From: Leptospirales bacterium | GTDB taxonomy: Bacteria > Spirochaetota > Leptospiria > Leptospirales > Leptonemataceae | NCBI GenBank assembly: GCA_019694655.1 | Contig: JAIBBN010000007.1 | Span: 62,001 to 126,000 of the forward strand | Length of the DNA stretch: 64,000 bases | Direction: 5' to 3' | The notes under the pieces: model-generated | Databases searched by the model: none | What the model saw: only the letters and a program-made list of their open reading frames with translations | Told to the model about the DNA's origin: nothing | Position numbers and translations under genes: made by a program | Shown: one piece after another, positions 1 to 64,000 of the stretch | Numbering within the stretch: the stretch's first letter is position 1 | How the letters are laid out: each line of letters starts with the position of its first letter

Positions 1-1068
1 GCCCACTTCGGAACGATAGCGGAGAACATTGTTCAATGACTCATCGAGGTTGCCCAGGTCGCGGCCGGAAATCTCCAGCTGATCGCCGGCCAGGAGGTCA
101 TTGCGAAATTTGATCAGAACATCAAAGATCGACAGGCCGGACAGGCGCGCCGTTTCGCTGTAGTTGTTGGGCGGCTGCGATTTCTCGGGATTGATCAGTC
201 CGATGTCGCGCAGCGTGGTGCCGCCCTCGACATCCTCCAGCCAGATCTGGTGCGGCGTCGTCGTATGCAAGGAAACAAAATCCTGACCAATCTTGGAGGC
301 GCGTACTTCCAGATTGGCATTGTTGATTTTGTCGATGATATCATCGATGGTGTCGCCGGCCGCCACGCGAATTTCTACGCCGTCGATTTTGAAACTCTGG
401 TCGGTGGTCGCGCTGTAGCCGGAATTCTCGACGCTGCCAGTGAGCGTCATGTTTGTTCCCCAAAAAACGCGGTTGCCCGGGATGTTTACGTCGAGGTACT
501 GCCCGCGTTCTACTTCACGCAACTGGCGACCAATATCGCCGCGGTATTCTACAGAAATGATCTGGTTGGCCAGTTCCACGCCGCGCAAACCGCGGATGTT
601 CGATTCAATGGGCTCGAAGGGCGGACGCTCCGCCACGTGGCCGCCAAAAAGCGGCCGGCCGACGCCATCGCGTCCATTGGCAATATCGATCAGCGCCCGC
701 AGATGCTGATCTACTTCCTTGGCAATTGCATTCTTCAGCTCAAAAGCATTGTCGCCCTGATAGATGCCGTTAGAGGCCTGCACGGCCAGTTCGCGCACTC
801 GTTGGAAGATCGAGCCAACTCGATCCAGCTCGCCATCCATCAGATTCAGCCGGTTGCGCGCTTCGGAAAGCGTACTGTCGAACTGCGAAAGCTCCTCCAG
901 GCGCGTTCGAAAATGCATCTGGTTGGCGGCGGCTGATGGGTCGTCGCCGGGCCGCTCGATGCGCTGACCGGTGGCCAGCTGATTCTGCACGCGGTCGAAT
1001 TCGTACTGCTGGCGACTCAAGTTGCGCACCAGTTGTCCGTTTTTCATCAGGTCGGTGACTCGTATCAT
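1..1068 (-). CDS. flgL: Flagellar hook-associated protein 3 (FlgL), C-terminus cut by window edge
   Basis: Junction protein between the flagellar hook and filament; in spirochaetes the filament lies in the periplasm. The 356 visible codons open with MIRVTDLMKNGQLVRNLSRQ, a flagellin-like N-terminal helix followed by a coiled coil with Asn/Gln-rich heptads and LATGQRI, typical of FlgL. A region near residues 240-300 (VDGVEIRVAAGDTIDDIIDKIN style) resembles the flagellin IN motif. The start at 1068 is supported by an AGGAA box just upstream. It lies 46 bp downstream of flgK on the same strand, the usual flgK-flgL order; fliW and csrA may follow outside the window. The stop codon is not in the window. 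Confidence 0.93.
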   Translation of the reverse strand, partial: MIRVTDLMKNGQLVRNLSRQQYEFDRVQNQLATGQRIERPGDDPSAAANQMHFRTRLEELSQFDSTLSEARNRLNLMDGELDRVGSIFQRVRELAVQASNGIYQGDNAFELKNAIAKEVDQHLRALIDIANGRDGVGRPLFGGHVAERPPFEPIESNIRGLRGVELANQIISVEYRGDIGRQLREVERGQYLDVNIPGNRVFWGTNMTLTGSVENSGYSATTDQSFKIDGVEIRVAAGDTIDDIIDKINNANLEVRASKIGQDFVSLHTTTPHQIWLEDVEGGTTLRDIGLINPEKSQPPNNYSETARLSGLSIFDVLIKFRNDLLAGDQLEISGRDLGNLDESLNNVLRYRSEVG

Positions 1069-1114
1069 CGTTCCTGTCCTCTCTGATCGCTCATTTTTGT
1101 TTTAGATAACGGGC

Positions 1115-3052
1115 TCAAATCTTTAGCCGGTTGATGATCGTATCCAGAATCTGATCCTGGGTGCTGATCACCTTCGCCGAGGCATTGTAGCTGTGCTGAA
1201 ACTGCACCATATTGCTCATCTCTTCGTCGAGACTGACGCCCATGACGCTCTGTCGCATTTTGTTGAGGTGAACAAGGTCGTCCTTCTGGCGCAGCACGTT
1301 GTTTTCCGCGGCGCGCGATTCCGTACCCAACCTGGCGATCAGCTGTGTGTAGAATTCCTCGGTATTTGCAGCGTCGCCGATCATACGCCGTTCTTGCTTG
1401 AGGGCGGCGGCAATCAAGAGGGCGTTGGAACCATCGCCGGCCCCGCCGGCCTGGTTGTAGTCGCCGGTGCCGCCGATGTCGGCGCCGCGTCCTGCAGCTA
1501 TGGAGGCCGGATCGCGTGCAACCTGTGCTGAAAGCTGCATATAGGCCGAGGGATGAAAGATCGGCGTCAGAGTGATGTCCTGGAGGGGCGAGCGCAGCTT
1601 GGCGATCTCATTGACTCTACGGAAGTCATAGGCGCCGGCTTCTCCGGCGCTATTCAGAATTCCGGCATAGCCGACCAGCAGTTCGCCGGAATCTTCCAGA
1701 TGGCGGATCATGAAGTTGGAGCGTCGATCATCGCTGGCGGTGAGGGCCTTGATCGCCAGCTGGTTGTCATGGCTCATGTAGGCGACTACGCCAGCATCGC
1801 TGTCATTGATACGGCGAATGATATCATTCATCGTGTCGTCGCGCGAGTAGTCGATGCGCACCACTGTATTGGCCGCGTCATTGCGCATCAGAGAAAGCGT
1901 ACCATCGACGCCAACGCGCCGCGTTGGATCGACCACATTGGTTCCGGTCACGCGAAAGACGGCGGTGACTTCGGCTGTTCCGTCCTGATTCAGGTCAAAA
2001 TTGGCCGCCGCATTTTGCAGCTGGTAGCTGCCGCGCGCATTGGGCGAAAGCGGCTGCAGATGAAAGAAATCGCGATTGGTCGAGCCATTCAAGCCAAAAC
2101 CGTCGCGATGCGCTTCATTGACCACGTCCGTGAGGTTTACGGCGAAGGTATCCACGGCATTGATGCGCTCGACGATGGCGTGATCGCGCACGTCAAGCAA
2201 GCCCATCAGCTTGCCGCCGCCAAGAATCAAGTCGCGATCATTGTGGGCCCAGACAATGCGCGACATGCCTTCGTTGTTGGCATCCGGCTCGGTGCGCAGC
2301 TTATGCAGAATCTCGCCCTGCACCAGCGCCTGCTCGCCGATGAATACAAAGACCTCGTCGCGATCGTTGCGGCCCACGCGCACATTGGCCAGCTGAGAAA
2401 GCGACTCCAGCGCCGCATCGCGTCGATCGAGCAGATCATTTGGACTATCGCCCAGCGCCTGACTCTTGAGAATGCGTATGTTCAAATCGCGGATTTCAGT
2501 GGCCAGCGAGTTGATCTGATCGACTGTGGTATTGACTTCGTTGTTGGCCTGCTGGCGCAGTTCAGCCAGTTTGGTGTAGATATCGTTGACTCGCGTCGTC
2601 AACGCCTGTCCGCGCTCCAGCACAACCTCGCGGTGCGACATCTCCGCCGGGAAGTTTGCCAGCTCCTGCCATGCACCCCAGAATTTGTCGGTCAATGATC
2701 GCAGCGTGTTATCGCTGGGTTCATTGAAGACGTGTTCCATCTGGACCAGATAGTTCTGGCGGGCTTCCCACATGTTCTTGGAGTTTTCAAGATCGATGAT
2801 CTGATCGTCATAAAAGGCGTCGCGCACGCGTTCAATCGATGCGATCTCCACGCCCTGGCCAATCATGCCAGGACCTTGAGCGCGATTGAATGATGGCTCG
2901 TAGAGCGGGTCCGTGCTCTGCATGGCAACGCGCTGGCGCGCGTAGTTTGGATTGTCAGCGTTGGAGATGTTATGTCCGACGGTGTTCAGCGCCGTTTGAT
3001 GAACCACCAGCCCGCGTTTTGATATTTCCAGTCCGCCAAATGTTGAGCCCAT
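1115..3052 (-). CDS. flgK: Flagellar hook-associated protein 1 (FlgK)
   Basis: First hook-filament junction protein, 645 aa. The N-terminus [15 protein letters not shown] followed by [20 protein letters not shown] is the flagellar rod/hook N-terminal motif (NxxSNxxTxGYxRQ type) and closely matches the form known from Leptospira. The C-terminus, [20 protein letters not shown], is the matching C-terminal helix. An in-frame ATG nine codons upstream exists, but the start at 3052 has a GGGAG box six bases before it and begins at the conserved MGSTF. It is followed by flgL. The flgN chaperone gene lies upstream on the same strand but is separated by an opposite-strand gene, so flgK needs its own promoter in 3053-3200. 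Confidence 0.96.
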
Positions 3053-3202
3053 GTTGCTCTCCCGGGGATCGCCTGCCATGCATCTTCCCCCATGGACCCA
3101 TCGGCTTTTGCTCTAAAATCATGATGAATTTCAAAACCGTGCGCATCCGGCGGGAAAGCCGAGCTTCCTTGACGGGATCGCGGAGCATCGCAAGCTGTTC
3201 TC

Positions 3203-4699
3203 ATGCGAAGGAACACCATCACCCTGGCCGCGCTGCTTTCATTCGCAGGCTGCGCCCCCGACGACAACTGTCTGCGCAGAGATGGCAATTGCAGCCTGCT
3301 GGCGCTCCTGACTTACTACCCCTGGCAGGCCAGTTGCACGGCGGCCGATCCATCCAGCCAGAGCTGGTCGACTTCATTCACCGATGCGGTAGATAGCGAA
3401 TTTGGGTTCGATGTTTGCGCCCGAGGTGGAACGATTTTTCTGCTCTCCCAGGCGAACGTCCCCTTTGCGAGCTACAGCGGTCTGAACTCGACGACGCCGC
3501 AACCTGCCGGCCAATCGATGGCGGCGGTACGCTACAACCTTCAGGGCCAGGCGCTGAGTTTTGCCTACATTGGCGCCGACCCCAACACTGTAAGCGCCGC
3601 GCAGATTGCTCCAGCGCTGGATGGCGGCGTACTTCTGCTTGGCATCGTTGACGGCGCCATATCCAATTTGAATATGAACATCCAGAGGCGCGCCTATGTC
3701 GCGAGCGTGGATTCGGCTACAGTAAAGATGGACGCAAACGGCGTTCCACAGTGGTTCAGCCACTATGGCGGCGCTGGAAACGACTTCTTGCGAGGCGTTG
3801 CTCCGGCGCCTCTAGGAGGCTACTTTTTGGCTGGCGACTCCAATAGCTCCAATGCGTTATCCGATGTCGCCGTGCGTCTTCCGCCAACTGGCGAGCAACA
3901 GGCCTGGTTGGTACGTCTGGATGCCGCCGGGAACCCAATCTGGCAAACCTACGTAGGCGGGGCCGGCGCTGACAGCTTCAGCAGCGTGCAAGCTCTGCCG
4001 GACGGCGGCGCGCTTGCTGTCGGCGGAACGAACATCAGTTTCACCGCAGGCGGACTTAACCCGTTACAAGCACACAGTGGCGGAAATGATCTGATGCTGG
4101 CGCGCTTCAATGCACATGGCGACTTGATGTGGTTCAGCTTCTTTGGCGACGGCGGCAATCAGTTTGGCAGCGGCCTTGCGGTAGTCGATCAAACAATCGT
4201 TGTTAGCGGCAATACAGCAGGCGGTCCTGCCAGCTTCAATGGATTATCGCCCTATACCCCGGCTGGCGGCGCGTCCGACGGCTTGTATGTCGAATTTGAT
4301 TTTTCAGGGAACACCACTCGCTACGGCATTGTGGGCGGCGCCGGCAATGAACAACTGAATTCCGTGCTGGCCCTTGCCGGCGGCGGCTATCTGCTGGTCG
4401 GCGACTCGACTACGATCGGCAGCCTGGCTGGCAAATCGCCGCTCCTCATTAATAGCGGGTCAAATGACTTCGTGCTGGTGCGATTTGCCGGACCCGGCGC
4501 CGGGATTGATTGGTGGAGCTTCTATGGCAGCGCCGCCGCAGAGAACGGGGGTCGGGTAGCGGCGACTGCAAGCGGCGATTTAATTTTAGCCGGCAATAGC
4601 GTGGGCGTCATCTCCGGAGCGCCGACGCCAATCATTGCACCCCTTGGCGGCGGCGACGATGCTGCGCTTTTTCGGCTGCGATCCAACGGCCAATTTTAA
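3203..4699 (+). CDS. Lipoprotein with SBBP-like beta-propeller repeats
   Basis: 498 aa. Signal peptide MRRNTITLAALLSFAGC with a lipobox ending at Cys17, so a surface or periplasmic lipoprotein is predicted. The body consists of repeated blades with the pattern GGAGNDFLRGVAPAPLGGY, VGGAGADSFSSVQALPDGGA, and so on, at about 50-60 residue spacing, each with a Gly-Gly-Ala-Gly turn and a following GG(Y/A)LLxGD strand. This is the SBBP / seven-bladed propeller style common in lipoproteins of spirochaetes and other environmental bacteria. Function is unknown; such folds are usually binding scaffolds. It sits on the plus strand inside the minus-strand flagellar locus, between flgK and flgN, with only 10 bp separating its stop from the flgN stop. 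Confidence 0.78.
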   Translation: MRRNTITLAALLSFAGCAPDDNCLRRDGNCSLLALLTYYPWQASCTAADPSSQSWSTSFTDAVDSEFGFDVCARGGTIFLLSQANVPFASYSGLNSTTPQPAGQSMAAVRYNLQGQALSFAYIGADPNTVSAAQIAPALDGGVLLLGIVDGAISNLNMNIQRRAYVASVDSATVKMDANGVPQWFSHYGGAGNDFLRGVAPAPLGGYFLAGDSNSSNALSDVAVRLPPTGEQQAWLVRLDAAGNPIWQTYVGGAGADSFSSVQALPDGGALAVGGTNISFTAGGLNPLQAHSGGNDLMLARFNAHGDLMWFSFFGDGGNQFGSGLAVVDQTIVVSGNTAGGPASFNGLSPYTPAGGASDGLYVEFDFSGNTTRYGIVGGAGNEQLNSVLALAGGGYLLVGDSTTIGSLAGKSPLLINSGSNDFVLVRFAGPGAGIDWWSFYGSAAAENGGRVAATASGDLILAGNSVGVISGAPTPIIAPLGGGDDAALFRLRSNGQF

Positions 4700-4709
4700 A
4701 GACCGCGAC

Positions 4710-5222
4710 TCAGGCGCTGGCATTGATCAATGCCGAGCGCGGCTTTCCGCGGCGGGCGCCGCTTTGCTCGCGCGGCGCGTAGGTGGTCCGCGCAGAATCG
4801 GGCTCTTCGGCGAGGCCGGTCAAAACGCTGTGCACCCGATCGTTCGCGACTTGAAGCAGGCGCTGATTTTCCTCGCTTTCCAGCTTGAGCTGTCGAATGA
4901 CGATTCGGTATTCCTCGGCAAGATCGCGTAGCTTTCCGCTGGCCTGTGGTTCATGGCTCGCGGCAAGTTCGATCAATTCGGAGAGGCTGACATTTTCGGA
5001 ATCAATCACCATATCGCGGCTTTCCAGCAGCGTGCGTATCAACAGTGCGCGCTGCTTTTCCAGTTCCGCGATTTCGCCAAGCAAGGACTCCGTCTTCTGC
5101 GTCAGGGTTTGCAACCGTTTGCCATCGGCCGTAAGTATGGCGCGCCGCTTGATTCGCTCGGTTTCTAGACTGGCCCGAAACAGCGCCAGCTCTTGATGAA
5201 GCGTATCGTATAGAGTCGCCAT
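4710..5222 (-). CDS. flgN: FlgN-family flagellar export chaperone
   Basis: 170 aa, almost wholly helical: LYDTLHQELALFRASLETERIKRRAI, then a long charged coiled coil (LTQKTESLLGEIAELEKQRALL) and a second helix RIVIRQLKLESEENQRLLQ. Length, the amphipathic helices and the position upstream of flgK on the same strand fit FlgN, which holds FlgK and FlgL unfolded before export. The C-terminal 30 residues are rich in Arg, Ala and Ser and look disordered. A GGGAGA box lies upstream of the ATG. Unlike the usual flgN-flgK operon, 1.65 kb and an opposite-strand gene separate the two. Sequence similarity within this family is low, so the call depends partly on context. Confidence 0.75.
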   Translation of the reverse strand: MATLYDTLHQELALFRASLETERIKRRAILTADGKRLQTLTQKTESLLGEIAELEKQRALLIRTLLESRDMVIDSENVSLSELIELAASHEPQASGKLRDLAEEYRIVIRQLKLESEENQRLLQVANDRVHSVLTGLAEEPDSARTTYAPREQSGARRGKPRSALINASA

Positions 5223-5305
5223 GGTTGCAGTCTCCCCCTTTCCCTTTCGGCCTTCCTGTTCAAGTCATGAGTGAAAAAGGCGGCGGGAATTTGATTGACC
5301 CACGC

Positions 5306-6622
5306 ATGGCCAGGCGCCGTCTGAAAGACATGTATCTTCGCCCTGTTTCAGCTGCCCTTATTCTAGTTCCGGCGTTGCTGTCGGCTGGGCTGGTCCAGTG
5401 TGCCGGCGGCGGCGGAAGCGGCGGCGGGCCGCGTGGCGACGACATTGAGTGCCGCAGCGGTCAGATTTCGGTCTGGGGGGAAGCGCCCATCTTTACCAGC
5501 ATTGCTGCGTCGCGGGACAAGGCCAAAGAAGACGCCTGTCGCAAGGCGGTAGAAAAATGCATCGGCGAGGAGATCGCCAGCGCCACTGGCGTGCAGGACG
5601 GCCAGTCGATTGGCAATGAGATATTTACCCAGGCCCGGGCCATCTGTCGCAACGATCAGGTGCTCGATGAGAATCAATACTCGCTGGATACCGTCAAGAT
5701 GCTGCGCGTCTTTGTTCGCTTCGAAGTGGCGCCCTCCGATATCCGTAACAGTATCAATACGATGCGCGAACTGATCGGCAACCCCAAGGTGATGGTCATG
5801 ATTCGCGAAGAGTACAGCCTGGGTTCCAAGGTTGTCCAGGGCTTTGCGTCGACCGAAGGCCGAGCTTCAGCTCTCATTCGCGACTCGCTCATTCAGAAGG
5901 GCTATACGGTGCTGGATTCTACCTCAATTGCGCGCAGTATCAGCAATGAGGCCGCCGTTGCCGACAATCCGGACCTCTTGAGCGACGCTTTGAAAGATCG
6001 CGCGGCGGCCGCCGGCGCCGACGTCCTGATCATCGGGCGCATTGAATCCACGCCGCAACAGATCAGCGGTCTGGCCGGCACGGATTTCAGAAGCTACCGC
6101 GCCGCCGGAAATATCAAGGTACTGACGCTCTGGGGCTATGGCCGACTGATGGGCGAGTATTCGCAAAGCGCCCCCGGCGCACAGGTGCAGGCCAGCGAAG
6201 CAGCCCGCATGGCCGTGCAGAACCTGACCATCGGCCAGGGGCGATCGGCCTCCAGTCCTGGCGGCTTTGTTGATTGGTTGCACCGCCGCCTGCAAGACGA
6301 GTGGGCCCAGATCTCGCGCAACAATCAGATCAAGATGACGATACGCGGCCTTGACCAGCGCGAGGCGGGAATCTTTCGCGACAACCTGATCGAGTCGACC
6401 GCTGTAAAAAAGGTAAATGAAATCAGCTTCAGCGGCTCAGAAATTGTCTGGGACATCTACTACGCTGGCCGCAGTTTCGCGCTGGCCGATACGCTGGGCT
6501 TTTATGCTGACAATCCACAAATGTTCAGCGTGCTCAAACTGAACTGCAAGCGAATCAATGTGCGCAATGTCTCGCGCGGTGAAATTCGCCTGGAGTTTAC
6601 TGGCGCCGGATGCGCCCAATAG
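5306..6622 (+). CDS. Predicted lipoprotein, LPP20/FlgT-like N-terminal domain
   Basis: About 438 aa from this ATG; other starts at 5225, 5267 and 5330 remain possible. An Arg/Lys-rich N-region, a hydrophobic stretch (PVSAALILVPALLSAG) and LVQC predict a lipoprotein, followed by a Gly/Ser linker. Residues after the linker (SIAASRDKAKEDACRKAVE, then IGEEIAS) resemble the domain found in LPP20-like and FlgT-N proteins, where conserved Ala-rich helices follow a short strand. Two later segments (RDSLIQKGYTVLDSTSI; AAAAGADVLIIGRIES) look like the CsgG/TolB-type alpha/beta fold used by FlgT-M. A role at the cell envelope, possibly with the flagellum, is inference. The divergent neighbour is flgN. 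Confidence 0.6.
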   Translation: MARRRLKDMYLRPVSAALILVPALLSAGLVQCAGGGGSGGGPRGDDIECRSGQISVWGEAPIFTSIAASRDKAKEDACRKAVEKCIGEEIASATGVQDGQSIGNEIFTQARAICRNDQVLDENQYSLDTVKMLRVFVRFEVAPSDIRNSINTMRELIGNPKVMVMIREEYSLGSKVVQGFASTEGRASALIRDSLIQKGYTVLDSTSIARSISNEAAVADNPDLLSDALKDRAAAAGADVLIIGRIESTPQQISGLAGTDFRSYRAAGNIKVLTLWGYGRLMGEYSQSAPGAQVQASEAARMAVQNLTIGQGRSASSPGGFVDWLHRRLQDEWAQISRNNQIKMTIRGLDQREAGIFRDNLIESTAVKKVNEISFSGSEIVWDIYYAGRSFALADTLGFYADNPQMFSVLKLNCKRINVRNVSRGEIRLEFTGAGCAQ

Positions 6623-7143
6623 CGATGCTACGAATGCCGCGATGCTCGATGCGTTCACTTGCTGCGGCAGGCTTGCTCTTTGCAGTTTTGACCTGCGACC
6701 ATGGCCCGGCGGGCGCTCAGTCGCCCCTTGCCGAGCATCGCAATCCTGTTGAAGTCATTCAGGTTGGCGCCCGCAACGTCGAGGCGGAAATTGTCTCAAC
6801 GTACCCCGCTCGCGAACGCGGCCTGATGGATCGCGGTTATCTGGGCGGCGACCGGGGAATGCTCTTTATTTTCAAAGAGGAGCAGCCGCTGGCCTTCTGG
6901 ATGAAGAATACGTTGATTCCGCTTGATATTGGCTTTTTCGGCAGCGATGGCGTGTTGTTGAATATTGTGACAATGCAACCTGATCCGCCAGGGACGCCGG
7001 ACGAGGATCGTCGCACTTACCTGTCGGCGGCGCCGGCGATGTATGCTCTGGAGGTCAATGCCGGCTGGTTTGCGGAGCGCGGCGTCCGGAGAGGGGCAAG
7101 ATTGACGTTGCCTCCTTCCATTCGCGACCTGCGCGGCGAGTGA
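6610..7143 (+). CDS. DUF192 family protein
   Basis: 177 aa from the first ATG, which overlaps the end of the upstream lipoprotein gene; ATGs at 6625, 6634 and 6649 are alternatives. A signal sequence (MRSLAAAGLLFAVLTC..GAQS) precedes the DUF192 core: VEAEIVSTYPARERGLMDR, GMLFIF, PLAFWMKNTLIPLDIGFF, then AMYALEVNAGWFAERGVRRGARL. These are the family hallmarks (RxxGLMxR, FWMxxTxxPLDxxF, ALEvnaGwfxxxgvxxG). The biochemical role of DUF192 is not established; members are usually exported single-domain proteins of about 150 residues, as here. It appears to be in one operon with the lipoprotein before and the DUF6941-like gene 15 bp after. Confidence 0.85.
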   Translation: MRPIAMLRMPRCSMRSLAAAGLLFAVLTCDHGPAGAQSPLAEHRNPVEVIQVGARNVEAEIVSTYPARERGLMDRGYLGGDRGMLFIFKEEQPLAFWMKNTLIPLDIGFFGSDGVLLNIVTMQPDPPGTPDEDRRTYLSAAPAMYALEVNAGWFAERGVRRGARLTLPPSIRDLRGE

Positions 7144-7158
7144 CGCCGAAACTATCTT

Positions 7159-7566
7159 ATGGCCGAGCCGGTATTGTTGGGACTGCTCTTTGCCGATCGG
7201 GTCATCACTGAAGACAATGGCAAGCGCGGAATCATTGGAACCTTTACGCGCTTCTATGCTCAGAACTATCCGATCGTCTTTGCACCCTGGGCAATTTACG
7301 TAGCATTTACTAATGCTGCGGGCGAGCATGAGTTCGCGTTGAATCTGGTGCATCCGGACACCAACCAGGTGATCGCGCCCATTTCCGGCCGTGTTCAAGC
7401 GAGTTCCGCAGACGATGTAATCGAACTCAGCTTTGTAATGCAGAATGCGCTTTTTCCACGGCCGGGCCGCTATGTTGCCTCCGTTTTTATCGATGGCGAC
7501 CTTCTGGCATCGCGAATCCTTCAGGTAGATCAATCGCCAACGCCGCCGCATTCTCCCGCTGGCTGA
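7159..7566 (+). CDS. DUF6941-like hypothetical protein
   Basis: 135 aa with no signal peptide. The opening PVLLGLLFADRVITEDNGKRGIIGTF and the later beta-rich middle with LFPRPGRYVASVFIDGDLLASRILQV follow the pattern of a family that begins with a hydrophobic strand, a CDRVI-like motif and an Ig-like sandwich ending in PGxYxfxvxxdgxxl. I read this as DUF6941, but the assignment is from memory of the pattern and is tentative. Nothing catalytic is visible. It is the last gene of a tight plus-strand run and is tail-to-tail with the minus-strand gene ending at 7588. Confidence 0.6.
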   Translation: MAEPVLLGLLFADRVITEDNGKRGIIGTFTRFYAQNYPIVFAPWAIYVAFTNAAGEHEFALNLVHPDTNQVIAPISGRVQASSADDVIELSFVMQNALFPRPGRYVASVFIDGDLLASRILQVDQSPTPPHSPAG

Positions 7567-7587
7567 TGTTCGGCGGGCCCCCCGGCA

Positions 7588-8460
7588 TTACACGCCAAAC
7601 AGGCTTTCTTGAACTGGCGCCAGGTTCGATGAGGCAGAAGTCAATTGCTCCGTTGCTGCAGCAAGCGAGGTAGACTGGAGGCAAACCTCCTCTCGAGTCT
7701 GCAGCAGGCGATAGCGCGGCGGCCGGCCAAAGACCTCGGATTCTTCGACGACCACGAGACGACCCTCACGCAACTGCCCAAGCAATACCAGCTGGTCCAC
7801 GTTTCTTGTCTGTCGAGCCTGCACTTCGGCTTCGCGCAGGCATTGGTAGAGCGGCAAGATACCGCGCAAGAACCAGGCGACCGGATTGTTCAATGGATCG
7901 TCGCTGAATACCTGATCCAGATGCTCAGGGAAATGGGACGAAGGCCTGTCTTCAGGATCGGCGCGCCGCAGACTGGCAATCTGTCGGTAGATACGCAGCG
8001 ATTGATCGCGCTGACAGGCCGCGGGATCGTAGCAATCGAGCCATTGCGCCCACTGGCGTCGTTCGCGACTGCGGAGGCGCAACAATCTGGCAAGCAGCAG
8101 GTCTTCGCAGCGCATCGCCGGGTCGGCCATCATGGATTCAAAGGCCTCCACGCTCAGACTGCAACTGTGCTCATCGAGAAATAGCGTGTACGGACAACGC
8201 TCGAGGGCAGCGCGGATTTGCTCGTCCTCATTGCGCAGATCAAGGACGCCAAAGGACTTCAGCAGCCGGTCGACAGCCTGGCCAAGCTGCAAGGACTCAA
8301 TGACCTGTGATGGCCGTCCCAGCCGACCGTATGCATCAAATAGCGTCTGGCGTAACTTCTGGGGCGTAGCGGCGCGCAGGATGGTTTTGAGATGCTTCTG
8401 GATGCGCAGCAGCTCGCGCGCTGGAAGACGGACAGAAACCTCAGCAAGACTCACAGCCAT
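7588..8460 (-). CDS. Hypothetical protein coupled to purD
   Basis: 290 aa, no signal peptide or membrane segment, rich in Leu, Arg and Gln and mostly helical. Recognisable only as a helical regulatory-looking protein: residues 1-70 (AEVSVRLPARELLRIQKHLKTIL) could form a helical bundle, and the C-terminal third contains a possible winged-helix stretch (VDQLVLLGQLREGRLVVVEESEVFGRPPRYRLL) with a beta-hairpin wing. It overlaps the 3-prime end of purD by 10 bp, so the two are co-transcribed and translationally coupled. I do not recognise a family. A nucleic-acid-binding role is only a guess from the wing-like segment. Confidence 0.6.
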   Translation of the reverse strand: MAVSLAEVSVRLPARELLRIQKHLKTILRAATPQKLRQTLFDAYGRLGRPSQVIESLQLGQAVDRLLKSFGVLDLRNEDEQIRAALERCPYTLFLDEHSCSLSVEAFESMMADPAMRCEDLLLARLLRLRSRERRQWAQWLDCYDPAACQRDQSLRIYRQIASLRRADPEDRPSSHFPEHLDQVFSDDPLNNPVAWFLRGILPLYQCLREAEVQARQTRNVDQLVLLGQLREGRLVVVEESEVFGRPPRYRLLQTREEVCLQSTSLAAATEQLTSASSNLAPVQESLFGV

Positions 8461-9737
8461 TTCAGCGCTTTCTCCCCGATATCCTTTCGGTAAAAAACGC
8501 CTTCGGCGCGGATGCTTTTGAGCATCGCATAGACCTGGTTCCTGGCGGCGACGAGATCTGGACCGATGGCGGTTACGCCCAGAATCCGCCCGCCAGCGCT
8601 CAGCAAGCGCGACCCCTCGCGGCGGGTTCCAGCATGAAAAGTGATTATGTCGCCTGAGAGATTGTCAATCCCTTTCAGCTCTATGTCTTTCTGATATTGA
8701 TCGGGATATCCTTCCGCTGCTACCACCACCACCAGAGCCGCGCCCGGCAGGAAGCGCAACGGCCGGTCCGGCAGATGACCGGAGGCCGCCTGCAGGGCCA
8801 ATTCTGCCAGATCTTCATCCAGAACGCGCATCAGCGCCTGGGTTTCCGGATCGCCAAAGCGGACATTGAATTCCACGACGCGGGCCCGGCCGTCCTTAAT
8901 CATCAGGCCGGCATAGAGCAGTCCGCGATAAGGCGTACCGTCGGCCTTCATCCCGGCCACAGCGCGATCCAGCACCTCGGTCTGTACCTGCTGCATGAGC
9001 TCCGGACATACAAAGGGGGTCGGCGTGTAGGCGCCCATGCCGCCTGTATTTGGTCCGCGGTCGCCGTCGAAAGCTCGCTTGTGGTCCTGGCAGGCTTGCA
9101 TGGCGAGGGCGTGTTCGCCATCGCAAAGGGCGAAGACGCTTGCCTCTTCGCCTTCCATGAACTCCTCAATCAAGATGCGATCTCCGGCGCTGCCAAAGAT
9201 TCGACGCTCCATGCGGTCGCGAATTGCAATTTCCGCTTCGCGGCGATTCTCGGCCACGACCACGCCCTTTCCGGCGGCCAGTCCGTCGGCCTTTATGACA
9301 TAGGGCGCCTGAAGTTCGTCCAGGTATGCCAGCGCCGACTGAAGATCCATAAAACTACGCGAAGCCGCCGTCGGAATGCCGTGACGCTGCATGAAGTCTT
9401 TGGAGAAATCCTTGGACCCCTCCAGCCGCGCCGGGGCGGCCATTGGTCCAAAGACGGCGCAGTTTTCGCGCAAAGCATCGGCAACTCCTGCAACCAGCGG
9501 CTGCTCGGGGCCGACTACAACCAGATCGTATTTTTCTCTGGCAACGAATTGGGCGACGGCCAGCGGATCAGCGATGTTCAACCCCGCGGAAGAAGCGAGT
9601 GCAGACGGTAGACTGTTTGCCGGAAAGCCGCCATTGCCTGGCCAGGCATGCAATGCCTCCACCATTTGACTCTGTGCCAGCTTCCAGTACAGGGCATGCT
9701 CGCGGCCGCCGCTTCCAAGCAGTAGGACCTTCATCAA
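8451..9737 (-). CDS. purD: Phosphoribosylamine-glycine ligase (PurD)
   Basis: 428 aa, the usual size. Second step of de novo purine synthesis: joins 5-phosphoribosylamine and glycine using ATP in the cytoplasm. It opens with [19 protein letters not shown] (family GSGGREHA motif) and [17 protein letters not shown], followed by the ATP-grasp domain with [37 protein letters not shown], and [12 protein letters not shown], and a C-terminal [11 protein letters not shown] motif. These are the signature blocks of GAR synthetase. Two adjacent ATGs are possible; the second gives the family-typical MKVL. A gene of unknown function overlaps its stop. Confidence 0.98.
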
Positions 9738-9853
9738 GGCATCGGCCCGGCCGAGGCCCTTTCTGTAAACTGAATCGAATGCGCTTGCCGATGTTGCACT
9801 TCCCTTGCCATGCTGCTATTGTTGGCGGGATAAAGCCGCTGCAAGGAGTCCTC

Positions 9854-10162
9854 ATGAAATCCGGGATGGTAGTATTTACTTCGATTCTGACGCTGTACGC
9901 GGCCGCTGCTTTGAACGGACAACCGGCCAGTCATCCGCCACAGGGAGGCGACTGTTCGATGAGCGGGCCGCCAGCGGACGGCGCTCATGGAGCGATGGCG
10001 CGGATGGACGCCAATGGCGACGGAATGATTTCGCGAGCCGAATTTGACGCCTTTCACGCCATGATGTTTGGCAAGATTGACGCCAACGGAGATGGCCAGT
10101 TGTCGCGCGAGGAAATGCAGCAACATATGCAGCACATGCATGAAATGCATGGCGGTCATTGA
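9854..10162 (+). CDS. Small secreted EF-hand protein
   Basis: 102 aa. The start is set by an AAGGAG box five bases upstream of ATG 9854. A signal peptide (MVVFTSILTLYAAAALNGQ) is followed by two EF-hand loops, DANGDGMISRAEF at about residues 52-64 and DANGDGQLSREEM at about 76-88, each with Asp at positions 1, 3 and 5 and Glu at 12. The tail HMQHMHEMHGGH is rich in His and Met and could bind a transition metal such as copper or nickel; that is inference. Calcium binding is well supported. It stands alone between divergent purD and the ABC exporter gene. Function is unknown. Confidence 0.85.
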   Translation: MKSGMVVFTSILTLYAAAALNGQPASHPPQGGDCSMSGPPADGAHGAMARMDANGDGMISRAEFDAFHAMMFGKIDANGDGQLSREEMQQHMQHMHEMHGGH

Positions 10163-10209
10163 TCTGTAGAAGTTGTCGGCGAATTCAATCCATCGACTAG
10201 TTTGACGGA

Positions 10210-11976
10210 ATGCAAGCACTCCGTCGCCTCGCGCCCTTTTTGAGCCCGTATCGCGGCGTGGCGCTGTTAGCGGCGGCGGCGCTGTGTGTCTCCGCCGGGG
10301 CCACGCTGGGTCTGGGCCAGGGTTTGCGCTGGATGGTCGACAGCGGCTTTGCCACGGGATCGGAAAGCGCCCTGCTTGTCTCAATCATCATTCTGGCCCT
10401 TGCCGGAATCTTGATGGCTGTGGCCACCTTTGTTCGGCACTACACCGTATCCTGGATCGGCGAAAGGGTCAGCGCCGATATTCGTCGCAAAGTATTTTCC
10501 CATCTGGTGGAAATGGACCCCGCCTTCTACGAAACCAATTCGCCCGGCGAGATCCAGTCGCGATTGACTGCAGATACGACGCTGATTCAAAGCGTGCTTG
10601 GTTCCTCCGCATCAATAGCGCTGCGCAATCTGCTGATGTTTACCGGCGGCGTCGTTTTGCTGTTCATCACCGGCTGGCAATTGACTCTGATCGTCCTTGC
10701 CGGGACGCCGCTGGTTGTCGCTCCAATCCTGTTTTTTGGACGGCGAGTGCGCTCGCTATCGCGCAGCAGTCAGGACCAGTTGGCCGGCGCCGGCGCCTTT
10801 GTATCTGAGTCGCTTGGCGCCATCAAGATCGTTCACGCCTTCAATCATCAAGATCAGGATCGCCGAAAATTCGATGCTCTGGCCGAAGGCGCCTTTAACG
10901 CCGCCTTGCGGACCATACGACTGCGTTCCTTTCTCATTCTGAGCGCTATGATCCTCGTGTTTGGCGCCGTCGCTATAATGCTCTACGTTGGCGGCAAACA
11001 GGTGATGGCCGGTCAGATGAGCCCGGGACAGCTAATGGCTTTTGCATTCTATGCGGTGCTGGTGGCCACATCCACCGGCGCAATCAGCGAAGTTGCCGGC
11101 GATTTGCAACGCGCTGCCGGCGCCGCCGAGCGAATTACGGAATTGCTGCAGGAAAAGGCCGTGATTGTAGCGCCAGGATCGCCGCGGCCGCTGGAGCAGA
11201 GGCCGCAGGGGGCGATCGAATTTCGCGGCGTCCGCTTTGCCTATCCGGCCCGACCGGATTTACATGCGCTGGATGGCTTTGAGTTGAGCGTCGCGCCCGG
11301 AGCAACCACTGCGCTCGTCGGCCCTTCGGGCGCAGGGAAATCTACGGTCTTCGAATTGCTGCTGCGCTTCCATGATCCGCTGGAGGGCGGCGTGTATCTT
11401 GACGGCGTGGACATTCGCGAATTTGATCCGCTGCAGTACCGACGCTGGCTGGCCATAACGCCGCAGGAGCCGCGTCTCTTTTCGGGCACAGTGGCCGAGA
11501 ATATTCGTTACGGAAAGCCGGAAGCTACGCTGGCTGAAGTACAAAACGCAGCAGAAATGGCTCACGCCAGAGAGTTCATCGAGGAGCATCCGCAGGGATT
11601 TGATGCGCAGCTTGGCGAGGGAGGCCTGCGACTCAGCGGCGGGCAGCGCCAACGCATTGCAATTGCGCGCGCCTTGCTCAAGGATCCCGCGCTTCTACTG
11701 CTCGATGAAGCGACCAGCGCACTGGATGCCGAAAGCGAGCGCGCCATCCAGAACGCATTGTCCAGATTGCGGCAGGGACGAACAACTTTTATCATCGCAC
11801 ACCGCCTGAGCACCGTACTGGATGCCGATCGGATCATCGTTCTGGACCAGGGCCGCGTGGCTGGCGCCGGCACGCATGAGCAACTGCTGGAAAGCTCGGA
11901 GACCTACCGACGCTATGCGCAGTTGCAGTTTCGCGGCGAACGCTTAGCGACTGGAGGACTGGCCAGCCGCAACTAG
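10210..11976 (+). CDS. MsbA-like ABC half-transporter (exporter)
   Basis: 588 aa with fused membrane and ATPase domains, to function as a homodimeric exporter of lipid-like or hydrophobic substrates. The first 300 residues form the six-helix type-1 exporter domain (hydrophobic segments near 15-35, 55-76, 140-175 and 240-290), with ETNSPGEIQSRLTADT as the typical intracellular loop. The nucleotide-binding domain has Walker A GPSGAGKST at 371-379, Q-loop TPQEP, signature LSGGQ at 475-479, Walker B LLLLDEATSALD and switch His531. The best family match by eye is the MsbA-related group of Gram-negative bacteria; the substrate cannot be told. It is tail-to-tail with valS, 8 bp apart. Confidence 0.93.
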   Translation: MQALRRLAPFLSPYRGVALLAAAALCVSAGATLGLGQGLRWMVDSGFATGSESALLVSIIILALAGILMAVATFVRHYTVSWIGERVSADIRRKVFSHLVEMDPAFYETNSPGEIQSRLTADTTLIQSVLGSSASIALRNLLMFTGGVVLLFITGWQLTLIVLAGTPLVVAPILFFGRRVRSLSRSSQDQLAGAGAFVSESLGAIKIVHAFNHQDQDRRKFDALAEGAFNAALRTIRLRSFLILSAMILVFGAVAIMLYVGGKQVMAGQMSPGQLMAFAFYAVLVATSTGAISEVAGDLQRAAGAAERITELLQEKAVIVAPGSPRPLEQRPQGAIEFRGVRFAYPARPDLHALDGFELSVAPGATTALVGPSGAGKSTVFELLLRFHDPLEGGVYLDGVDIREFDPLQYRRWLAITPQEPRLFSGTVAENIRYGKPEATLAEVQNAAEMAHAREFIEEHPQGFDAQLGEGGLRLSGGQRQRIAIARALLKDPALLLLDEATSALDAESERAIQNALSRLRQGRTTFIIAHRLSTVLDADRIIVLDQGRVAGAGTHEQLLESSETYRRYAQLQFRGERLATGGLASRN

Positions 11977-11984
11977 GCCAATCT

Positions 11985-14708
11985 TCAGCCGCCGAGGCGG
12001 GCCAGCGCCGCCGCGATCGCCGCTAGCTTTTCTTCCATTTCGGCCAGCTTCAGTTTTTCCTTCTCTACGACTTCTACTGCCGCCTTGCTGAGAAAAGCTT
12101 CATTGGATAGTTTCGCGGCTGTCGATTGTTTACTCTTTTCAATTTTATTTCGCTCGTTTTGCAATCGCGCGCGCTCTTTGTCCAGATCCAGAACGCCGGC
12201 CAGCGGCACAAATACCTGTCCTTCGCTGAAGGCAGCCATGGCATCGTCGCGGGCAGCTTCATAGTTGTGCACCGCCCGGATTTCGCTGGCCCGGGCCAGG
12301 CGCTCAATTGCGGCAGACTTTTCCAGAACGGCATCAGCAAGGTCTTGATTATCAGTCTGAACAATGATAGGGACTTTCGCATCCGGCGCAATACTCATGT
12401 CGCCCCGAATCTGACGCACCCCGCCGATCACTTCCTGCAACAGCCGCAGCGCCTGGGCGGGACGCCGCATCTGAGGCGGCAATTCCGGCGGCATGGGCCA
12501 GGGAGCGGTGATCAGCAGAGTTTCAGCATCGTTAGCTGGAGCGAAGAAGCGCTTCAGGTGATCGTAGATCTCTTCGGTAATGAAAGGCATAGCAGGATGG
12601 AGCAGCCCAAGCAGCGATCGAAGCACGTAAAATGAAGTCTGTCTGGCGGCCTCGGCCGATGCCGGCGCGCCCTTGCCAAAGAGCCTTGGTTTGATGAATT
12701 CAATGTACCAATCGCAAAAGCTGTTCCAGGCAAAGCTGTACAGTTCCTCAGCGTAAATGTGGAAACGATACTCATCCAGAACGCGCGCACATTCGGCGCT
12801 GACGCGTTGCAACTCGAAGAGAATCCAGCAATCTTCGGCTTCCAGCGCCTGGCCATAGGGCCCTTCCGGCGCCGCCCGAAAATCATCGGGAAGGTTCATC
12901 AGTACAAATCGCGAACTGTTCCAGATCTTATTGGCAAAATTCTGATAAGTCTTCAGCTTCGCTTCATTGTAGTTGGTGTCCTTTCCTTCCGACAGCGTGC
13001 CAATCAAAAAGAAACGAAAGGCATCGGCGCCCGTAGTCTCGATTACTTTCAGCGGATCGACGACGTTGCCAATCGTTTTGGACATCTTACGGCCATTTTC
13101 ATCGCGCATCAGACCGTGAATGTAGATATCGCGAAAGGGCGGCGCCTTCATGAAATGGAGCCCCATCATGATCATTCTGGCCACCCAGAAGAAGATGATA
13201 TCGTAGGCCGTTACCAGTACAGTCGTCGGATAATAGCGTTCGAGGTCGTCCGTTCGATCCGGCCAGCCCATGGTTGAAAAGGGCCACAATGCCGAAGAAA
13301 ACCAGGTATCGAGGACATCGGCGTCGCGTTCGATCTCGCTCGACCCACAGTGAGCGCAGGCTGCGGGGTCTTCATAGTCCACCGTAACCTGGCTGCATTT
13401 TGCACAATGCCAGGCGGGAATCTGGTGGCCCCACCACAGTTGCCTGGAAATACACCAATCGCGGATTTCGCGCATCCAGTGGAAATATGTATTTTCCCAG
13501 AGCTTGGGAACGAATCGTATTTCGCCCGATTCTACAGCTTCGATTCCGCGCGTTGCCAGCGGCGCTACTTTGACATACCATTGAGTGGAAATGATCGGTT
13601 CGACGACAACGGCGGTTCGTTGTGATTTGCCGACCGCCATCACATGCTCGCGACTGCCGCGCTCCAGTCCAAGATCGGCGAGCGCCTGCTTGACCTGCTT
13701 ACGCGCTTCGTAACGATCCAGACCACAAAAGCGTCCGCCGTTGGCATTGATGCGCGCCGATTCATCAAATATATTTATAAACTGCAGGTCGTGGCGTTTG
13801 CCGGTCTCGTAGTCATTGGGGTCATGGGCGGGCGTAACCTTGACGGCGCCTGTGCCGAATTCGGGATCGACCAGCTGCGCATCGGCGATGATTGGAATTT
13901 CGCGTTCCAGGAAGGGATGCTGAACGGTCTTGCCGATCCATTTCTTGTAACGTTTGTCTTCCGGATGTACTGCAATGGCTGTATCGCCAAGCATAGTCTC
14001 CGGACGAGTAGTGGCGACGACGATCTCCTTCGCCCCATGCTTACCGGCGGCCTGTTGCGCAGCCGCGCTCAGCGGATAGGCAAATTCGTAGAGCTCGCCG
14101 CGGTACGTTTCGTCATATTCGACTTCCAGATCAGAAAGCACGGTATGGGAAACCGGATCCCAGTTGACCATGCGCGTGTCGCGATAGATCAAACCTTCGC
14201 GATACAGATCGACGAAGACCTTGCGCACTGCGTGCGACAGACCCTCGTCCATTGTAAATCGTTCGCGCGACCAATCGAGGGAAAAGCCCATCCGACGCTG
14301 CTGTCGGGCAATGGCGCCGCCCGAGGCGTGCTTCCACTCCCAGACGCGCTCGATGAATTTCTTTCGGCCAAGCTGATGGCGATTCAGCCCTTCAGCAGCC
14401 AGATTCTTTTCGACGCGGACTTGCGTGGCAATGCCAGCATGATCGACGCCAGGAATCCAGACACAATCGCGGCCGCGTTTGCGAGCAGCCCGCACCAGTA
14501 CGTCCTGGATGGTCTGGTCGAGGGCATGCCCAACGTGCAGCTCGCCGGTAACATTCGGCGGCGGAATCACAATCACAAAAGATGCGGCGTTGCGCGACCG
14601 ATGGTCAGCCAGACGCTCCGGCCGAAAGGCCTGGGCATCCTCCCAGATACGGTACCAGCGTTCTTCGGTTTTCTGGTGCTCGTAGCGCGAGCTGAGCTCA
14701 TGGGCCAT
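11985..14708 (-). CDS. valS: Valyl-tRNA synthetase
   Basis: 907 aa from ATG 14708; a further in-frame ATG 12 codons upstream is possible. Charges tRNA-Val with valine. Class I signatures are PPPNVTGELHVGHAL (HIGH motif, HVGH at about 58-61) and GRKMSKTIGNVVDPL (KMSKS). Also visible are the editing-domain text NIFDESARINANGG, the CysxxCys pair set CAKCSQVTV..CAHCG, and a C-terminal coiled-coil arm (LDKERARLQNERNKIEKSK.. ending in ALARLGG), which is diagnostic of ValS over IleS and LeuS. Length and domain order are standard. The upstream minus-strand neighbours are small hypothetical genes; I see no leader that would indicate tRNA-dependent regulation. Confidence 0.98.
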   Translation of the reverse strand: MAHELSSRYEHQKTEERWYRIWEDAQAFRPERLADHRSRNAASFVIVIPPPNVTGELHVGHALDQTIQDVLVRAARKRGRDCVWIPGVDHAGIATQVRVEKNLAAEGLNRHQLGRKKFIERVWEWKHASGGAIARQQRRMGFSLDWSRERFTMDEGLSHAVRKVFVDLYREGLIYRDTRMVNWDPVSHTVLSDLEVEYDETYRGELYEFAYPLSAAAQQAAGKHGAKEIVVATTRPETMLGDTAIAVHPEDKRYKKWIGKTVQHPFLEREIPIIADAQLVDPEFGTGAVKVTPAHDPNDYETGKRHDLQFINIFDESARINANGGRFCGLDRYEARKQVKQALADLGLERGSREHVMAVGKSQRTAVVVEPIISTQWYVKVAPLATRGIEAVESGEIRFVPKLWENTYFHWMREIRDWCISRQLWWGHQIPAWHCAKCSQVTVDYEDPAACAHCGSSEIERDADVLDTWFSSALWPFSTMGWPDRTDDLERYYPTTVLVTAYDIIFFWVARMIMMGLHFMKAPPFRDIYIHGLMRDENGRKMSKTIGNVVDPLKVIETTGADAFRFFLIGTLSEGKDTNYNEAKLKTYQNFANKIWNSSRFVLMNLPDDFRAAPEGPYGQALEAEDCWILFELQRVSAECARVLDEYRFHIYAEELYSFAWNSFCDWYIEFIKPRLFGKGAPASAEAARQTSFYVLRSLLGLLHPAMPFITEEIYDHLKRFFAPANDAETLLITAPWPMPPELPPQMRRPAQALRLLQEVIGGVRQIRGDMSIAPDAKVPIIVQTDNQDLADAVLEKSAAIERLARASEIRAVHNYEAARDDAMAAFSEGQVFVPLAGVLDLDKERARLQNERNKIEKSKQSTAAKLSNEAFLSKAAVEVVEKEKLKLAEMEEKLAAIAAALARLGG

Positions 14709-14777
14709 GATTGGACAGCTGCCGGCAAAAGTGGCCGGCGGCAAAGTGGAAATCCATCCGCAGCCGCGCGAATTCGC

Positions 14778-15116
14778 TCAGCGCATCAGGGATTCTTCGG
14801 CGGATTCGGCGGCCTCGCGCTGGCGGCGCAACAACTCGCGGCGTTGTTCGGCGCTGTAATTTTCGTGTAACGGATCGCAGGGGGATGTGCGCGGATCGTC
14901 TTTGATTTCAAACCAGCGCTGGTAGTTGACGCGCCCCTGATCGGTCACAAAGTCTCGTTCAAAAAAATGGGTGTTGTCGTCGTAGACATTGACCCCGGCG
15001 TCGCATGGGTCCGGATCGCTGATGCCTGCGCTCCAGATTTGATGGAATATGTCGCACGAGTTGCCGCAGATGAGGATCGCGGCAAGGGAAGCAAGTAGAA
15101 GGCCGCGAACGGTCAT
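14778..15116 (-). CDS. Small predicted lipoprotein
   Basis: 112 aa. MTVRGLLLASLAAILICGNSC is a short signal peptide ending in a plausible lipobox with Cys21. The mature part has four more cysteines (DPCDAG, SPCDP), the sequence FFERDFVTDQGRVNYQRWFEIKDDPRTSPC, and a highly charged helical tail (EQRRELLRRQREAAESAEES). An AGGAT sequence lies next to the start. It precedes valS on the same strand, 70 bp away. No family is recognised; the cysteines suggest disulphides in the periplasm or at the surface. Confidence 0.65.
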   Translation of the reverse strand: MTVRGLLLASLAAILICGNSCDIFHQIWSAGISDPDPCDAGVNVYDDNTHFFERDFVTDQGRVNYQRWFEIKDDPRTSPCDPLHENYSAEQRRELLRRQREAAESAEESLMR

Positions 15117-15129
15117 ATCCTAATGAAAC

Positions 15130-15396
15130 TCAACCCAGCAGGTTCAGCAAGAGTCCTTTTTGTGGAGCGCCCCGGCCGCTGAAGGCTCGGTCCTGGTAGA
15201 TGTTGTCTTGCTGCTGTCGCCCGCGCCATTCGCGCAAGGCCTCGCTGGAATCGATCGGAGCTTCAAGCGCGCTGCTGAAGGCGCTGATCAGGCGACCCTC
15301 GGGACGGCCGCGCACGGCCTGTACCGCTTCCACCGGGCTGTGGGAGTACTCCAGCACCGGGTAGGCATACCAGCCGGGAATGCGACTGGCGTTCAT
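15130..15396 (-). CDS. Small hypothetical protein
   Basis: 88 aa from ATG 15396, which has a GAGGG box about eight bases upstream; a longer reading from 15459 lacks such a site. The protein starts MNASRIPGWYAYPVLEYS, has an Arg/Glu-rich middle and ends QKGLLLNLLG. No signal peptide, transmembrane segment or known motif is evident. It lies 13 bp upstream of the small lipoprotein gene on the same strand and is probably co-transcribed with it. Confidence 0.5.
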   Translation of the reverse strand: MNASRIPGWYAYPVLEYSHSPVEAVQAVRGRPEGRLISAFSSALEAPIDSSEALREWRGRQQQDNIYQDRAFSGRGAPQKGLLLNLLG

Positions 15397-15517
15397 CGAT
15401 CCGCCCTCGATTCTCACTCTTGATGAATCGGCTGGTCGGCGGCTGACCTCAAGCCACATCAGTAAAAAAAGGTCTGTTACCTGGGTATCGGGCTTTCAGC
15501 TTTCACTACAAACTATT

Positions 15518-15742
15518 TTAGTTTTCAACGGTTTCGGATTCGCCGCTGATCTCTTCTGCTTCGCTGTCCTCTGCAAGGCCTTCTTCGCCCTCCACATCCT
15601 CGGACAGATTTTCTCCTTCCAGATCTCCGCCCTGTTCCTTTTCCAATTTGCGCCGCTTCTTTTCTTCGAGCTTAGCTTGCTTCTTCTCTTGTTTACGCTT
15701 TTCGCGCGCCCGCTTTTCGAATGAATAGTTCGCTCTGGCCAT
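15518..15742 (-). CDS. Small highly charged Lys/Glu-rich protein
   Basis: 74 aa. The N-terminal half is very basic and helical (YSFEKRAREKRKQEKKQAKLEEKKRRK), the C-terminal half very acidic and probably disordered (EGEEGLAEDSEAEEISGES). Small proteins of this kind, starting MAR..FEKRxRExxKxxK, are often found beside RNA-binding or cold-shock genes, and here the RRM protein gene is 128 bp upstream on the same strand. A GGAGTAAACC ribosome-binding site supports the start. A role with RNA or ribosomes is inference from charge and context only. Confidence 0.65.
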   Translation of the reverse strand: MARANYSFEKRAREKRKQEKKQAKLEEKKRRKLEKEQGGDLEGENLSEDVEGEEGLAEDSEAEEISGESETVEN

Positions 15743-15825
15743 GGTTTACTCCAGGGGGCGTCGCCCGCTGGACGGCGCAGAAAGTCTAGAAAACCGGCGA
15801 TATTTTGCGCTGCAGAGCGCGAAAT

Positions 15826-15855
15826 CCGGGCGTCCTGTTGTTACAGGACGCCCGG
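15826..15855 (-). terminator. Perfect 12-bp hairpin downstream of the RRM gene
   Basis: CCGGGCGTCCTG, a six-base loop TTGTTA, then CAGGACGCCCGG: a perfect 12-bp GC-rich stem. It lies 15 bp past the stop of the RNA-binding protein gene and upstream of the small charged gene. On the minus strand the stem is followed by ATTTCGCG, only a short T-run, so it may be a weak or partial terminator, or an mRNA-stabilising end, allowing reduced expression of the downstream gene. Confidence 0.6.
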
Positions 15856-15870
15856 CAGGCCGGCGCACAA

Positions 15871-16218
15871 TCAATAGTCGCGACGACCGCGTCCGCCGCC
15901 GCCATGACCGCCGCCATGGCCGCCGCCATGGCCGCCGCGTCCGCCGCCACCGCCCCCGCCGCCTTCGCGACGACGTTCCTGGGCTGCATCAACGCGGATC
16001 GTGCGGCCATCCAGCTGCGCTCCGTCCATTTCAGCGATCGCCTGCTGTGCGGCTTGCTCGTCATTGAAGCTGACAAAACCAAAGCCGCGCGAACGGCCGG
16101 TATCGCGATCCACGACAACCGTTGCTTCGCGAACCTCGCCAAAGCGCGAGAAGGAGCGGACGAGCGAGTCGTCGGTGGTATCCCAGCTCAACCCGCCCAC
16201 AAATAGTTTCTTCGACAT
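15871..16218 (-). CDS. Glycine-rich RRM RNA-binding protein
   Basis: 115 aa. One RNA recognition motif fills residues 1-80: KLFVGGLSW is RNP2 and SRGFGFVSF is RNP1, with the aromatic residues that stack on RNA in place. The C-terminus is Gly/His-rich (GGHGGGHGGGHGGGGRGRRDY), like the small cold- or stress-induced Rbp proteins of cyanobacteria and other bacteria. GGAGGATACG before ATG 16218 fixes the start over a longer upstream reading. It probably binds single-stranded RNA as a chaperone. A strong hairpin follows the gene. The gene is divergent from the lipoprotein gene at about 16.3-16.5 kb. Confidence 0.92.
   Translation of the reverse strand: MSKKLFVGGLSWDTTDDSLVRSFSRFGEVREATVVVDRDTGRSRGFGFVSFNDEQAAQQAIAEMDGAQLDGRTIRVDAAQERRREGGGGGGGGRGGHGGGHGGGHGGGGRGRRDY
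15890..15960 (-). repeat. GCC-rich tandem repeat coding the Gly/His tail of the RRM protein
   Basis: The plus strand shows repeated units close to GCCGCCATGGCCGCC, which on the minus strand encode HisGlyGlyGly repeats at the end of the RNA-binding protein. Such low-complexity coding repeats can vary in copy number. It lies inside the gene and is not an independent element. Confidence 0.7.
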
Positions 16219-16458
16219 CGTATCCTCCATCGGTCCCGACGAAGTCTCTCTACTCGAGCGCACCTACATTCGACTCAGACTGTGCACTCGCACCCACGAT
16301 GTCGCATGAAGCCGGGAATCCGTCTTGTACGAGCACGATTTGGGGAGGGCCCCGGATCGGCAACATTTTTGCCCGGCGGCAAATCCGGCAATGCCGCCGA
16401 CAGAGTGCAACATTCTGAAGGGCTTGACCGCCGCAGGCGGAGGTCACAGAAGCCGGCT

Positions 16459-17295
16459 GTGAGTCGCTCGGGCTTCCGACTGCCACCTCGGGACTGGACC
16501 GGCATCTGCCTCTTGCAAGCTGCGGCGCTGGCGGCGGTCGCCGCATTTTCCAGCGCTTGCCAAGCGCCCTGGGAGCGCACGCCCGGTCCGCGTGATCGCA
16601 ATGACTTGCCGATCCGCGTCAGCCAGGTTCGCGGGGCCGTCTACGCGGCAGAGGACTTTAATTACTGGAAAAACAATACGGCTTTTTACGTCGACCAGAG
16701 CGGCATCTTTTTCTTTGACGCCGGTTGGTCTCATCGCAGCGCGGGGGCTGCCATCTGGAAGTCAGCAACTGCAAGCGTAGCCGATTTTCAATCGGTATTG
16801 CTTACGTCCTATCCTGTGGACCGTAGCGGCGGGCTCTGGGAATTTCGCCGACACGGCATTCCGATCATCATGAGCGCCGACACTTCTCGACTGATCCGAC
16901 GCTACTGGCAGCCAATGCAGGAACAGATGGCGCACACTTTTTCCAGCTGGCCGCAAACGCCAGAAGCGGAACTGCCATCACAGCTATTTCAAGGCCGGAT
17001 GAAGTTGCTGGGCGGACGAATCGAGGTCATTCAATTGCCTCCCTCCGTTGCTCCCGATGCATCGGTGGTCCTCTTCGTAGAGGAACGCGTGCTCTACGGC
17101 GGCGCACTGCTTGGCGAGCCGCTACTCTGGACCCGACTGGCCGACGCCGAGGGCGCGCAGCGCGCACTGGATACCATTGCCGCCCTGGACTGGGACCTTG
17201 CCATTTGCGGGCATGGTCGCGCAGTACAGGATCGCGAAGTTCTGACGCGGATGCGACAGGTCTTCCGGCAATTGCCAACGCTCAATCGGGAATGA
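16459..17295 (+). CDS. Lipoprotein with metallo-beta-lactamase fold lacking metal ligands
   Basis: About 278 aa from GTG 16459; the frame is open from ATG 16282, but a typical signal peptide (CLLQAAALAAVAAFSSAC) fits the later start better. The sequence follows subclass-B1-like landmarks: FFFDAGW, LLTSYPVDRSGGLWEF in place of THxHxD(R/K)xGG, SVVLFVEERVLYGGALLGEP in place of the VLFGGCL strand, and a final ICGHG. The first two His are replaced by Ser and Pro, the third His region (usually GHT) is SVA, and the zinc Cys is Ala; only Asp and the last His remain. It should therefore not be a zinc hydrolase. A binding or structural role is inferred. The 3-prime end overlaps the convergent small gene by 14 bp. 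Confidence 0.6.
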   Translation: MSRSGFRLPPRDWTGICLLQAAALAAVAAFSSACQAPWERTPGPRDRNDLPIRVSQVRGAVYAAEDFNYWKNNTAFYVDQSGIFFFDAGWSHRSAGAAIWKSATASVADFQSVLLTSYPVDRSGGLWEFRRHGIPIIMSADTSRLIRRYWQPMQEQMAHTFSSWPQTPEAELPSQLFQGRMKLLGGRIEVIQLPPSVAPDASVVLFVEERVLYGGALLGEPLLWTRLADAEGAQRALDTIAALDWDLAICGHGRAVQDREVLTRMRQVFRQLPTLNRE

Positions 17296-17500
17296 AGAGA
17301 TCCAGCACAGGTTCGAGGCGCCGGCTGCGGATTCGACGAACCTTATCGAGCTGCACTCCATTCAGCAAGGTGCGCGCCTGCAGTCCCTCATCCGGAAGCA
17401 ACGTTTCGCCAAGGACGCTTTTCACCAGCCTCTGGCGCGCCAGGAATACCCGGGCCTGATAATCCGGGTCCATATCTTCATACAATGCATCGTGCAACAT
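17282..17500 (-). CDS. Small hypothetical protein
   Basis: 72 aa: MLHDALYEDMDPDYQARVFLARQRLV and so on, ending LEPVLDLFIPD. AAGGAGGCGCGGG directly before ATG 17500 is a strong ribosome-binding site, which makes this gene likely real despite its size. It is charged, soluble and probably helical, with no known motif. It is convergent with, and overlaps the end of, the metallo-beta-lactamase-fold lipoprotein gene. Confidence 0.6.
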   Translation of the reverse strand: MLHDALYEDMDPDYQARVFLARQRLVKSVLGETLLPDEGLQARTLLNGVQLDKVRRIRSRRLEPVLDLFIPD

Positions 17501-17761
17501 CCCGCGCCTCCTTGCGCTGAAATCATCCCTTTGGTCTTTTTACAGTCCGACTCGCGTCCGTGCGAACTCGGGCTGATGTACAGATCGGCTGCGAATCCCA
17601 GGACTGTAGGAAAAAAGCCGGCAAAAAAAGTGGAAAAGGGGGGATAGAATCTGGTGACAAATTTCGTCCAGCGCCCGCGCCGAATGAAACAGGCGACGAA
17701 GCAGGCGGCTACCGCGCGAAATCCCTTGACCGGCGGCCCGTGATCCGGACAACTCGGGCCC
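17501..17761. other. 261-bp intergenic region upstream of tpiA
   Basis: Separates the divergent small gene and tpiA. It contains an A/G-rich run around 17610-17645 (AAAAAAGCCGGCAAAAAAAG). A possible TTGACC box at 17725 has no convincing matching -10 element. I see no tRNA, no terminator with a T-run and no coding sequence with a ribosome-binding site. tpiA promoter elements are expected here but cannot be placed. Confidence 0.4.
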
Positions 17762-18517
17762 ATGCGTACCAAGTTTGTTGCAGGTAACTGGAAAATGTAC
17801 AAGACTCCCTCGCAGGCCGAGCAGCTTGCGCGCGAGTTGAAGGAAGCGCTGAGCGGCGTCAGCGGCGTTGAAATTGCCGTCTGTCCTCCGTATACCGCCC
17901 TGGATCGCGTAAAGAAAACGCTTGGCGCGGGCAATATTCGAGTTGGGGCGCAAGATCTGCACTGGGAAGAGCAGGGCGCGTTTACCGGGAAAATTAGCTG
18001 GGATATGCTGCAGGATATCGGCGTGGATCTGGCAATCATCGGCCACTCCGAGCAGCGTCAGTATTTCCACGAAACAAACGAGACAGTAAACAAAAAGACG
18101 CGCAAGGCGCTGGAAAAGGGGCTGCAGCCAATCATCTGTGTTGGCGAAACGCTGGCTGAGCGCGAATCTGGACGACTCTATGAGGTCGTCGAATCTCATG
18201 TGCGCGGCGCTTACGATTCAGTGAACGCCGCCGATGCGGCGCGCACTGTGATAGCTTACGAACCGGTCTGGGCTATTGGCACCGGCAAGACAGCTACGCC
18301 AGCTCAAGCCCAGGAGATGCATGTATTCATTCGCGGCCTTCTGGTGAAGATGTACGGCGACGCATTGGCCAGCGGCCTGCGCATTCAGTACGGCGGTAGC
18401 GTAAAGCCGGACAATGCCAGAGAACTTTTCTCGCAACCGGACATTGATGGCGGGCTGATTGGCGGCGCCTCGCTGAAGACAGCGGACTTTTCAGCTATCG
18501 TTCGCTCGGCGCAGTGA
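17762..18517 (+). CDS. tpiA: Triosephosphate isomerase
   Basis: 251 aa, standard length. Interconverts dihydroxyacetone phosphate and glyceraldehyde-3-phosphate in glycolysis. Substrate-binding Asn9 and Lys11 are in FVAGNWKMYK; catalytic His95 is in IIGHSEQRQ; catalytic Glu167 is in IAYEPVWAIGTGKTATP, which includes the flexible loop; phosphate-binding glycines are in YGGSVKPDN and LIGGASL. No glycolytic neighbour (gap, pgk) is present. Its 3-prime end overlaps the convergent membrane sulfatase-like gene by 23 bp. Confidence 0.98.
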   Translation: MRTKFVAGNWKMYKTPSQAEQLARELKEALSGVSGVEIAVCPPYTALDRVKKTLGAGNIRVGAQDLHWEEQGAFTGKISWDMLQDIGVDLAIIGHSEQRQYFHETNETVNKKTRKALEKGLQPIICVGETLAERESGRLYEVVESHVRGAYDSVNAADAARTVIAYEPVWAIGTGKTATPAQAQEMHVFIRGLLVKMYGDALASGLRIQYGGSVKPDNARELFSQPDIDGGLIGGASLKTADFSAIVRSAQ

Positions 18518-20528
18518 CAGCGCTTCTTTCCTCCCATTCGGCGCCGGTGAGTCCATCAAATAGGACAACCCGGTCGCCGCGCAGCCGGTAGGTATAGATT
18601 GGAAAGAGCGGATAGTTGGGTTCGGCATTGCGCAACCACTGTCCGGTCCAGGAGTCCGTAAACGGTTCGCTGGAAAGCGCGCCCAGCTGTAGCCGCGCCG
18701 ATGCTACCGACGATCGCTGCGAGAGTGCGGCAAGCATGAGATCTCGGAAAAGAGGAAAGTCCGGTGTCGCCAGACCGCGTCCGCCGCCGTACAAGAATGC
18801 CTGACTTCGAATCTGCCGGCCGCCAAGTCCGGCCACAGCCAGAACGGGCGCTCGTTGCGACAGCTGCTCAATCGCCTGCGCTACCTGACTTTCTGTAGCG
18901 GCGCCTTCGTAGTGCATCCATAGAACATTGTGTTTTTCGCCGTAGGCTTCGAGCATCTCCAGTGCGTGAGAGCTTGCCGCGGCCAGCGTTTCATCACTGC
19001 TATCGCTGCGCGATTCTGTGACCTGACATCCGCCATCCAGCTGACTGCCGCGCCAGTCGGGAGAATCGGGAACGGTGCAGATCGTGCGGTAGCCACGGGA
19101 CGATAGTTCTGTAAAGATGGAGGGACCCTTGATTCCCCGGCGCTCGTCGACGCCATCGATCCCTTGAAACAGGGCGCGCAAACTGCGGCGGCTTTGGTCC
19201 GAAGGCGCCAGCAATGGAAAAAATCGCGCGCTTCGCTCGCCGTTTAGGCCGCCGCTTTGAGTTTGCGGAAGCGAGCACTGACTCATTGTTAGCAGGATCA
19301 AGTTGCCGCTGGCGGTTGTATCCGGCTCCTGCTGCGCCAGCTGTGATACCGGTCCGGATGGCGGCGTCGATTGGCCCTCAATCTGACAGCGATCTCGAAA
19401 ATCGGCGCGGACGCAGGGATTGGCGTCGTCCGGATCTCGGCCTGGCCAGGCGGAGTTGCCGTCGCGGTCCCTGTCCAGCAGGTATCCGATGGCGCTGACC
19501 AGTTCACTGGCAGCGCCGCGCCCGGTCGCAATGCCGCCCAGAGCTCTCGATGGCGATGGATGAAGCATGACGATCAGCACGGAAATCGATGCCGCAGCCA
19601 GGGCAGCGGCGGTCAACAATGCCGAGCCGCGCAGCGCCGCACGTTGCCGTGCCAGGGTGGGCAAGCGGTGACGATACAGGGCGAAGGCCGACAGCGACCA
19701 TTGGTTTAACATTAAAATAAAGAAGACGCCGGGCAATCCCTGTCGGGCGTCGCCGCCAAAGTATACTCCGTCAAAGGCGGCGCTGGGTTGCGAGCTGGCA
19801 GTCCACAAACGCTCCAGCATCCAGAGCATCGCTGCGCTTGCGGCCAGTGCTGCGCCTCCCGCGAGCAGCGGCGGCGTTACCAGCAGACGTTCGTAGTTGG
19901 GCGAAAGCTGAAGACGGTAGCGAATCTGTAGATTGGCAAACAAGAGAAATGCCGCCAGCAGAAGCCCGAAGAGCAGGATAGCAAAATCCGATAGATCGCC
20001 CACGGCCACAGCGTGGGCCTGGGGCAGGAGCAGAATTCGCGCCAGCAATGCCGAAAAGAGGAGAAAGACGCTGTTGTAGCCCCGCAATTGAGGCAAGACG
20101 CCGACCAACAAAGCGCCGGCCAGAAATGAAAGCGCCAGCGCAACTAATGCGGCCAGGCTTGCGCCCAGGGCTTCATCGGCAGGCAGGTGACGAAGGGCTA
20201 AGTCCAGACTTGGCGAGCCAATCAGAAAAAAGGCGGCGAGGCCAGGCGCAACTCGACTGCTGATTCGTTCTAAATGCGATGCCAGCGCGGCGGCCAGTCG
20301 GATCATCGAATAAAGCAACTGAAAGAGAAGGGCGTAGCTCAGGGCGCCGAGCGCCAGAAGTGAGCTCTGGTAGATCGCCGCCGCGAGTGCATCAGGGGCG
20401 CCGCGGAGTATCAGCAGGCCGGCATCGGGTGCGGCCAGAAGCAATAGGGCCAGAAAGGCAGCGTTGAAGCCAGCCAGCAGAGGGGCCCACAAAAAAGGAA
20501 GGTGTAAGGGTTCCTGTCCCGAACTCAT
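18495..20528 (-). CDS. Membrane protein with degenerate sulfatase-like domain
   Basis: 677 aa. The first ~330 residues are strongly hydrophobic, with roughly eight to nine membrane spans, followed by a Ca-binding-like linker (LLDRDRDGNSAWPGRDPDDANPC). The soluble C-terminal ~300 residues follow the alkaline-phosphatase/sulfatase fold order: NLILLTMSQCSLPQ where active enzymes have NVVLIxxDxLRxD, RSLRALFQGIDG, SRGYRTICTVPDSP, and VLAVAGLGGRQ in place of the VVFTSDHGE metal site. Nucleophile and metal-binding Asp residues appear lost, so activity is doubtful. ATG 20528 overlaps the stop of the upstream von Willebrand A gene (ATGA), so the two are translationally coupled. Confidence 0.65.
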   Translation of the reverse strand: MSSGQEPLHLPFLWAPLLAGFNAAFLALLLLAAPDAGLLILRGAPDALAAAIYQSSLLALGALSYALLFQLLYSMIRLAAALASHLERISSRVAPGLAAFFLIGSPSLDLALRHLPADEALGASLAALVALALSFLAGALLVGVLPQLRGYNSVFLLFSALLARILLLPQAHAVAVGDLSDFAILLFGLLLAAFLLFANLQIRYRLQLSPNYERLLVTPPLLAGGAALAASAAMLWMLERLWTASSQPSAAFDGVYFGGDARQGLPGVFFILMLNQWSLSAFALYRHRLPTLARQRAALRGSALLTAAALAAASISVLIVMLHPSPSRALGGIATGRGAASELVSAIGYLLDRDRDGNSAWPGRDPDDANPCVRADFRDRCQIEGQSTPPSGPVSQLAQQEPDTTASGNLILLTMSQCSLPQTQSGGLNGERSARFFPLLAPSDQSRRSLRALFQGIDGVDERRGIKGPSIFTELSSRGYRTICTVPDSPDWRGSQLDGGCQVTESRSDSSDETLAAASSHALEMLEAYGEKHNVLWMHYEGAATESQVAQAIEQLSQRAPVLAVAGLGGRQIRSQAFLYGGGRGLATPDFPLFRDLMLAALSQRSSVASARLQLGALSSEPFTDSWTGQWLRNAEPNYPLFPIYTYRLRGDRVVLFDGLTGAEWEERSAVTAPSER

Positions 20529-21604
20529 CGAAGGTTGAGGGTGTGCGGTCGGGAAACATAGAGCGCTCGGGGCACGCCGGAGATTTCCCAAAGCTCTCCT
20601 TGAATGATGATCGGCCCGGGCGCGCTTTGTGCTCCGGAAATTTCGAGGATCAACTCTCCCTCGCCTCGATCTTGATCAAAAAAAGGCCGACCCCTGATAG
20701 CCAACGGGGACGCCGAAAGGAGCCGGCGGCCGGCGCCTGATTGCGCAGCCTGTCGCAGCGCCTGAAAGGTTACCTCAAAATCCTTACCGCTTGCCTGGTA
20801 TCGAAACCGGACGCGGATTCGCCTTCCTTGGGATGATGTGCCCAGATCTTCCAGCTCCAGAATTTGCAGAGTTTCGGCAGACAACGCGGGAGTTCCCTGG
20901 TCAATCTCCGATTCGCCGGTCGGCGTCTCGGCAACGTCGCGTACAACGCTTTGCTGTATTGCAGCTTCAAAATCTGTATGATTGCGGACATGGAAATATC
21001 TTCCTCGCCCCTGGCGAGCAATCTCGCCCAACTGCAGAGCGGTTTCGGCATCCACTGCAAGTCCAATGACATTGACCTGCACGTTCGCGCCGCGCAATTG
21101 TAGCGCGGCTGCTTCTGCACCGGGATTGCCGCCGCAGCTTTCGGCGCCGTCCGAGATCAAGACAATTAGCAGTCCGGGGTTCGACGGGACCAGTGCTGTA
21201 CCGATCAGGCGCAGCGTGTTGGCGATGGGCGTGGCGCCTGCTGCCGCCATATTTTGAACCTGCAGATTGATCCGTTCATGATTACCGATGGCGATGGGAT
21301 TGTAGAGCCGCTGCGAGCTGCAACCAGGCAGTCGATTCCCGTAGGCAGCCAGCCCGACAGGCACGCTTCGATCGAGTCGCGAAAGCTGTTCTTCCAGCAT
21401 CACGCGGGCTGCGGCCATGCGAGTAACGCCGCCGAACATTTCGTTCATTGACCCGGACGCATCCAGAATAAAGAGCACCGGACGCCGATCGCTGGAGCGG
21501 CCGGACTCGACCTCGCTGGAAGCAGGATGCAGAGCAAATACAGTCAGGCACAGAGCGACCAGCACGTACGCGCCTGCAATCTTTCCTGTTCTTGTTACGC
21601 CCAT
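20525..21604 (-). CDS. Secreted von Willebrand factor A domain protein
   Basis: 359 aa from ATG 21604; the frame extends upstream to 21784, but this start gives a clean signal peptide (IAGAYVLVALCLTVFALHPASS). The VWA domain holds a complete metal-ion-dependent adhesion site: DASGSM in VLFILDASGSMNEM, the Thr of GATPIANTL, and LISDGAESCGG. A C-terminal beta-rich domain of about 130 residues (ILELEDLGTSSQGRRIRVRFRY.. to the end) is of unknown type. Likely a periplasmic or surface metal-dependent binding protein. It is coupled by a 4-bp overlap to the membrane sulfatase-like gene and divergent from the thioredoxin gene. Confidence 0.85.
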   Translation of the reverse strand: MGVTRTGKIAGAYVLVALCLTVFALHPASSEVESGRSSDRRPVLFILDASGSMNEMFGGVTRMAAARVMLEEQLSRLDRSVPVGLAAYGNRLPGCSSQRLYNPIAIGNHERINLQVQNMAAAGATPIANTLRLIGTALVPSNPGLLIVLISDGAESCGGNPGAEAAALQLRGANVQVNVIGLAVDAETALQLGEIARQGRGRYFHVRNHTDFEAAIQQSVVRDVAETPTGESEIDQGTPALSAETLQILELEDLGTSSQGRRIRVRFRYQASGKDFEVTFQALRQAAQSGAGRRLLSASPLAIRGRPFFDQDRGEGELILEISGAQSAPGPIIIQGELWEISGVPRALYVSRPHTLNLR

Positions 21605-21759
21605 GGCTTGCCTGTCAGCGGCTGAACGTCGGCCAACATTCAGACGCACGACGCTTGCAGGTACTAACGGCAGAAAAAGCCGGCAGCCTGAGCGCGCCGG
21701 CAGTCGGAATCTTTGGTTCATTTGATTGACGCCGCATAGCAGGCGGAGGGGTATCCGCA

Positions 21760-22536
21760 ATGGCCGTTGAAGTAAGCGAAGCAAACTTTAAGAACGAAGT
21801 CCTTGAGGCATCGCAGAAGACCCCGGTACTGGTGGATTTCTGGGCTGAATGGTGCGGCCCGTGTCGCATGCTTGGCCCGGTGCTCGAAAAGCTGGAGAAG
21901 GACTACAAAGGCCGGTTCAAACTGGTGAAAATCAACACCGACCTCAATCCCAATCTGGCAATGGCCTTCCAGATCAGCGGCATTCCCGCCGTGAAGTTGG
22001 TGATTGGCGGTCGGTTGGCCTCCGAATTTACCGGCGCGTTGCCGGAACCGGCGGTCCGGAAGTTCCTGGATCAGCATTTACCGGCCGCCGGACTTGAGGG
22101 ACAGGAAGAAATCGGCGAAGAGGACCCACTGGGCGCTGCCGAGCGAGTCCTGACTGAAAAAACAGAGGGCCCGGAGGCTTCGCGGGCCCTCTGGAATGCT
22201 GCACTGCTTTGTTTCGCATCCGGTGAAGCGCCGGCTACCGCGCTTCGCTTTCTCGAGGGGATTCCGGAAAGCGGCGCCAGCGAGTCCGAGGGCCGCAATG
22301 GGCTGCGCAGATTGCTGGCCGAAGGCTCTGAAGCCGATCGAGAAAAACTGCGCACGCTATTTCAACCGGGTCGCGAAGAGGAAGCGCTACAATTCTTTCT
22401 GCAGCGCGTGGAGGATGCGACCGTCGAGCAACGAGCGGATGCGAAAGCAGGACTGCTGCTTTGCTTTCACATACTGGGTAGCGCCAGCAATCTGGCCAAC
22501 CAGTACCGGCGCAAACTCGCTGCGCTTCTCTTTTGA
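21760..22536 (+). CDS. Thioredoxin with C-terminal extension (CnoX/YbbN-like)
   Basis: 258 aa. Residues 1-108 are a thioredoxin domain with active site WCGPC (Cys32, Cys35) and cis-Pro76 in GIPAV. A roughly 140-residue helical extension follows (LGAAERVLTEKTEGPEASRALWNAALLCF, and so on), the arrangement of CnoX/YbbN-type co-chaperones, where the tail has TPR-like helices; here it is hard to assign repeats. In contrast to E. coli CnoX, which has SxxC, both cysteines are present, so redox activity is likely. A good GGAGGGG box is nine bases upstream. The stop overlaps the start of the phosphatase gene. Confidence 0.88.
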   Translation: MAVEVSEANFKNEVLEASQKTPVLVDFWAEWCGPCRMLGPVLEKLEKDYKGRFKLVKINTDLNPNLAMAFQISGIPAVKLVIGGRLASEFTGALPEPAVRKFLDQHLPAAGLEGQEEIGEEDPLGAAERVLTEKTEGPEASRALWNAALLCFASGEAPATALRFLEGIPESGASESEGRNGLRRLLAEGSEADREKLRTLFQPGREEEALQFFLQRVEDATVEQRADAKAGLLLCFHILGSASNLANQYRRKLAALLF

Positions 22537-23048
22537 CTCGCGACCCCGTGCGCTCGCAAGCTATAGGCGCCCTCTTTGTCTGTTTGGGCAATATCTGCCG
22601 TTCGCCCGCGGCCGAAGCAGCCTTCCGATTCGCGGTTCGACAAAGAGGCTGGCAGAGTCGCTTTCGCATCGATTCCTGCGGCACTTCTGGCTATCACGAT
22701 GGCGAAGCAGCGCATTCAGTGACGCGCCGCGTAGGCAAGGAGTTTGGCCTGCAGGTCGACTCAATCTCCAGGCGACTTCAGGCGCGTGACTTTGCAGAGT
22801 TCGACTATCTGCTGGCGATGGATTCGTCAAACTACCAGGAACTTTGTCGCCGGGCGCCGGACGATGCGGCGCGCCAAAAAGTTCTCATGTTTCGCCGATT
22901 TGATCCACAATGGAGCGGCCACGGCAATCCGCCCGACGTTCCTGATCCCTACTATGGCGGTCGCGAAGGCTTCGTTGAAGTACAGCAAATCGCGCTACGT
23001 AGCAGCGAAGCTTTGCTTGACTGGCTTGCCGAAACACATCAGCTGTAG
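22533..23048 (+). CDS. Low-molecular-weight protein tyrosine phosphatase
   Basis: 171 aa if it starts at TTG 22533, overlapping the thioredoxin stop; GTG 22548 is an alternative. The catalytic P-loop is VCLGNICRSP (CX5R with Cys17 and Arg23 in the long form), and the general-acid loop is PDPYYGG with Asp138. Both signatures of the LMW-PTP family are intact. It removes phosphate from protein tyrosine or related low-molecular substrates; in other bacteria such enzymes often act with tyrosine kinases on polysaccharide export, but no such kinase is nearby. It is followed by ogt 2 bp later, in one operon. Confidence 0.93.
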   Translation: MTRDPVRSQAIGALFVCLGNICRSPAAEAAFRFAVRQRGWQSRFRIDSCGTSGYHDGEAAHSVTRRVGKEFGLQVDSISRRLQARDFAEFDYLLAMDSSNYQELCRRAPDDAARQKVLMFRRFDPQWSGHGNPPDVPDPYYGGREGFVEVQQIALRSSEALLDWLAETHQL

Positions 23049-23050
23049 TC

Positions 23051-23593
23051 ATGCAGGCGAGCCAATCCGCCGACTCTGCAGTTCGCTCCGCGCGCGGTCC
23101 CCTGCAGTGCAGCGCAATAGCGACTCCAGTCGGTACAATTTACCTGGAGGCGGATCCTCAGGCAATACGTCGCGTCAGTTTCATGGCCGCTGGCGTCATC
23201 GAAGCTGAAATCGTGCGTCCGGATGAACCCAGCTGCTATGACCACCTCAGCGAGTGCGCTCGTCAGCTGCTTGAATACTTCCACGGCCGGCGTCGTCGCT
23301 TTGATCTGCCCGTTGACTATGAAGGCACCGGCTTTCAGCGCGACGTCTGGGAGAGTATGCGATCCATTCCATTTGGAGAAACGCGTACGTCGAATGAACT
23401 AGCCGCAGCCCTGGGCCGGCCACGAGCGGTACGCGCAGTGGGTCAGGCCAATCATGTCAATCGCTGGATGATTCTGGTGCCGTGTCACCGCGTGGTGGGA
23501 CAGGCCGGGAAACCTGCAGGATTTGCCGCGGGCCTTCCGTTGCAGGTGAGGTTGCTGGAACTGGAAAAGAAGGCCAGCCTCAAGGCCGAGTGA
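23051..23593 (+). CDS. ogt: Methylated-DNA-protein-cysteine methyltransferase
   Basis: 180 aa. Suicidal repair protein that moves the alkyl group from O6-alkylguanine to its own cysteine. Active site ILVPCHRVVG has Cys145; the recognition helix and Asn hinge are in [28 protein letters not shown], with Arg128 likely acting as the flipping finger. The motif order FQRDVWESMRSIPFGET..PCHRV..AGFAAGL is typical, with an N-terminal RNase-H-like part of about 90 residues. No Ada-type regulatory domain is present. It lies directly after the phosphatase gene. Confidence 0.96.
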   Translation: MQASQSADSAVRSARGPLQCSAIATPVGTIYLEADPQAIRRVSFMAAGVIEAEIVRPDEPSCYDHLSECARQLLEYFHGRRRRFDLPVDYEGTGFQRDVWESMRSIPFGETRTSNELAAALGRPRAVRAVGQANHVNRWMILVPCHRVVGQAGKPAGFAAGLPLQVRLLELEKKASLKAE

Positions 23594-23597
23594 TTTG

Positions 23598-24434
23598 TCA
23601 GTGAGCCCTGGCCAGCAATGCCTGGCCGGTCGTTTCGTCGCTGACGATTTCAATGCTTCCGCCGCGACCAATGGCCATGGCCTGGGCCGCTGGCAATCCG
23701 CGGCAGCATTCAACTGCGCCATGGAAGACGGTGATGCGAATGGTCCGCTTTCGGGCATGCGCTTCGGTGTCGCAATGCAGTCTAAAGTGAGCTTCGCCGA
23801 TTCCATCCTGGAGCGATGCCGCGATCGCCGTCGCCCGTACGCGGCCGATCTTGAAAAAGAATCGTTTCTGCGGCTGTTCTGCTGAGAGACGCACTTCAGC
23901 GTCGCCGCCGTGCAATTCCCATTCGACCTCCTCAGCCGTGTTACGATTGAGCGAGATCCTGCTGCCGGAATTTAGGTTGATTTCGCCGGATTTATCCAAT
24001 CCGGTTAGCATCAAGATTCGGTCGCCCGCAAAGTGGGAAGCAAGCTGTTCGCCCTCTGACACCGGCGCCAGACCGCGCCAGGCGTGCATGCCCGCGCTTT
24101 GCGATAGAGCGAGAGTGGCAGCAATAACTGGAGCAAAAACCAGTGCAGCGGCAATGGCCCCGAGACGTTTCCAGTTCAGTGTCAGGGAATGATCTGCAGG
24201 GCGTGAAGCGGCGCCGGCAATCGGTTGAAGCGCATAGAGACGACGGGCAAGCTCCTGGCAGTGCGCGCAGCGAAGTATCTTGTTGCGGATTCGCTCGGCA
24301 TCCAGGCTCGAAATCAGTCGACCGCGCGCCGGTGTTGGACGGCCATCTGCGTCGATGGCGCCGCTCCTCAGATAGAGGCCGTCATACAACGTGATGTGGA
24401 GTTCATCGTTTGCTTCGTTGCGCGTAGGATCCAT
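23598..24434 (-). CDS. FecR-like membrane protein, probable anti-sigma factor
   Basis: 278 aa. The N-terminal cytoplasmic part (~95 residues) carries CAHC in a helix (RNKILRCAHCQELARRLYAL), reminiscent of but not matching the usual zinc-binding anti-sigma motif. One transmembrane helix follows (RLGAIAAALVFAPVIAATLALS). The C-terminal periplasmic part resembles the FecR beta domain: GEQLASHFAGDRILMLT.. ISLNRNTAEEVEWELHGGDAEVRLS.. RVRATAIAASLQDGIGEAHFRLHC.. ITVFHGAVEC. It lies 67 bp downstream of the ECF sigma gene on the same strand, and together they look like a sigma/anti-sigma pair. The ligand is unknown; no TonB receptor gene is adjacent. AGGAA precedes the ATG. Confidence 0.75.
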   Translation of the reverse strand: MDPTRNEANDELHITLYDGLYLRSGAIDADGRPTPARGRLISSLDAERIRNKILRCAHCQELARRLYALQPIAGAASRPADHSLTLNWKRLGAIAAALVFAPVIAATLALSQSAGMHAWRGLAPVSEGEQLASHFAGDRILMLTGLDKSGEINLNSGSRISLNRNTAEEVEWELHGGDAEVRLSAEQPQKRFFFKIGRVRATAIAASLQDGIGEAHFRLHCDTEAHARKRTIRITVFHGAVECCRGLPAAQAMAIGRGGSIEIVSDETTGQALLARAH

Positions 24435-24501
24435 TTTGTTTTTCCTGTTTCGGTCGGCGCCAGCGCCTGTGAAAAATCAGCGGCGCACTGTGGCGCCGAT
24501 G

Positions 24502-25035
24502 TCAGACAGCGGCCTCCGCAGTGACGCCTGCCTTTCTCAGTTCCGATTCCAGCTGGATGAATAACTTCTCGATCATACGTCGCACGGTGCGTTCCGACTT
24601 TCCCAGGCGCTCCGCAATTTCCGTCTGTCGTACGCCGCTTTCCATCAGCAAGTGCAGCAACAGGACAAATTGTCCCTGCGCATCCATCCGCGCAGCGATG
24701 GCGAACATCCGGTCGCCAAGCTCTTCTTGAAACAAAAGGTCCAGCGGGGATTGAGCAGCGATTTCTGGCGCGGCGGGCTCTTGTTCATTATCGAGAGCGG
24801 TGAGCCGTCGATTCTTCCGGCAGCGATCAACCCAGATGTTTCGCGCAACTTGAAAGAGCCAGGCCAGCTCTTTTCCGCCGCTGAAGCTCAAGCCCTCGTG
24901 GTGCTTGATAAATCGTTCAAATGTCTCCTGAACGATATCGTCGGCTTCGTCCTGGGCGCCGAGCTTCAGCAGGAAACGACGGACCGCTGAGGAATGCGCC
25001 TGATAAACGCCCTCAATATATGAATCTGCGCTCAT
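24502..25035 (-). CDS. ECF-family RNA polymerase sigma factor
   Basis: 177 aa from ATG 25035, chosen because GGAGACC lies directly upstream and the protein then has the usual ECF length; the frame remains open further upstream. Region 2: AVRRFLLKLGAQDEADDIVQETFERF..LSFSGGKELAWLFQVARNIWVDRCRKNRR. Region 4: FVLLLHLLMESGVRQTEIAERLGKSERTVRRMIEKLFIQLESEL, a helix-turn-helix for -35 recognition. It probably controls a stress or envelope regulon and is held by the FecR-like protein encoded just downstream. I cannot identify its target promoter. Confidence 0.92.
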   Translation of the reverse strand: MSADSYIEGVYQAHSSAVRRFLLKLGAQDEADDIVQETFERFIKHHEGLSFSGGKELAWLFQVARNIWVDRCRKNRRLTALDNEQEPAAPEIAAQSPLDLLFQEELGDRMFAIAARMDAQGQFVLLLHLLMESGVRQTEIAERLGKSERTVRRMIEKLFIQLESELRKAGVTAEAAV

Positions 25036-25223
25036 GGTCTCCGGGCTTGTCCTATCGGACGCCTCCGGCGCTGCTGGCAGCAAGAAAAAAATGTCCGCTT
25101 GGCCGGTCATGGTACGTTGTTCTAACGCAGGCGGCTGGGAAATGCGGACAGCTTTTGTCGCCCAGTTCCTGCTCCTCTGATTGTGTTGACAGCGCTTTTG
25201 AGGCGACTTCCGTTGAGTGCAGC

Positions 25224-25252
25224 CCCCGGGCCGAATGGCCCGGGGTTTTTTT
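25224..25252 (+). terminator. Strong intrinsic terminator just before the HMG-CoA lyase start
   Basis: CCCCGGGCC, loop GAAT, GGCCCGGGG, followed by seven T: a classical rho-independent terminator on the plus strand. No plus-strand gene lies directly upstream (both upstream genes are on the minus strand), and the ATG of the next gene is only 4 bp after the T-run. It must end an unannotated plus-strand transcript, or act as an attenuator of the downstream gene. Confidence 0.8.
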
Positions 25253-25255
25253 GCT

Positions 25256-26170
25256 ATGGATGCCGTATCCATCTACGAAGTCGGACCGCGTGACGGCCTG
25301 CAAAACGAACCCAGACCGGCGTCCGCCGCGCAGAAGGTCGCCTACATTGAGGCTCTGGCCGATGCCGGGCTGCAGCGGATCGAGGCCACGTCTTTTGTGC
25401 GCGCCGGCGTTATCCCTCAGCTGTCCGATGCAGACGAGGTCTATCGCGCCCTGCGTCCCCGGACAGATGTGCGCTACATCGCACTAACGCCCAATCGCAA
25501 GGGAATGGATAACGCCATCGCCTGCGGCTTGCAGGAGGCGGCAATCTTCACTGCCGCTTCCCAGACTTTTACGCGTAAGAATATCAATGCCAGCATTGAA
25601 GAGAGCATCCATCGCTTTCGAGAGGTAGCTGCGCTTGCTGAGGAGCGCCGGATTCCGCTGCGAGCTTATGTTTCCACCGTTGTGGAATGTCCCTATGAGG
25701 GACGAGTGCCGCCGGAAGCAACGGCCGATGTCTGCGCTCGGCTCTTCGACCTCGGGGCCTATCAGATTTCGCTTGGCGAAACAATCGGCGTGGCCGCGCC
25801 GGACGAGATTGCACGATTGCTGGAAACATTGCTTCGACGCTGGCCAGCGGAGAATTTCGCCGGACATTTTCATGATACGCGGGGCACTGCCCTGGCCAAT
25901 GTGTTTCGCTCCCTGGACTTTGGCTTACGAGCGTTCGACGCCAGTTCCGGCGGACTTGGCGGCTGTCCCTATGCTCCTGGCGCTGCGGGCAACCTGGCGA
26001 CAGAAGACCTGGTATATGCCCTGGAGCGCAGCGGATACCAGACTGGCGTGAATCTCGAAAAGCTTAGCGATGCCACAACCCTGATCTGCGCCGCCTTGCA
26101 GCGCTCTCCGGCCTCGCGCGTGTATCAAGCCTTGCGAAAGCAAAAGGACGCTTCGCCTTCGTCCAGCTGA
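25256..26170 (+). CDS. mvaB: Hydroxymethylglutaryl-CoA lyase
   Basis: 304 aa TIM-barrel enzyme of the HMG-CoA lyase / DRE-TIM family. Cleaves HMG-CoA to acetyl-CoA and acetoacetate, the last step of leucine breakdown. VGPRDGLQNE near residue 10 gives Arg12 and Asp13; HFHDTRG gives metal-binding His204 and His206; SSGGLGGCPYAPGAAGN carries the loop Cys237 found in true HMG-CoA lyases and absent from homocitrate or isopropylmalate synthases. ATG 25256 starts immediately after a terminator hairpin; the frame stays open through it to GTG 25217, so a longer protein is formally possible. No leucine-catabolic neighbour is seen. Confidence 0.93.
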   Translation: MDAVSIYEVGPRDGLQNEPRPASAAQKVAYIEALADAGLQRIEATSFVRAGVIPQLSDADEVYRALRPRTDVRYIALTPNRKGMDNAIACGLQEAAIFTAASQTFTRKNINASIEESIHRFREVAALAEERRIPLRAYVSTVVECPYEGRVPPEATADVCARLFDLGAYQISLGETIGVAAPDEIARLLETLLRRWPAENFAGHFHDTRGTALANVFRSLDFGLRAFDASSGGLGGCPYAPGAAGNLATEDLVYALERSGYQTGVNLEKLSDATTLICAALQRSPASRVYQALRKQKDASPSSS

Positions 26171-26252
26171 GCTTTGTGCGCCTCCATCCTCGGCCGGCCA
26201 TGACTGCGGAAACGCTGTCGACGGCGCACGCTGGCCCCTTATCTTGGAAATC

Positions 26253-27332
26253 ATGTCCGTTGCAGTGCTGGCCTCCGGCGGCGTCGATAGTTCTCTGGCC
26301 CTGCAATTGCTGCGTGAAGAGGGACGTTCGGTCACAGCCTACTACTTGAAGATCTGGCTTGAGGATGAGCTGGACGATCTTGGTCAGTGTCCCTGGGAAG
26401 AGGATCTGGAATTCGTAGAGCGACTTTGCGAACAGTGCGGCGCAGACCTGGAAATCGCGCCACTGCAGCGAGAATATCGGGAGCGAATCATCGAATATGC
26501 CCTCTCCGAGATTCGCAATGGGCGAACGCCCAATCCGGATATTCTTTGCAACAGCCGTATCAAGTTTGGCGCATTTTTTGATTTCATCTCCGATCGCTAC
26601 GATAGCGTTGCGACCGGCCACTATGCAGGCCTGCGCAGTTCCGGCGAACGTCGCCTCTTGATTACTGCGCCGGATCCTGTCAAGGACCAGACTTACTTTT
26701 TGGCACACCTCAGCCAGGCCCAGCTATCGCGAGCGCTCTTTCCAATCGGCAGGTTTCGCAAGGGCGAGGTTCGAGAGTTAGCCAGAAAATACAAACTCCC
26801 TGCGCAAGATCGCAAGGACAGCCAGGGACTTTGCTTTCTCGGGAAGATTGACTTTCGCGAATTCATTCGGCGACAGCTGGGCGAGCGGGCGGGCGAGTTG
26901 ATCGAACTGGAAAGCGGAAGAAGCCTCGGCGAACATCGCGGTCATTGGTTCTACACGATCGGCCAGCGGCAGGGGTTGCGTCTTTCGGGGGGGCCATGGT
27001 ACGTTGCAAGTAAAGACATTGAGAGAAATCGGGTGCTCGTTTCGCGGCGTTACTACGAAGCGGACAAGCCGCGCGATAGATTTCGGGCCGCCGCACCGCA
27101 CTGGATCAATGCCGCGCCCCCGGATGGACAGCGGCTGCGCATCAAACTGCGTCACGGCGAAGGCTCACACTACGGGCGTATCGATTCACTGCACGATGGA
27201 AGCTTATTGGTTCAGCTGGAGGAACGCGATCAGGGAATTGCGCCGGGCCAGTTTGCCGTTTTCTATGATAGCGATGTTTGTCTGGGTTGCGCCGTCATTC
27301 TGGAGGAAAGCCTGCATGGAGAAGCTTCGTGA
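26253..27332 (+). CDS. mnmA: tRNA-specific 2-thiouridylase MnmA
   Basis: 359 aa, typical. Catalyses 2-thiolation of the wobble uridine in tRNA-Lys, -Glu and -Gln using ATP and a persulphide donor. PP-loop LASGGVDSS at residues 6-14; first catalytic Cys99 in NPDILCNSRIKFG; second Cys194 in KDSQGLCFLG; the central IGQRQGL and C-terminal beta-barrel are present. TTG 26244 upstream is in frame, but ATG 26253 starts right at the conserved N-terminal strand. Its stop overlaps the GTG start of the following SDR gene. Confidence 0.97.
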   Translation: MSVAVLASGGVDSSLALQLLREEGRSVTAYYLKIWLEDELDDLGQCPWEEDLEFVERLCEQCGADLEIAPLQREYRERIIEYALSEIRNGRTPNPDILCNSRIKFGAFFDFISDRYDSVATGHYAGLRSSGERRLLITAPDPVKDQTYFLAHLSQAQLSRALFPIGRFRKGEVRELARKYKLPAQDRKDSQGLCFLGKIDFREFIRRQLGERAGELIELESGRSLGEHRGHWFYTIGQRQGLRLSGGPWYVASKDIERNRVLVSRRYYEADKPRDRFRAAAPHWINAAPPDGQRLRIKLRHGEGSHYGRIDSLHDGSLLVQLEERDQGIAPGQFAVFYDSDVCLGCAVILEESLHGEAS

Positions 27333-28057
27333 ACGCAAGACATGCGCTTGTAACGGGAGTCTCCTCGGGACTCGGGGCCAGTCTGGCAGGCGCATTATTG
27401 GACCGCGGCTGGCTGGTCTATGGCCTGTCTCGTCGTCTGCCTCCGCCGTCCCTGGCGCAGCAGGCTAACTTTCGATTTGTAGCCTGTGACCTCGCGCGCA
27501 TTGACCAACTTCATTCCTCCCTGCCAGCCTTGCTTGGCGTTTGCCGGCATCTTGACGTGGCCTTGCTGAACGCTGGCCATCTTGGCGTGCTGGGAGATCT
27601 TGCGGAGGAAGCGCCGCTTGAGCTGCTACGCACCCTGCAAGTCAATGTCGTCGCCAATCAAGCCCTGCTGGCAGAGCTTTTTCATCTGGGCGTCGGCATC
27701 GGGCAGTGTATTGCTATATCTTCTGGCGCTTCGGTCAATGCAACTCGCGGCTGGTCCGGCTACGGCGTTTCCAAGGCGGCACTGAATATGCTCATCGCAC
27801 TTTTTGCAGAGGAGCGACCCGACATTCATTTCCTTTCGCTGGCGCCCGGACTGATCGATACGGCGATGCAGACGTATGTTGCCAACGAGGTCGATCTGAA
27901 GCGCTTCAGCGGGATGCAGCGACTGGCCGATGCCCGCGGAACTCCGGCCATGCCGCCTCCAGAACTTGTTGCACAGCGCATACTGGATGCGCTGCCTTTG
28001 CTACGCGAGCTGCCTTCAGGCAGCTATGCCGATCTTCGCCGCCTGCCGCTGAATTGA
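27329..28057 (+). CDS. Short-chain dehydrogenase/reductase
   Basis: 242 aa from GTG 27329, which overlaps the mnmA stop (GTGA) and has GGAG seven bases upstream. Rossmann-fold NAD(P) reductase: TGVSSGLG at 9-16, LNAGHLG, and catalytic Ser132 with Tyr145 and Lys149 in WSGYGVSKAAL. The ISSGAS and SLAPGLIDTAMQ text resembles sepiapterin-reductase and benzil-reductase-like SDRs, but the substrate cannot be assigned. It lies between mnmA and panC, all on the plus strand. Confidence 0.9.
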   Translation: MNARHALVTGVSSGLGASLAGALLDRGWLVYGLSRRLPPPSLAQQANFRFVACDLARIDQLHSSLPALLGVCRHLDVALLNAGHLGVLGDLAEEAPLELLRTLQVNVVANQALLAELFHLGVGIGQCIAISSGASVNATRGWSGYGVSKAALNMLIALFAEERPDIHFLSLAPGLIDTAMQTYVANEVDLKRFSGMQRLADARGTPAMPPPELVAQRILDALPLLRELPSGSYADLRRLPLN

Positions 28058-28090
28058 CAGCTCCGCTCCGGGCCGGCTTGTGGCTGTTCC

Positions 28091-28951
28091 ATGGAGCTGC
28101 TGCGGACTCGCCAGGAATTGAAGGAGTACCTCCGTCAACGATCCGGAAACATCGAGCGCAGCGCGCTTGTTCCAACGATGGGCTATCTCCACGAAGGTCA
28201 TCTGCAACTCATTCGCCAGGCTCGCCAATACGCTGAGCAGGTCGCGCTTTCCATTTTCGTCAACCCGTTGCAGTTTAACAATCCAGAGGACTTCGCTCGC
28301 TACCCGCACGATCTGCAGCGCGATCTGCAACTGGCCCGCGAGACTGGCGCCGACCTGGTTTTCGCGCCCACAGTCGAGGAAATGTATCCTGATCCTGCGC
28401 CTGTCCTTCAACTCTCAATGTCGCCGCTCGACCAGACGATGGAAGGTCGCTACCGTCCCGGCCATTTTCCAGGAGTTATGTTAGTCGTAGCGCGCTTACT
28501 GCATCTGCTGAATCCGGATTTTGCCTTCTTTGGCAAGAAGGACTACCAGCAGTTTCGCATTGTCGAACGGATGGTACGCGATCTGGAAATGTCGGTAGAG
28601 GTCATCGGTTGCGAGACAGTGCGTGATGCCGCTGGCCTTGCGTTGAGTTCGCGCAACGCACGCCTGAGCGAACGCGGACTGGAACATGCGCGGTTGATCT
28701 ACCGAGCGTTGAAGATCGGCGAAAAGAGCTGGCGTGAAGGCATACGCGATGCCGCAGATCTGACCGAAATAGTTCGCGACGTAATTGAAAGCGGAGTGCA
28801 AAACAAGGTGGAATATGTGTCGCTTGCCGATTGTGGCGACCTGAGCGAACTGGTCCTGGCGCCAGAGCATGGACCCTTTCTGATTGCTACAGCGGTCTAC
28901 TGTGAAGGCGTTCGCTTGATTGACAATCTGGAGGCGGGCGCCGAAAGTTAG
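28091..28951 (+). CDS. panC: Pantothenate synthetase (pantoate-beta-alanine ligase)
   Basis: 286 aa, normal length. ATP-dependent condensation of pantoate and beta-alanine to pantothenate. VPTMGYLHEGHLQLI has the HxGH adenylation motif (His34, His37); FPGVMLVVARLLHLLNPDFAFFGKKDYQQ is the central nucleotide and pantoate site; LSSRNARLSERG is the KMSKS-like segment. All family blocks are intact. panB and panD are not seen in the window. The start has only a poor ribosome-binding site and lies 33 bp after the SDR gene. Confidence 0.97.
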   Translation: MELLRTRQELKEYLRQRSGNIERSALVPTMGYLHEGHLQLIRQARQYAEQVALSIFVNPLQFNNPEDFARYPHDLQRDLQLARETGADLVFAPTVEEMYPDPAPVLQLSMSPLDQTMEGRYRPGHFPGVMLVVARLLHLLNPDFAFFGKKDYQQFRIVERMVRDLEMSVEVIGCETVRDAAGLALSSRNARLSERGLEHARLIYRALKIGEKSWREGIRDAADLTEIVRDVIESGVQNKVEYVSLADCGDLSELVLAPEHGPFLIATAVYCEGVRLIDNLEAGAES

Positions 28952-28999
28952 CGGCGGCGTCCGGCCGTGCTGCGGATTACCGCACTATTGGGGGAACAG

Positions 29000-29995
29000 A
29001 TGAGAGTCGCACGTGTGGTTTTGCTGGTCATTGCTATTCTTCTGGCGCTGGCCCCGGTGGTTTCGGCATGGATCAGTCCTCCGCGCGCCGGCCAGGATCA
29101 TTCTGAGGCGTTGGGAATACCATACCGCGCTGTAGTGGCGCACCGTGGACTGTCCTATCACGCTCCTGAGGAAACGGAACCGGCCTACGTAGCCGCTCGC
29201 GAGCTTGGCGCCGACTACCTTGAAGGCGACGTGCAGCGCACTCGCGATGGCGTACTGATTTTGCTCCATGATGATACGCTCGAGCGTACTACCAATGTAA
29301 GCGCCATCTACCCGGGAAGGGTTGCCCAAACCGTCGATCAATTCACCTGGGCTGAACTGGAGCGACTGGATGCGGGAAGCTGGTTCAACGCCAGCTATCC
29401 GGAACGGGCCCGGGAAAAATACGTTGGCTTGAAAGTGTTGCGTCTGGAACGCCTGCTGGATCTGGCGCGCAGCGGTTCGCACTCGCCGGGAATCTACCTT
29501 GAGACCAAGGCAGCTTCGCGCTTTCCCGGAATTGAGGAACAACTGATCGCAATGTTGCGCGCGCGCGGCTGGATTGGCGCCGCGGCGGCAGCCTCCGAAA
29601 GCGGCCCGCGCGCCCGGTTGATCCTTCAGTCCTTTGAGGCTGATTCTCTGCGTAAGCTGGCGGCGCTGGCGCCCGAGGTTCCGCGGGTTTATTTGATCGA
29701 TCAGGATATGGTTAAGGCTCAGGGTTGGGCGCCGCTGCTACAGGAAGCTGGCGCGCTTGGCTCTGGCATTGGGCCAGTTGGCTATGAGGCCTGGCCGTGG
29801 CGCACGGGTCCAGCGCACAGCGCCGGACTGATCGTTCATCCCTACACCATCGACAAGGCATGGCAAATGAGGTTGCTTGCTTTCTTTGGCGCTGACGGCT
29901 TTTTTACAAACCGCGCCGAATTGCAACTGGTGCTGGAGGGTCGGCGCGACCCGAAGCAGAGAATGGACGACTTCCTGAGCGCGCAGGGATTCTGA
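29000..29995 (+). CDS. Glycerophosphodiester phosphodiesterase (GlpQ-like)
   Basis: 331 aa from ATG 29000, which has GGGGGAAC upstream. The N-terminal hydrophobic segment (VVLLVIAILLALAPVVSA) is a signal or anchor, so periplasmic action is expected: hydrolysis of glycerophosphodiesters to glycerol-3-phosphate. The GDPD motif is AHRGLSYHAPEETEPAYVAARELGADYLEGDVQRTRDGVLILLHDDTLERTTN, shown here in parts: the catalytic His pair (AHRG, LLHDD) and metal-binding Glu/Asp (LEGDV) are present. Within the family it is nearer GlpQ than the short UgpQ, judging from length and the YLEGD motif. Confidence 0.9.
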   Translation: MRVARVVLLVIAILLALAPVVSAWISPPRAGQDHSEALGIPYRAVVAHRGLSYHAPEETEPAYVAARELGADYLEGDVQRTRDGVLILLHDDTLERTTNVSAIYPGRVAQTVDQFTWAELERLDAGSWFNASYPERAREKYVGLKVLRLERLLDLARSGSHSPGIYLETKAASRFPGIEEQLIAMLRARGWIGAAAAASESGPRARLILQSFEADSLRKLAALAPEVPRVYLIDQDMVKAQGWAPLLQEAGALGSGIGPVGYEAWPWRTGPAHSAGLIVHPYTIDKAWQMRLLAFFGADGFFTNRAELQLVLEGRRDPKQRMDDFLSAQGF

Positions 29996-30029
29996 ACGCT
30001 ATCAGACCGAAGCCGCAGGAATGCGCTGA

Positions 30030-31322
30030 TCAAGCGACGCTGGCCAGCGCTTCGGCCTGACGTTGAATCAGTTCACTGGACGGCGCCGGCAGCAGACCGG
30101 CATCGCCGTCCTTGAGCAATAGAGTTTGAAAAATCGCCCAGGCATGTTCGAACGCAAAGCGTTGGACGCGGCCGCGTAGAATTCCCTGGGCGATGCCAGG
30201 GAGCGCAAAGACGGGATGCAGCTGTGCGCCAATCCAGGCCTGGTTGTGCACTTCGGTGCTCATTCGCCGCGGATCGACGCTGGAGCTGAAGCTCAGCAGT
30301 ACCTGTTCCGGACGAAATCGTTCCTCTTCGAGTCTTCCCTGAAAATCAGGCGTTACGACAACGACATCTGCCGCGTTGTAAACGTGATCGAGGGATGAGG
30401 CTATCCCTGCGCCGCGCTCAAAGCGCGTCAGTTGTCTGCTATCGGCATCGATGCCGTAGACGCGAGCAGCGCCAAGGCGAAGACAAAAATCCTTCAGTCC
30501 ATGCCCGGCAGGCCCCAATCCAATAATAGCCACCGCAGCGCCTTCGATCTGACGGCCGCGCAGTCGGGCCGCATTGGACATGGCTGCTGCAAGTGCGAGC
30601 GCCATCTCGCTCTGTTCGGCATGAATGACTGGGATGGGCAATTGCTCGCCCAATCGCTCCGCCAGATCCAGCGCATACTCCGGATTGATACACGACAATC
30701 GAATGGCGCAACCATTCGTCGCAAGGGCGACGCAAGTCTTGATAAACTCTTCCTCATTGCGCGGTGCGATGCGCAGTGGCGCCGGCTGCAGGTCCGTCCA
30801 ACGCGCCAGCAGGAAAGCATCGCGCTCAAGGTGCAAGGAGGCAAGGTGCGGAGCGCGCAGCGCACCGCCCTCTGAACACAACAGAATCCTGCGTCCGGTT
30901 AACGCTTTCGTAGAATCTTCAGTGGCATAGAGCGATGACGCAGCCCGTTGCAGCGCCTCCTCGCCGGTAGTTACAAATGCTCTGCGAAAATCAATTTTCC
31001 GGGCCGCTCGGACTTCAATCAGCGGCGACCCAAATTGCTCTGGTTCCATGCGCAGGCGATAGATCGCGTCCGGCAAATCGCGCCGAATATCCTGTTCAAT
31101 CTGCTGGCGCGCATCCTCGTTGGCAAGGGCCTCGATGCGAAAGTAGTCGGCTTGCGGGTCGCTGTACAGCCGCTGGCAGGATATTATGTCAATTCCAGCA
31201 GTGGGCCACATGGAGGGGAGCGCACTGCGCGCCGGCCCCTTCCGCGGCGCTTGAAGATCGATGGTGTAAAGCGCCATGGCGCTTAGAGTATCGGCGCCGA
31301 CGGCAGTGGCGCTGAAGGTCAT
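30030..31322 (-). CDS. ACT plus malic-enzyme-like protein without catalytic residues
   Basis: 430 aa. Order resembles ACT-containing malic enzymes: an ACT-like domain (~17-95), EVRAARKIDFRRAFVTTGEEA where active enzymes have the YTPGVA motif (Tyr becomes Phe116), LERDA at 165-169 where the catalytic Lys lies, RLSCI at 208-212 and HAEQSE at 234-239 where the metal-binding EDI and HDDQHG motifs lie. The NAD-binding part is well kept: IIGLGPAGHGLKDF at 267-280, then ADVVVVTPDFQGRL, and PVFALPGIAQGIL matching the malic-enzyme LAFPGIFRGAL segment. Decarboxylation of malate is unlikely; NAD(H) and small-molecule sensing is inference. AAGG precedes ATG 31322; ATG 31277 is another option. Confidence 0.65.
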   Translation of the reverse strand: MTFSATAVGADTLSAMALYTIDLQAPRKGPARSALPSMWPTAGIDIISCQRLYSDPQADYFRIEALANEDARQQIEQDIRRDLPDAIYRLRMEPEQFGSPLIEVRAARKIDFRRAFVTTGEEALQRAASSLYATEDSTKALTGRRILLCSEGGALRAPHLASLHLERDAFLLARWTDLQPAPLRIAPRNEEEFIKTCVALATNGCAIRLSCINPEYALDLAERLGEQLPIPVIHAEQSEMALALAAAMSNAARLRGRQIEGAAVAIIGLGPAGHGLKDFCLRLGAARVYGIDADSRQLTRFERGAGIASSLDHVYNAADVVVVTPDFQGRLEEERFRPEQVLLSFSSSVDPRRMSTEVHNQAWIGAQLHPVFALPGIAQGILRGRVQRFAFEHAWAIFQTLLLKDGDAGLLPAPSSELIQRQAEALASVA

Positions 31323-31334
31323 CGACCTTACTGT

Positions 31335-31868
31335 TCACGGAATCGGAAGGCTGGTTCGATCGCTGATTTCGTAGTGGATTAGCGCGTAGAGTTGCACCGC
31401 CTGCGGCGAAAAGTCGCGGTAGGCCCGGTCTTCGTAGGACATCATCGTGTTACAGCGAAAAGAAAAGAGGAACATGCGTCGTCGGTCTTCTGAAATTCGA
31501 AATTCAAGACCATAATCCCAGACCGGAAGGCAGCGCGCCGTAAATTGCGGCTGATAGTCCCGGTTTTGCGCCATCAAGAGCTTGATATCGCGAATCAGCC
31601 CGCCGTCGCTGAGCTTACGGATGCTTTGATAGTCGCTGTAGGGGCGTAGCTCATTGACGGTTTCGGCATAGCGGTAAACATAAATGGCAGGCGCGTGCGA
31701 AACGATGGCAATTGCCTCGTTGCTGATGGGGCCAGGATTTTGCGCCTCTGATTCAACGCCGCGCTCATTGCGGGCGATAGAAGCCTCCCGATGCTGAGCT
31801 TCGCCGAGACTGCAATGCAGCAAGCCCGCAAGGCAGGCCGCCATCCAGATCGTCCGGACGCCACTCAT
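31335..31868 (-). CDS. Predicted exported lipoprotein of unknown function
   Basis: 177 aa from ATG 31868 (the frame extends to 31934). Signal peptide SGVRTIWMAACLAGLLHC with a Leu-rich lipobox. The mature protein contains PAIYVYRYAETVNELRPYSDYQSIRKLSDGG in pieces, a CLPVWDYGLEFRIS strand and a final Tyr-rich region (AVQLYALIHYEISDR), suggesting a beta-rich fold. No known family recognised. It lies between the pseudo-malic enzyme gene (12 bp downstream) and the outer-membrane barrel gene upstream, all on the minus strand. Confidence 0.6.
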   Translation of the reverse strand: MSGVRTIWMAACLAGLLHCSLGEAQHREASIARNERGVESEAQNPGPISNEAIAIVSHAPAIYVYRYAETVNELRPYSDYQSIRKLSDGGLIRDIKLLMAQNRDYQPQFTARCLPVWDYGLEFRISEDRRRMFLFSFRCNTMMSYEDRAYRDFSPQAVQLYALIHYEISDRTSLPIP

Positions 31869-31951
31869 GCTTATTGGAAGCCAGGATTCGACGGACTGTT
31901 CACGGACAGGCAACGCCGGCAAATGCGCTTTCATTGCCTGTCCGCGCTCGC

Positions 31952-33427
31952 TCAGAACATGTGCGATAGTTTTAAGGCCGTAAAGCTCTCATATTGAGAA
32001 CGACCCTGGAAGATTGTTACGATCGTAGTTTTCTTCCAGACCAGTCCGATGCCCGGACCCCAGGCCTTGTGCAGACCATGCAGATCCCATTCGCGCCAGC
32101 TCGGAGCTACTCGGCCGATGTCGTAAAAGTACATAAGCTGTATGTCCATGCCGCCAAGGAATTGGGTGCGCGCGAAATTGTAACGGCCTTCGAAGTTTCC
32201 AAGCGCCATCGTCTTATCCACAAATTGATTGGATGGGTAGCCGCGAATCCCGCTTGAGCCGCCAAGTCCTTCGGCCCCTTCGTTCGGATTCATATTATAG
32301 ATGCGGCCAGCCTCCCAGAATGGGACATCGCCAAAGGTTTGCTGGCCAATCAGCCGGTAGGCAAAGACTGCTTCGTGACCCCAGCTGTTGATGATGCTCG
32401 GCAGCACCTCAATGTATTGCCGCCAGGTATATGTAACCCGCTGGAAGCTGTAGTCGCTTCCGGTTCCATGTCCGACGCCCTCGTAGTGAAGGTCCGTAAA
32501 GATGCCTTCATTTGGATTGGGCTCTCGCTCCCTGGGCCGAGAGTCATAGGCCAGAGCAACGCGAGCTCCGTTGACGAAACGCGGCTTGTTGTCACGAACA
32601 GCATCGTAGCCGTAGGGTTGCTCTACATCGATGAGGGTCGGCGAATTGTACTCGGCCTGCCCGTCTTCTCGTCCGCCGTAGTAGGAATTGATCCGAAAAC
32701 GCTGACCCCGAAATCCTACAAACCACTTAAAGTTCGAACTGCCGAACCAGTCCTCCGCGCTCAGCTCCAGATAAGGGCGCACGCGGTCGTAGTTATAGTA
32801 CTTGTCCTGGCGTTCACGAAGAATGCGACGCCCGGGGTTGAGTGCGGTCTGATTCAAAACCGCAGCCGGCCCGCCGAAAAGAACATTTTCATTGAGGTTG
32901 ATTTCATCGCCGAGCTTGTGGTGTAAGCCGTACTCTTCCGTCAGATCGGCGCCTTGAATGATCGTCCGTTGGCGCGGCACATTGTCGCCTACCGGCGTCT
33001 CGCCGCGCCGAATCCTGCCAATGCGCTGGATGTCCTGGTAATTGCCGACGCCATAGTACTGCGCATTCAGAGTGCGCGAGTAGCCTCCGCGCAATTTTAC
33101 GCGAAAGCCAAGGTCGAAAAAGTCCACCATATCAACACTGAAGGCGTGGTCTTCGTAACCCTTGGTCGAGGCCAGGTACTGCGCCCAGATTTCCATCTGG
33201 TAAGGCTTGTAGGGTTCGCCCTGGGCATTCACATCGTAAAAGACAAAAGTGCCGCGCAGACCGTAGATGAAGCCGATGTCGTCGTTGTAGGAAGGCAGTG
33301 GCAGAGGAGTAAAGGTCCAACGCTTGGCGGGCGGCGGTTCGTTTGGCTGGGCCAACAAGGATCCGCCGCCGGCAACCAATACCAGTAGCGCGACGAAAAT
33401 TGCGAAAGAGCGAAGCCGTTGCATCAT
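31952..33427 (-). CDS. Omp85/BamA-like outer membrane beta-barrel (surface antigen family)
   Basis: 491 aa. A signal peptide (AIFVALLVLVAGGGSLLAQ) precedes a barrel rich in alternating aromatic strands (YYNYDRVRPYLELSAEDWF, RVTYTWRQYIEVLP). GLGGSSGIRGYPSNQFVDK contains the RGYP form of the loop-6 (V/I)RG(F/Y) motif of Omp85 barrels, followed by the final strands, ending in Phe as outer-membrane proteins do. No POTRA domains precede the barrel, so it resembles the POTRA-less surface antigen (D15-like) group rather than BamA itself. Start ATG 33427 overlaps the stop of the upstream lipoprotein gene, suggesting the two act together at the outer membrane. Confidence 0.85.
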   Translation of the reverse strand: MMQRLRSFAIFVALLVLVAGGGSLLAQPNEPPPAKRWTFTPLPLPSYNDDIGFIYGLRGTFVFYDVNAQGEPYKPYQMEIWAQYLASTKGYEDHAFSVDMVDFFDLGFRVKLRGGYSRTLNAQYYGVGNYQDIQRIGRIRRGETPVGDNVPRQRTIIQGADLTEEYGLHHKLGDEINLNENVLFGGPAAVLNQTALNPGRRILRERQDKYYNYDRVRPYLELSAEDWFGSSNFKWFVGFRGQRFRINSYYGGREDGQAEYNSPTLIDVEQPYGYDAVRDNKPRFVNGARVALAYDSRPREREPNPNEGIFTDLHYEGVGHGTGSDYSFQRVTYTWRQYIEVLPSIINSWGHEAVFAYRLIGQQTFGDVPFWEAGRIYNMNPNEGAEGLGGSSGIRGYPSNQFVDKTMALGNFEGRYNFARTQFLGGMDIQLMYFYDIGRVAPSWREWDLHGLHKAWGPGIGLVWKKTTIVTIFQGRSQYESFTALKLSHMF

Positions 33428-34023
33428 AGCGATTTCCCCGCGGCAAAATTGATGGTTACGCGCGAGGTTCCGGTTCCGCTGCCGGCCACGTCGAGATCAT
33501 AGGAGCCTACCAATTGATTTGGCTGCATCTCCGCTCGAAAGCGAGACAGCGCGGCTGTTTGCGAGGGATCGGAAAGGGTCACCGTAGCACTTTGCGTTAG
33601 CGTCAGGATCGGCTGCTGGTCTTCAACGCCAGGCGTGACCGAGCCGCGCACTGGAAAAGAAATCGAAGTGATCGTAGCGTTGCGCAAGGGGGCAACTGTA
33701 TTGAACACACCCTGTATCTGGTTGCCGACAACGTAGACGTTTACGTTCACATTGGGGTCGACATTGGCATTGATGATTGCCTGCAATCCCGGATATGTAA
33801 CAGCGCAGTAGGTCAGGGCGTCGGCCGTATCGCCAACGCAGGTCTGCATCTGCGCCTGGCCGTTGAAGACGTTGCCGCTGAGGAATTGCACCCCGGCGCC
33901 GAACAGGAAAGAATAGATGATGTCCTGCTGGGAGGCTTCCCGTTCCCCCGGATCTTCGTCGCCAGCGCTGCAGGCCGACAACGAAAGCAGTACCATTGAA
34001 ACAACAGGTAGTAGCTTTCGCAT
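33424..34023 (-). CDS. Predicted lipoprotein coupled to the Omp85-like barrel
   Basis: 199 aa from ATG 34023; a longer frame to 34086 would spoil the signal peptide. MRKLLPVVSMVLLSLSAC is a clear lipoprotein signal with Cys18, followed by an acidic SAGDEDPGERE stretch. The mature part has one Cys pair (QTCVGDTADALTYC) and beta-rich repeats (NVNVNVYVVGNQIQG, ATITSISFPVRGSV). Its stop overlaps the start of the barrel gene (ATGA). Association with the barrel is inferred from coupling. No family recognised. Confidence 0.75.
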   Translation of the reverse strand: MRKLLPVVSMVLLSLSACSAGDEDPGEREASQQDIIYSFLFGAGVQFLSGNVFNGQAQMQTCVGDTADALTYCAVTYPGLQAIINANVDPNVNVNVYVVGNQIQGVFNTVAPLRNATITSISFPVRGSVTPGVEDQQPILTLTQSATVTLSDPSQTAALSRFRAEMQPNQLVGSYDLDVAGSGTGTSRVTINFAAGKSL

Positions 34024-34151
34024 AGCGCGCAAAGATCGAAGACTCAAAGGGTCAGGGTCAATCCTTTTTCCCGATTGCACTTGCACGGGGCGACTTGCCT
34101 TCTAACAAGGTCGGTTTGCAGCGCACTAGAATAACCGTCAATAGTAGAGCG

Positions 34152-35099
34152 ATGCACAATTTACGCGAACTCAAGGGCCAGCCGCTGGCCAGCGCCCTGC
34201 TTGGCAGCTATGTCGAAAGGCTGCCGCCGCCGCTCCTATTGCTTTACGGACCAGATGGTGTGGGAAAGTTTTCCGCTGCCGAGGCCTTTGTCCAGCAAAG
34301 CCTCTGCGAAACCGGTCAGGGTTGCGGTCAGTGTGCGCCCTGCGCCAAGATTCGTGCGCGCAGCCACGCCGACGTCATTGTTTTCCCGGAAGCGCCGACG
34401 CCGATCGGAGAACCGGGCAATTCCGAGGAATTCACAGTTCGCTGGCTGCAGGAGAAGCGTCTTCGCTATTCCCCATTTGACGGGAGACTCCGCTTTGTAC
34501 TTTTTCCGCGCGCCGACCTGATTCAAAACGAAGCCGAAACTGCGCTGCTCAAGACCCTGGAGGAGCCACCGGCTCACACCCGTTTTCTTTTTGTGGCGCG
34601 TGATCTGGAGGCCTTGAAACCGACGGTCGTCAGCCGAGCCGTTCTGGTTCCCTTTCGCCGCCTTTCGCAGGAAGTGCTTCGCCAACTGGCTCCCGGATTG
34701 AGCGACGAGCAATTTGATCTCCTGGGCGGCAGTCTTGCCATGGCCCCGCTGCTTGTTACCGCCTTCTATAGTGAGCTGCGCGGTTTGCTGCAGCGCGCTT
34801 TCCAGCATCCCCTGGCATTGCTGGATTTGGAACGGAGAATCCAGCATTGGGAGCGATCTGGCGTTAGCGAAGCGGAACAACAATTCAGCGGCGCTGAGTG
34901 CGTTGGTCTGGCAGCCACTTTGATGCTATATGAACTGCAACAAACTGCAGGCCGCCTTGCGGCGTCTGCGGCGGTCTTCCGATTTCTGGAGCGTTGGAAC
35001 CGAGAGCAGAGCGGCGAATCAGCCTACATCCTGGGCCGGCTATTCCAGGAATTGAGCCTGGCCTTGTTTCAACCAGATGCAGCCAATCTCAAGCGCTGA
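34152..35099 (+). CDS. holB: DNA polymerase III delta-prime subunit-like clamp-loader protein
   Basis: 315 aa from ATG 34152. AAA+ clamp-loader fold: LYGPDGVGKF at the Walker A position, a four-Cys zinc module CGQCAPC..C region typical of delta-prime and DnaX proteins (with SLCETG before it), DGRLRFVLFPRADLIQNEAETALLKTLEEPPAHTRFLF (sensor and arginine-finger segment) and VVSRAVLVPFRRL. The Walker A ends in Phe instead of Ser or Thr, as expected for a clamp-loader subunit that does not hydrolyse ATP. The C-terminal half is helical. It overlaps the convergent nitrilase-fold gene by 11 bp. Confidence 0.88.
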   Translation: MHNLRELKGQPLASALLGSYVERLPPPLLLLYGPDGVGKFSAAEAFVQQSLCETGQGCGQCAPCAKIRARSHADVIVFPEAPTPIGEPGNSEEFTVRWLQEKRLRYSPFDGRLRFVLFPRADLIQNEAETALLKTLEEPPAHTRFLFVARDLEALKPTVVSRAVLVPFRRLSQEVLRQLAPGLSDEQFDLLGGSLAMAPLLVTAFYSELRGLLQRAFQHPLALLDLERRIQHWERSGVSEAEQQFSGAECVGLAATLMLYELQQTAGRLAASAAVFRFLERWNREQSGESAYILGRLFQELSLALFQPDAANLKR

Positions 35100-35793
35100 C
35101 ATTGATCAATGCCGTCTTCAGTATTTCCATGTCACGCTCTTGCTGCGATGTCCGCCAGGTGATTCCGGCGGGGGTGAGCACCATAGAGCGACCGCCGGCC
35201 TGTAGACCGGCGCTCTGACCTGCGCCGCTGCAGATCGCAATCGATATCCCGTGCTGCCGCGACAATTCGAGCAGTCGATTGATCGCATCGTCGGCGTCAA
35301 ATTCTGGGCCTGAAGTGAGGACAAAGGCCAGCTTCATGCCTTGCTCATTCAGCTCCTTCCAGTAAGATTCGGAGTTAGCCTCTGCGCCGGCCAGTACGGA
35401 AAAGCGAAAGCCGCCCAGAATGTATACGCCTGGTTCGTCGCCCGGCGTCGCCAGCGGCGTTTCGGTCTGGCTCAAGCGGCGCTTGCGATACCAATCAATC
35501 ACCTGGCTGCCCTGAATGATTGGCGTTGCGCAATAGCGGGATCCATTTTCCTGAAAGGACATTAGTCCGCCGAGTATTACGCCGCGGTAAGCCTCGCTGA
35601 GCTTAAGTAGCCAATCCAGAGCAACCTGGCTACGATCCAGCGCCGCACGAAGATCCCGGACGCTCTGATCAGCGAAGAAATACTCAGGGAACAAGAGAAA
35701 ATCGGATTTCAGCGCGGCCAGTTTCTTGAGCACTGTCACATTGAGAGCGTCAGGCAATCTTTTCTGATAGATGCTAACGCGAACGATGCCCAT
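35089..35793 (-). CDS. Nitrilase-fold protein lacking the catalytic cysteine
   Basis: 234 aa from ATG 35793. The carbon-nitrogen hydrolase fold is visible: FLLFPEYFF with Glu37, IIQGSQVIDWYRKRRLS with basic residues where the catalytic Lys lies, then GGFRFSVLAGAEANSESYW in place of the family GxxICxDxxFPE block. The nucleophilic Cys corresponds to Gly136, so hydrolase activity is not expected. The end (RSMVLTPAGI) matches the S.I(I/V)DPxG segment. Shorter than normal nitrilases (about 260-300). It may sense or bind an amide-like ligand; that is inference. Divergent from the DMT transporter gene with a 17-bp gap. Confidence 0.7.
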   Translation of the reverse strand: MGIVRVSIYQKRLPDALNVTVLKKLAALKSDFLLFPEYFFADQSVRDLRAALDRSQVALDWLLKLSEAYRGVILGGLMSFQENGSRYCATPIIQGSQVIDWYRKRRLSQTETPLATPGDEPGVYILGGFRFSVLAGAEANSESYWKELNEQGMKLAFVLTSGPEFDADDAINRLLELSRQHGISIAICSGAGQSAGLQAGGRSMVLTPAGITWRTSQQERDMEILKTALINVSA

Positions 35794-35810
35794 CAAGTTC
35801 AGTCCCGGCG

Positions 35811-36737
35811 ATGCCAGATCTGCGTCAATTCCTTTCAATTGATAAGCCCGCTGTTGGCGCTGCAATGAATCTCTGCAGCGCAGCGCTTTTCTATCTGGCC
35901 ACGCTTTTGCTGCACGATGCAGCAGCCAGGCATGCACATCAAGCCTTCGCTTTTGCTTTCGTTCGATATCTGCTTGGCGCCTTGCTTTTTGCGCCCTTCT
36001 TTCTTCGTTCCACTTCGCGATCCTGGCCCCGCGCCTTCACCTGGTCGCGCAGCATTTTCAATGCGGCGGCAGTTGGCTGCTTCTACTATTCCGTAGAAAT
36101 GGGCGGACCAGCGCGGGCCAACGTCCTGAACATGACTTACCCCGCTTTCGTAGCAGTTTTGGCTGGGCCGATGCTGGGTGAACGACCAGGCGGCGGAACC
36201 CTCTTGCTGATTGGCGTCGCCATGCTTGGCGCCCTTGTCCATGCCTGGCGACCGGGTTCCCTGGGTTTCAGCGAGGCCGATCTCTGGGGGCTGGCTTCTG
36301 GCGCACTTGCCGGCTTTGCTATTGCCAGCCTGCGCGGCGCTGCGCGGGAGTCCAGCGCTGAGATTATTCTCTTCTGGATGTTCACAGTTGGCGCCCTGCT
36401 GACCGCCCCCCTGGCCCTGATGCAGTTGTCGGCCTTGCTCGATGCGGCGCTCTGGCTGTGGATTCTGCCGGCGGCCCTGGCCGGCGTAGCCGGACAATGG
36501 CTGCTTACCGTTTCCTATCGCTCGCTTGATGCTTCGATTGGAAGCGTCCTGTCAATGGCGCGCATACCCATTGCTGTGTTTTGCGGCCTCTTCTTCCTCA
36601 ATGAATCGATTGGAATGGCCGCAGGCCTCGGCGCCGCCTTGATCCTGTTGAGCAATGTTTTGCTTGCCTTTGGTCGGAAGCGCGCCAAAAACGGAGGCAC
36701 GCCGGCGGCTACAGCGCCGTCCGGCTCGATCGAATGA
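35811..36737 (+). CDS. DMT-superfamily (EamA) transporter
   Basis: 308 aa, ten predicted membrane helices in two EamA repeats. Repeat 1 runs from NLCSAALFYLATLLL through FAFAFVRYLLGALLFAPFF and GGPARANVLNMTYPAFVAVLAGPMLGE (the family PxxxxLLxxxxLGE segment); repeat 2 holds LPAALAGVAGQWLLTVSYRSLDASIGSVLSMARIPIAVFCGLFFLNE and a final helix, then a Lys/Arg-rich tail. Probable metabolite exporter or permease in the inner membrane, substrate unknown. Its stop overlaps the start of the RsbW-like kinase gene (ATGA). Confidence 0.9.
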   Translation: MPDLRQFLSIDKPAVGAAMNLCSAALFYLATLLLHDAAARHAHQAFAFAFVRYLLGALLFAPFFLRSTSRSWPRAFTWSRSIFNAAAVGCFYYSVEMGGPARANVLNMTYPAFVAVLAGPMLGERPGGGTLLLIGVAMLGALVHAWRPGSLGFSEADLWGLASGALAGFAIASLRGAARESSAEIILFWMFTVGALLTAPLALMQLSALLDAALWLWILPAALAGVAGQWLLTVSYRSLDASIGSVLSMARIPIAVFCGLFFLNESIGMAAGLGAALILLSNVLLAFGRKRAKNGGTPAATAPSGSIE

Positions 36738-37372
36738 TTGGCGAGGATGCAGCTCTGGTTGGCGGGTTACTTGAACTGGGTCGAGCAGGATGCCAGGGGA
36801 ACAGCCAGGATTTCGAATGCTGGCTGCGCTATCTTTTGCGGCAGCCTGCGCCCGGCGCCGACGTTTCCCGGACTCTGGACCGACTTGTAGCGGAGGGCCA
36901 TTTTCTCTCTCACCCTGAATATCCTGGCGAGTATCTCATCGCCGGCCAGCCGGAATTTGACATTGCCATAGAATACCAGGTGTCCGGCAATCTACAGGAC
37001 TCGCCGATCCAAATGGTTCGCTCGCGGCTGGAACGTTTCCTGCGCTTTCACCGAATTGCTGAAGAGGATGTAATCGATCTGACCATCGCTACCACAGAGG
37101 CGATTGAAAATGCAGTCAAGTACAGCGATCATACTGCAATCAATGTCTTCTATGAGCTGCGCGGCGGCGAATTCTTCATTCGCATTGTCAATTGGATGGA
37201 CGAAGTAATTCCCGAGAAAGATATTGAATCTGGCAAGTACAGTCCGGCCACAACACTGATGCGCGGTATGATGGTCATGGTGAAGCTCTTCGACAACGTG
37301 GACCTTGACATTTCCGACGAACGCCGCCAGGTCATTTTCAGCGCCAGCCGCAAGTTGCGTCCAGCTGCCTGA
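36734..37372 (+). CDS. RsbW-like ATP-binding anti-sigma / serine kinase protein
   Basis: 212 aa. The C-terminal ~125 residues form a GHKL ATPase of the HATPase_c_2 type: N-box [11 protein letters not shown] with Glu122 and Asn126, then [10 protein letters not shown] and [19 protein letters not shown] standing for the G1 and G2 boxes. The first ~90 residues are an additional domain with a beta-rich part ([21 protein letters not shown]) not found in short RsbW proteins. Its job would be to bind and phosphorylate a STAS-type antagonist; no STAS gene is adjacent, the nearest being at 43.7 kb. It is coupled to the DMT transporter gene by a 4-bp overlap. Confidence 0.82.
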
Positions 37373-37449
37373 AATTGCCATCGCTGAGCATCAGCGGCGG
37401 ATTGTCGAAGTCGACGCATGGCGCGTCCTGGTATGTATCGGAGAATCGA

Positions 37450-39525
37450 ATGGCTGTCGGCCGTACCTATAAGCTAATTTCAGACTACAAGCCCGCCGGC
37501 GATCAGCCGCAAGCAATCGAGGCGCTGGCCGAGCGCTTCGAATCTGGCAAGGAACAACTCTGTTTGTTGGGCGTAACCGGTTCTGGAAAGACCTACACCA
37601 TGGCGGCTTTCCTGGAACGAATCAACCGTCCAGCGTTGGTACTTACTCACAACAAGACTCTGGCTGCCCAGCTCTACCGCGAATTTCGCGAGTTCTTTCC
37701 AGACAACGCGGTAGAGTATTTCGTTTCCTACTACGATTACTACCAGCCCGAAGCCTATGTCCCGACCAGCGATACATACATAGAAAAAGATGCTTCTATC
37801 AATGATGAGATTGATCGGCTCCGATTGCGGGCGACCTCATCCCTGCTGGAGCGACGCGATGTAGTTATCGTCGCATCAGTTTCCTGCATCTACGGACTTG
37901 GTTCGCCGGAAGAATACAAACACAGCCTGGTTATCCTCGATCGAGGCATAGAACTGGATCGCAGCACAGTGATTCATCAACTCCTGCACATCCAGTACAA
38001 TCGCAATGACCTGGATTTTTCACGCGGCAATTTCCGGGTGCGGGGCGATACCCTTGAGATTTTTCCCGCCTACCGGGAAAGCGGCGTGCGCGTGGAATGG
38101 TTTGGCGATGAAATCGAACGAATATCGCTCTTCGAGCCGCTGACCGGACGCGTGCTGGATCAGCTGGATCGCGCTGTCATCTATCCCGCCAAGCACTTCA
38201 TTACCTCGCCTCCGCGTTTGAAGGAGGCGGTCGAAGCCATCGACGCCGAAATGCAGCAACAGATCGCCCGCTTCAAGAGCGAAGGGAAGCTGCTGGAAGC
38301 CGAGCGAATCGAACAGCGGACGCGCTACGATATGGAAATGCTGCGTGAGCTTGGCTATTGCAATGGCATCGAGAATTACTCCCGTCATTTGACCGGCCGG
38401 GCAGCCGGCGAAGCGCCGGACTGTTTGCTGAACTATTTCCCCGAAGATTTCGTCGTGATTGTAGACGAAAGTCACGTGACGCTGCCTCAGGTGCGCGGAA
38501 TGTTCGAAGGCGACCGAGCGCGGAAACAAACGCTGGTTGATTTTGGCTTTCGACTTCCATCGGCGCTGGACAACCGTCCGTTGAACTTTGCTGAATTCGA
38601 GAAGTTGGCCCGGCGCGCTCTCTATGTGAGCGCGACGCCGGCCGACTATGAATTGCAACAGGCGCAAGCTGTGGTGGAGCAAATCATTCGTCCTACTGGA
38701 TTGCTCGATCCAGAAGTTGAAGTCCGACCTGTTGCCAATCAAATTGAGGACTTACTGGGGGAAGTCCGACGTTGCGCAGAGCGCGGCGAACGAACTCTGA
38801 TTACAACGCTGACCAAAAAAATGGCGGAAGATCTTTGTGATTTCTTGAGCGAAATGAACATCAAGGTCGCCTACCTGCACAGCGAGATCCAGACCATAGA
38901 ACGAGTTGAAATTATTCGGGATCTACGCCGCGGCATTTACGATGCGCTGGTCGGCGTCAATTTGCTGCGCGAAGGGCTGGATATGCCCGAGGTTGCCCTG
39001 GTCGCCGTACTGGACGCTGATAAGGAAGGCTTCTTGCGCAATGCGCGTTCCTTAATTCAGACTATCGGGCGAGCCGCGCGCAACAAATATGGCCGAGCCA
39101 TTCTCTATGCGGACAAGATTACGGATTCCATGCGTAAGGCGATGGAGGAAACGAGCCGGCGGCGGCAGAAGCAAAACGAGCACAACGAAAGGCATGGCAT
39201 AGTTCCCGAAACGATTCAGAAGGCAATCCACGATATCATTGAGCGAGAAATGGACCCGGAAGGAGAGCAGGAGAAACTGATCGGTCAGCTAGAACAAGAG
39301 CTGAATCTGAAGCCGGATTCATCGCGCGGCGAGATACTCTCGGCTCTGCGCGAGGCGATGCTCCGCGCCGCGCGAGATCTGGAATTTGAGAAGGCAGCTC
39401 TTTTACGCGATCGAATGCAGGAAATTGAAAATGGCAAGGCCGCAGGCGAGAACGGCGCATCGGGAGCGCGTCCCTTTCGACCAAAATCGGGGACGCGCGG
39501 CGGCCGCAGTCGGCGTCGTAGTTAA
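37450..39525 (+). CDS. uvrB: Excinuclease ABC subunit B
   Basis: 691 aa from ATG 37450, which has GGAG seven bases upstream. Damage-verifying helicase-like subunit of nucleotide excision repair. Walker A GVTGSGKT at 41-48; beta-hairpin [12 protein letters not shown] at about 94-105 that clamps [26 protein letters not shown]; motif VI region QTIGRAARN; and a C-terminal UVR domain ([17 protein letters not shown]) that binds UvrC. A basic Arg-rich tail (GGRSRRRS) ends the protein. Complete and typical. Confidence 0.98.
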
Positions 39526-39617
39526 CTATGCCGGGCAGAAGGGCGACGACTTGCGCGTTGTCGAGAAGCTACTCCGGCGCCTAAGTCTGCCGCCGGTCCG
39601 GCCTTGAGTTGCTCTAC

Positions 39618-39872
39618 TCAATTGCGCTTGATCAAAGCGTCAATGCGGCCCTGAAGTTCACGAACCTGAGCTACGCTCTGGTCTAAAAGACTGTGCAATT
39701 TGATCGCAGGCTCGCTCCGATCGGATGCGCCGCGTTGAACCAGATCGGCGTAGCCGGCTTCGATCTGTGCCTTTATGATGTCCAGCTGTGCATCGAGAGA
39801 GCGAACCGCGCCCAGCCCGGCATGTAAAATCTCCCGCGCGCCTGCTTCCAGAGTCCCAAGGGTTTCGGCCAT
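39618..39872 (-). CDS. Small phasin-like helical protein
   Basis: 84 aa from ATG 39872, which has GGAGAAGAACT upstream. Two long amphipathic helices: MAETLGTLEAGAREILHAGLGAVRSLDAQLDIIKAQIEAGYADLV, broken by GASDRSE, then IKLHSLLDQSVAQVRELQGRIDAL. Size, the absence of Cys, and helices with alternating hydrophobic positions resemble phasin-family or polyhydroxyalkanoate-granule-associated proteins, as found in other Leptospirales; no PHA synthase is present in the window. The function is therefore a structural guess. Confidence 0.55.
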   Translation of the reverse strand: MAETLGTLEAGAREILHAGLGAVRSLDAQLDIIKAQIEAGYADLVQRGASDRSEPAIKLHSLLDQSVAQVRELQGRIDALIKRN

Positions 39873-39941
39873 AGTTCTTCTCCAGCACCCGAGGTGCATT
39901 GCACTATCTAAATGTGCGCTGCACAAATCGTCAAGGGTATT

Positions 39942-40757
39942 CTATGGCATTGGTATCGTGCGGCGGTGCTGCAGCGCCGGCAAGCGCTGGCGCGCCTCGC
40001 TCAAGCTGCGGTCCTCCAGGTCAGCCAGGAGCGCCTGCTGCTGTGTTCCGCCCTCCGCAAGAATTACGCCCCAGGGGTCGACAATCAGCGAATGGCCGAA
40101 GCTTCGCCGCTCGCCGTAGTGCAGTCCGCATTGGGCAGGGGCCACGACAAAGCAGAGGTTCTCGATGGCCCGCGCCCGAATCAGAAGTTCCCAGTGTGCG
40201 GCCCCGGTATAGGCTGTGAAAGCCGAAGGAATGAGCAGGACCTCCGCGCCGGCGGCGGAAAGGGCGCGGTAGAGTTCCGGAAAGCGTAGATCATAACAGA
40301 TGCTGAAGCCACACTGGGCCAGGCCTGGCAGCTGATGGAGCGTCGTCCGGCGGCCAGCGGCAATGTTCCTGGACTCCCGGTAGGCGCCTACGCCGTCGGG
40401 AAGCTCAACATCAAATAGGTGCAGTTTGTCGTAGTGGGCCATCGCCCCCGCAGGACCGTAGAGCGACAGGCGATTGTGCAGACGGCCATCCCCGGAATGC
40501 GCGTAAATGCCGCCGGCGATGTAGATATCCAGCTCCTCGGCCAGTCTCTGCATCAGGCGCTGCGAATCCTGCTCAATGGCCGGGGCGATGGTCTGAAGCT
40601 GGTCTTCCGGTCCCAGGAACGGAAAGGCCTCCGGCAGCACAGCAAGCCGGGCGCCGCCGTCGGCCGCCTCCCTGAGCAAACGCTCCGCCTGTTGCAGATT
40701 GCTCTGCAAGTCAGGAACCGAATTCATCTGGATCGCCGCGACTCGGAAGCTCTTCAT
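39942..40757 (-). CDS. Carbon-nitrogen hydrolase, Nit2 / deaminated glutathione amidase type
   Basis: 271 aa, normal length. Catalytic triad intact: Glu43 in AVLPEAFPF, Lys111 in HYDKLHLFD, Cys154 in FSICYDLRFPELYR. The block MAHYDKLHLFDVELPDG and the end RSFGHSLIVDPWGVILAEGG match the Nit1/Nit2 branch, which hydrolyses deaminated glutathione or omega-amides. It provides an active contrast to the Cys-lacking nitrilase-fold gene at 35.1 kb. It is divergent from the unknown gene at 40.86 kb. Confidence 0.92.
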   Translation of the reverse strand: MKSFRVAAIQMNSVPDLQSNLQQAERLLREAADGGARLAVLPEAFPFLGPEDQLQTIAPAIEQDSQRLMQRLAEELDIYIAGGIYAHSGDGRLHNRLSLYGPAGAMAHYDKLHLFDVELPDGVGAYRESRNIAAGRRTTLHQLPGLAQCGFSICYDLRFPELYRALSAAGAEVLLIPSAFTAYTGAAHWELLIRARAIENLCFVVAPAQCGLHYGERRSFGHSLIVDPWGVILAEGGTQQQALLADLEDRSLSEARQRLPALQHRRTIPMP

Positions 40758-40857
40758 TTACACGCAACCAGACAATCCCTTGCGCCGCCGGATGCAATTA
40801 AATGTGCTTGAAGCTCTGGCCATTCTGCCAGTCTTGAATAGCGTTTCCGAGACTGCC

Positions 40858-42741
40858 ATGGACGAAATGGAGTTCGACCGCACGCGCAAGGCGATTGGCG
40901 CCAAGAATCTTGATCGGGCCGATCGCAAGCAGATGATGGATAAGCTGGCGTCGGCTGGCGGTCAGGTGCTGGGCGAGCGGGCCGTGCGCGGGGAGCAAGA
41001 GGAAGGCGCCGGCGGTAATCGAAGCGGCCGGAGCGGGGGGGGCGGCGGCGACTTCAAGCTTCCTTCCCAATTGGCCAGAGAAAAGCAGCGCGAAGATGCT
41101 GAGCGTCAGGCCCAGATTCGCAAAATGTTGGAAAGCGAGGAGCGCGCTGCCAGCAGCTTCCTGGCTCGTTTCGGCCTTAAGTTTCGCTGTATGATGGCTG
41201 GCATCACGCCCTTCGGAAGGGACGTGGCTCGACCGGATTTTCTGAGCAAACTCAACCTCGACGCCAAGCGCGCCATCATGGAATGCCAGATCCTTGGAAA
41301 TGACCTGTTCCTCAACAATCGGGACGTTGCCATCAAGATCGTCAAAGAGCTGGACCTGAAAAATCCGATTCTGGCGGAATTGATTCAGCGTTCTTCCGAT
41401 CTTTACGATCGCGCTGAACTGACTGAGATCGTTGGCAGCTACTCACCGTCCAACCCTTCGCCGGTGGCGCTGGACAGCATCCGCGCGCCAGTCTTTTCTC
41501 TTCTGCGCAAACTGTACTATTTGAAGCCATTTCAGGAGACCTATATTTCTGCGGCGGAAGCGGCAATCGACATACAGCAGAAAGTGGAAAGGAAGCAAGC
41601 AGCGCTCTACGATTCTAAGAAGAAACGCATTCGCGCCGAATGGCGAAAGTTGATGAATGACATATATCCCGATCTGGCGCTTGCGGCGCAGCGGATGGAG
41701 ATGAAACGCGCCGAACCCGGGACCCGATTGTTTGAGGATATGATCGGATTCGATCCGGCGCTGCGTCCCGGCGGGCGAAAGGCGGGGGACGCGCTTTCCA
41801 ATCGTCTGGGGCGCATCCAGAGCGAGGCCGAACAAGCCGCTGAAGCCGCGCAATCGGATCAGGCTGATTCAAACGTCGACGAGAATGACCAGGACCAGAA
41901 TGAGACTGAGGCGGAATCGACAGAGGAGAGCAGCGCGACCGTTGCCGGCGACGGAACGGGCGCGACCGCTGTCGGCGAAGACGGCGTCGGCGACGACCTT
42001 GCGCCACAAGCCAAGAAGCAGCCAAAGGAAATTGATCCCAGCAAGGAACTGACCTACGGCTATCGTCTGATGCGTATTCAGTCGCTGCCAACTTTGCGAT
42101 CCAAGCATGATCCCAAGAGCGAACTCAAAGATTTACCGGAGCGCGACAAGGCCTTCGTCGCCTATCTCTTATTCAAGGAATTTGAAGAGGAGTACTCTTT
42201 TATCCTGACTACGCCGCAAATCAAGGTAAACGCCAGCTACCAGGGCGGCGTAAAGATTGACTATCGTCAAAAGATGCGCGATGTATACGAGGAATCCAGG
42301 CGAGTTGAGGATCACTTCCGGAAGTACGCCCACGAGGCGCGAGAGCATCTTAAGATTCTGGAAGAAGCTACCTCTCCTCAAAGCTATGTGGAGCACGCCA
42401 AAAAGGTGGGGATACTGGAAAGTCGTCGCGGCGTTACCAGCCGCGAAACCCGCCTGCAGATCAAGGAATTCAGCTCAAGGGTGGCCGAGGTTTTGCGGGC
42501 CTTAATCCACGATATGCGTGGCGCAAATCAAATTGTGTCCAATCGAGAAGATGCCATACGATTTGAGATTGATCGGGACAAGCGCAAGAGGTTGAATGGG
42601 AAGGCCATTAAGGATTGTATCATGCAATCCTACTGCTACAGCGTTGGTCTTGCCGACCGCCTGGAGCACGGCGACCTTTTTGGCGGAGTGCTTGAGCTCA
42701 GCGAAGAGGAATTTCAGAGCGCCTTCACTCACGCCGGATGA
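40858..42741 (+). CDS. Large hypothetical protein with acidic linker
   Basis: 627 aa from ATG 40858; ATGs at 40792 and 40867 are alternatives. Begins EFDRTRKAIGAKNLDRADRKQMMDKLASAGGQVL, then a Gly/Arg linker, a helical domain from about residue 75 to 310 (AREKQREDAERQAQIRKMLESEERA.. and on), an extremely acidic Asp/Glu/Gln segment at about 330-390, and a second helical domain with many charged residues (RQKMRDVYEESRRVEDHFRKYAHEAREHL) to the end. No membrane segment, no catalytic motif. I believe similar large soluble hypothetical proteins occur in Leptospirales, but do not know a function. Its stop overlaps the prmA start by 4 bp. Confidence 0.7.
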   Translation: MDEMEFDRTRKAIGAKNLDRADRKQMMDKLASAGGQVLGERAVRGEQEEGAGGNRSGRSGGGGGDFKLPSQLAREKQREDAERQAQIRKMLESEERAASSFLARFGLKFRCMMAGITPFGRDVARPDFLSKLNLDAKRAIMECQILGNDLFLNNRDVAIKIVKELDLKNPILAELIQRSSDLYDRAELTEIVGSYSPSNPSPVALDSIRAPVFSLLRKLYYLKPFQETYISAAEAAIDIQQKVERKQAALYDSKKKRIRAEWRKLMNDIYPDLALAAQRMEMKRAEPGTRLFEDMIGFDPALRPGGRKAGDALSNRLGRIQSEAEQAAEAAQSDQADSNVDENDQDQNETEAESTEESSATVAGDGTGATAVGEDGVGDDLAPQAKKQPKEIDPSKELTYGYRLMRIQSLPTLRSKHDPKSELKDLPERDKAFVAYLLFKEFEEEYSFILTTPQIKVNASYQGGVKIDYRQKMRDVYEESRRVEDHFRKYAHEAREHLKILEEATSPQSYVEHAKKVGILESRRGVTSRETRLQIKEFSSRVAEVLRALIHDMRGANQIVSNREDAIRFEIDRDKRKRLNGKAIKDCIMQSYCYSVGLADRLEHGDLFGGVLELSEEEFQSAFTHAG

Positions 42742-43649
42742 GCGACGAAATTTTTTCTGAAGTCATCGTTCGATTGCCGGCGGAGAACTCGCTGCTTTTG
42801 GTGCAGGCGCTCGATCAAGGCGGGGCGCTGCCGGAGTTATCCGGCTACTACGAAACGCTCTATCAGGAGGATCGGCCGGCTGATGACCAGACGCAGCTTT
42901 CGCTCTTCTTTCCTGTGAGCTTCGAGTTGCCTGAGATTCAAGTCGAGCTGCTGCTGGTCGCGCTCGGCATTGATCGGTACGCTATTGAATCACAAAGAGT
43001 CCAACGGCAGGATTATCTTGAGGCTTACAAGGAGCACTATCAACCGTTCCATTTGACGCGGCGCATTTTTATCACTCCTTCGTGGGAGCGCGGGGGTCAG
43101 GCGGAACAGCAGGCTCGCTGCTCTGGATCGATCCCGCTCTATCTGGATCCTGGGTTGGCCTTTGGAACCGGAAAGCATCCAACGACGCAACTCTGCGCCG
43201 CCTGCATTGAGGAGCTAACCGGTCCGGGCATTCGTTTCATTGATGCAGGCGCCGGTTCCGGGATCCTTTCGCTGGTAGCATTGCTGTTGGGCGCGGAAGC
43301 CGGTTTGGCCTTCGACATCGATGGCAACGCCGCACTGTCCATACGGCAGAATCTGGAGGCCAATTGTCCGCCGCTGCAAAGCGAACAATTGCAAATCGTG
43401 TGCGGCGATTTTACATCGTCGGCCTTCGAAAACTTCAGCGCTGATTGGCTGTTCGCCAATATTACCGCCGCCGGCATTCTTCAGAATATTGATGCGATTG
43501 AACGCGGCAGCTTTTCGCGGATGATGCTTTCGGGAATTCTGTCGGAAAAGGCGGAGCAGGTTTTGCAAGCGTTCCAATCGAACTGGCGCTCCCTGGATGC
43601 CAGGCATCTCGATGGCTGGAGTTTACTGCTCCTGGAAAGGCGTTCTTGA
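42738..43649 (+). CDS. prmA: Ribosomal protein L11 methyltransferase (PrmA) family
   Basis: 303 aa. SAM-dependent methyltransferase expected to trimethylate L11. The SAM site is FIDAGAGSGILSLVALLLGA, preceded by the PrmA hallmark LDPGLAFGTGKHPTTQLCA, and ANITAAGILQNI stands for the ANI(L/T)A motif. The N-terminal 110 residues form the L11-recognition domain, divergent but with the LPVSFE / LLLVALGI pattern. It overlaps the upstream hypothetical gene (ATGA). Full-length and probably active. Confidence 0.9.
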   Translation: MSDEIFSEVIVRLPAENSLLLVQALDQGGALPELSGYYETLYQEDRPADDQTQLSLFFPVSFELPEIQVELLLVALGIDRYAIESQRVQRQDYLEAYKEHYQPFHLTRRIFITPSWERGGQAEQQARCSGSIPLYLDPGLAFGTGKHPTTQLCAACIEELTGPGIRFIDAGAGSGILSLVALLLGAEAGLAFDIDGNAALSIRQNLEANCPPLQSEQLQIVCGDFTSSAFENFSADWLFANITAAGILQNIDAIERGSFSRMMLSGILSEKAEQVLQAFQSNWRSLDARHLDGWSLLLLERRS

Positions 43650-43666
43650 AGGCGAGCCAGAATCTG

Positions 43667-43697
43667 TTGACAGGTTGACCGTAGCCCAACCCATACT
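43667..43697 (+). promoter_or_regulatory. Possible sigma-70-type promoter before the STAS gene
   Basis: TTGACA at 43667-43672 and CATACT at 43692-43697, with a 19-bp spacer, somewhat longer than the optimal 17. The predicted transcription start would fall only a few bases before the STAS ATG at 43707, implying a leaderless or very short leader mRNA, and no ribosome-binding site is visible. The -35 match is perfect, the rest weak. Confidence 0.3.
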
Positions 43698-43706
43698 GGC
43701 AGCGCC

Positions 43707-44036
43707 ATGGCAAAGCTCGAGGTCCGAAAGAATGGCAACGCCGTCATTTTGTCGATCAAGGGTCGACACACCTTGCACGACAAGGCTGACTTCCAGGCTA
43801 TGCTCGAGGACATCAAGGCTAGCGGCGGCAGCACCTTGTGCGTTGATGTCAGTGCTATGGAATACGTAGATTCCAGCGGAATTGGCGACCTGATAAAAGT
43901 CAAAATGGAATCGGGAAAGATTTTTGAGCAACTGCTGGTATATGGCATGTCCGAGGCGGTGGCTCGCTCCTTTCGAGTTTCGGGACTCCTGCAATTGTTC
44001 GAAATCATCGATGAGGCGCACTTTCGTACTTTATAA
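43707..44036 (+). CDS. STAS-domain anti-sigma-factor antagonist
   Basis: 109 aa. Single STAS domain with the phosphorylatable motif MEYVDSSGIGDLIK, Ser57 being the expected phosphorylation site in DSSG; N-terminal strands (LEVRKNGNAVILSIKGRHTL) and C-terminal helix (SGLLQLFEIIDEAH) are typical. It would release a target from an RsbW-like kinase when unphosphorylated. It is followed 18 bp later by the large SAH-hydrolase-like gene, and no kinase is adjacent; the closest unpaired RsbW-like gene is 7 kb away at 36.7 kb. Confidence 0.92.
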   Translation: MAKLEVRKNGNAVILSIKGRHTLHDKADFQAMLEDIKASGGSTLCVDVSAMEYVDSSGIGDLIKVKMESGKIFEQLLVYGMSEAVARSFRVSGLLQLFEIIDEAHFRTL

Positions 44037-44054
44037 GCGAGCGCCTCCCTGCCA

Positions 44055-46520
44055 ATGTCTGAAGATCAGCGCAGCGTCGACCAGGACTCCGCCGGCGGAG
44101 GACTCACGTCGCTTGGAGTCTCGCTTGTAGCCCGCCCCGATGGGCGCTGGTTTGTTGACTTAAGCGACATGCGGCTCTTCACCGGCCTGTCGGTGATCGC
44201 CCGCACTCTGGCCGATGAGCTGCTCGAGCAATCGCGCGCTGGCGTTGTCGACGCCTATGTGCAGCGTCGCCTTGTATCAGATATTTCGCCAGACCTGGTT
44301 GCACTGGGCGTGGGCAGCATAACTGTCTATGCATTGGACGGTTCGCTGCGCGGCGCGGCGGCGGCGCCAGAAGAATTTCATACGCAGCTTCGAACAGTCC
44401 TGGGAACGCTACAACGTCCGCGCTGGGCGTCGCAATTGTTTGCGCCGCCGGAAGCGAATTCGCGCCCGTTGCTGTTCCCTTTCCACTCTGTATTCGAACA
44501 GCAGGAGATTGACTATTTCTTTCTGGTCGAACTGGATCGCTCCGCGCGCTTCATGCGCATCAGCGTCGAGCGCGTCGGCAGCGGTCGCATTGATCTGCAA
44601 CGCTTGCAGCCAGTAGTCATTGATGATTTGCATATGCGCACCTACATCCAGGGCCTTTCGAGGATGGCTCAATCGGTCCACCTTGGCATCTTGCGTGAAT
44701 GCGAAGCAAGTCGAACCGAGTTTTCAGATACGGCGCGCCGCAACGTGCATTTTTTTTCGCAGCTGACTCGCGCTGGATTGCCGGATTGCGATAGCTTAAC
44801 CGTACATTGGCCGGCGGAAGCCAACGAACTTCTGGTACGAGCCGACTATAGCGTTAGCATCGACTTTCTGAAGCGGGTTTTCATCGTCCTTGAAGATCGA
44901 ACAATCGTCGAGCGTCTGCTTGCAGGCGATGCTATCGAAATTCGCAGCCGTCGTTTGCGGGCTTTTCTGGATCTTTCGCGGCGCGGAAGGTGCCTGAATA
45001 TCAGTCTCTTTGAAGCGCGCGACGCAGCCAATATCGAGTATTACCAGAAACGAATGCCCGCTCTGGCGGCGCTTGGCGAGCGTCGTCGCGGCGAGCTGAG
45101 CGGCTGGCGTATTTTTCTGATTCATCATATCACCAGCGAAATACTGGGGGTAATCAAGACTCTGGACGCTCTGGGCGCGGAGCGACTGCATACGCTCTTT
45201 GTAAAGTATGCCGGCTCTACGCCCTCGGACTATCTGGAAGCCTTGCTCACCCTTCCTGAAGATCGGTTTCGCTTCAGCAGCCTGCAGAAGATCGAATCGT
45301 CGACAAGCGTCGATGGCTACTATTTGATTTCTCGGCAGTATTCGCCAATTGACGATCTCGCAGCGCTGGAGGCGGAGCTGGAGATCAATAAGTTGGATTT
45401 TTTCTCGGCGATGAGTCTCTGCGCCGGCCAGCTCTTCTTGCGAGAAGCTGCGGCGGCGCGCAAGGCCAGACAGCGATTGTTAGTTATAGAGGATGGCGGC
45501 TACTTGATGCCAATGCTGAATGATTTGGCTTTGCAGGGCGTCAGCGTCGAGGCGGCGCTGCAGCATTTTGCGCTGTCGCCGGCGGAGCTTGGGATTGGCA
45601 GCGCGGACAGCGAGCTACAGAGCTCGCTTGTGGAGTGGCTTTCGCCTGTGCTTTGTGGTTCGATCGAGCATACGCGCAATGGACTGAATCGACTCGAGGC
45701 TGTGTGCCTGCAACGTGGTCGATTGCAGTGGCCGGCGGCCACCATTGCTGTCTCCGATTTGAAGCGCAACCGCGAGTCGCAAGAGGTCTCAGTTTCTATT
45801 TTACATGCCGTAGAGAGCATACTGCATGGACTGGGTCTGGTATTGAGCGAACGTCGCGCTCTGGTTCTGGGGAGCTGTGGCGCCATTGGCCGAAATCTGA
45901 TGGAGGATCTGTTTGCCAGGCTGGGTGCGGGTCGCGTTTCGGGCGTTGATCTTGTAGAAACGCACGATGCAGACGTCGGGTCAGAAGCTCGAAGGGTGCG
46001 GGACCTGTCGGAACTCAGCGAACGGTCTTTGCTGGAGTCGGATCTGATCCTTGGAGTCATCGGCGAGTCGATTCTTACAGAGCCCTGGTTGGAGAAGCTG
46101 GTTGCCGATCATCGGCGCCGGTCGATCTTTTTTGCCAGCGGATCAACCAAGACCGCAGAGTTCACGCACTTGATCGAATGGTTGCGGCGCCTGCAAACGT
46201 CCGCCGCTCCGCAGATTGGCGGGGTTCCGGTTTCCTTGCAGCAAGAGCTGGTCCGCGATCCGCAGACCGCCCATATCACCGGGAAGCGAATCGAGATCCG
46301 TTTTGACGATGGCCGTCGTCGCTCGCTGTACTTGCTGGGCGGACTCACGCCGATCAATTTCTTGTTTTACGGCGTCCCTACCGAAACAATGGACGCCATA
46401 CTCGCTCAGCTCTTGCAGCTCAGCCTGGGCCTGATCCAGCAGAACCGCAGCAGCAATCTGCCTGCCCGAGCGCTGGCCGTAGATCGGGATATTGATGCCG
46501 ATTGCCGGCCGCTAGCATAA
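44055..46520 (+). CDS. Large protein with S-adenosylhomocysteine-hydrolase-like C-terminal half
   Basis: 821 aa, about twice the size of an ordinary SAH hydrolase. Residues 1-345 match nothing I know. From 347 the text follows SAHH: LSGWRIFLIHHITSEILGVIKTLDALGA (His358 at the HxT site), LLVIEDGGYLMP (Asp480 where the catalytic Asp lies), SIEHTRNGLNRLE (Glu538), WPAATIAVSDLKRNRESQ in place of the VNDSxTKSKFDN block (Lys570 may be kept, Asp and Asn become Glu and Ser), then a Rossmann motif ALVLGSCGAIGRNL at 602-615. It therefore binds NAD-like cofactor, but the reaction may differ. It sits behind a STAS gene and may respond to it. Confidence 0.7.
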   Translation: MSEDQRSVDQDSAGGGLTSLGVSLVARPDGRWFVDLSDMRLFTGLSVIARTLADELLEQSRAGVVDAYVQRRLVSDISPDLVALGVGSITVYALDGSLRGAAAAPEEFHTQLRTVLGTLQRPRWASQLFAPPEANSRPLLFPFHSVFEQQEIDYFFLVELDRSARFMRISVERVGSGRIDLQRLQPVVIDDLHMRTYIQGLSRMAQSVHLGILRECEASRTEFSDTARRNVHFFSQLTRAGLPDCDSLTVHWPAEANELLVRADYSVSIDFLKRVFIVLEDRTIVERLLAGDAIEIRSRRLRAFLDLSRRGRCLNISLFEARDAANIEYYQKRMPALAALGERRRGELSGWRIFLIHHITSEILGVIKTLDALGAERLHTLFVKYAGSTPSDYLEALLTLPEDRFRFSSLQKIESSTSVDGYYLISRQYSPIDDLAALEAELEINKLDFFSAMSLCAGQLFLREAAAARKARQRLLVIEDGGYLMPMLNDLALQGVSVEAALQHFALSPAELGIGSADSELQSSLVEWLSPVLCGSIEHTRNGLNRLEAVCLQRGRLQWPAATIAVSDLKRNRESQEVSVSILHAVESILHGLGLVLSERRALVLGSCGAIGRNLMEDLFARLGAGRVSGVDLVETHDADVGSEARRVRDLSELSERSLLESDLILGVIGESILTEPWLEKLVADHRRRSIFFASGSTKTAEFTHLIEWLRRLQTSAAPQIGGVPVSLQQELVRDPQTAHITGKRIEIRFDDGRRRSLYLLGGLTPINFLFYGVPTETMDAILAQLLQLSLGLIQQNRSSNLPARALAVDRDIDADCRPLA

Positions 46521-46593
46521 GAGCTGAAGGCGTTGGCATAGCGCAGCACAAAGTTTTGGCCCGGCCTGGTTGACATCGGCCGATACCTGAAGA

Positions 46594-47490
46594 GTGGGAC
46601 AGCTGCGATTGTGGATTGCACTGGCCGCTGGGCTGGCGGCCACCCTCTTCTGGGATTCGGAATTGCTGACGCCGATCAGGCTTTTCATTGTATTGATTCA
46701 CGAATTCTGGCATGGCCTTGGCGCGCTGGTCTCCGGCGCAGTACTCCAGCAAGTGCGGATCGATTTTGATGAGAGCGGGGAGACCTTTGTTCGCGGTCTC
46801 ACTACGGGCGCCGGATTTGCACTCACTGTGAGCGCCGGATACATTGGCGCAGCGCTGACCGGCGCCATTCTTCTGAGTCGCGGAATCGCCGGGCAGTGGG
46901 AGCGTGTTACGCTTGGCGCTTTCTCGATCGTTGTCCTCTACATGAGCTATTTGTTCACCGAACCCGGATCGCCGGCCTTTTACACTGGCATAGGCTGGGG
47001 GCTGGGGACGCTGTGCCTCTGTCTTCTGGGTCGCGCTTTTGCCCGGGTTACTCTTCTGACGCTCGGATCGATTGCACTCTGGTACTGCCTTTATGACTTG
47101 CTTGATTTTACGCGCGAGCTGCAGCGCACCGATGCCGGAATATTTGCACGCTATATACAGGCGCAAGATTGGCCGCTGGGCCGTGCGCTGTCGTTGCAGC
47201 AACTGGCCGGGAGCATCTCGCTGATCTGGAGCGCAATCGTTGTTCTCGCCATCGTAATGACGCTGCGTCCGGTCCTGTTTCCGCCCCGCCAGTTCTTGCC
47301 TGCGGAGTCGCCGCCAACGCCCCTTGAAAAAGCATTTCCGGGCGAGATCACGCCGCCGGTTCAGGAGTGGCTATTGTCCAACGGATTTGGACTGGACGGA
47401 AAGCCGCTGCCTGCTGAATTGCTTGAAAGCCCGTCGCCTGAGCCGCTGTCTTCCGCCAGCCCATCGCCGACTGCTGCCAAAATCGAATGA
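46594..47490 (+). CDS. M50B-like integral membrane protein (site-2-protease-like fold)
   Basis: 298 aa from GTG 46594. The first ~230 residues hold six to seven membrane helices with the zinc motif [14 protein letters not shown] (HExxH: His-Glu-Phe-Trp-His), then [18 protein letters not shown] and [11 protein letters not shown] (GN/GP-type loop of the family). This matches the M50B-like protein family, whose proteolytic activity is predicted but little studied. The C-terminal ~70 residues are Pro/Ser-rich and soluble. It overlaps the next gene by 4 bp, linking it to the sugar-nucleotide genes downstream. Confidence 0.85.
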
Positions 47491-48428
47491 AACAAATTGT
47501 CAATCTTGTGGCCGGGGGGGCCGGCTTTATTGGTTCGCACCTCTGCCGCGAACTTCTGTCGCGCGGTCAATATGTGATTTGCGTAGATAACTTCTTTACT
47601 GGCGCGCACGCAAACATTGCCGACTTGCGCGGCGAGACCTCCTTTGAAGTAATCCGCCACGATATTACAGAAAGCCTTGTCGTTGAAGCGGATCGGATCT
47701 ACAATCTCGCCTGTCCAGCCAGCCCTCAGCACTACCAGTACAATCCGATCAAGACGATGAAGACCTCCGTGGTGGGGACAATGAATATGCTCGGGCTCGC
47801 AACGCGTCTCCGTGCGCGTATCTTGCAGGCCAGCACCTCTGAGGTCTACGGGGACCCGCAAGTCCACCCGCAGCCGGAATCTTACTGGGGAAACGTAAAC
47901 ATTGCCGGCATTCGCTCCTGTTACGATGAGGGAAAGCGGGCGGCGGAAACTCTCTGCTATGACTATCATCGCCAGAATCAAACTGATATTCGGGTAGTAC
48001 GTATATTCAATACCTACGGACCAAATATGGTGGAAAATGACGGGCGAGTTGTTTCCAATTTTGTTGTCCAGGCCCTTCGCGGAGAGGATATCACGATCTA
48101 CGGCGACGGTTCGCAAACGCGATCCTTTTGCTTTGTAAGCGATCTGGTTCGAGGCTTTCTAGATTTTATGGACCTGGATGGGTTCATTGGCCCGATGAAT
48201 CTGGGAAACGATCAAGAACATACTGTACTGCAGTTGGCCACGCGCGTAATCGAGCTGACTGGATCGTCCAGCAAGATCGTTCATCGTCCGCTTCCTCAGG
48301 ATGATCCACTGCGCCGCAAACCGGATTTGCAAACGGCGCGTCAGCGCATCGGTTATGAGCCAGGGGTGCCGCTGGATGAAGGTCTGCGACAGACCATCGA
48401 CTATTTTCGTCGCGCCCTGCAGAATTGA
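47487..48428 (+). CDS. UDP-glucuronate decarboxylase (UDP-xylose synthase) type NAD-dependent epimerase
   Basis: 313 aa extended SDR. NAD-binding [10 protein letters not shown] at 9-18 and catalytic Tyr146 with Lys150 in [12 protein letters not shown]. The blocks [23 protein letters not shown] and [25 protein letters not shown], with the GGAGFIG start and the [20 protein letters not shown] segment, match UDP-glucuronate decarboxylases closely. Product would be UDP-xylose, used in surface glycans. Overlaps the M50B-like gene before and the glycosyltransferase gene after, each by 4 bp. Confidence 0.9.
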
Positions 48429-49429
48429 AAGCAACAGACGGCCGAGTCCTGGTCTATCGCAGCGGCGCCCTTGGCGACGTTCTGTGTACTTTGCCAGCAA
48501 TCGAATTCGCACGTCGCAGATTTGCGGAATGCGGGGCGGGATTGGCGCTGGCCGCGCCCGCTGCCCTGATTCCGCTGCTCCGTCGCTGCGAGCCGAATAC
48601 GCAGCTGATAGCAAGTGAATCGGCGCAGTGGGCTTCGTTGTTCGTTTCGCCGCCACAATTCGAACCGCGTCTATCCGAATATCGCTACGCCCTTGTTTTC
48701 GCAGTTGATGCTGCGGTCGAAGCCCAGTTGTGCGCAAGCAGAGTAGAGGCTGCGCTGATTGCAGGACGCCCGGCGCCATTTGATCCGGGTAGAAATGCCA
48801 GGTCGCAGCGCGTCGATTGCCAGTACGCCAGATTTGTTTGCGAGGCCTTGCAGAGATTCAAGATTTCCAAAGAAACAGATATTCAAGACGCTCTGCAGCT
48901 TTGTGAGACCTTTGTTTTACGAATTCAGAACGGGAATGGCGTCAAGACCGCAGGGGTCGATTCTGATTTGCCGCCGCTGGCAGTATTCGCTGTTGGGGCC
49001 GGAAGCCGCGACCGACGATTGCCGGCACAATGGCTGTTGTCCGGAGCTCGGCTCTGGCGTCAGCTCGGAGGTCGTTGTGTCTTTTCGTCCGGCCCGGCAG
49101 ACGATGAGGCGCTGCGTCTGCTGAGGGCGGAGTCTGCGGCCGAGGAACTCCCCGGTCCTGTATTTTCCGGCGATCTTGAGCAGCTGGCTCTATTGCTGTG
49201 CGGCGCTGCGCTTTGCACCGGAGCTGATAGCGGCGTGCTTCATCTTGCGGCGGCGCTTGGTCGGCCAAATCTGAGCGTCTTTACAAACAGCGATGTGCGC
49301 ATCTGGGCCCCGCGCGGCGTTTGGTCCAGGCAGATTGCTGAAGATCCTGACTGCTGCGAGGAAAAAAGCGCGATGGAACTCTGGTCAAATGCAATCGTTG
49401 GATACTATGGTGCTATCAAGCATTCTTAG
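48425..49429 (+). CDS. Glycosyltransferase family 9 (heptosyltransferase-like)
   Basis: 334 aa if it starts at TTG 48425, overlapping the preceding stop; no better start is visible. GT-B fold: [19 protein letters not shown] is the GALGDxxxxxP acceptor motif, [23 protein letters not shown] the AGS.. linker, and [26 protein letters not shown] the donor-binding TGaDSGxxHlAaaLg motif. These identify the ADP-heptose:LPS heptosyltransferase family, though the sugar is not certain; the adjacent UDP-xylose enzyme makes a different donor possible. It is convergent with, and touches, the CPBP gene. Confidence 0.88.
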
Positions 49430-50166
49430 GGACCGGCGCCGAGGCCTGTAACGCTGAACATTGCCCAGGCATTGTTCAGTGCATGCATCGCTACCGAGGT
49501 CCAGATGGAACGACTTTGCATTCTTGCTGCGCCCAACAACAGCCCGACGATGAACAATACGATCAGATAGTACCACTCATACTGTAAATGCAGGGATGCA
49601 AACAGAGCCCCGCTGATAACGACCCCTGCCGCCTGCCGGCGTCGACGGCCTTCAAAACTGAACAGTAAGAGACCCCGGAAGAGAACTTCTTCCGAAATTG
49701 GCGCAGCAATACAAACGGCGATATAGAGCAGCGGCAGGCTGGCGGCGCTATTGACTATTTCAAATACGGCGTCGGGCGTCACGGGCAGATGGAACAATTC
49801 AAAAATCCATCCGGCGAGAAAGTTGAAAGCGAAGAGCAATAGGCTCCAGAGTAAGATCGATCGCCAGGCGGGACGGCGCAGCGCAAAGTAGTCGATCCAG
49901 TCGGCGGCGGCGACGCCTGCTCGCGGAGCGACGGCTGCACAGGCCGCAGCGATGCTCAGCAAGGAGCTGATGCAGGCTGCGACCGAAATCCAGGCCGGAA
50001 GCAAGCCCAACAGCGCCATAGGCAGGGTCGGAACCGCCTGTGCCATGAAGGCGGCGCCAATCACCAATGGCAGCGCAAGTAGCGGATGCCAGGCCCGAGC
50101 CCGGGAGGCAAGTTCAGCGGTGTTTGATGGCACAGGACACTTTGCCGGGGCTGTCCGTGCGGTCAA
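49426..50166 (-). CDS. CPBP family intramembrane metalloprotease
   Basis: 246 aa, about eight membrane helices. Family motifs are intact: ISEEVLFRGLLL (EExxxR, the catalytic Glu pair and Arg), ALFASLHLQ (FxxxH) and ALNNAW (HxxxN as MHALNN). Such proteases process prenylated or bacterial peptide substrates; in bacteria their partners are mostly unknown. The start is uncertain: TTG 50166 or GTG 50133, neither with a good ribosome-binding site. Divergent from the DUF6580-like gene. Confidence 0.88.
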   Translation of the reverse strand: MTARTAPAKCPVPSNTAELASRARAWHPLLALPLVIGAAFMAQAVPTLPMALLGLLPAWISVAACISSLLSIAAACAAVAPRAGVAAADWIDYFALRRPAWRSILLWSLLLFAFNFLAGWIFELFHLPVTPDAVFEIVNSAASLPLLYIAVCIAAPISEEVLFRGLLLFSFEGRRRRQAAGVVISGALFASLHLQYEWYYLIVLFIVGLLLGAARMQSRSIWTSVAMHALNNAWAMFSVTGLGAGP

Positions 50167-50230
50167 CGCCTGGCCAGATCGATGCCGAATTCAGACTTGA
50201 CGGTCCTCCATTGAGGCTTGCACTGGAAAA

Positions 50231-50857
50231 ATGAGAAGTGAACGACTGCAAAGCATCCTGGTGGCGGCGGTTTTGATCATCGTAGCTGCGGGATACAGAC
50301 TGCTGCCCGATGGCATTCGTCCAAGCAACTTCCAGGCTGTAGGCGCAGTCGCTCTTTTTTCGGGCTTCTATTTTGCTTCCGCGCGGGCCTTTGCATGGCT
50401 TGTGCCGATGGCGGCAATGATCTTGAGCAACCTTGTAATTGGCGGCTACGAGTTTGATCAGATGCTCGTGGTCAATGCGGCCATCGTATTGCCTGCATTC
50501 TATGGTTATCGACTGCAGCACGAGGGCCGCCTTATTCAAAGGCTTTCGGAGGCGGCGCCGCTATTTCGTTCCTTTGCGCAGATGGGACGCATCGCGCTCT
50601 ACTCCCTTGGCGGCAGCCTGCTGTTTTTCATTCTGTCCAATTTTGCCGTATGGCTGTTCAGCGGGATGTACCCGGTGAACTTTGAAGGACTGGTCCAGTG
50701 CTATCTAATGGCCATTCCGTTCTATGGCCAGGACACTTCGATGAGCTTTCTCGGCGGATCCATTCTTGGCGATCTATGTTTCAATGGACTATTCTTTGGC
50801 GCCTGGGCGCTCTACACGCAAACGCGCCGCCTGCCCTACATTCCGGCGGCAATCTAA
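50231..50857 (+). CDS. DUF6580-like membrane protein (ECF-transporter S-component-like)
   Basis: 208 aa with five to six hydrophobic segments. IRPSNFQAVGAVALFSGFYFASARAFAWLVPMAAMILSNLVIGGY is the family pattern (P.NF.P..A.ALF.GA......W..P...M..SD), related to S components of vitamin ECF transporters. FEGLVQCYLMAIPFYGQDTSMSFLGG is the second conserved block (PFF..tl.G). Substrate unknown. The start ATG 50231 follows TGGAAAA. It is convergent with the amino acid permease gene, with a hairpin between the two. Confidence 0.8.
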   Translation: MRSERLQSILVAAVLIIVAAGYRLLPDGIRPSNFQAVGAVALFSGFYFASARAFAWLVPMAAMILSNLVIGGYEFDQMLVVNAAIVLPAFYGYRLQHEGRLIQRLSEAAPLFRSFAQMGRIALYSLGGSLLFFILSNFAVWLFSGMYPVNFEGLVQCYLMAIPFYGQDTSMSFLGGSILGDLCFNGLFFGAWALYTQTRRLPYIPAAI

Positions 50858-50866
50858 GCAAAGCCC

Positions 50867-50892
50867 GCTGCAGCAGATCAACCTGCTGCAGC
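50867..50892. terminator. Perfect 10-bp hairpin between convergent genes
   Basis: GCTGCAGCAG, loop ATCAAC, CTGCTGCAGC: a perfect inverted repeat between the stop of the DUF6580-like gene (plus) and the end of the permease gene (minus), whose stop codon falls within the loop. No T-run follows on either strand, so it is a bidirectional terminator candidate or mRNA end-protecting hairpin rather than a textbook one. Confidence 0.45.
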
Positions 50893-52338
50893 CGTGCCGG
50901 CTCTTGCTCTACGTTTGATCACTACCAGACGATAGTAAGCTAAGCCGCTGGCCGTCAGGGCGACGCCCAGCAGCGAATCCCACGGCCGGTCGTAGAGAGT
51001 TAGCGCGGCAAACCAGACCTGAATTGCAAGAGTCAAGCCCAGGGTTAGCGGCAGCCACGGCGTGCGGAAAGGCCGCGCCACGGATGACAGTTTGTGTCGC
51101 AGTACCCAAACTGCGGCGAAGGTCGAAATATTGAAGATGGTCGAGGTAAAACTGAAAAAGTCGATGACTCGATCATAGGAACGCCCTGCGCCGAGGTACC
51201 TTCCGCCATATGATGCAAATAGCAGGAGCAGCGTAGCCCACAGCGCCTGCAAGAGGATCGCTTGATTGGGCGACCCGTAACGTGGATGCAGTCGAGACAT
51301 GCGCTGAAAAAGCAGTCCGTCTCTGGCCATGGCGTACCAGGTGCGCGCCTTTACCAGGACTTGAGTACTTACATTGCCTCCGGCGCTGAGCAAAATCGCC
51401 GCGCCAATGAGAGCGGCGCCCGCGACGCCGACCGCTTGCTGCATTGCCGCCGTAGCTACGCCTTTTTGCACATGAATCATCTGGATCGCGCCCAGCTGAT
51501 AAAGATAGCCAACATTCACTGCAAAGTAAATCAACATGACGCCGCCGATGCCGAATAGCAGCGAAAGCGGCAGATTGCGGGAAGGATTGCGCACCTCCTC
51601 GGCGACATAGGTTGCGCCCTCCCAGCCTGAATAGGCAAAGAAACCGTAGCGCAATGCAGCTGCTACGCCAAGCATCGTTCGCCAATCGAGCGACTCGGGC
51701 CAGAAGGGTAAAAAGGCAGCTGCGCCTCTGCCTGGCGCGCCAAAGCAGACCACGACAATAGCCGCCAACGCAATCAGTTTAAGGGAACTTATGATATTCT
51801 GCGTTCGACCTGACAGCAATACGCCAAAGCAATTCGCTGCACTCATCAGCCAGATAAGCGCCAGCGCCGCCAGGGGCTCAGCTGCATCAGGCAGCACGAG
51901 CCCCGCGTTGTGTAACAACTCGACAAGAGTTTCTCCAAAAAAAATGGCAACAGCGACAATGGCTGCCGTTTCGGAGACAAAAAACATGGCCCAGCCGCGC
52001 AGGAACGTCCAGAATTCGGGATAAGCTGCCCGCAAGTAGGCGTAGGGCCCGCCGGATCGCGGCAGAAGCGCTACCAGCTCGGCGTAGCAAAGTGCGCCAA
52101 GAATTGTGGCAGCGCCGCCGAGCGCCCAGGCGAGCAGGAAGAAACCAACGCTCAGCCTCTGGCCATCGATTTGAATGCCGCCCTGAGTAACCGCTGCGAG
52201 ACTCACTGCGGCCATCATCACGCCGGGCGTGCGAAAAATGCCGGACCCGATAATACGTCCGACGACGATGGAAAGCGTTTCAGCCAGGCCCAGATCGCGG
52301 CGAAGCTGCCGGTCTGCTCCAGATTGATCGCCAACCAT
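50878..52338 (-). CDS. APC-family amino acid permease
   Basis: 486 aa, about twelve membrane helices. LAETLSIVVGRIIGSGIFRTP is the TM1 glycine-rich substrate and ion site (GxGIF type) of the amino acid-polyamine-organocation superfamily. FAYSGWEGATYVAEEVRNPSRNLP is the TM6 and loop motif (f..y.Gw..ana.e.vkNP.r..P). It lies 6 bp downstream of ilvE on the same strand, so it may carry branched-chain or other neutral amino acids; that link is inference. Confidence 0.9.
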   Translation of the reverse strand: MVGDQSGADRQLRRDLGLAETLSIVVGRIIGSGIFRTPGVMMAAVSLAAVTQGGIQIDGQRLSVGFFLLAWALGGAATILGALCYAELVALLPRSGGPYAYLRAAYPEFWTFLRGWAMFFVSETAAIVAVAIFFGETLVELLHNAGLVLPDAAEPLAALALIWLMSAANCFGVLLSGRTQNIISSLKLIALAAIVVVCFGAPGRGAAAFLPFWPESLDWRTMLGVAAALRYGFFAYSGWEGATYVAEEVRNPSRNLPLSLLFGIGGVMLIYFAVNVGYLYQLGAIQMIHVQKGVATAAMQQAVGVAGAALIGAAILLSAGGNVSTQVLVKARTWYAMARDGLLFQRMSRLHPRYGSPNQAILLQALWATLLLLFASYGGRYLGAGRSYDRVIDFFSFTSTIFNISTFAAVWVLRHKLSSVARPFRTPWLPLTLGLTLAIQVWFAALTLYDRPWDSLLGVALTASGLAYYRLVVIKRRARAGTAAAG

Positions 52339-52344
52339 ATTCGC

Positions 52345-53277
52345 TCAATACACTGGCGTCAGCCAGCGGCTATATCGTTCTTCTTCGCCGAGCACAGCGG
52401 CCTGAAAAAGGTCGCGGATTTGCCGGGAGATCGGCCCGATCGCGCCATCGCCAATCGGGCGACGGTCGATTTCGCTGATCCAGGCGACCTGTGCGCCGGT
52501 GCCACAGAAGAAGGCCTCATCTGCAATGTACAACTCGGAGCGAGCGATGTCGCGCTCCATGGTTGCGATGCCCAGATCGCTGGCCATTTCCAGAATGCTG
52601 CGCCGGGTGATACCCTCGAGAATCGCTGCACTGAGCGGAGGCGTAATCAAGACGTTGTCGCGGACAACAAAAATGTTTTCGGCGCTGCCCTCGCTGACAA
52701 AGCCGCGCGAATCAAGAAATATCGCCTCATCAAAGCCATTCTGGATTGCTTCCGATTTTGCCAGCGCAGAGTTGATATAGCCGCCGCCGGACTTGGAGCG
52801 AGTCGGAATGATATTGTCGTCGATCCGACGCCAGCTGGAAACTGCGGCGCGCAGGCCGCCCGTCGTGTCGAGATAGTCATCCAGCGGGATGGTGTAGATG
52901 CAAAATTCGTCGCTGACATCGTGCAGACGAGGCGAGAGCTGCAGCGCATTCTTATAGAGAAAGGGTCGAAAGTAGGTGTTGGAACGGAAGTTATTCTGTC
53001 TGCTGAGTTCCAGGGTGGCGTCAACCATTTGTTGTTGGTCAAGCGGAGGGCGCATTTGCATAATGCGCGCACTGCGAGTCAAGCGACGGTAGTGATCGGA
53101 AAGTCGAAACAGATAGAGTTGCTGTTGTCGTCCGTTGTAATATCCGCGAATACCGCCGAAAACCATCGTGCCATATTGAAGCGCATGGGTTGCCACATTG
53201 ATATTGCACTCCGACAGCCGGCGAAACTCGCCGCGGAAGTAGGCGATGCTATCAAGCTGTATGGCCATGTCGATCAT
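52345..53277 (-). CDS. ilvE: Branched-chain amino acid aminotransferase
   Basis: 310 aa class IV PLP enzyme; ATG 53268 is an alternative start. NVATHALQYGTMVFGGIRGY is the start block of the family; SKSGGGYINSALAKSEAI holds the PLP-binding Lys; DEAIFLDSRGFVSEGSAENIFVV is the second signature with Glu and the PLP-binding segment; ITRRSILEMASDLGI and EAFFCGTGAQVAWISEID complete it. Transfers the amino group to make Leu, Ile and Val. Followed 6 bp later by an amino acid permease gene, likely in one operon. Confidence 0.95.
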   Translation of the reverse strand: MIDMAIQLDSIAYFRGEFRRLSECNINVATHALQYGTMVFGGIRGYYNGRQQQLYLFRLSDHYRRLTRSARIMQMRPPLDQQQMVDATLELSRQNNFRSNTYFRPFLYKNALQLSPRLHDVSDEFCIYTIPLDDYLDTTGGLRAAVSSWRRIDDNIIPTRSKSGGGYINSALAKSEAIQNGFDEAIFLDSRGFVSEGSAENIFVVRDNVLITPPLSAAILEGITRRSILEMASDLGIATMERDIARSELYIADEAFFCGTGAQVAWISEIDRRPIGDGAIGPISRQIRDLFQAAVLGEEERYSRWLTPVY

Positions 53278-53328
53278 GGCCGGACCTCAGCCCTCTGGCG
53301 TCAACTCTGTCCAGGCGGCAGGATTGCT

Positions 53329-53823
53329 TCAAACGTCCAGCTGGGCGTCGTCGGCGCGCTCCAGATCAAAAAAGACGCTGTAGCCGGGACCTTTGCCTCG
53401 CGACAGCGTCGAGTCCAGCTGGGACAGTTGACGCGATGCCTCCGCCGAAATTTGCAGCTCTTCGCTTTCGTCTGAGCTCAATCGGCTGCGCAACAGGAAG
53501 CGAGCAATCTCTCTGCTTCCCTGATTGGCCGGCGTCACCAGCAGTTCCAGAGGAGAAGGCGCCAGGGCAAAGGGAGGACCTTGCAGCAGGGCGTGTAATA
53601 ATCCAAGTACGCTGGAGGCCGCAAAGGGAAGCTGAATGGGAAGACCTGGGGCGATGGCAATCAACACCCGACGGACGCCATTTGCAGCAAAGGGTCGATT
53701 CAATTCTTCATGCAAGGACCAGAGACGAAGCGGCTGCTCCTTTGATAAGGAGTGGCTGCCCGCGCCTCCGCCTTCGCTTCGACCCGGCAGTCGCCATTGG
53801 TACGGTCCGTGGGAGTGGTCCAT
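53329..53823 (-). CDS. Hypothetical soluble protein
   Basis: 164 aa from ATG 53823 (frame open to 53859). No signal peptide or membrane helix. Contains GVRRVLIAIAPGLPIQLPFAASSVLGLLHALL, a hydrophobic strand-turn-helix, then EIARFLLRSRLSSDESEELQISAEASRQLSQLDSTL and a final GPGYSVFFDLERADDAQ. No family known. It lies between ilvE (51 bp) and the PP2C phosphatase gene, all on the minus strand, and might belong to the signalling cassette upstream. Confidence 0.55.
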   Translation of the reverse strand: MDHSHGPYQWRLPGRSEGGGAGSHSLSKEQPLRLWSLHEELNRPFAANGVRRVLIAIAPGLPIQLPFAASSVLGLLHALLQGPPFALAPSPLELLVTPANQGSREIARFLLRSRLSSDESEELQISAEASRQLSQLDSTLSRGKGPGYSVFFDLERADDAQLDV

Positions 53824-53927
53824 CGCTGGCAGTCCTTGCCATATTCGACGCCGCGGCAAGAATCGGCAGCATACTTTCCACTAGCTTTGACCGAAGCCTT
53901 ACGAAGAACTCACGATCTCGCCAAAAA

Positions 53928-56408
53928 CTAACGAAGCCTTCGGAAGGCGATCATGGCAACGTCATCGTTCAGGCCGGAAGGTCCCTTTCCACTGAGACTC
54001 TTGCCGCTGAAGGCTTCGATATCCTCCGCGATCAACTGCACCAGAACGGCCGGCTTTTTCCGGGAGGAGGCGCCCAGGACGGTGAGCAAACGAGGCTCGC
54101 CATAGAGTTCGTCATTCGCGTTCATCGCCTCGGTTAAGCCGTCGGTGTAGAGAAAGAACAAATCGCCAGGTGAAAGCCGGGTCGCGCTCAGCTGGACCAT
54201 GTCCGCAAAGAGCTCATTGTCCAGCGCCCCAACCGGGATTCCGCCAGCCTTCAGTCTTTCGACCGACCCATCCTTGTAATGCAAGAGCAGCGGCGGCAGA
54301 TGGCCGCAGGAGACATACTCAATGTCGCCGGAGTCCGCCCGGTAGCGACCCAGGCACATCGTAATGAAAATGTTCTCAGGCGTATCGGCGTAGGCGCGAC
54401 GGTTGAGTTCCTGGAGAATCTGCAGGAGGTCGCGCTCCCCGCGGCGCACGATGGAATGGAGCTGCGCGCGCAGCATGGTCATCACAATGGCGGGGCCCAC
54501 GCCGTGACTGGATACGTCGGCCACGCAAAAAACGAATTCACGCTTTCCGGCGACGATGAAGTCGAAGTAGTCTCCGCCAACGCCGATCATCGATTTATAG
54601 TAGGAACCAAAGGAAAGATCGCTTTCAAAACCCTGGGGAGGCGACTCCGGAATCAGGCGCTTCTGGATCTCCTCGGCGGCGGAAAGCTCGCCGCGCAGCT
54701 CCTCGCGTTCTTTCAATCCCTGAACCATCGAGTTCAGCGAATCTGCCAGTTGACCGAGCTCGTCTGCGCTGCGGTATTGAAAGCGAACGCTGAGGTCGCC
54801 GCGGCCAACACGCGCAGCGCCGCGAATGATCCCACGGACCGCGCCGACAAAGAAATGGGAGAGCAGAAAGGTCAGGAAGAGAAACCGTAGCGCAATAGAA
54901 AGCGCCGTATCAACGAAACGCGAACGCTCTCGTCCCAGTTCTTGTTGGTAGGCGCGGCGGTCGGCCAGGATTCGGGTGAATCCGGCAGTCTCCTGGTACA
55001 GCGAGTCCAACGCAAGATCATCCAGCGCCTGAGTGTCAATTGCAATGAGCCGCGCCTCCGCTTGTTGGCGCGTAAGCGTTTGCAGGCCGGAGTATCCCGG
55101 AGCGTTAAGAGGGGAGCGCCCGGCCAGCACCCAGTCCAGAACCAGTTGCAGTCGTCTGGCGCCGATGCTGCGCGCCCGCGAACCGCGCAGGTAATCATCG
55201 TAGGTCTCGATATCGGCGTTCCAGTGAAATCCTATATCGCGCTCCAATCTTGCGGCGCGCAAATAGCGAAGCGCATCCACAATAGTTGCCGCCGCTGGAA
55301 GTTCTTCCGGCTGTTCATCCGGCGCCGCGCTTGCAAAGTTGGCATCCTCTCGTTGCAAGTAGCTTTTTGCGGCGGCATTGAACTGCTCGTCGCGTTGCGT
55401 TCGTAGCTGCTGGTAGGCGTCGCGCAGCGATCGCCATTCGCTGTCCATAGCCGGCGGTCGATCGCTATTTTCCGATAGCAACGTTGCAGTGCGCGCCTGC
55501 CATTGGAGTCCGGCCAGCTTCAGCTGCGCATTAATGGTCTTCTCACGTTCGACATACCGTCGCCAGATGGCGCTGTGCGGGAGATTCCGCAAGCAGAGCT
55601 CTGCACGACGTGAGAGTTCTGGATGCCGAAAGAAGGTGCGCGAAACAAGCAAATAGCTGCCGCCGTCAATGGTTAGATCGGCAGGCGCCGCTTGCAGTTG
55701 CGGCCGACGCGATTGAATATAGGGGCGATAGAGAGCGTCCAGCGAGACCCGCAATTCATCACTGCGCCCCCAGAGAAAGTTGTCGATTGGCGCACTGCGT
55801 CGCTGTCGCTCGCTCAGCAACTGCGCAGTATCGAAACGCGGCCAGCGGTAGAGGTCAATCGATTCGGCGCGGTAGCGGCGCAGGTCCAGGCCGCGAAAGG
55901 CGACGGCAATTCGACTGTTGTACTCGAAGGATGCACGCAATTCTTCTTCAAATAGTTTTCGCGGCAGCGCATAGCCCGTCTTTTCCGGCGATGCGTCCAT
56001 CACGCGGCGGGCCAATCCCTGCAGATAGGAAAACCGTCGCTCATCTACCGGATCGCTGGATGGAGAAGGACGAATCAAATCGCGGATGCGCTCCTCCGCT
56101 TCCTTGACGGCAGCCGCAGAAAAAAAGGCGCTTTCCGTACCGCGAGTTTTCGCTTGTTCCGCCGATCGGCGCAGCCGCTCCAGTGCGGTCATCATTGCCG
56201 CAACATGGTCGACCTCGAGCGTCAGCAATTCGACCGGCGTCAAGTAGCGCGCGACTTCTTGCTGCGCCTTTGCGGCCAGCGCGTCATTTTGCTGGCGCAC
56301 GGCAGCAGCCAGAAAAGCGGCAATGAGTCCGCCAAGCATCAGCGCAATGAACAGCGATAGCTTGCCACGAATTCCAGGACGCAGCCGCTGCTTCCATGCG
56401 CCGTTCAT
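53928..56408 (-). CDS. Membrane PP2C phosphatase with HAMP domain (RsbU/SpoIIE type)
   Basis: 826 aa. TM1 at about 17-40, a ~450-residue periplasmic sensor region of unknown fold with many Arg/Tyr-rich helices, TM2 at about 505-528, a HAMP domain (GAARVGRGDLSVRFQYRSADELGQLADSLN), then a PP2C/SpoIIE phosphatase: AAEEIQKRLIP, VGGDYFDF with metal-binding Asp, CVADVSSHGVGPA, YVSCGHLPPLL, LFFLYTDGLTEAMN and GLNDDVAMI. All phosphatase motifs are intact. It would dephosphorylate the STAS protein encoded two genes upstream. Its start overlaps the stop of the RsbW-like gene. Confidence 0.93.
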   Translation of the reverse strand: MNGAWKQRLRPGIRGKLSLFIALMLGGLIAAFLAAAVRQQNDALAAKAQQEVARYLTPVELLTLEVDHVAAMMTALERLRRSAEQAKTRGTESAFFSAAAVKEAEERIRDLIRPSPSSDPVDERRFSYLQGLARRVMDASPEKTGYALPRKLFEEELRASFEYNSRIAVAFRGLDLRRYRAESIDLYRWPRFDTAQLLSERQRRSAPIDNFLWGRSDELRVSLDALYRPYIQSRRPQLQAAPADLTIDGGSYLLVSRTFFRHPELSRRAELCLRNLPHSAIWRRYVEREKTINAQLKLAGLQWQARTATLLSENSDRPPAMDSEWRSLRDAYQQLRTQRDEQFNAAAKSYLQREDANFASAAPDEQPEELPAAATIVDALRYLRAARLERDIGFHWNADIETYDDYLRGSRARSIGARRLQLVLDWVLAGRSPLNAPGYSGLQTLTRQQAEARLIAIDTQALDDLALDSLYQETAGFTRILADRRAYQQELGRERSRFVDTALSIALRFLFLTFLLSHFFVGAVRGIIRGAARVGRGDLSVRFQYRSADELGQLADSLNSMVQGLKEREELRGELSAAEEIQKRLIPESPPQGFESDLSFGSYYKSMIGVGGDYFDFIVAGKREFVFCVADVSSHGVGPAIVMTMLRAQLHSIVRRGERDLLQILQELNRRAYADTPENIFITMCLGRYRADSGDIEYVSCGHLPPLLLHYKDGSVERLKAGGIPVGALDNELFADMVQLSATRLSPGDLFFLYTDGLTEAMNANDELYGEPRLLTVLGASSRKKPAVLVQLIAEDIEAFSGKSLSGKGPSGLNDDVAMIAFRRLR

Positions 56409-56815
56409 CGGGCTGGGACTCGCTTGCTCAAGGTCAAAACGTTGCCGCCTCCGGGACGAGCTTGGTGCTGAGCATCCATCAGCGTCGTATACAGAAAAAC
56501 TCCGAGGCCGCCTTCCTGTTCTCGTTGGGCAATGGTTTCCAGATCCGGTCGCGGCGTCCTTGTTGGATCAAAGAGCGCAGCGCGGTCGAGAATACGGAAG
56601 ACGACGCGATCCGCCTGGCGTTCCATCTCGATATCAATCAGAGCCCGGTCATCGGCGCAGTTGCCATGCTCGATCACGTTGGCCAGAGCTTCATCCACAG
56701 AAAGCACGATGCGATTTTGATCGATGGCGTCAAAGAGGCCGCCAAGAAAGCTTTGCGCTGCCTCGCGTACGCGCTCCAATTCGCTCAGGTCGCAGCGGAC
56801 CTGAAGCTGCTTCAC
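56405..56815 (-). CDS. RsbW-like serine kinase / anti-sigma factor
   Basis: 136 aa from GTG 56815, the size of RsbW/SpoIIAB. GHKL ATPase: SVDEALANVIEHGN with Glu42 and Asn46 (N-box), ILDRAALFDPTRTP and EQEGGLGVFLYTTLMDA as G1 and G2 boxes. It should phosphorylate the STAS antagonist encoded directly upstream and hold a downstream target when the antagonist is phosphorylated. It overlaps both neighbours by a few bases, so the three proteins are made together. Confidence 0.92.
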   Translation of the reverse strand: MKQLQVRCDLSELERVREAAQSFLGGLFDAIDQNRIVLSVDEALANVIEHGNCADDRALIDIEMERQADRVVFRILDRAALFDPTRTPRPDLETIAQREQEGGLGVFLYTTLMDAQHQARPGGGNVLTLSKRVPAR

Positions 56816-57162
56816 TACAAGCCCTTGGCCGCCGCGGCGGCGTCGCTGTGAATGGAAAAGAGCCGGGTGAAGCCAAGCACGTCGAGTACGTCTTTGACCG
56901 GCGCCTGCAACGCTGCCAGACGCAAGTCGCCGCCGGCCTTCTTAGCGTCGATCAAAGCCGCCTTCAGCGTCCCAACGCCGGCGGAGGCGATGTAGCTTAC
57001 TCCTTGTAAGTCGCATACAATCTTGATTCGTCCGCCGGCGATCATGGTCTTCAGCATGTCCCCCAGTCGCGGCGCTGTTCTGGCGTCCAGCTTGCCAGCT
57101 ACTCTTAGAACAACCGCAGCGCCCTGGGCGCTCTCCTGAATATTTAAGTCGTATTCCGCCAT
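56815..57162 (-). CDS. STAS-domain anti-sigma-factor antagonist
   Basis: 115 aa. VLRVAGKLDARTAPRLGDML and GVSYIASAGVGTLKAALIDAKKAGGDLRLAAL follow the SpoIIAA/RsbV pattern; the phosphorylation site is Ser60 in ASAG, where the usual Asp before Ser-Ser is replaced by Ala. The C-terminal helix ends in an Ala-rich tail. Substrate of the RsbW-like kinase and the PP2C phosphatase in the same operon. First in translation order after the unknown 321-aa gene, 21 bp apart. Confidence 0.92.
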   Translation of the reverse strand: MAEYDLNIQESAQGAAVVLRVAGKLDARTAPRLGDMLKTMIAGGRIKIVCDLQGVSYIASAGVGTLKAALIDAKKAGGDLRLAALQAPVKDVLDVLGFTRLFSIHSDAAAAAKGL

Positions 57163-57183
57163 CTTGCCGCTCTCCCGGCCCGC

Positions 57184-58149
57184 TTACTTGCGCTCGGCCT
57201 TCAGCTCTTTCCACAGGTCCTTTTCTGTAATCAATGCATAGAGCCGCTGTTCCAGTTTGTCAATCTCATGAAAGTAGCGTATGCCTGGCTCTCCCTGGAA
57301 GATATGCGCATATTTTCGAATCGCTCGAATTGTGCGGCGCAGATCATTGGCGGCAATGCTATTCTGGATCTCGTAGAACAGGTTGATGGCAATGCGCTCC
57401 TCCAGGCTGGAACGAAAGCCCTCCGCTCGTTGCGATAAGGCGCTTATCAATCGCTCAACTTCGTCGCGATTGTTGTTTTCCTGGTCGCCGTAGTTGATCA
57501 AATAGTGACTGATCAATTTGATGCAGCGTTCAAAATCATCCTTCTGCGCTGCCAGCTTGATTCGATGAAAGAGATTAATAGCCTGGCGCTGTACTTCCAC
57601 CAGCTCCGTATGGCGACCGAGCTGGATGGGCCGAAATGCTTCGCGCAAATCTTCCTGGCTGAGCGCCTGAAGACCTTCTGCGAATAACTGTTCGCTTTGC
57701 AGCTGGTGCATATCGCGAAACTCGATGAGCGGCGGGTAAACGGTCTGCACAAAGTCAATGGCGTCGGGCGAAGCGGCGACGCGCGACGAACGCTGCATTC
57801 GATCCAAAAAGAAGATGGAGGCGTCGCCAAGTGCGGAGAGCGAGTCATTCAAGGCCGCTGAAATCATGCGACGGGCCAGCGGGCCGGCAGTGTGAATCGA
57901 TCCTGGTTGTGACAGAGCGCGATCGATGTGCTCCATCAGGCGTCGGACGGTTTCCGATCCGGGCCGCCGTTTCCATCCCTTGAAGTCCAGCGGTGTGAAT
58001 AGATGGTTCAGGAACAGTCGCTTGCCAGTCATGGCCAGCAGGCGAATAACCTTGATCAGGTCCTCGGCCGTTTCCGCCGGAACCTTGGCGATTTTGTCCA
58101 GTTCGCGCGGCGTCATTTTGGCGTTTGCTATGCTTGCAGTATCGGTCAC
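57184..58149 (-). CDS. Hypothetical soluble protein of the partner-switching cassette
   Basis: 321 aa from GTG 58149; ATG 58116 is also possible. Soluble and largely helical: SETVRRLMEHIDRALSQPGSIHTAGPLARRMISAALNDSLSALGDASIFFLDRM, then a run of helical hairpins (FHRIKLAAQKDDFERCIKLISHYLIN; IAINLFYEIQNSIAANDLRRTIRAIRKYAHIFQG), resembling degenerate tetratricopeptide or HEAT-like pairs. It lies directly upstream of the STAS gene on the same strand. It might be the target or adaptor of the switch; no known family, so the role is inferred from context only. Confidence 0.6.
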   Translation of the reverse strand: MTDTASIANAKMTPRELDKIAKVPAETAEDLIKVIRLLAMTGKRLFLNHLFTPLDFKGWKRRPGSETVRRLMEHIDRALSQPGSIHTAGPLARRMISAALNDSLSALGDASIFFLDRMQRSSRVAASPDAIDFVQTVYPPLIEFRDMHQLQSEQLFAEGLQALSQEDLREAFRPIQLGRHTELVEVQRQAINLFHRIKLAAQKDDFERCIKLISHYLINYGDQENNNRDEVERLISALSQRAEGFRSSLEERIAINLFYEIQNSIAANDLRRTIRAIRKYAHIFQGEPGIRYFHEIDKLEQRLYALITEKDLWKELKAERK

Positions 58150-58231
58150 GGCTTATGATCCATTGGACGCAGAGCCAGTCGAATTTCTGCCGGCTCAGGT
58201 CGCTAATGGAAGAAGGATTGCCTCAGCGAAA

Positions 58232-59359
58232 TCAAGGGGCCGGCTGCAGCGCATAGATTCCGCCACGGTAGTCGGCTACATAGAGTTCGCCATCCGGGGC
58301 CTCGCCAAAGGCCGAGGGCCGCAGCTCGCTTTGTAAGAGCGGCCCGCCCAGTCCGTTGCGATCGATGGACCAGAATTGTCCGGAGCAAAAGTCGGCGAAG
58401 ATATAGCGACCGTATAAGGCGGGCAGCCTGGACCCACGGTAGACATAAGCTCCGGTGACCGAGCAATGCGGGCCGTGGGCATACTCAAAGACCGGATCGA
58501 TCAAGTTTGCGCTGCTGCAGCTTTCAGCTCCGTAGCAGTGCCTGCCTTCGCGAAGATTCCAGCCGTAGTTTCCGCCGCTGCGGATCAGGTCGATCTCCTC
58601 AAAGCGATCCTGGCCGACGTCGGCCGCCCACAACTCGCCGCTCTGGCGATCAAAACTGAAACGCCATGGATTGCGCAGACCCCAGGCATAGAGCTCGTCG
58701 CGGCCGGCCTTGCCGACCAGCGGATTGTCGGGCGGAATGCGATAGGGCGGCGCAGATTCTACATCGAGACGAAGGATGGCGCCAAAGAGCGTTTCAATGT
58801 TTTGCCCGTTGCCCAGGGGATCGCCGCCGCTGCCGCCATCGCCCAGCGCCATGTAGAGCATGCCATCGGGGCCAAAAGCAATCTGTCCGCCGTTGTGGTT
58901 GTTGAAGGGCTGTGCGACCTGCAGGATAAGCCTCTCGCTGTTGGGATCGATCTGGCGCGCTGAAGCGTCCATGCGCCAGACGCTGAGCGTGCTAATCGGT
59001 CGCCGGCCGGGTCGCGTATAGGAGAGAAAGACGCGGCGATCGTGGGCAAAGTGCGGCGAGAAGGCCATGCCCAGGAGTCCAAGCTCGCCGCCGGACTGCA
59101 CACGGCTTCGAATGTCCAGCGCCGTCCACGGCGCCTGGCCGGCGTTCCAGGCGCGGATGCGCCCGGCTTGTTCGATCACATAGAATCGCTGCGGATAGGC
59201 GCCCAGGAATGCAAATCCAACCGGCTGCTGCAGGCGCCCGGGCGCGGCAAGCGGCCGGAGTACCGCAGGCGTTGCGTTCTGCGAAATGACCTCGCTGCAG
59301 CCTGCAAGCAGCGTCAGAACCAGAGAGGCAAGAAGGGCAAGATTGAGACGCGCAAACAT
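58232..59359 (-). CDS. Glucose/sorbosone dehydrogenase-like lipoprotein (PQQ-type propeller)
   Basis: 375 aa from ATG 59359 (frame open further upstream). ARLNLALLASLVLTLLAGC is a lipoprotein signal. The mature part is a six-bladed soluble-glucose-dehydrogenase propeller: SGGELGLLGMAFSPHF, NHNGGQIAFGPDGMLYMALGDGGSGGDPLGNGQN, ELYAWGLRNPWRFSFD, ADVGQDRFEEIDL, GGNYGWNLREG. These are the family blocks holding the catalytic His and Ca/PQQ ligands (NHNGGxL, GLRNPxR). It may oxidise aldose sugars in the periplasm; PQQ dependence cannot be tested here. Divergent from the GMC operon. Confidence 0.9.
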   Translation of the reverse strand: MFARLNLALLASLVLTLLAGCSEVISQNATPAVLRPLAAPGRLQQPVGFAFLGAYPQRFYVIEQAGRIRAWNAGQAPWTALDIRSRVQSGGELGLLGMAFSPHFAHDRRVFLSYTRPGRRPISTLSVWRMDASARQIDPNSERLILQVAQPFNNHNGGQIAFGPDGMLYMALGDGGSGGDPLGNGQNIETLFGAILRLDVESAPPYRIPPDNPLVGKAGRDELYAWGLRNPWRFSFDRQSGELWAADVGQDRFEEIDLIRSGGNYGWNLREGRHCYGAESCSSANLIDPVFEYAHGPHCSVTGAYVYRGSRLPALYGRYIFADFCSGQFWSIDRNGLGGPLLQSELRPSAFGEAPDGELYVADYRGGIYALQPAP

Positions 59360-59512
59360 CCAGTCAGAATGAGGCAAGCATCTGCGCCAGGCTGGCAAGG
59401 AAAAGCGAGCGTCGCCAGGCCGGCGGCGCAAAAATGGGCTCGCCTTAACCCTGGTTAATGCAGATGCCTGGCGCCTGTGCTAGCATAATCGCATGCCAGC
59501 GAAGGAGGCGTC

Positions 59513-59884
59513 ATGAGCAAGACCCAGGCGGCCATCGCAAAACTGATCTGTCCTTCGCTGGAAGAGCCTGGCGTTCTCGGACAGTTTACTGAGATCTTTG
59601 ATGCGTTTTTTGCCGAGCTGGATTCGCGTTCGCGCGCCCAGCTTGGGCTCTTTTTTCGAGCGCTCAATTTTCTTTCGCTGCTATTCTGCTGGCGTCCTTT
59701 GCATCGTCTGGCGCCTGAACGTCGTCAGCGTTTTCTCGAACAAGTTGGGCGGCGCGGCGGCTCAAAAATTCAAGCTGGTTTAACCGGCGTTCGTTCGCTG
59801 GTCCTGCTCAGTTACTACAGTACGCCCCACGCCTGGCGCCAGATCAATTACGAGGGACCGCTGGCGCGAGGAGAGCGGCCATGA
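59513..59884 (+). CDS. Small partner subunit of GMC oxidoreductase
   Basis: 123 aa, start set by GAAGGAGGCGTC before ATG 59513. LGQFTEIFDAFFAELDSRSRAQLGLFFRALNF.. and the final PHAWRQINYEGP resemble the N-terminal helical region of long-chain alcohol oxidases and the gluconate-2-dehydrogenase subunit-3 type protein (terminal pattern WxxIxYxGP). It is coupled to the GMC gene by a 4-bp overlap, so it likely forms a complex with it. The subunit assignment depends on this context. Confidence 0.75.
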   Translation: MSKTQAAIAKLICPSLEEPGVLGQFTEIFDAFFAELDSRSRAQLGLFFRALNFLSLLFCWRPLHRLAPERRQRFLEQVGRRGGSKIQAGLTGVRSLVLLSYYSTPHAWRQINYEGPLARGERP

Positions 59885-61404
59885 AAAAGGGATACAATGT
59901 TGTGATCGTTGGCAGCGGCGCCGGCGGCGGCGTGGTGGCCGAACTGCTGAGCCGCTATGTGAATCAGGGGCTGAGCGTGCTCTTGCTGGAGGGCGGACCC
60001 TACTGGCCCAAGCATCGTTTTACACAGCGCGAACTGGATATGTCGCGCATCTTTTTGCGCAAAGGCGCCGTCTTTACCAGCGATATGCAGATGAGCATTG
60101 CCGCCGCCAGCGCCGTGGGCGGCAGCACCGCTGTTTACACCGGAGTCTCCTTTCGTCCGCCGGAAAGCGTCATAGAAGAATGGCGTTCCCGTTACGGTCT
60201 GGGCTTTCTGTCCGATAGCTTTGTCTCCGGCACGCTTGATCGCATTGAACAAAAGATTAATGTGCATCAACTATCGCCGGAGGAAGAAAACGACAACAAC
60301 CGTCTATTTCGAGAGGGCTGCCAGAAGCTGAACATTCCGGTCAAGCCGCTGCGCATCAATACCCGCGGCTGTCAGGGACAGGGCTTCTGCAATCTGGGTT
60401 GTACGGCCGGCGCCAAGCAGGGTACGCTTGAGGTGCAGATTCCAGAGGCTCGCAGCCGCGGCGTCGATCTGGTCTATAATGCGTGGGTCCAGCAAATCGG
60501 GCCGCGACGGGTGAGCTTTTCGGTGCGGCCTGCTCCGCGCGGAACCGAGCCAAATGTCGAGGCCGAGGGAAACTACGAGGTCGAGGCGGATTGCATCGTT
60601 CTGGCGGGCGGCGCGCTGAATACGCCGCCGCTGCTGCTGCGTTCCAGGAAGAAGCTTGGAATAGATCCGCAAAATATTGGCCGCTTTCTCACCGTGCATC
60701 CGGCTTACAATGTCAACGGCGTAGTTTCGCAACAGGTGAAGAACTACCGCGGCTTTCCCAAGCTCTGGTATGTAGACGCCTTTTCGGAGAGCGACGGATA
60801 CTATCTGGAGACTTCGTTCTACTATCCGGGCGTAACGGCCAAGAATCAGCCAATCAGCGGCGTGCAGCTGGAAGAGCTGATGAAGGATTACCGGAAGATG
60901 ATGTCGATTTTGATTCTGGTGCACGACGATGCCGTGCCGGAGAACCGTGTTGGCATTGATGGCCGCGGCGAGACGGTTGTCGACTATCGCTTGAGCGATT
61001 CGGCGCGCGATTCGATGCTGGCCGCCCTCCGAAACGCGGCGCGCATCCTCTTCGCCGCGGGCTGCAGCCGTGCGTCAATTCCAGCCAGTTCCAAAGCGCT
61101 GCTTGATCCAGGCGACGTAGCTTCACTGGGGAGCCTGGTAAGTCGCGATTCCTTTCAGCCGGTGCGTCAGCCTCTGTCCAGCGCTCATCCCCAGGGCGGC
61201 GCGCGCATGGGCAAAGATCCATCAATCGCAGTAACCGATGTAGACGGGCGCCTGCATGGCTGTGACACGGTCTTTGTCAGCGATGCTTCGCTTTTCCCAA
61301 CTTCTTCCCACGTGAATCCCTATGAAACGGTGATGTTGCTGGCCACCCATGTAGGCGCGCAGGTGCTGCGCAAGTTTTCGATCCAGGCAACGGAGGCGCA
61401 ATGA
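59881..61404 (+). CDS. GMC-family FAD oxidoreductase
   Basis: 507 aa. FAD-binding GSGAGGGVVAELLSR near residues 11-24, LLLEGGP (adenosine-site Glu), AASAVGGSTAVYTGVSFRPP, RGCQGQGFCNLGCTAGAKQG (Cys-rich loop found in long-chain alcohol oxidase and choline-dehydrogenase-like members), ADCIVLAGGALNTPPLLLRS, AHPQGGARMGKDP and SHVNPYETVMLLATHVGA (C-terminal catalytic His-Asn pair and FAD segment). Probably oxidises a primary or secondary alcohol of a lipid-like substrate. Coupled to the small subunit before it and the FAH-family gene after it. Confidence 0.93.
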   Translation: MKKGYNVVIVGSGAGGGVVAELLSRYVNQGLSVLLLEGGPYWPKHRFTQRELDMSRIFLRKGAVFTSDMQMSIAAASAVGGSTAVYTGVSFRPPESVIEEWRSRYGLGFLSDSFVSGTLDRIEQKINVHQLSPEEENDNNRLFREGCQKLNIPVKPLRINTRGCQGQGFCNLGCTAGAKQGTLEVQIPEARSRGVDLVYNAWVQQIGPRRVSFSVRPAPRGTEPNVEAEGNYEVEADCIVLAGGALNTPPLLLRSRKKLGIDPQNIGRFLTVHPAYNVNGVVSQQVKNYRGFPKLWYVDAFSESDGYYLETSFYYPGVTAKNQPISGVQLEELMKDYRKMMSILILVHDDAVPENRVGIDGRGETVVDYRLSDSARDSMLAALRNAARILFAAGCSRASIPASSKALLDPGDVASLGSLVSRDSFQPVRQPLSSAHPQGGARMGKDPSIAVTDVDGRLHGCDTVFVSDASLFPTSSHVNPYETVMLLATHVGAQVLRKFSIQATEAQ

Positions 61405-62333
61405 GCGCACGAGTGATGCATTTCCAGGCCGGCCAAAGCAAGGGCTGGGCCTATGTGGAAGGCGAGCGGCTGCTGTTGACTTCGGCGCAGTCCATTCATG
61501 ACTTCCTTGGACCGGCGTCCCGTCGGCCGGCGGCTACCGGTGAGACGCTGCAACTGGCTGAAGTTCGGCCGCTCTCGCCGCTGTCCTATCCCTCGGCCGT
61601 GCTGTGTCAGGGAGAGAACTATGCGGCGCATATTGAGGAAGCCGGCGGAAACGTGCGCAAGAGCTTCAACACCCTGTTTGTCAAGGCCAGCTCATCGCTG
61701 GCGCCGGCGCAGGGCGAGGTGCGGACGCCAACCGGGGTTCAACTGCTGGACTACGAAGCGGAGCTGGCTTTGATCTTGCGACGCGATGTAAGCGCCGCGG
61801 CCAGAATTACCAGAGAGAACCTGCTCGACTATGTTGCCGGGGTTACACTGGCCAACGACATTTCAGCGCGCGACATTCAAGTCCCACAAGTTCAGTGGTT
61901 CAAGGGCAAGAGCTTCCGCGGCTTCTGCCCGCTGGGTCCGTGGGTCACTCTGCTGGATGATGGCGAGGTCAATTCGCTGTACCAATGCGAATTCTGGCTT
62001 TCGGTCAACGGGCAAGAGCGTCAGCGCGGCGCCGTCGCCCAGATGCTCTTCAAGCCGGAGGAAACGCTGATGGAGCTGTCGGCGCTGATGGATCTGCATG
62101 CCGGCGATGTACTGCTGACCGGCACGCCGGCGGGTGTAGCGTTGAAGGCGCCGTCCGCTGCACTGCGCAAGGTTGCCGGACTGCTCTTTTCCGAAGAAAA
62201 GCAGATGCAAGTATTTGTACGCGGTCAATTGCGGCTGCCGGCTTATCTGAAAGCGGGCGATAGAATCGAAGCGCGTTTGCAGAGTTCGGACGGCGTAATT
62301 GACTCCGGGCTGATGGATCTTTCCATCGCTTGA
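61401..62333 (+). CDS. Fumarylacetoacetate hydrolase family protein
   Basis: 310 aa. The C-terminal FAH fold begins with VLCQGENYAAHIEEAG, followed by metal-binding DYEAELALILRR, GVTLANDISARDIQ, WFKGKSFRGFCPLGPWVTLLDD and GDVLLTGTPAGVALKAP. These are the standard blocks of FAHD-type hydrolases and 2-oxo-hydratases; the residues of the ExE metal site and the GTP loop are present. Substrate cannot be assigned; the context of alcohol oxidase and P450 suggests breakdown of a hydroxylated or keto acid intermediate. Overlaps the GMC gene by 4 bp. Confidence 0.93.
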   Translation: MSARVMHFQAGQSKGWAYVEGERLLLTSAQSIHDFLGPASRRPAATGETLQLAEVRPLSPLSYPSAVLCQGENYAAHIEEAGGNVRKSFNTLFVKASSSLAPAQGEVRTPTGVQLLDYEAELALILRRDVSAAARITRENLLDYVAGVTLANDISARDIQVPQVQWFKGKSFRGFCPLGPWVTLLDDGEVNSLYQCEFWLSVNGQERQRGAVAQMLFKPEETLMELSALMDLHAGDVLLTGTPAGVALKAPSAALRKVAGLLFSEEKQMQVFVRGQLRLPAYLKAGDRIEARLQSSDGVIDSGLMDLSIA

Positions 62334-62405
62334 TTGCCGATCAATGGCGCCGCAACTGGCCGGCGAAGGCTTGACCGTTTGCAAGCGCTTGAGTCGTTCT
62401 ACGCT

Positions 62406-63770
62406 ATGCAAAGCAATGCCGCAGCCGTAGAAAGCGGCCAGTTATATATTCCCCGCGGCAAGCCAGTGGTTGGCGTGATGCTGCGCTTTGCCAGCGCGCC
62501 GCTGGAGTTTCTGAGCGAGATGCGCGATCGCGCGCCGATTGTGCGCATGCATGGACTGCGCAAGGTTACCTATTTAATCAACGAACCGGCGCTGGTCGAT
62601 GAGGTGCTGACCACTCGTGCACGCAGTTTTCGAAAGGACTTCTTTACGCGCCGGTTGAGCAATCTGCTGGGGCAGGGGCTCTTGACCAGCGAAGGCGAGC
62701 TCTGGCGCCGCCAGCGACGACTGATTCAGCCGGCTTTTCATCGCGAGCGCGTTGATTCCTATGCGCAAATCATGACCGAAGAAACTGCGCGCCGGATCCA
62801 GGCGTGGAAGGCGGATCTGGCGACTGCTTCCGGAGGAGTTTTGCTGCGCGATTGGCATCATGACATGATGGCGCTGACCCTGGAGATTGTGGCGCGTTCG
62901 CTTTTTGGACAGCGCATGGATCAAGAAAGCGCTGCCATTGCCTGGGCGCTCGATCGCCTGATGGAACAGCAGGCAAAGCAGTTTACAATCAGCGGTGCGA
63001 TTGCCGGCAACTGGTTCCCCAGTCCAACCAATGTCCGCTACTGGAAGGCGAAGAAATTGCTCTATCGGATTGTCGCCGCGCTCGTTCAGAAAAGTTCTTC
63101 AGCGCCCGGTCTGATTGCCGACTTGCTGGCGGCGCGCGACGAAGAAAATCAGCCGATGAGCGTCGAACAGATTCGCGACGAGGCGGTTACTCTGATTCTG
63201 GCCGGCCATGAAACCACCGCCAATGCCTTGAGCTGGGCGGCCTGGCTTTTAGGCGATCGACCTGAACTGCAGCAAAGGATAGCCGATGAAGCCCGGCAGG
63301 TTTTTGGCGAGCGCCGGCCTTCGGCAAACGATTGCGCCGCGCTGAATTTCTGTGGAGCGGTGATACGCGAAGCGATGCGACTCTATCCGCCGGCCTGGCT
63401 GATTGGCAGGGAGGCAGTGGAGGATGTGCAAATTGGCGGAGTGACCATTCGGCGCGGAGAGCAGGCGGCGATGTGCCAGTACTCGATGCATCGCAATCCA
63501 AAACTATTTGAGGCGGCCGATGAGTTCAGGCCGGAGCGCTGGCTCGATGGCCTGGAGCGACGGCTGCCGCGCATGGCCTACTTTCCTTTTGGCGGAGGGC
63601 AGCGCATGTGCATTGGCTCTGGCTTTGCCATGCTGGAGGCGACGCTGCTGCTATCGATGATCTGCAAGGCCGTGCAGTTCGAGCGCGGCAGCCAGCGTGT
63701 GAAGCCCGAGGCGGCGGTTACACTGCGACCGCAGGGCGGCTTGCCGATGCGCTTACGCTTGCGCTCCTGA
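62406..63770 (+). CDS. Cytochrome P450
   Basis: 454 aa from ATG 62406; a TTG at 62334, directly after the stop of the previous gene, is in frame, and the true start is uncertain. Heme thiolate motif FPFGGGQRMCIGSGFAMLE with the axial Cys; I-helix AGHETTAN; ExxR helix AVIREAMRLYPP; FRPERWLDG in the meander. All P450 landmarks are intact. A soluble type with no N-terminal anchor and no fused reductase; the redox partners are not encoded nearby. Last complete gene of the GMC/FAH operon, so presumably one step of the same pathway, such as hydroxylation. Confidence 0.95.
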   Translation: MQSNAAAVESGQLYIPRGKPVVGVMLRFASAPLEFLSEMRDRAPIVRMHGLRKVTYLINEPALVDEVLTTRARSFRKDFFTRRLSNLLGQGLLTSEGELWRRQRRLIQPAFHRERVDSYAQIMTEETARRIQAWKADLATASGGVLLRDWHHDMMALTLEIVARSLFGQRMDQESAAIAWALDRLMEQQAKQFTISGAIAGNWFPSPTNVRYWKAKKLLYRIVAALVQKSSSAPGLIADLLAARDEENQPMSVEQIRDEAVTLILAGHETTANALSWAAWLLGDRPELQQRIADEARQVFGERRPSANDCAALNFCGAVIREAMRLYPPAWLIGREAVEDVQIGGVTIRRGEQAAMCQYSMHRNPKLFEAADEFRPERWLDGLERRLPRMAYFPFGGGQRMCIGSGFAMLEATLLLSMICKAVQFERGSQRVKPEAAVTLRPQGGLPMRLRLRS

Positions 63771-63862
63771 ATCAGGCTTGCCGAAGCCCAATCAATTGTT
63801 ATCCTGACAGAATCACCTGCAACCTGATGGGAATGCTGGGGTCCAATGGCGGGAGCAAAAGG

Positions 63863-64000
63863 ATGAAGATTGGCAGCTTTCCGGAGCTTGTAAACGATCG
63901 GGCGGCCCGCGCCGTGGCGGCGTTAGTGGTTGCGCTGGCGCTATTTGCGCTGTGGAGCCAGAACCTGATCGCCGTACTTTTTTTGCTCTATGGCTTTCTG
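63863..64000 (+). CDS. DUF4395-like membrane protein, N-terminal fragment
   Basis: 46 visible codons, open at the window edge. MKIGSFPELVNDRAARAVAAL, then a hydrophobic helix (VVALALFALWSQNLIAVLFLLYGFL) fits the beginning of DUF4395 proteins (v.e.aaR..a.lv.l.a..al......w...lla.dFl.R). GGGAG seven bases upstream supports the ATG. Too little is seen for more. It lies 92 bp after the P450 gene on the same strand. Confidence 0.5.
   Translation, partial: MKIGSFPELVNDRAARAVAALVVALALFALWSQNLIAVLFLLYGFL

Follow-up and report, generated by a model that had tools for sequence, protein, structure and literature searches.

A malic-enzyme-fold protein with replaced catalytic residues and its relatives across Spirochaetota

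What does a protein with the architecture of a malic enzyme do once the residues of malic-enzyme chemistry have been replaced? The question is raised by an open reading frame in a 64,000-nucleotide stretch of DNA from a Leptospirales bacterium (the window), which an earlier note, made from the sequence alone, had read as a malic-enzyme-like protein with every chemistry residue lost and the cofactor site retained. The frame is intact at positions 30030-31322, as described there, and we add that it lies on the minus strand, running from 31322 to 30030 over 430 codons (430 aa). On the basis of the open frame, a phmmer search of the PDB, its orthologues, a tree and its fold, the product, P0001, is assigned here as an ACT-malic-enzyme-fold protein of an apparently rewired, ERD-type malic-enzyme family. 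Because all eight orthologues (8/8) begin at the residue aligned with Met16, translation of P0001 probably starts at Met16, window position 31277.

Among solved structures, the nearest to P0001 are malic enzymes, both by phmmer (best E 2.2e-14, residues 157-293) and with a profile of the nine orthologues (6e-25). A structure model of P0001, built from 4 sequences (mean pLDDT 68.8, pTM 0.67), matches malic enzymes over almost its whole length (Foldseek E 5.9e-15) and superposes on malic enzyme 5cee with a Z of 29.9 and an rmsd of 4.0 over 320 aligned residues. The phmmer search, the orthologue profile and the model together bear out the malic-enzyme homology and the domain order that had been claimed, and the superposition that had been suggested as a check finds the malic fold. 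The N-terminal part (about residues 16-100; 31023-31277, minus strand) runs strand-helix-strand-strand-helix-strand in the full model, the order of ACT domains; modelled in isolation, it matches 2nyi, the GcvR-like 1u8s and the ACT domain 3ibw at Z 8.9-10.3, with ties to NikR and ribosomal S6. In addition, the profile of the close orthologues aligns with ACT-carrying malic enzymes, the N-terminus included (hhalign, 380 columns, E 8e-34), and this alignment and the strand order support the ACT-like N-terminus. An unrelated Rossmann protein, closer to some other NAD-binding family, was considered and rejected, since malic enzymes rank first by sequence and by structure.

Family models do not name the protein. 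The HMM check against PF00390, PF03949 and ACT was negative for P0001 in Pfam up to E 10, for the two malic models as for ACT, and the homology comes from phmmer and the structure model instead. The Pfam matches of P0001 are generic Rossmann ones, all sub-threshold, and those in NCBIfam are sub-threshold as well. None of 11 further members scanned in Pfam up to E 1 reaches a malic cut-off (0/11), with P0005 at 12.3 bits and L065 at 11.5 bits against a cut-off of 23.5, and NCBIfam gives no match over cut-off for P0001 and seven other members. That P0001 has no named family, as supposed, holds over the cut-offs of both collections. Because no malic name is given by Pfam to the 12 members scanned, and none over cut-off by NCBIfam to P0001 and the seven others, the family is probably carried in databases as hypothetical proteins; the titles and abstract openings of open-licence papers yielded nothing on such a protein.

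To define the replacements, residues were counted in 31 canonical malic enzymes and in 49 full-length family members (9 close orthologues and 40 from the wide set); L113, a member cut by a contig end, was left out of these counts and of the tree. In malic enzyme we take the Tyr of YTPG and the Lys of MEGK to be catalytic, the Glu and Asp of NLED and the Asp of HDD to be metal ligands, and the NN before FPG to be the malate-binding Asn pair. In P0001 neither catalytic element (the Lys or the Tyr motif) survives, the Asn pair has disappeared along with the first and second metal carboxylates, and the LERDA, RLSCI and HAEQSE segments stand, as had been noticed, for MEGKA, NLEDI and HDDQHG. At residues 166-168 (30819-30827, minus strand), Glu-Arg-Asp replaces the Glu-Gly-Lys of MEGK in 9/9 close orthologues. 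The Lys has become Asp in 48 of 49 members (close 9/9, wide 39/40) against Lys in 31/31 canonical enzymes, a count that is partly a matter of choice, the canonical rows having mostly been labelled by their MEGK string (the other columns are unaffected); the preceding Gly has become Arg in 9/9 close and 32/40 wide members, and the Glu is kept in 49/49.

By the same counts, Arg-Leu-Ser at residues 208-210 (30693-30701, minus strand) replaces Asn/Lys-Leu-Glu, with loss of the first metal ligand. Two positions ahead of the NLED Glu, 47 of 49 members (9 close, 38 wide) have Arg, where the 31 canonical enzymes have Asn (22), Lys (7) or Gln (2); the Glu itself is Ser in 9/9 close orthologues and mixed in the wide set, where Glu falls outside the seven commonest letters (35 of the 40 rows shown). 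At residues 234-239 (30606-30623, minus strand), HAEQSE replaces HDDQHG and brings a new invariant acid at residue 239: the Gly of this motif, present in 31/31 canonical enzymes, is an acid in 49/49 members (Glu in 9/9 close, Glu or Asp in 40/40 wide). The second Asp of HDDQHG, the third metal site, is still an acid in 9/9 close and 24/40 wide members. Tyr is absent from the aligned YTPG column in 9/9 close and 40/40 wide rows, so that its loss stands; its proposed replacement, Phe116, does not align with the Tyr, the aligned residue being Thr119 or Gly120 depending on the alignment. The Asn pair (NN in 31/31 canonical enzymes) has, in the close orthologues, His in 8/9 or Asn in 1/9 at the first position and Pro in 9/9 at the second. 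Glu302 is present in 49/49 members and not conserved in canonical enzymes, and Gly306, Ala308 and Ser/Thr309 are near-fixed in the family.

The survey of orthologues that had been proposed thus finds the same substitutions in 47-49 of 49 sequences, because of which the pattern is, on these alignments, far beyond chance. The family has almost certainly lost the malic-enzyme reaction, although 'every' chemistry residue was too strong a word, given the MEGK Glu in 49/49 and the third-site acid in 9/9 and 24/40. Because residues 168, 208 and 239 stand, by sequence position, for active-site residues or their neighbours, a pocket rebuilt from them is likely.

How far does this pattern extend? Within the window's order, matches came from 23 of 30 genomes; a full-length member occurs in nine of them, P0001's included, all within the window's family (22 genomes searched), and the eight orthologues are 29-43% identical to P0001. 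All other matches in the order are canonical malic enzymes except one, and the window's genome itself has a separate canonical malic enzyme on another contig (G000:C22). Across 392 Spirochaetota genomes that were searched and their frames read, there are at least 50 such genes, a lower bound in that matches were cut at 1e-20 and 60 of the matches listed outside the window's family were sorted, so that some carriers may be missed; at least 41 of these genes, including one truncated at a contig end, lie in other families of the phylum. A tree built on 81 proteins places the 9 close and 40 wide members together on one side of a branch supported at 100/99, apart from the 31 canonical enzymes, and the near-fixed charged residues of the 49 sequences span eight families of the phylum.

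The exception in the order (L031:799-1989, minus strand, genome G008) is a second, separately degenerate malic enzyme, with LEST, LLQG and HLEQSC at the places of MEGK, NLED and HDDQHG. It has no close relative among the 22 family genomes, its best other match being a canonical enzyme of about 31% identity, and no malic enzyme encoded in G008 scores above the PF00390 cut-off.

The loss of most catalytic residues might suggest that P0001 is merely a decaying malic-enzyme copy, but frames are intact in all nine orthologues, the replacements are fixed, and NG86 dN/dS is 0.065-0.106 in six close pairs of the wide set (undefined in the other three of nine pairs), a range that shows purifying selection in these pairs. 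Conservation of this kind refutes decay, which we reject and give practically no weight. In the window's own family, NG86 dS was undefined in both pairs tried, and one YN00 value was 0.022 at a dS of 1.9. Because the replacements are near-fixed and dN/dS is 0.07-0.11, the group is, judged from its sequences, a rewired family and not a decaying one. Another possibility is that the protein sits as a dead subunit in a mixed oligomer with canonical malic enzyme, in a regulatory or structural role, and the presence of the canonical enzyme in the window's genome and in most close relatives would agree with this. Of the 50 carrier genomes, however, 18 score above the PF00390 cut-off and 20 show a match to this model at E 0.01, leaving 30 without a match at that level; the 32 good-quality carriers divide into 15 with a match and 17 with none. 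Because 30 of 50 carriers lack a PF00390 match, the family is no obligate partner of canonical malic enzyme, and for the family as a whole the partnership, weakened in this way, is improbable.

The cofactor site bears on two further explanations. P0001 has an NAD(P) loop of the GxGxxG form (GLGPAG, residues 268-273; 30504-30521, minus strand), kept in this protein and not in the wider family, and both the GLGPAGHG segment and the FALPGI end are present as described. The first Gly of the Rossmann loop is kept in 49/49 members, the second in 6/9 close orthologues and 0/40 wide members, and Asp292, after the second Rossmann strand, in 48/49 (9 close, 39 wide). At least 3/9 close orthologues therefore have a broken glycine loop and 40/40 wide members have lost it, so that NAD binding cannot be a shared function, and the retained cofactor site, from which the earlier note had argued for an NAD(H)/organic-acid sensor, does not carry that proposal. 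A narrower version, in which NAD(H) binding was retained in the window's family only, would draw on GLGPAG and Asp292 in P0001 and on the second Gly in those 6/9 orthologues; we consider its chances slim.

The main rival of the regulatory reading that we prefer is a new enzyme, with the malic fold re-tooled around Asp168, Arg208, Glu239 and Glu302 as working residues. Charged residues near-fixed in 49 sequences from eight families, the low dN/dS and the Asp292 kept in 48/49 all speak for it, whereas the loss of the glycine loop in 40/40 wide members makes a family-wide NAD redox reaction unlikely, and the close and wide neighbourhoods share no constant metabolic gene. On balance we regard a new enzyme as a serious but tentative possibility, at odds clearly below even.

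Gene neighbourhoods point towards the cell envelope. P0001 is the last of four same-strand genes, all on the minus strand, which begin with a lipoprotein-like gene (33424-34086, from its open frame and neighbourhood) and continue with an Omp85-superfamily outer-membrane protein (31952-33427; PF01103 at 26.7 bits, cut-off 24; 6/9 loci) and, directly upstream of P0001, a 199-aa protein with a lipoprotein-like start (31335-31934), a homologue of which lies near the orthologue in 7/9 loci. A glycerophosphodiesterase-like gene, identified by reading its sequence, is found in 7/9 orthologue loci, and 5/9 have a CsgG/LpoB-like gene that includes DUF4384. The latter proteins, possibly envelope assembly factors, adjoin the orthologues at L036:7608-8537 and at equivalent places in L033, L037, L038 and L039; the gene is absent from the equivalent place in the window.

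In the wide set, a block of PBP1A, CarD and PIN/TRAM genes, named by Pfam with PIN and TRAM just below their cut-offs, precedes the family gene in the same orientation in 34 of the 39 loci open to inspection (11/13 with long flanks; 23/26 upstream stretches); the loci without it are L061, L069, L125 (contig end), L139 and L140 (short upstream stretch). Of the 34 block loci, 23 have an FMN-reductase gene in between. Just past the wide gene, on the opposite strand, a cache-like exported protein, its cache match below cut-off, was seen in 10 of 13 long-flank loci (L054, L055, L056, L058, L059, L060, L063, L065, L066 and L069). In the window's family, CarD and PIN/TRAM are located elsewhere, and one close orthologue (genome G010) has a class A PBP gene next to it. 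That the family was linked ancestrally to a single PBP1A is not supported, as this adjacent PBP is not orthologous to that of the block: it scores 136-246 bits against the block's PBP1A, and another G010 PBP scores 520-612. The genomes G000, G001, G004, G007, G009, G010 and G011 each have four to seven transglycosylase-domain (PF00912) genes, a seemingly high number.

Our data are best explained, at a probability of about 0.5, by a family whose malic chemistry is gone and whose members serve as cytosolic regulators of cell-envelope functions that bind a small ligand, anionic or amino-acid-like in character. Under this model, the family is related to malic enzymes with an N-terminal ACT-like domain, and its former metal/malate site would have been rebuilt on a fixed charge set (Asp168, Arg208 and Glu239 together with Asp292 and Glu302). 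The rebuilt site may bind the anionic or amino-acid-like ligand, and the protein, presumably non-catalytic, would regulate envelope functions from the cytosol with envelope machinery as its target. An envelope role is in line with the lipoprotein-like and Omp85 neighbours that the window's family has and with the PBP1A-CarD-PIN/TRAM block of 34/39 wide loci. A new enzyme would, however, also be expected to show charged residues that are almost invariant at what was once an active site, and the structure model comes from 4 sequences at a mean pLDDT of 68.8. The envelope link itself is tempered by the housekeeping type of CarD and PIN/TRAM, whose block may be a mere operon of convenience, and by the different neighbours of the close and wide groups, the G010 PBP being no orthologue of the block's PBP1A.

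A bolder form of this regulatory reading leans on the PBP1A/CarD block in most families and on the Omp85/lipoprotein gene run in the window's family: a phylum-level metabolite sensor, in which a former malic enzyme serves as a cytosolic, ligand-gated switch through which the synthesis of peptidoglycan and envelope responds to the state of amino-acid or central-carbon metabolism. We offer it as speculation that is rather unlikely to hold in full. The wider interest lies in a single, seemingly fixed rewiring of the site of a central-metabolism enzyme, seen across much of one phylum, and the steady place behind PBP1A, CarD and PIN/TRAM gives a testable lead to a possible tie between metabolism and cell-wall growth in spirochetes.

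Among known systems, the closest in layout are the ACT-domain malic enzymes of Spirochaetota (L053 and its relatives), which likewise run from ACT through the malic N-domain to the NAD domain; L053 has PF00390, PF03949 and ACT_4 all over their cut-offs. These enzymes keep the Tyr, the Lys, the Glu/Asp/Asp and the Asn pair, whereas the P0001 family is without them. The malic enzymes 5cee (Phytoplasma), 1vl6/2hae (Thermotoga TM0542) and 6zn7 (MaeB) share the fold of the P0001 model (Z 29-30 over 306-322 residues) at about 20% identity, with the catalytic set replaced in P0001. A generic Rossmann likeness links residues 249-324 of P0001 to PF02826, the NAD domain of D-2-hydroxyacid dehydrogenases, at 23.5 bits against a cut-off of 25.1, which P0001 does not reach and its orthologue P0002 does (26.1); unlike a D-2-hydroxyacid dehydrogenase, P0001 has an N-terminal half of the malic type.

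Follow-up and report, generated by a model that had tools for sequence, protein, structure and literature searches.

The window analyzed here, a stretch of 64,000 nucleotides, carries on its + strand an intact ORF (positions 44055..46520) with an ATG start, 821 codons for amino acids and no internal stop, whose product is referred to as the SAHH-like protein (SAHH, S-adenosylhomocysteine hydrolase) on the basis of family alignments and an AlphaFold2 model. An intact gene for a protein of 109 amino acids with a STAS domain only (43707..44036, +; PF01740, E = 3.5e-11; TIGR00377, E = 6.6e-12) ends exactly 18 bp upstream, and both the 821-aa ORF and this neighbor, described in the initial annotation, were confirmed. 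No promoter-like site was found on the + strand between the two genes, which fits their co-transcription. Further upstream lies prmA, encoding ribosomal protein L11 methyltransferase (42738..43649, +; PF06325, E = 1.5e-47), which is probably a neighbor outside the SAHH-like system; 5' of prmA is an ORF of 680 amino acids belonging to an unknown family (40699-42741, +), which has no Pfam match of note and is conserved (cluster c4) at six of the loci in the window's family. A gene for an M50B-like peptidase (PF13398) and, by eye, a NAD-epimerase-type ORF are located downstream of the SAHH-like gene. Since an ordinary SAHH is encoded separately in the same genome (contig C6), the SAHH-like protein is a paralogue. 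It was found intact in 16 of 48 genomes of the host's class, a conservation far beyond chance.

Single-sequence searches (Pfam, NCBIfam, and phmmer against PDB sequences) gave a hint of SAHH over 50-60 residues only: TIGR00936 matched residues 322-378 with 22.5 bits (curated cut-off, 497.6), PF05221 scored 10.7 bits (cut-off, 25 bits), and the protein stayed under the cut-off of every curated family, the SAHH half thus being recognized by neither Pfam nor NCBIfam. The relationship left at a hint by these searches was settled by comparison of folds. The AlphaFold2 model of the whole protein (pLDDT 90.4, pTM 0.86) found its best PDB match in SAHH entry 3x2f (VIA-align Z = 30.9, rmsd 2.6 A, 361 residues aligned), and the top 50 listed Foldseek matches in the PDB were without exception SAHHs or SAHH-like proteins (best E = 7e-15); identity in the structural alignments to SAHHs was 16-21%. 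Furthermore, a profile of 39 full-length relatives from several phyla was aligned colinearly by HHalign with genuine SAHHs of the same phylum over 291 columns (E = 8e-4), in a register that continued to the C-terminus when forced. The SAHH fold was assigned to residues 309-816 (44979..46502, +). Weak Rossmann matches to unrelated dehydrogenases, obtained with the profile against PDB sequences, were overruled by the fold comparison. The proposal that the C-terminal half is a remodeled SAHH was therefore borne out by both fold and profile, and no other Rossmann family fitted better.

Residue equivalences to SAHH were derived from motifs and the profile alignment, not from superposed coordinates. 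In the mouse enzyme, adenine is held by Thr57 and Glu59, while the contacts are Glu156 and Asp190 for the 2'-OH, Thr157 and Lys186 for the 3'-OH, and His55, Asp131, and His301 on the 5' side; the molecular gate Gly300-His301-Phe302 is completely conserved in SAHHs (PMC4647836). HxTxQ/E is the substrate motif of SAHH (PMC10978960). The SAHH-like protein carries the signature HxTxE in a HHITSE motif (residues 357-362; 45123..45140, +; 39/39), corresponding to His55, Thr57, and Glu59, and H357, H358, T360, and E362 were found in all 39 full-length relatives. The EDGGY motif (479-483; 45489..45503, +), with Asp480 at the position of Asp131, was likewise invariant (39/39). In the EHTRNG motif (538-543; 45666..45683, +), where E538, H539, T540, N542, and G543 were present in 39/39, the register was E155-E156-T157-T158-T159-G of SAHH against E538-H539-T540-R541-N542-G: Thr540 corresponds to Thr157, and His539 replaces Glu156. 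His358, Asp480, and Glu538 had been described as placed as in SAHH; all three are present and the first two assignments stand, but Glu538 is the counterpart of Glu155, and the position of Glu156 is that of His539. The reported alteration of the KSKFDN block was seen as K570-R-N-R-E574-S575 (KRNRES, 570-575; 45762..45779, +). Lys570 corresponds to Lys186, Glu574, likewise at +4 relative to the lysine, takes the position of Asp190, and Ser/Ala575 that of Asn191; K570 and E574 were found in 39/39, and position 575 was Ser in 21, Ala in 17, and Thr in 1.

A putative NAD-binding loop, GxxGxxG (606-612), together with Asp632, was predicted by alignment (45870..45950, +): G606, G609, and D632 were conserved in 39/39 and G612 in 38/39. 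These residues would point to NAD over NADP, and the NAD dependence suggested earlier is plausible. The SGSTKT motif (695-700; 46137..46154, +) stands in place of the Gly-His-Phe gate, and was found in all 39 full-length relatives and also in short relatives. N768, the counterpart of Asn346, was invariant (39/39). The C-terminal tail with Lys426 and Tyr430 is absent, the structural alignment stopping at SAHH residue ~391 and the protein ending at residue 821; archaeal SAHHs likewise have no Lys/Tyr tail (PMC10978960). Taken together, the residues for adenine binding and for redox and elimination chemistry appear to be kept, whereas rebuilding appears to have affected the gate, the 5' channel, and the 2' side of the ribose. 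Such a pattern would be expected of a working enzyme with a different 5' group, not of decay.

The N-terminal part forms a single confident, unclassified domain of 295 residues (14-308; 44094..44978, +), for which AlphaFold2 gave a pLDDT of 93.4 when modeled alone. There was no consistent Pfam match across the 39 members, no match of the sequence profile in the PDB, and no match of the model among viral structures; against the PDB, the best Foldseek E value was 0.05 and the best VIA-align Z 4.2 over 61 residues. The domain, described earlier as novel, thus has no match in Pfam or the PDB, and may be a new fold. Complete or near-complete invariance was seen at D66, Q120, E159, R168, E172, and W252. 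No stand-alone form was found in the 120 genomes compared from the phylum, where the domain occurred only within ORFs of ~800 amino acids. Chains of pol-beta, Rel, and CutA were among the structural matches (E of 0.05 or worse, Z of 2-3); a nucleotidyltransferase-like fold remains a faint lead, since nothing was found when profiles were compared with the Rel protein of the same genome. A copy from Planctomycetota (L093, 7675-11487; 1270 amino acids) has an additional N-terminal extension of ~457 residues without a Pfam match.

A first scan of genome contigs with the single protein as the query detected no loci, whereas an alignment-based scan detected at least 47, a lower bound because two short patterns were used. 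The loci were distributed among Leptospirales, other spirochaetes, Desulfobacterota-type MAGs, Acidobacteria, Planctomycetota, Lentisphaerae, Kiritimatiellae, Bipolaricaulota, and others; many of the records are MAGs, and single odd placements (e.g. Dependentiae) may be binning errors. The SAHH-like family is a genuine and conserved branch within the SAHH superfamily, of which no description was found in a literature search. A role in anti-phage defense was considered and rejected, with no PADLOC match for the protein and no plasmid relative. Short SAHH-like proteins (L104 and L106-L108; Marinifilum, Lachnospiraceae, and Ruminococcus) share EDGGY, ExTRNG, K..E, and SGSTKT with the family, but differ in having no N-terminal domain and, in one branch, HxDxK instead of HxTxE; they occur with an ATC-hydrolase-like domain, either linked or fused. 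Marinifilum flexuosum has two of them in tandem (L104, 6238-10683), the one carrying HxDxK and the other HxTxE, with an ATC-hydrolase-like gene (PF14196, below cut-off) between them, and in L108 the ATC-hydrolase-like domain is fused at the C-terminus.

The most widespread partner of the family is a zinc dehydrogenase of the MDR type, encoded near the SAHH-like gene, mostly directly upstream, at 27 of the 34 loci outside the window's family. Eleven of these 27 have the order ParA-like ATPase, ECF-S/HAMP membrane protein, dehydrogenase, and SAHH-like gene; 12 have a longer dehydrogenase gene, usually overlapping the SAHH-like gene; and the remaining 4 are rearranged. Four further loci contain the ATPase and the membrane protein, with no dehydrogenase within the flank covered. 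The long dehydrogenase keeps a Cys-His-Glu zinc site (C58, H80, and E81). In the window's family, the long dehydrogenase is encoded apart from the SAHH-like gene; the copy of the window's genome lies at G000:C1:454386-455879 (E = 3e-161). At L121-L123 and L125, this unlinked gene is directly behind a conserved ORF of 93-96 amino acids (MEWEKILRDSV...) and near genes resembling, by eye, the glycine cleavage system. Within the host's class, the dehydrogenase was found in 15 of the 16 genomes with the SAHH-like gene versus 2 of the 32 without it (Fisher test, 2e-9 over genomes, which are not independent; with genera as the unit, the association in the window's family is weak, p = 0.10); the one genome that has the SAHH-like protein without the dehydrogenase is 81% complete. 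Conserved operons with both genes were seen at L068, L069, L070, L073-L077, L079, L102, and L103; their ATPase is ParA/MinD-like with a RGGTGKS P-loop, and their membrane protein is ECF-S-like with HAMP and a conserved tail (xYFxxLxxKAxxFR). In a second family of Leptospirales (L080, L085, L090, L091, L096, and L101), a NUDIX-type gene directly follows, and usually overlaps, the SAHH-like gene, and is itself followed by an unknown gene of 336-385 amino acids.

The adjacency of STAS and SAHH-like genes, on which the initial annotation based a signal-controlled enzyme, held at 7 of 8 loci of the window's family, but at none of the 34 loci elsewhere was a STAS gene directly upstream, so that the linkage is not a family-wide property. 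At the eighth locus (L067), there is no STAS gene and the SAHH-like gene is directly behind prmA; in the protein tree, STAS was gained once, after L067 had split off (support, 0.87). The STAS gene might be an unrelated passenger in a transcription unit headed by prmA, with no functional tie to the SAHH-like protein. This lineage-restricted pattern and the abundance of STAS and RsbW-type genes in the genome are compatible with such a passenger, although STAS orthologues above 150 bits were present, among the genomes searched, only beside a SAHH-like gene (the best match in genomes without it was 117 bits, in G005, and all others were below 80), and the pair was retained while the downstream neighbors varied. 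A mere passenger thus seems somewhat improbable, and control by STAS would be reasonable as a lineage-specific feature, not as one of the whole family. An RsbW-type kinase and a RsbU/SpoIIE-type phosphatase do not adjoin the STAS gene in the window; an ORF with HAMP and a SpoIIE-type phosphatase domain (by eye; 53928-56408, - strand), ~10 kb from the STAS gene, and a HATPase_c_2 kinase match beside it (56423-56791, - strand) are candidate partners, although the genome has 19 matches to HATPase_c_2. At L089 from Acidobacteria, the SAHH-like gene is surrounded by genes for HATPase, Cache-HAMP-SpoIIE, STAS, and the dehydrogenase, an arrangement that independently hints at partner switching.

The company of signaling-type genes (HAMP, ParA, STAS, SpoIIE, and HATPase) would suit a regulator equally, and tempers an enzymatic interpretation, as do the genus-level test and the single genome lacking the dehydrogenase. 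The SAHH half could be a pseudo-enzyme sensing NAD or adenosine nucleotides, with the N-terminal domain signaling to STAS, HAMP, or ParA. Human AHCYL1/IRBIT provides a precedent for an SAHH-like domain used for regulation, and the conserved linkage to the ATPase and membrane protein, the STAS neighbor in the window's family, the gene content of L089, the large obligatory N-terminal domain, and the loss of the gate all agree with this. On the other hand, catalytic residues are usually lost in pseudo-enzymes, whereas the acid/base residues here are invariant across several phyla, and a dehydrogenase partner of catalytic type suggests a metabolic step; we regard the sensor as unlikely. A bulky second SAH hydrolase, acting on SAH and differing in regulation only, is very unlikely. 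Retention of the counterparts of HxTxE, Asp131, Lys186, and Thr157, and the existence of archaeal SAHHs without the tail, would allow it, but the gate is missing, Glu156 and Asp190 are changed, the region of the homocysteine channel is rebuilt, and an ordinary SAHH is already encoded elsewhere in the genome. By its gate, ribose-side residues, and curated scores (22.5 bits for TIGR00936 against 497.6), the protein is not an SAHH proper.

We give about an even chance to the remaining alternative: an active NAD-dependent enzyme performing SAHH-like redox elimination on an adenosyl substrate other than SAH. This is argued for by the invariance (39/39) of H358, T360, E362, D480, T540, K570, D632, and N768, which correspond to the SAHH residues for adenine binding and for the redox and elimination steps (PMC4647836, PMC10978960), by the SAHH fold with an equally invariant SGSTKT in place of His301-Phe302, by the presence of a separate ordinary SAHH in the genome, and by the linkage and co-occurrence of the zinc-site dehydrogenase. 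Judged from its residues, the protein likely works like SAHH. The adenine end of the substrate would be bound through HxTxE as in SAHH; the 3'-OH would be oxidized by tightly bound NAD+ (Lys570 and Thr540), the 4' proton taken by Asp480, and the 5' group eliminated or exchanged with the assistance of His358. Given the rebuilding of the 2'-OH contacts, the gate, and the homocysteine channel, the substrate would depart from SAH in its 5' group and perhaps also at the 2' position. The N-terminal domain would be an additional but indispensable module that delivers the substrate, regulates the enzyme, or has a second activity of its own; the accompanying zinc alcohol dehydrogenase probably takes part in processing the product, and the STAS protein probably switches the enzyme in the window's lineage. 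A bolder proposal, to which we assign a low probability, is a new two-domain enzyme class in which a new N-terminal fold is joined to a redox lyase of SAHH origin. Such an enzyme would synthesize or degrade a small molecule built on adenosine, perhaps one used as a signal, and would work with the zinc dehydrogenase and be connected to the ECF-S/HAMP membrane, ParA, and STAS regulators.

SAHH occurs almost universally, and its family is generally regarded as having a single reaction. A bacterial branch in several phyla with the adenine site and redox core kept, the gate replaced by an equally invariant motif, and a large domain added points to an unrecognized reaction of adenosyl compounds, and the dehydrogenase, ParA-like, ECF-S/HAMP, and STAS neighbors are concrete leads to the pathway.

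Among known systems, the STAS gene of the window resembles the RsbV/SpoIIAA antagonists in being STAS-only with a conserved D-S-S/A-G loop, but differs in that RsbW/SpoIIE genes do not adjoin it, the nearest pair lying on the opposite strand at a distance of ~10 kb. With SAHH and S-inosylhomocysteine hydrolase (PF05221, PF00670, and TIGR00936), the SAHH-like protein shares the fold over ~360 residues, a NAD-type Rossmann site, HxTxE, and the counterparts of His55, Thr57, Glu59, Asp131, Thr157, Lys186, and Asn346; it differs in the extra N-terminal domain, the replacement of Glu156 by His, Asp190 by Glu, Asn191 by Ser/Ala, and GHF by SGSTKT, and the absence of the tail. Human AHCYL1/IRBIT and AHCYL2 (3mtg and 3gvp, among the Foldseek matches) likewise combine the SAHH fold with an extra N-terminal region; however, they are eukaryotic and their extension is unrelated in length, whereas the SAHH-like family, its gate apart, keeps the core catalytic residues.
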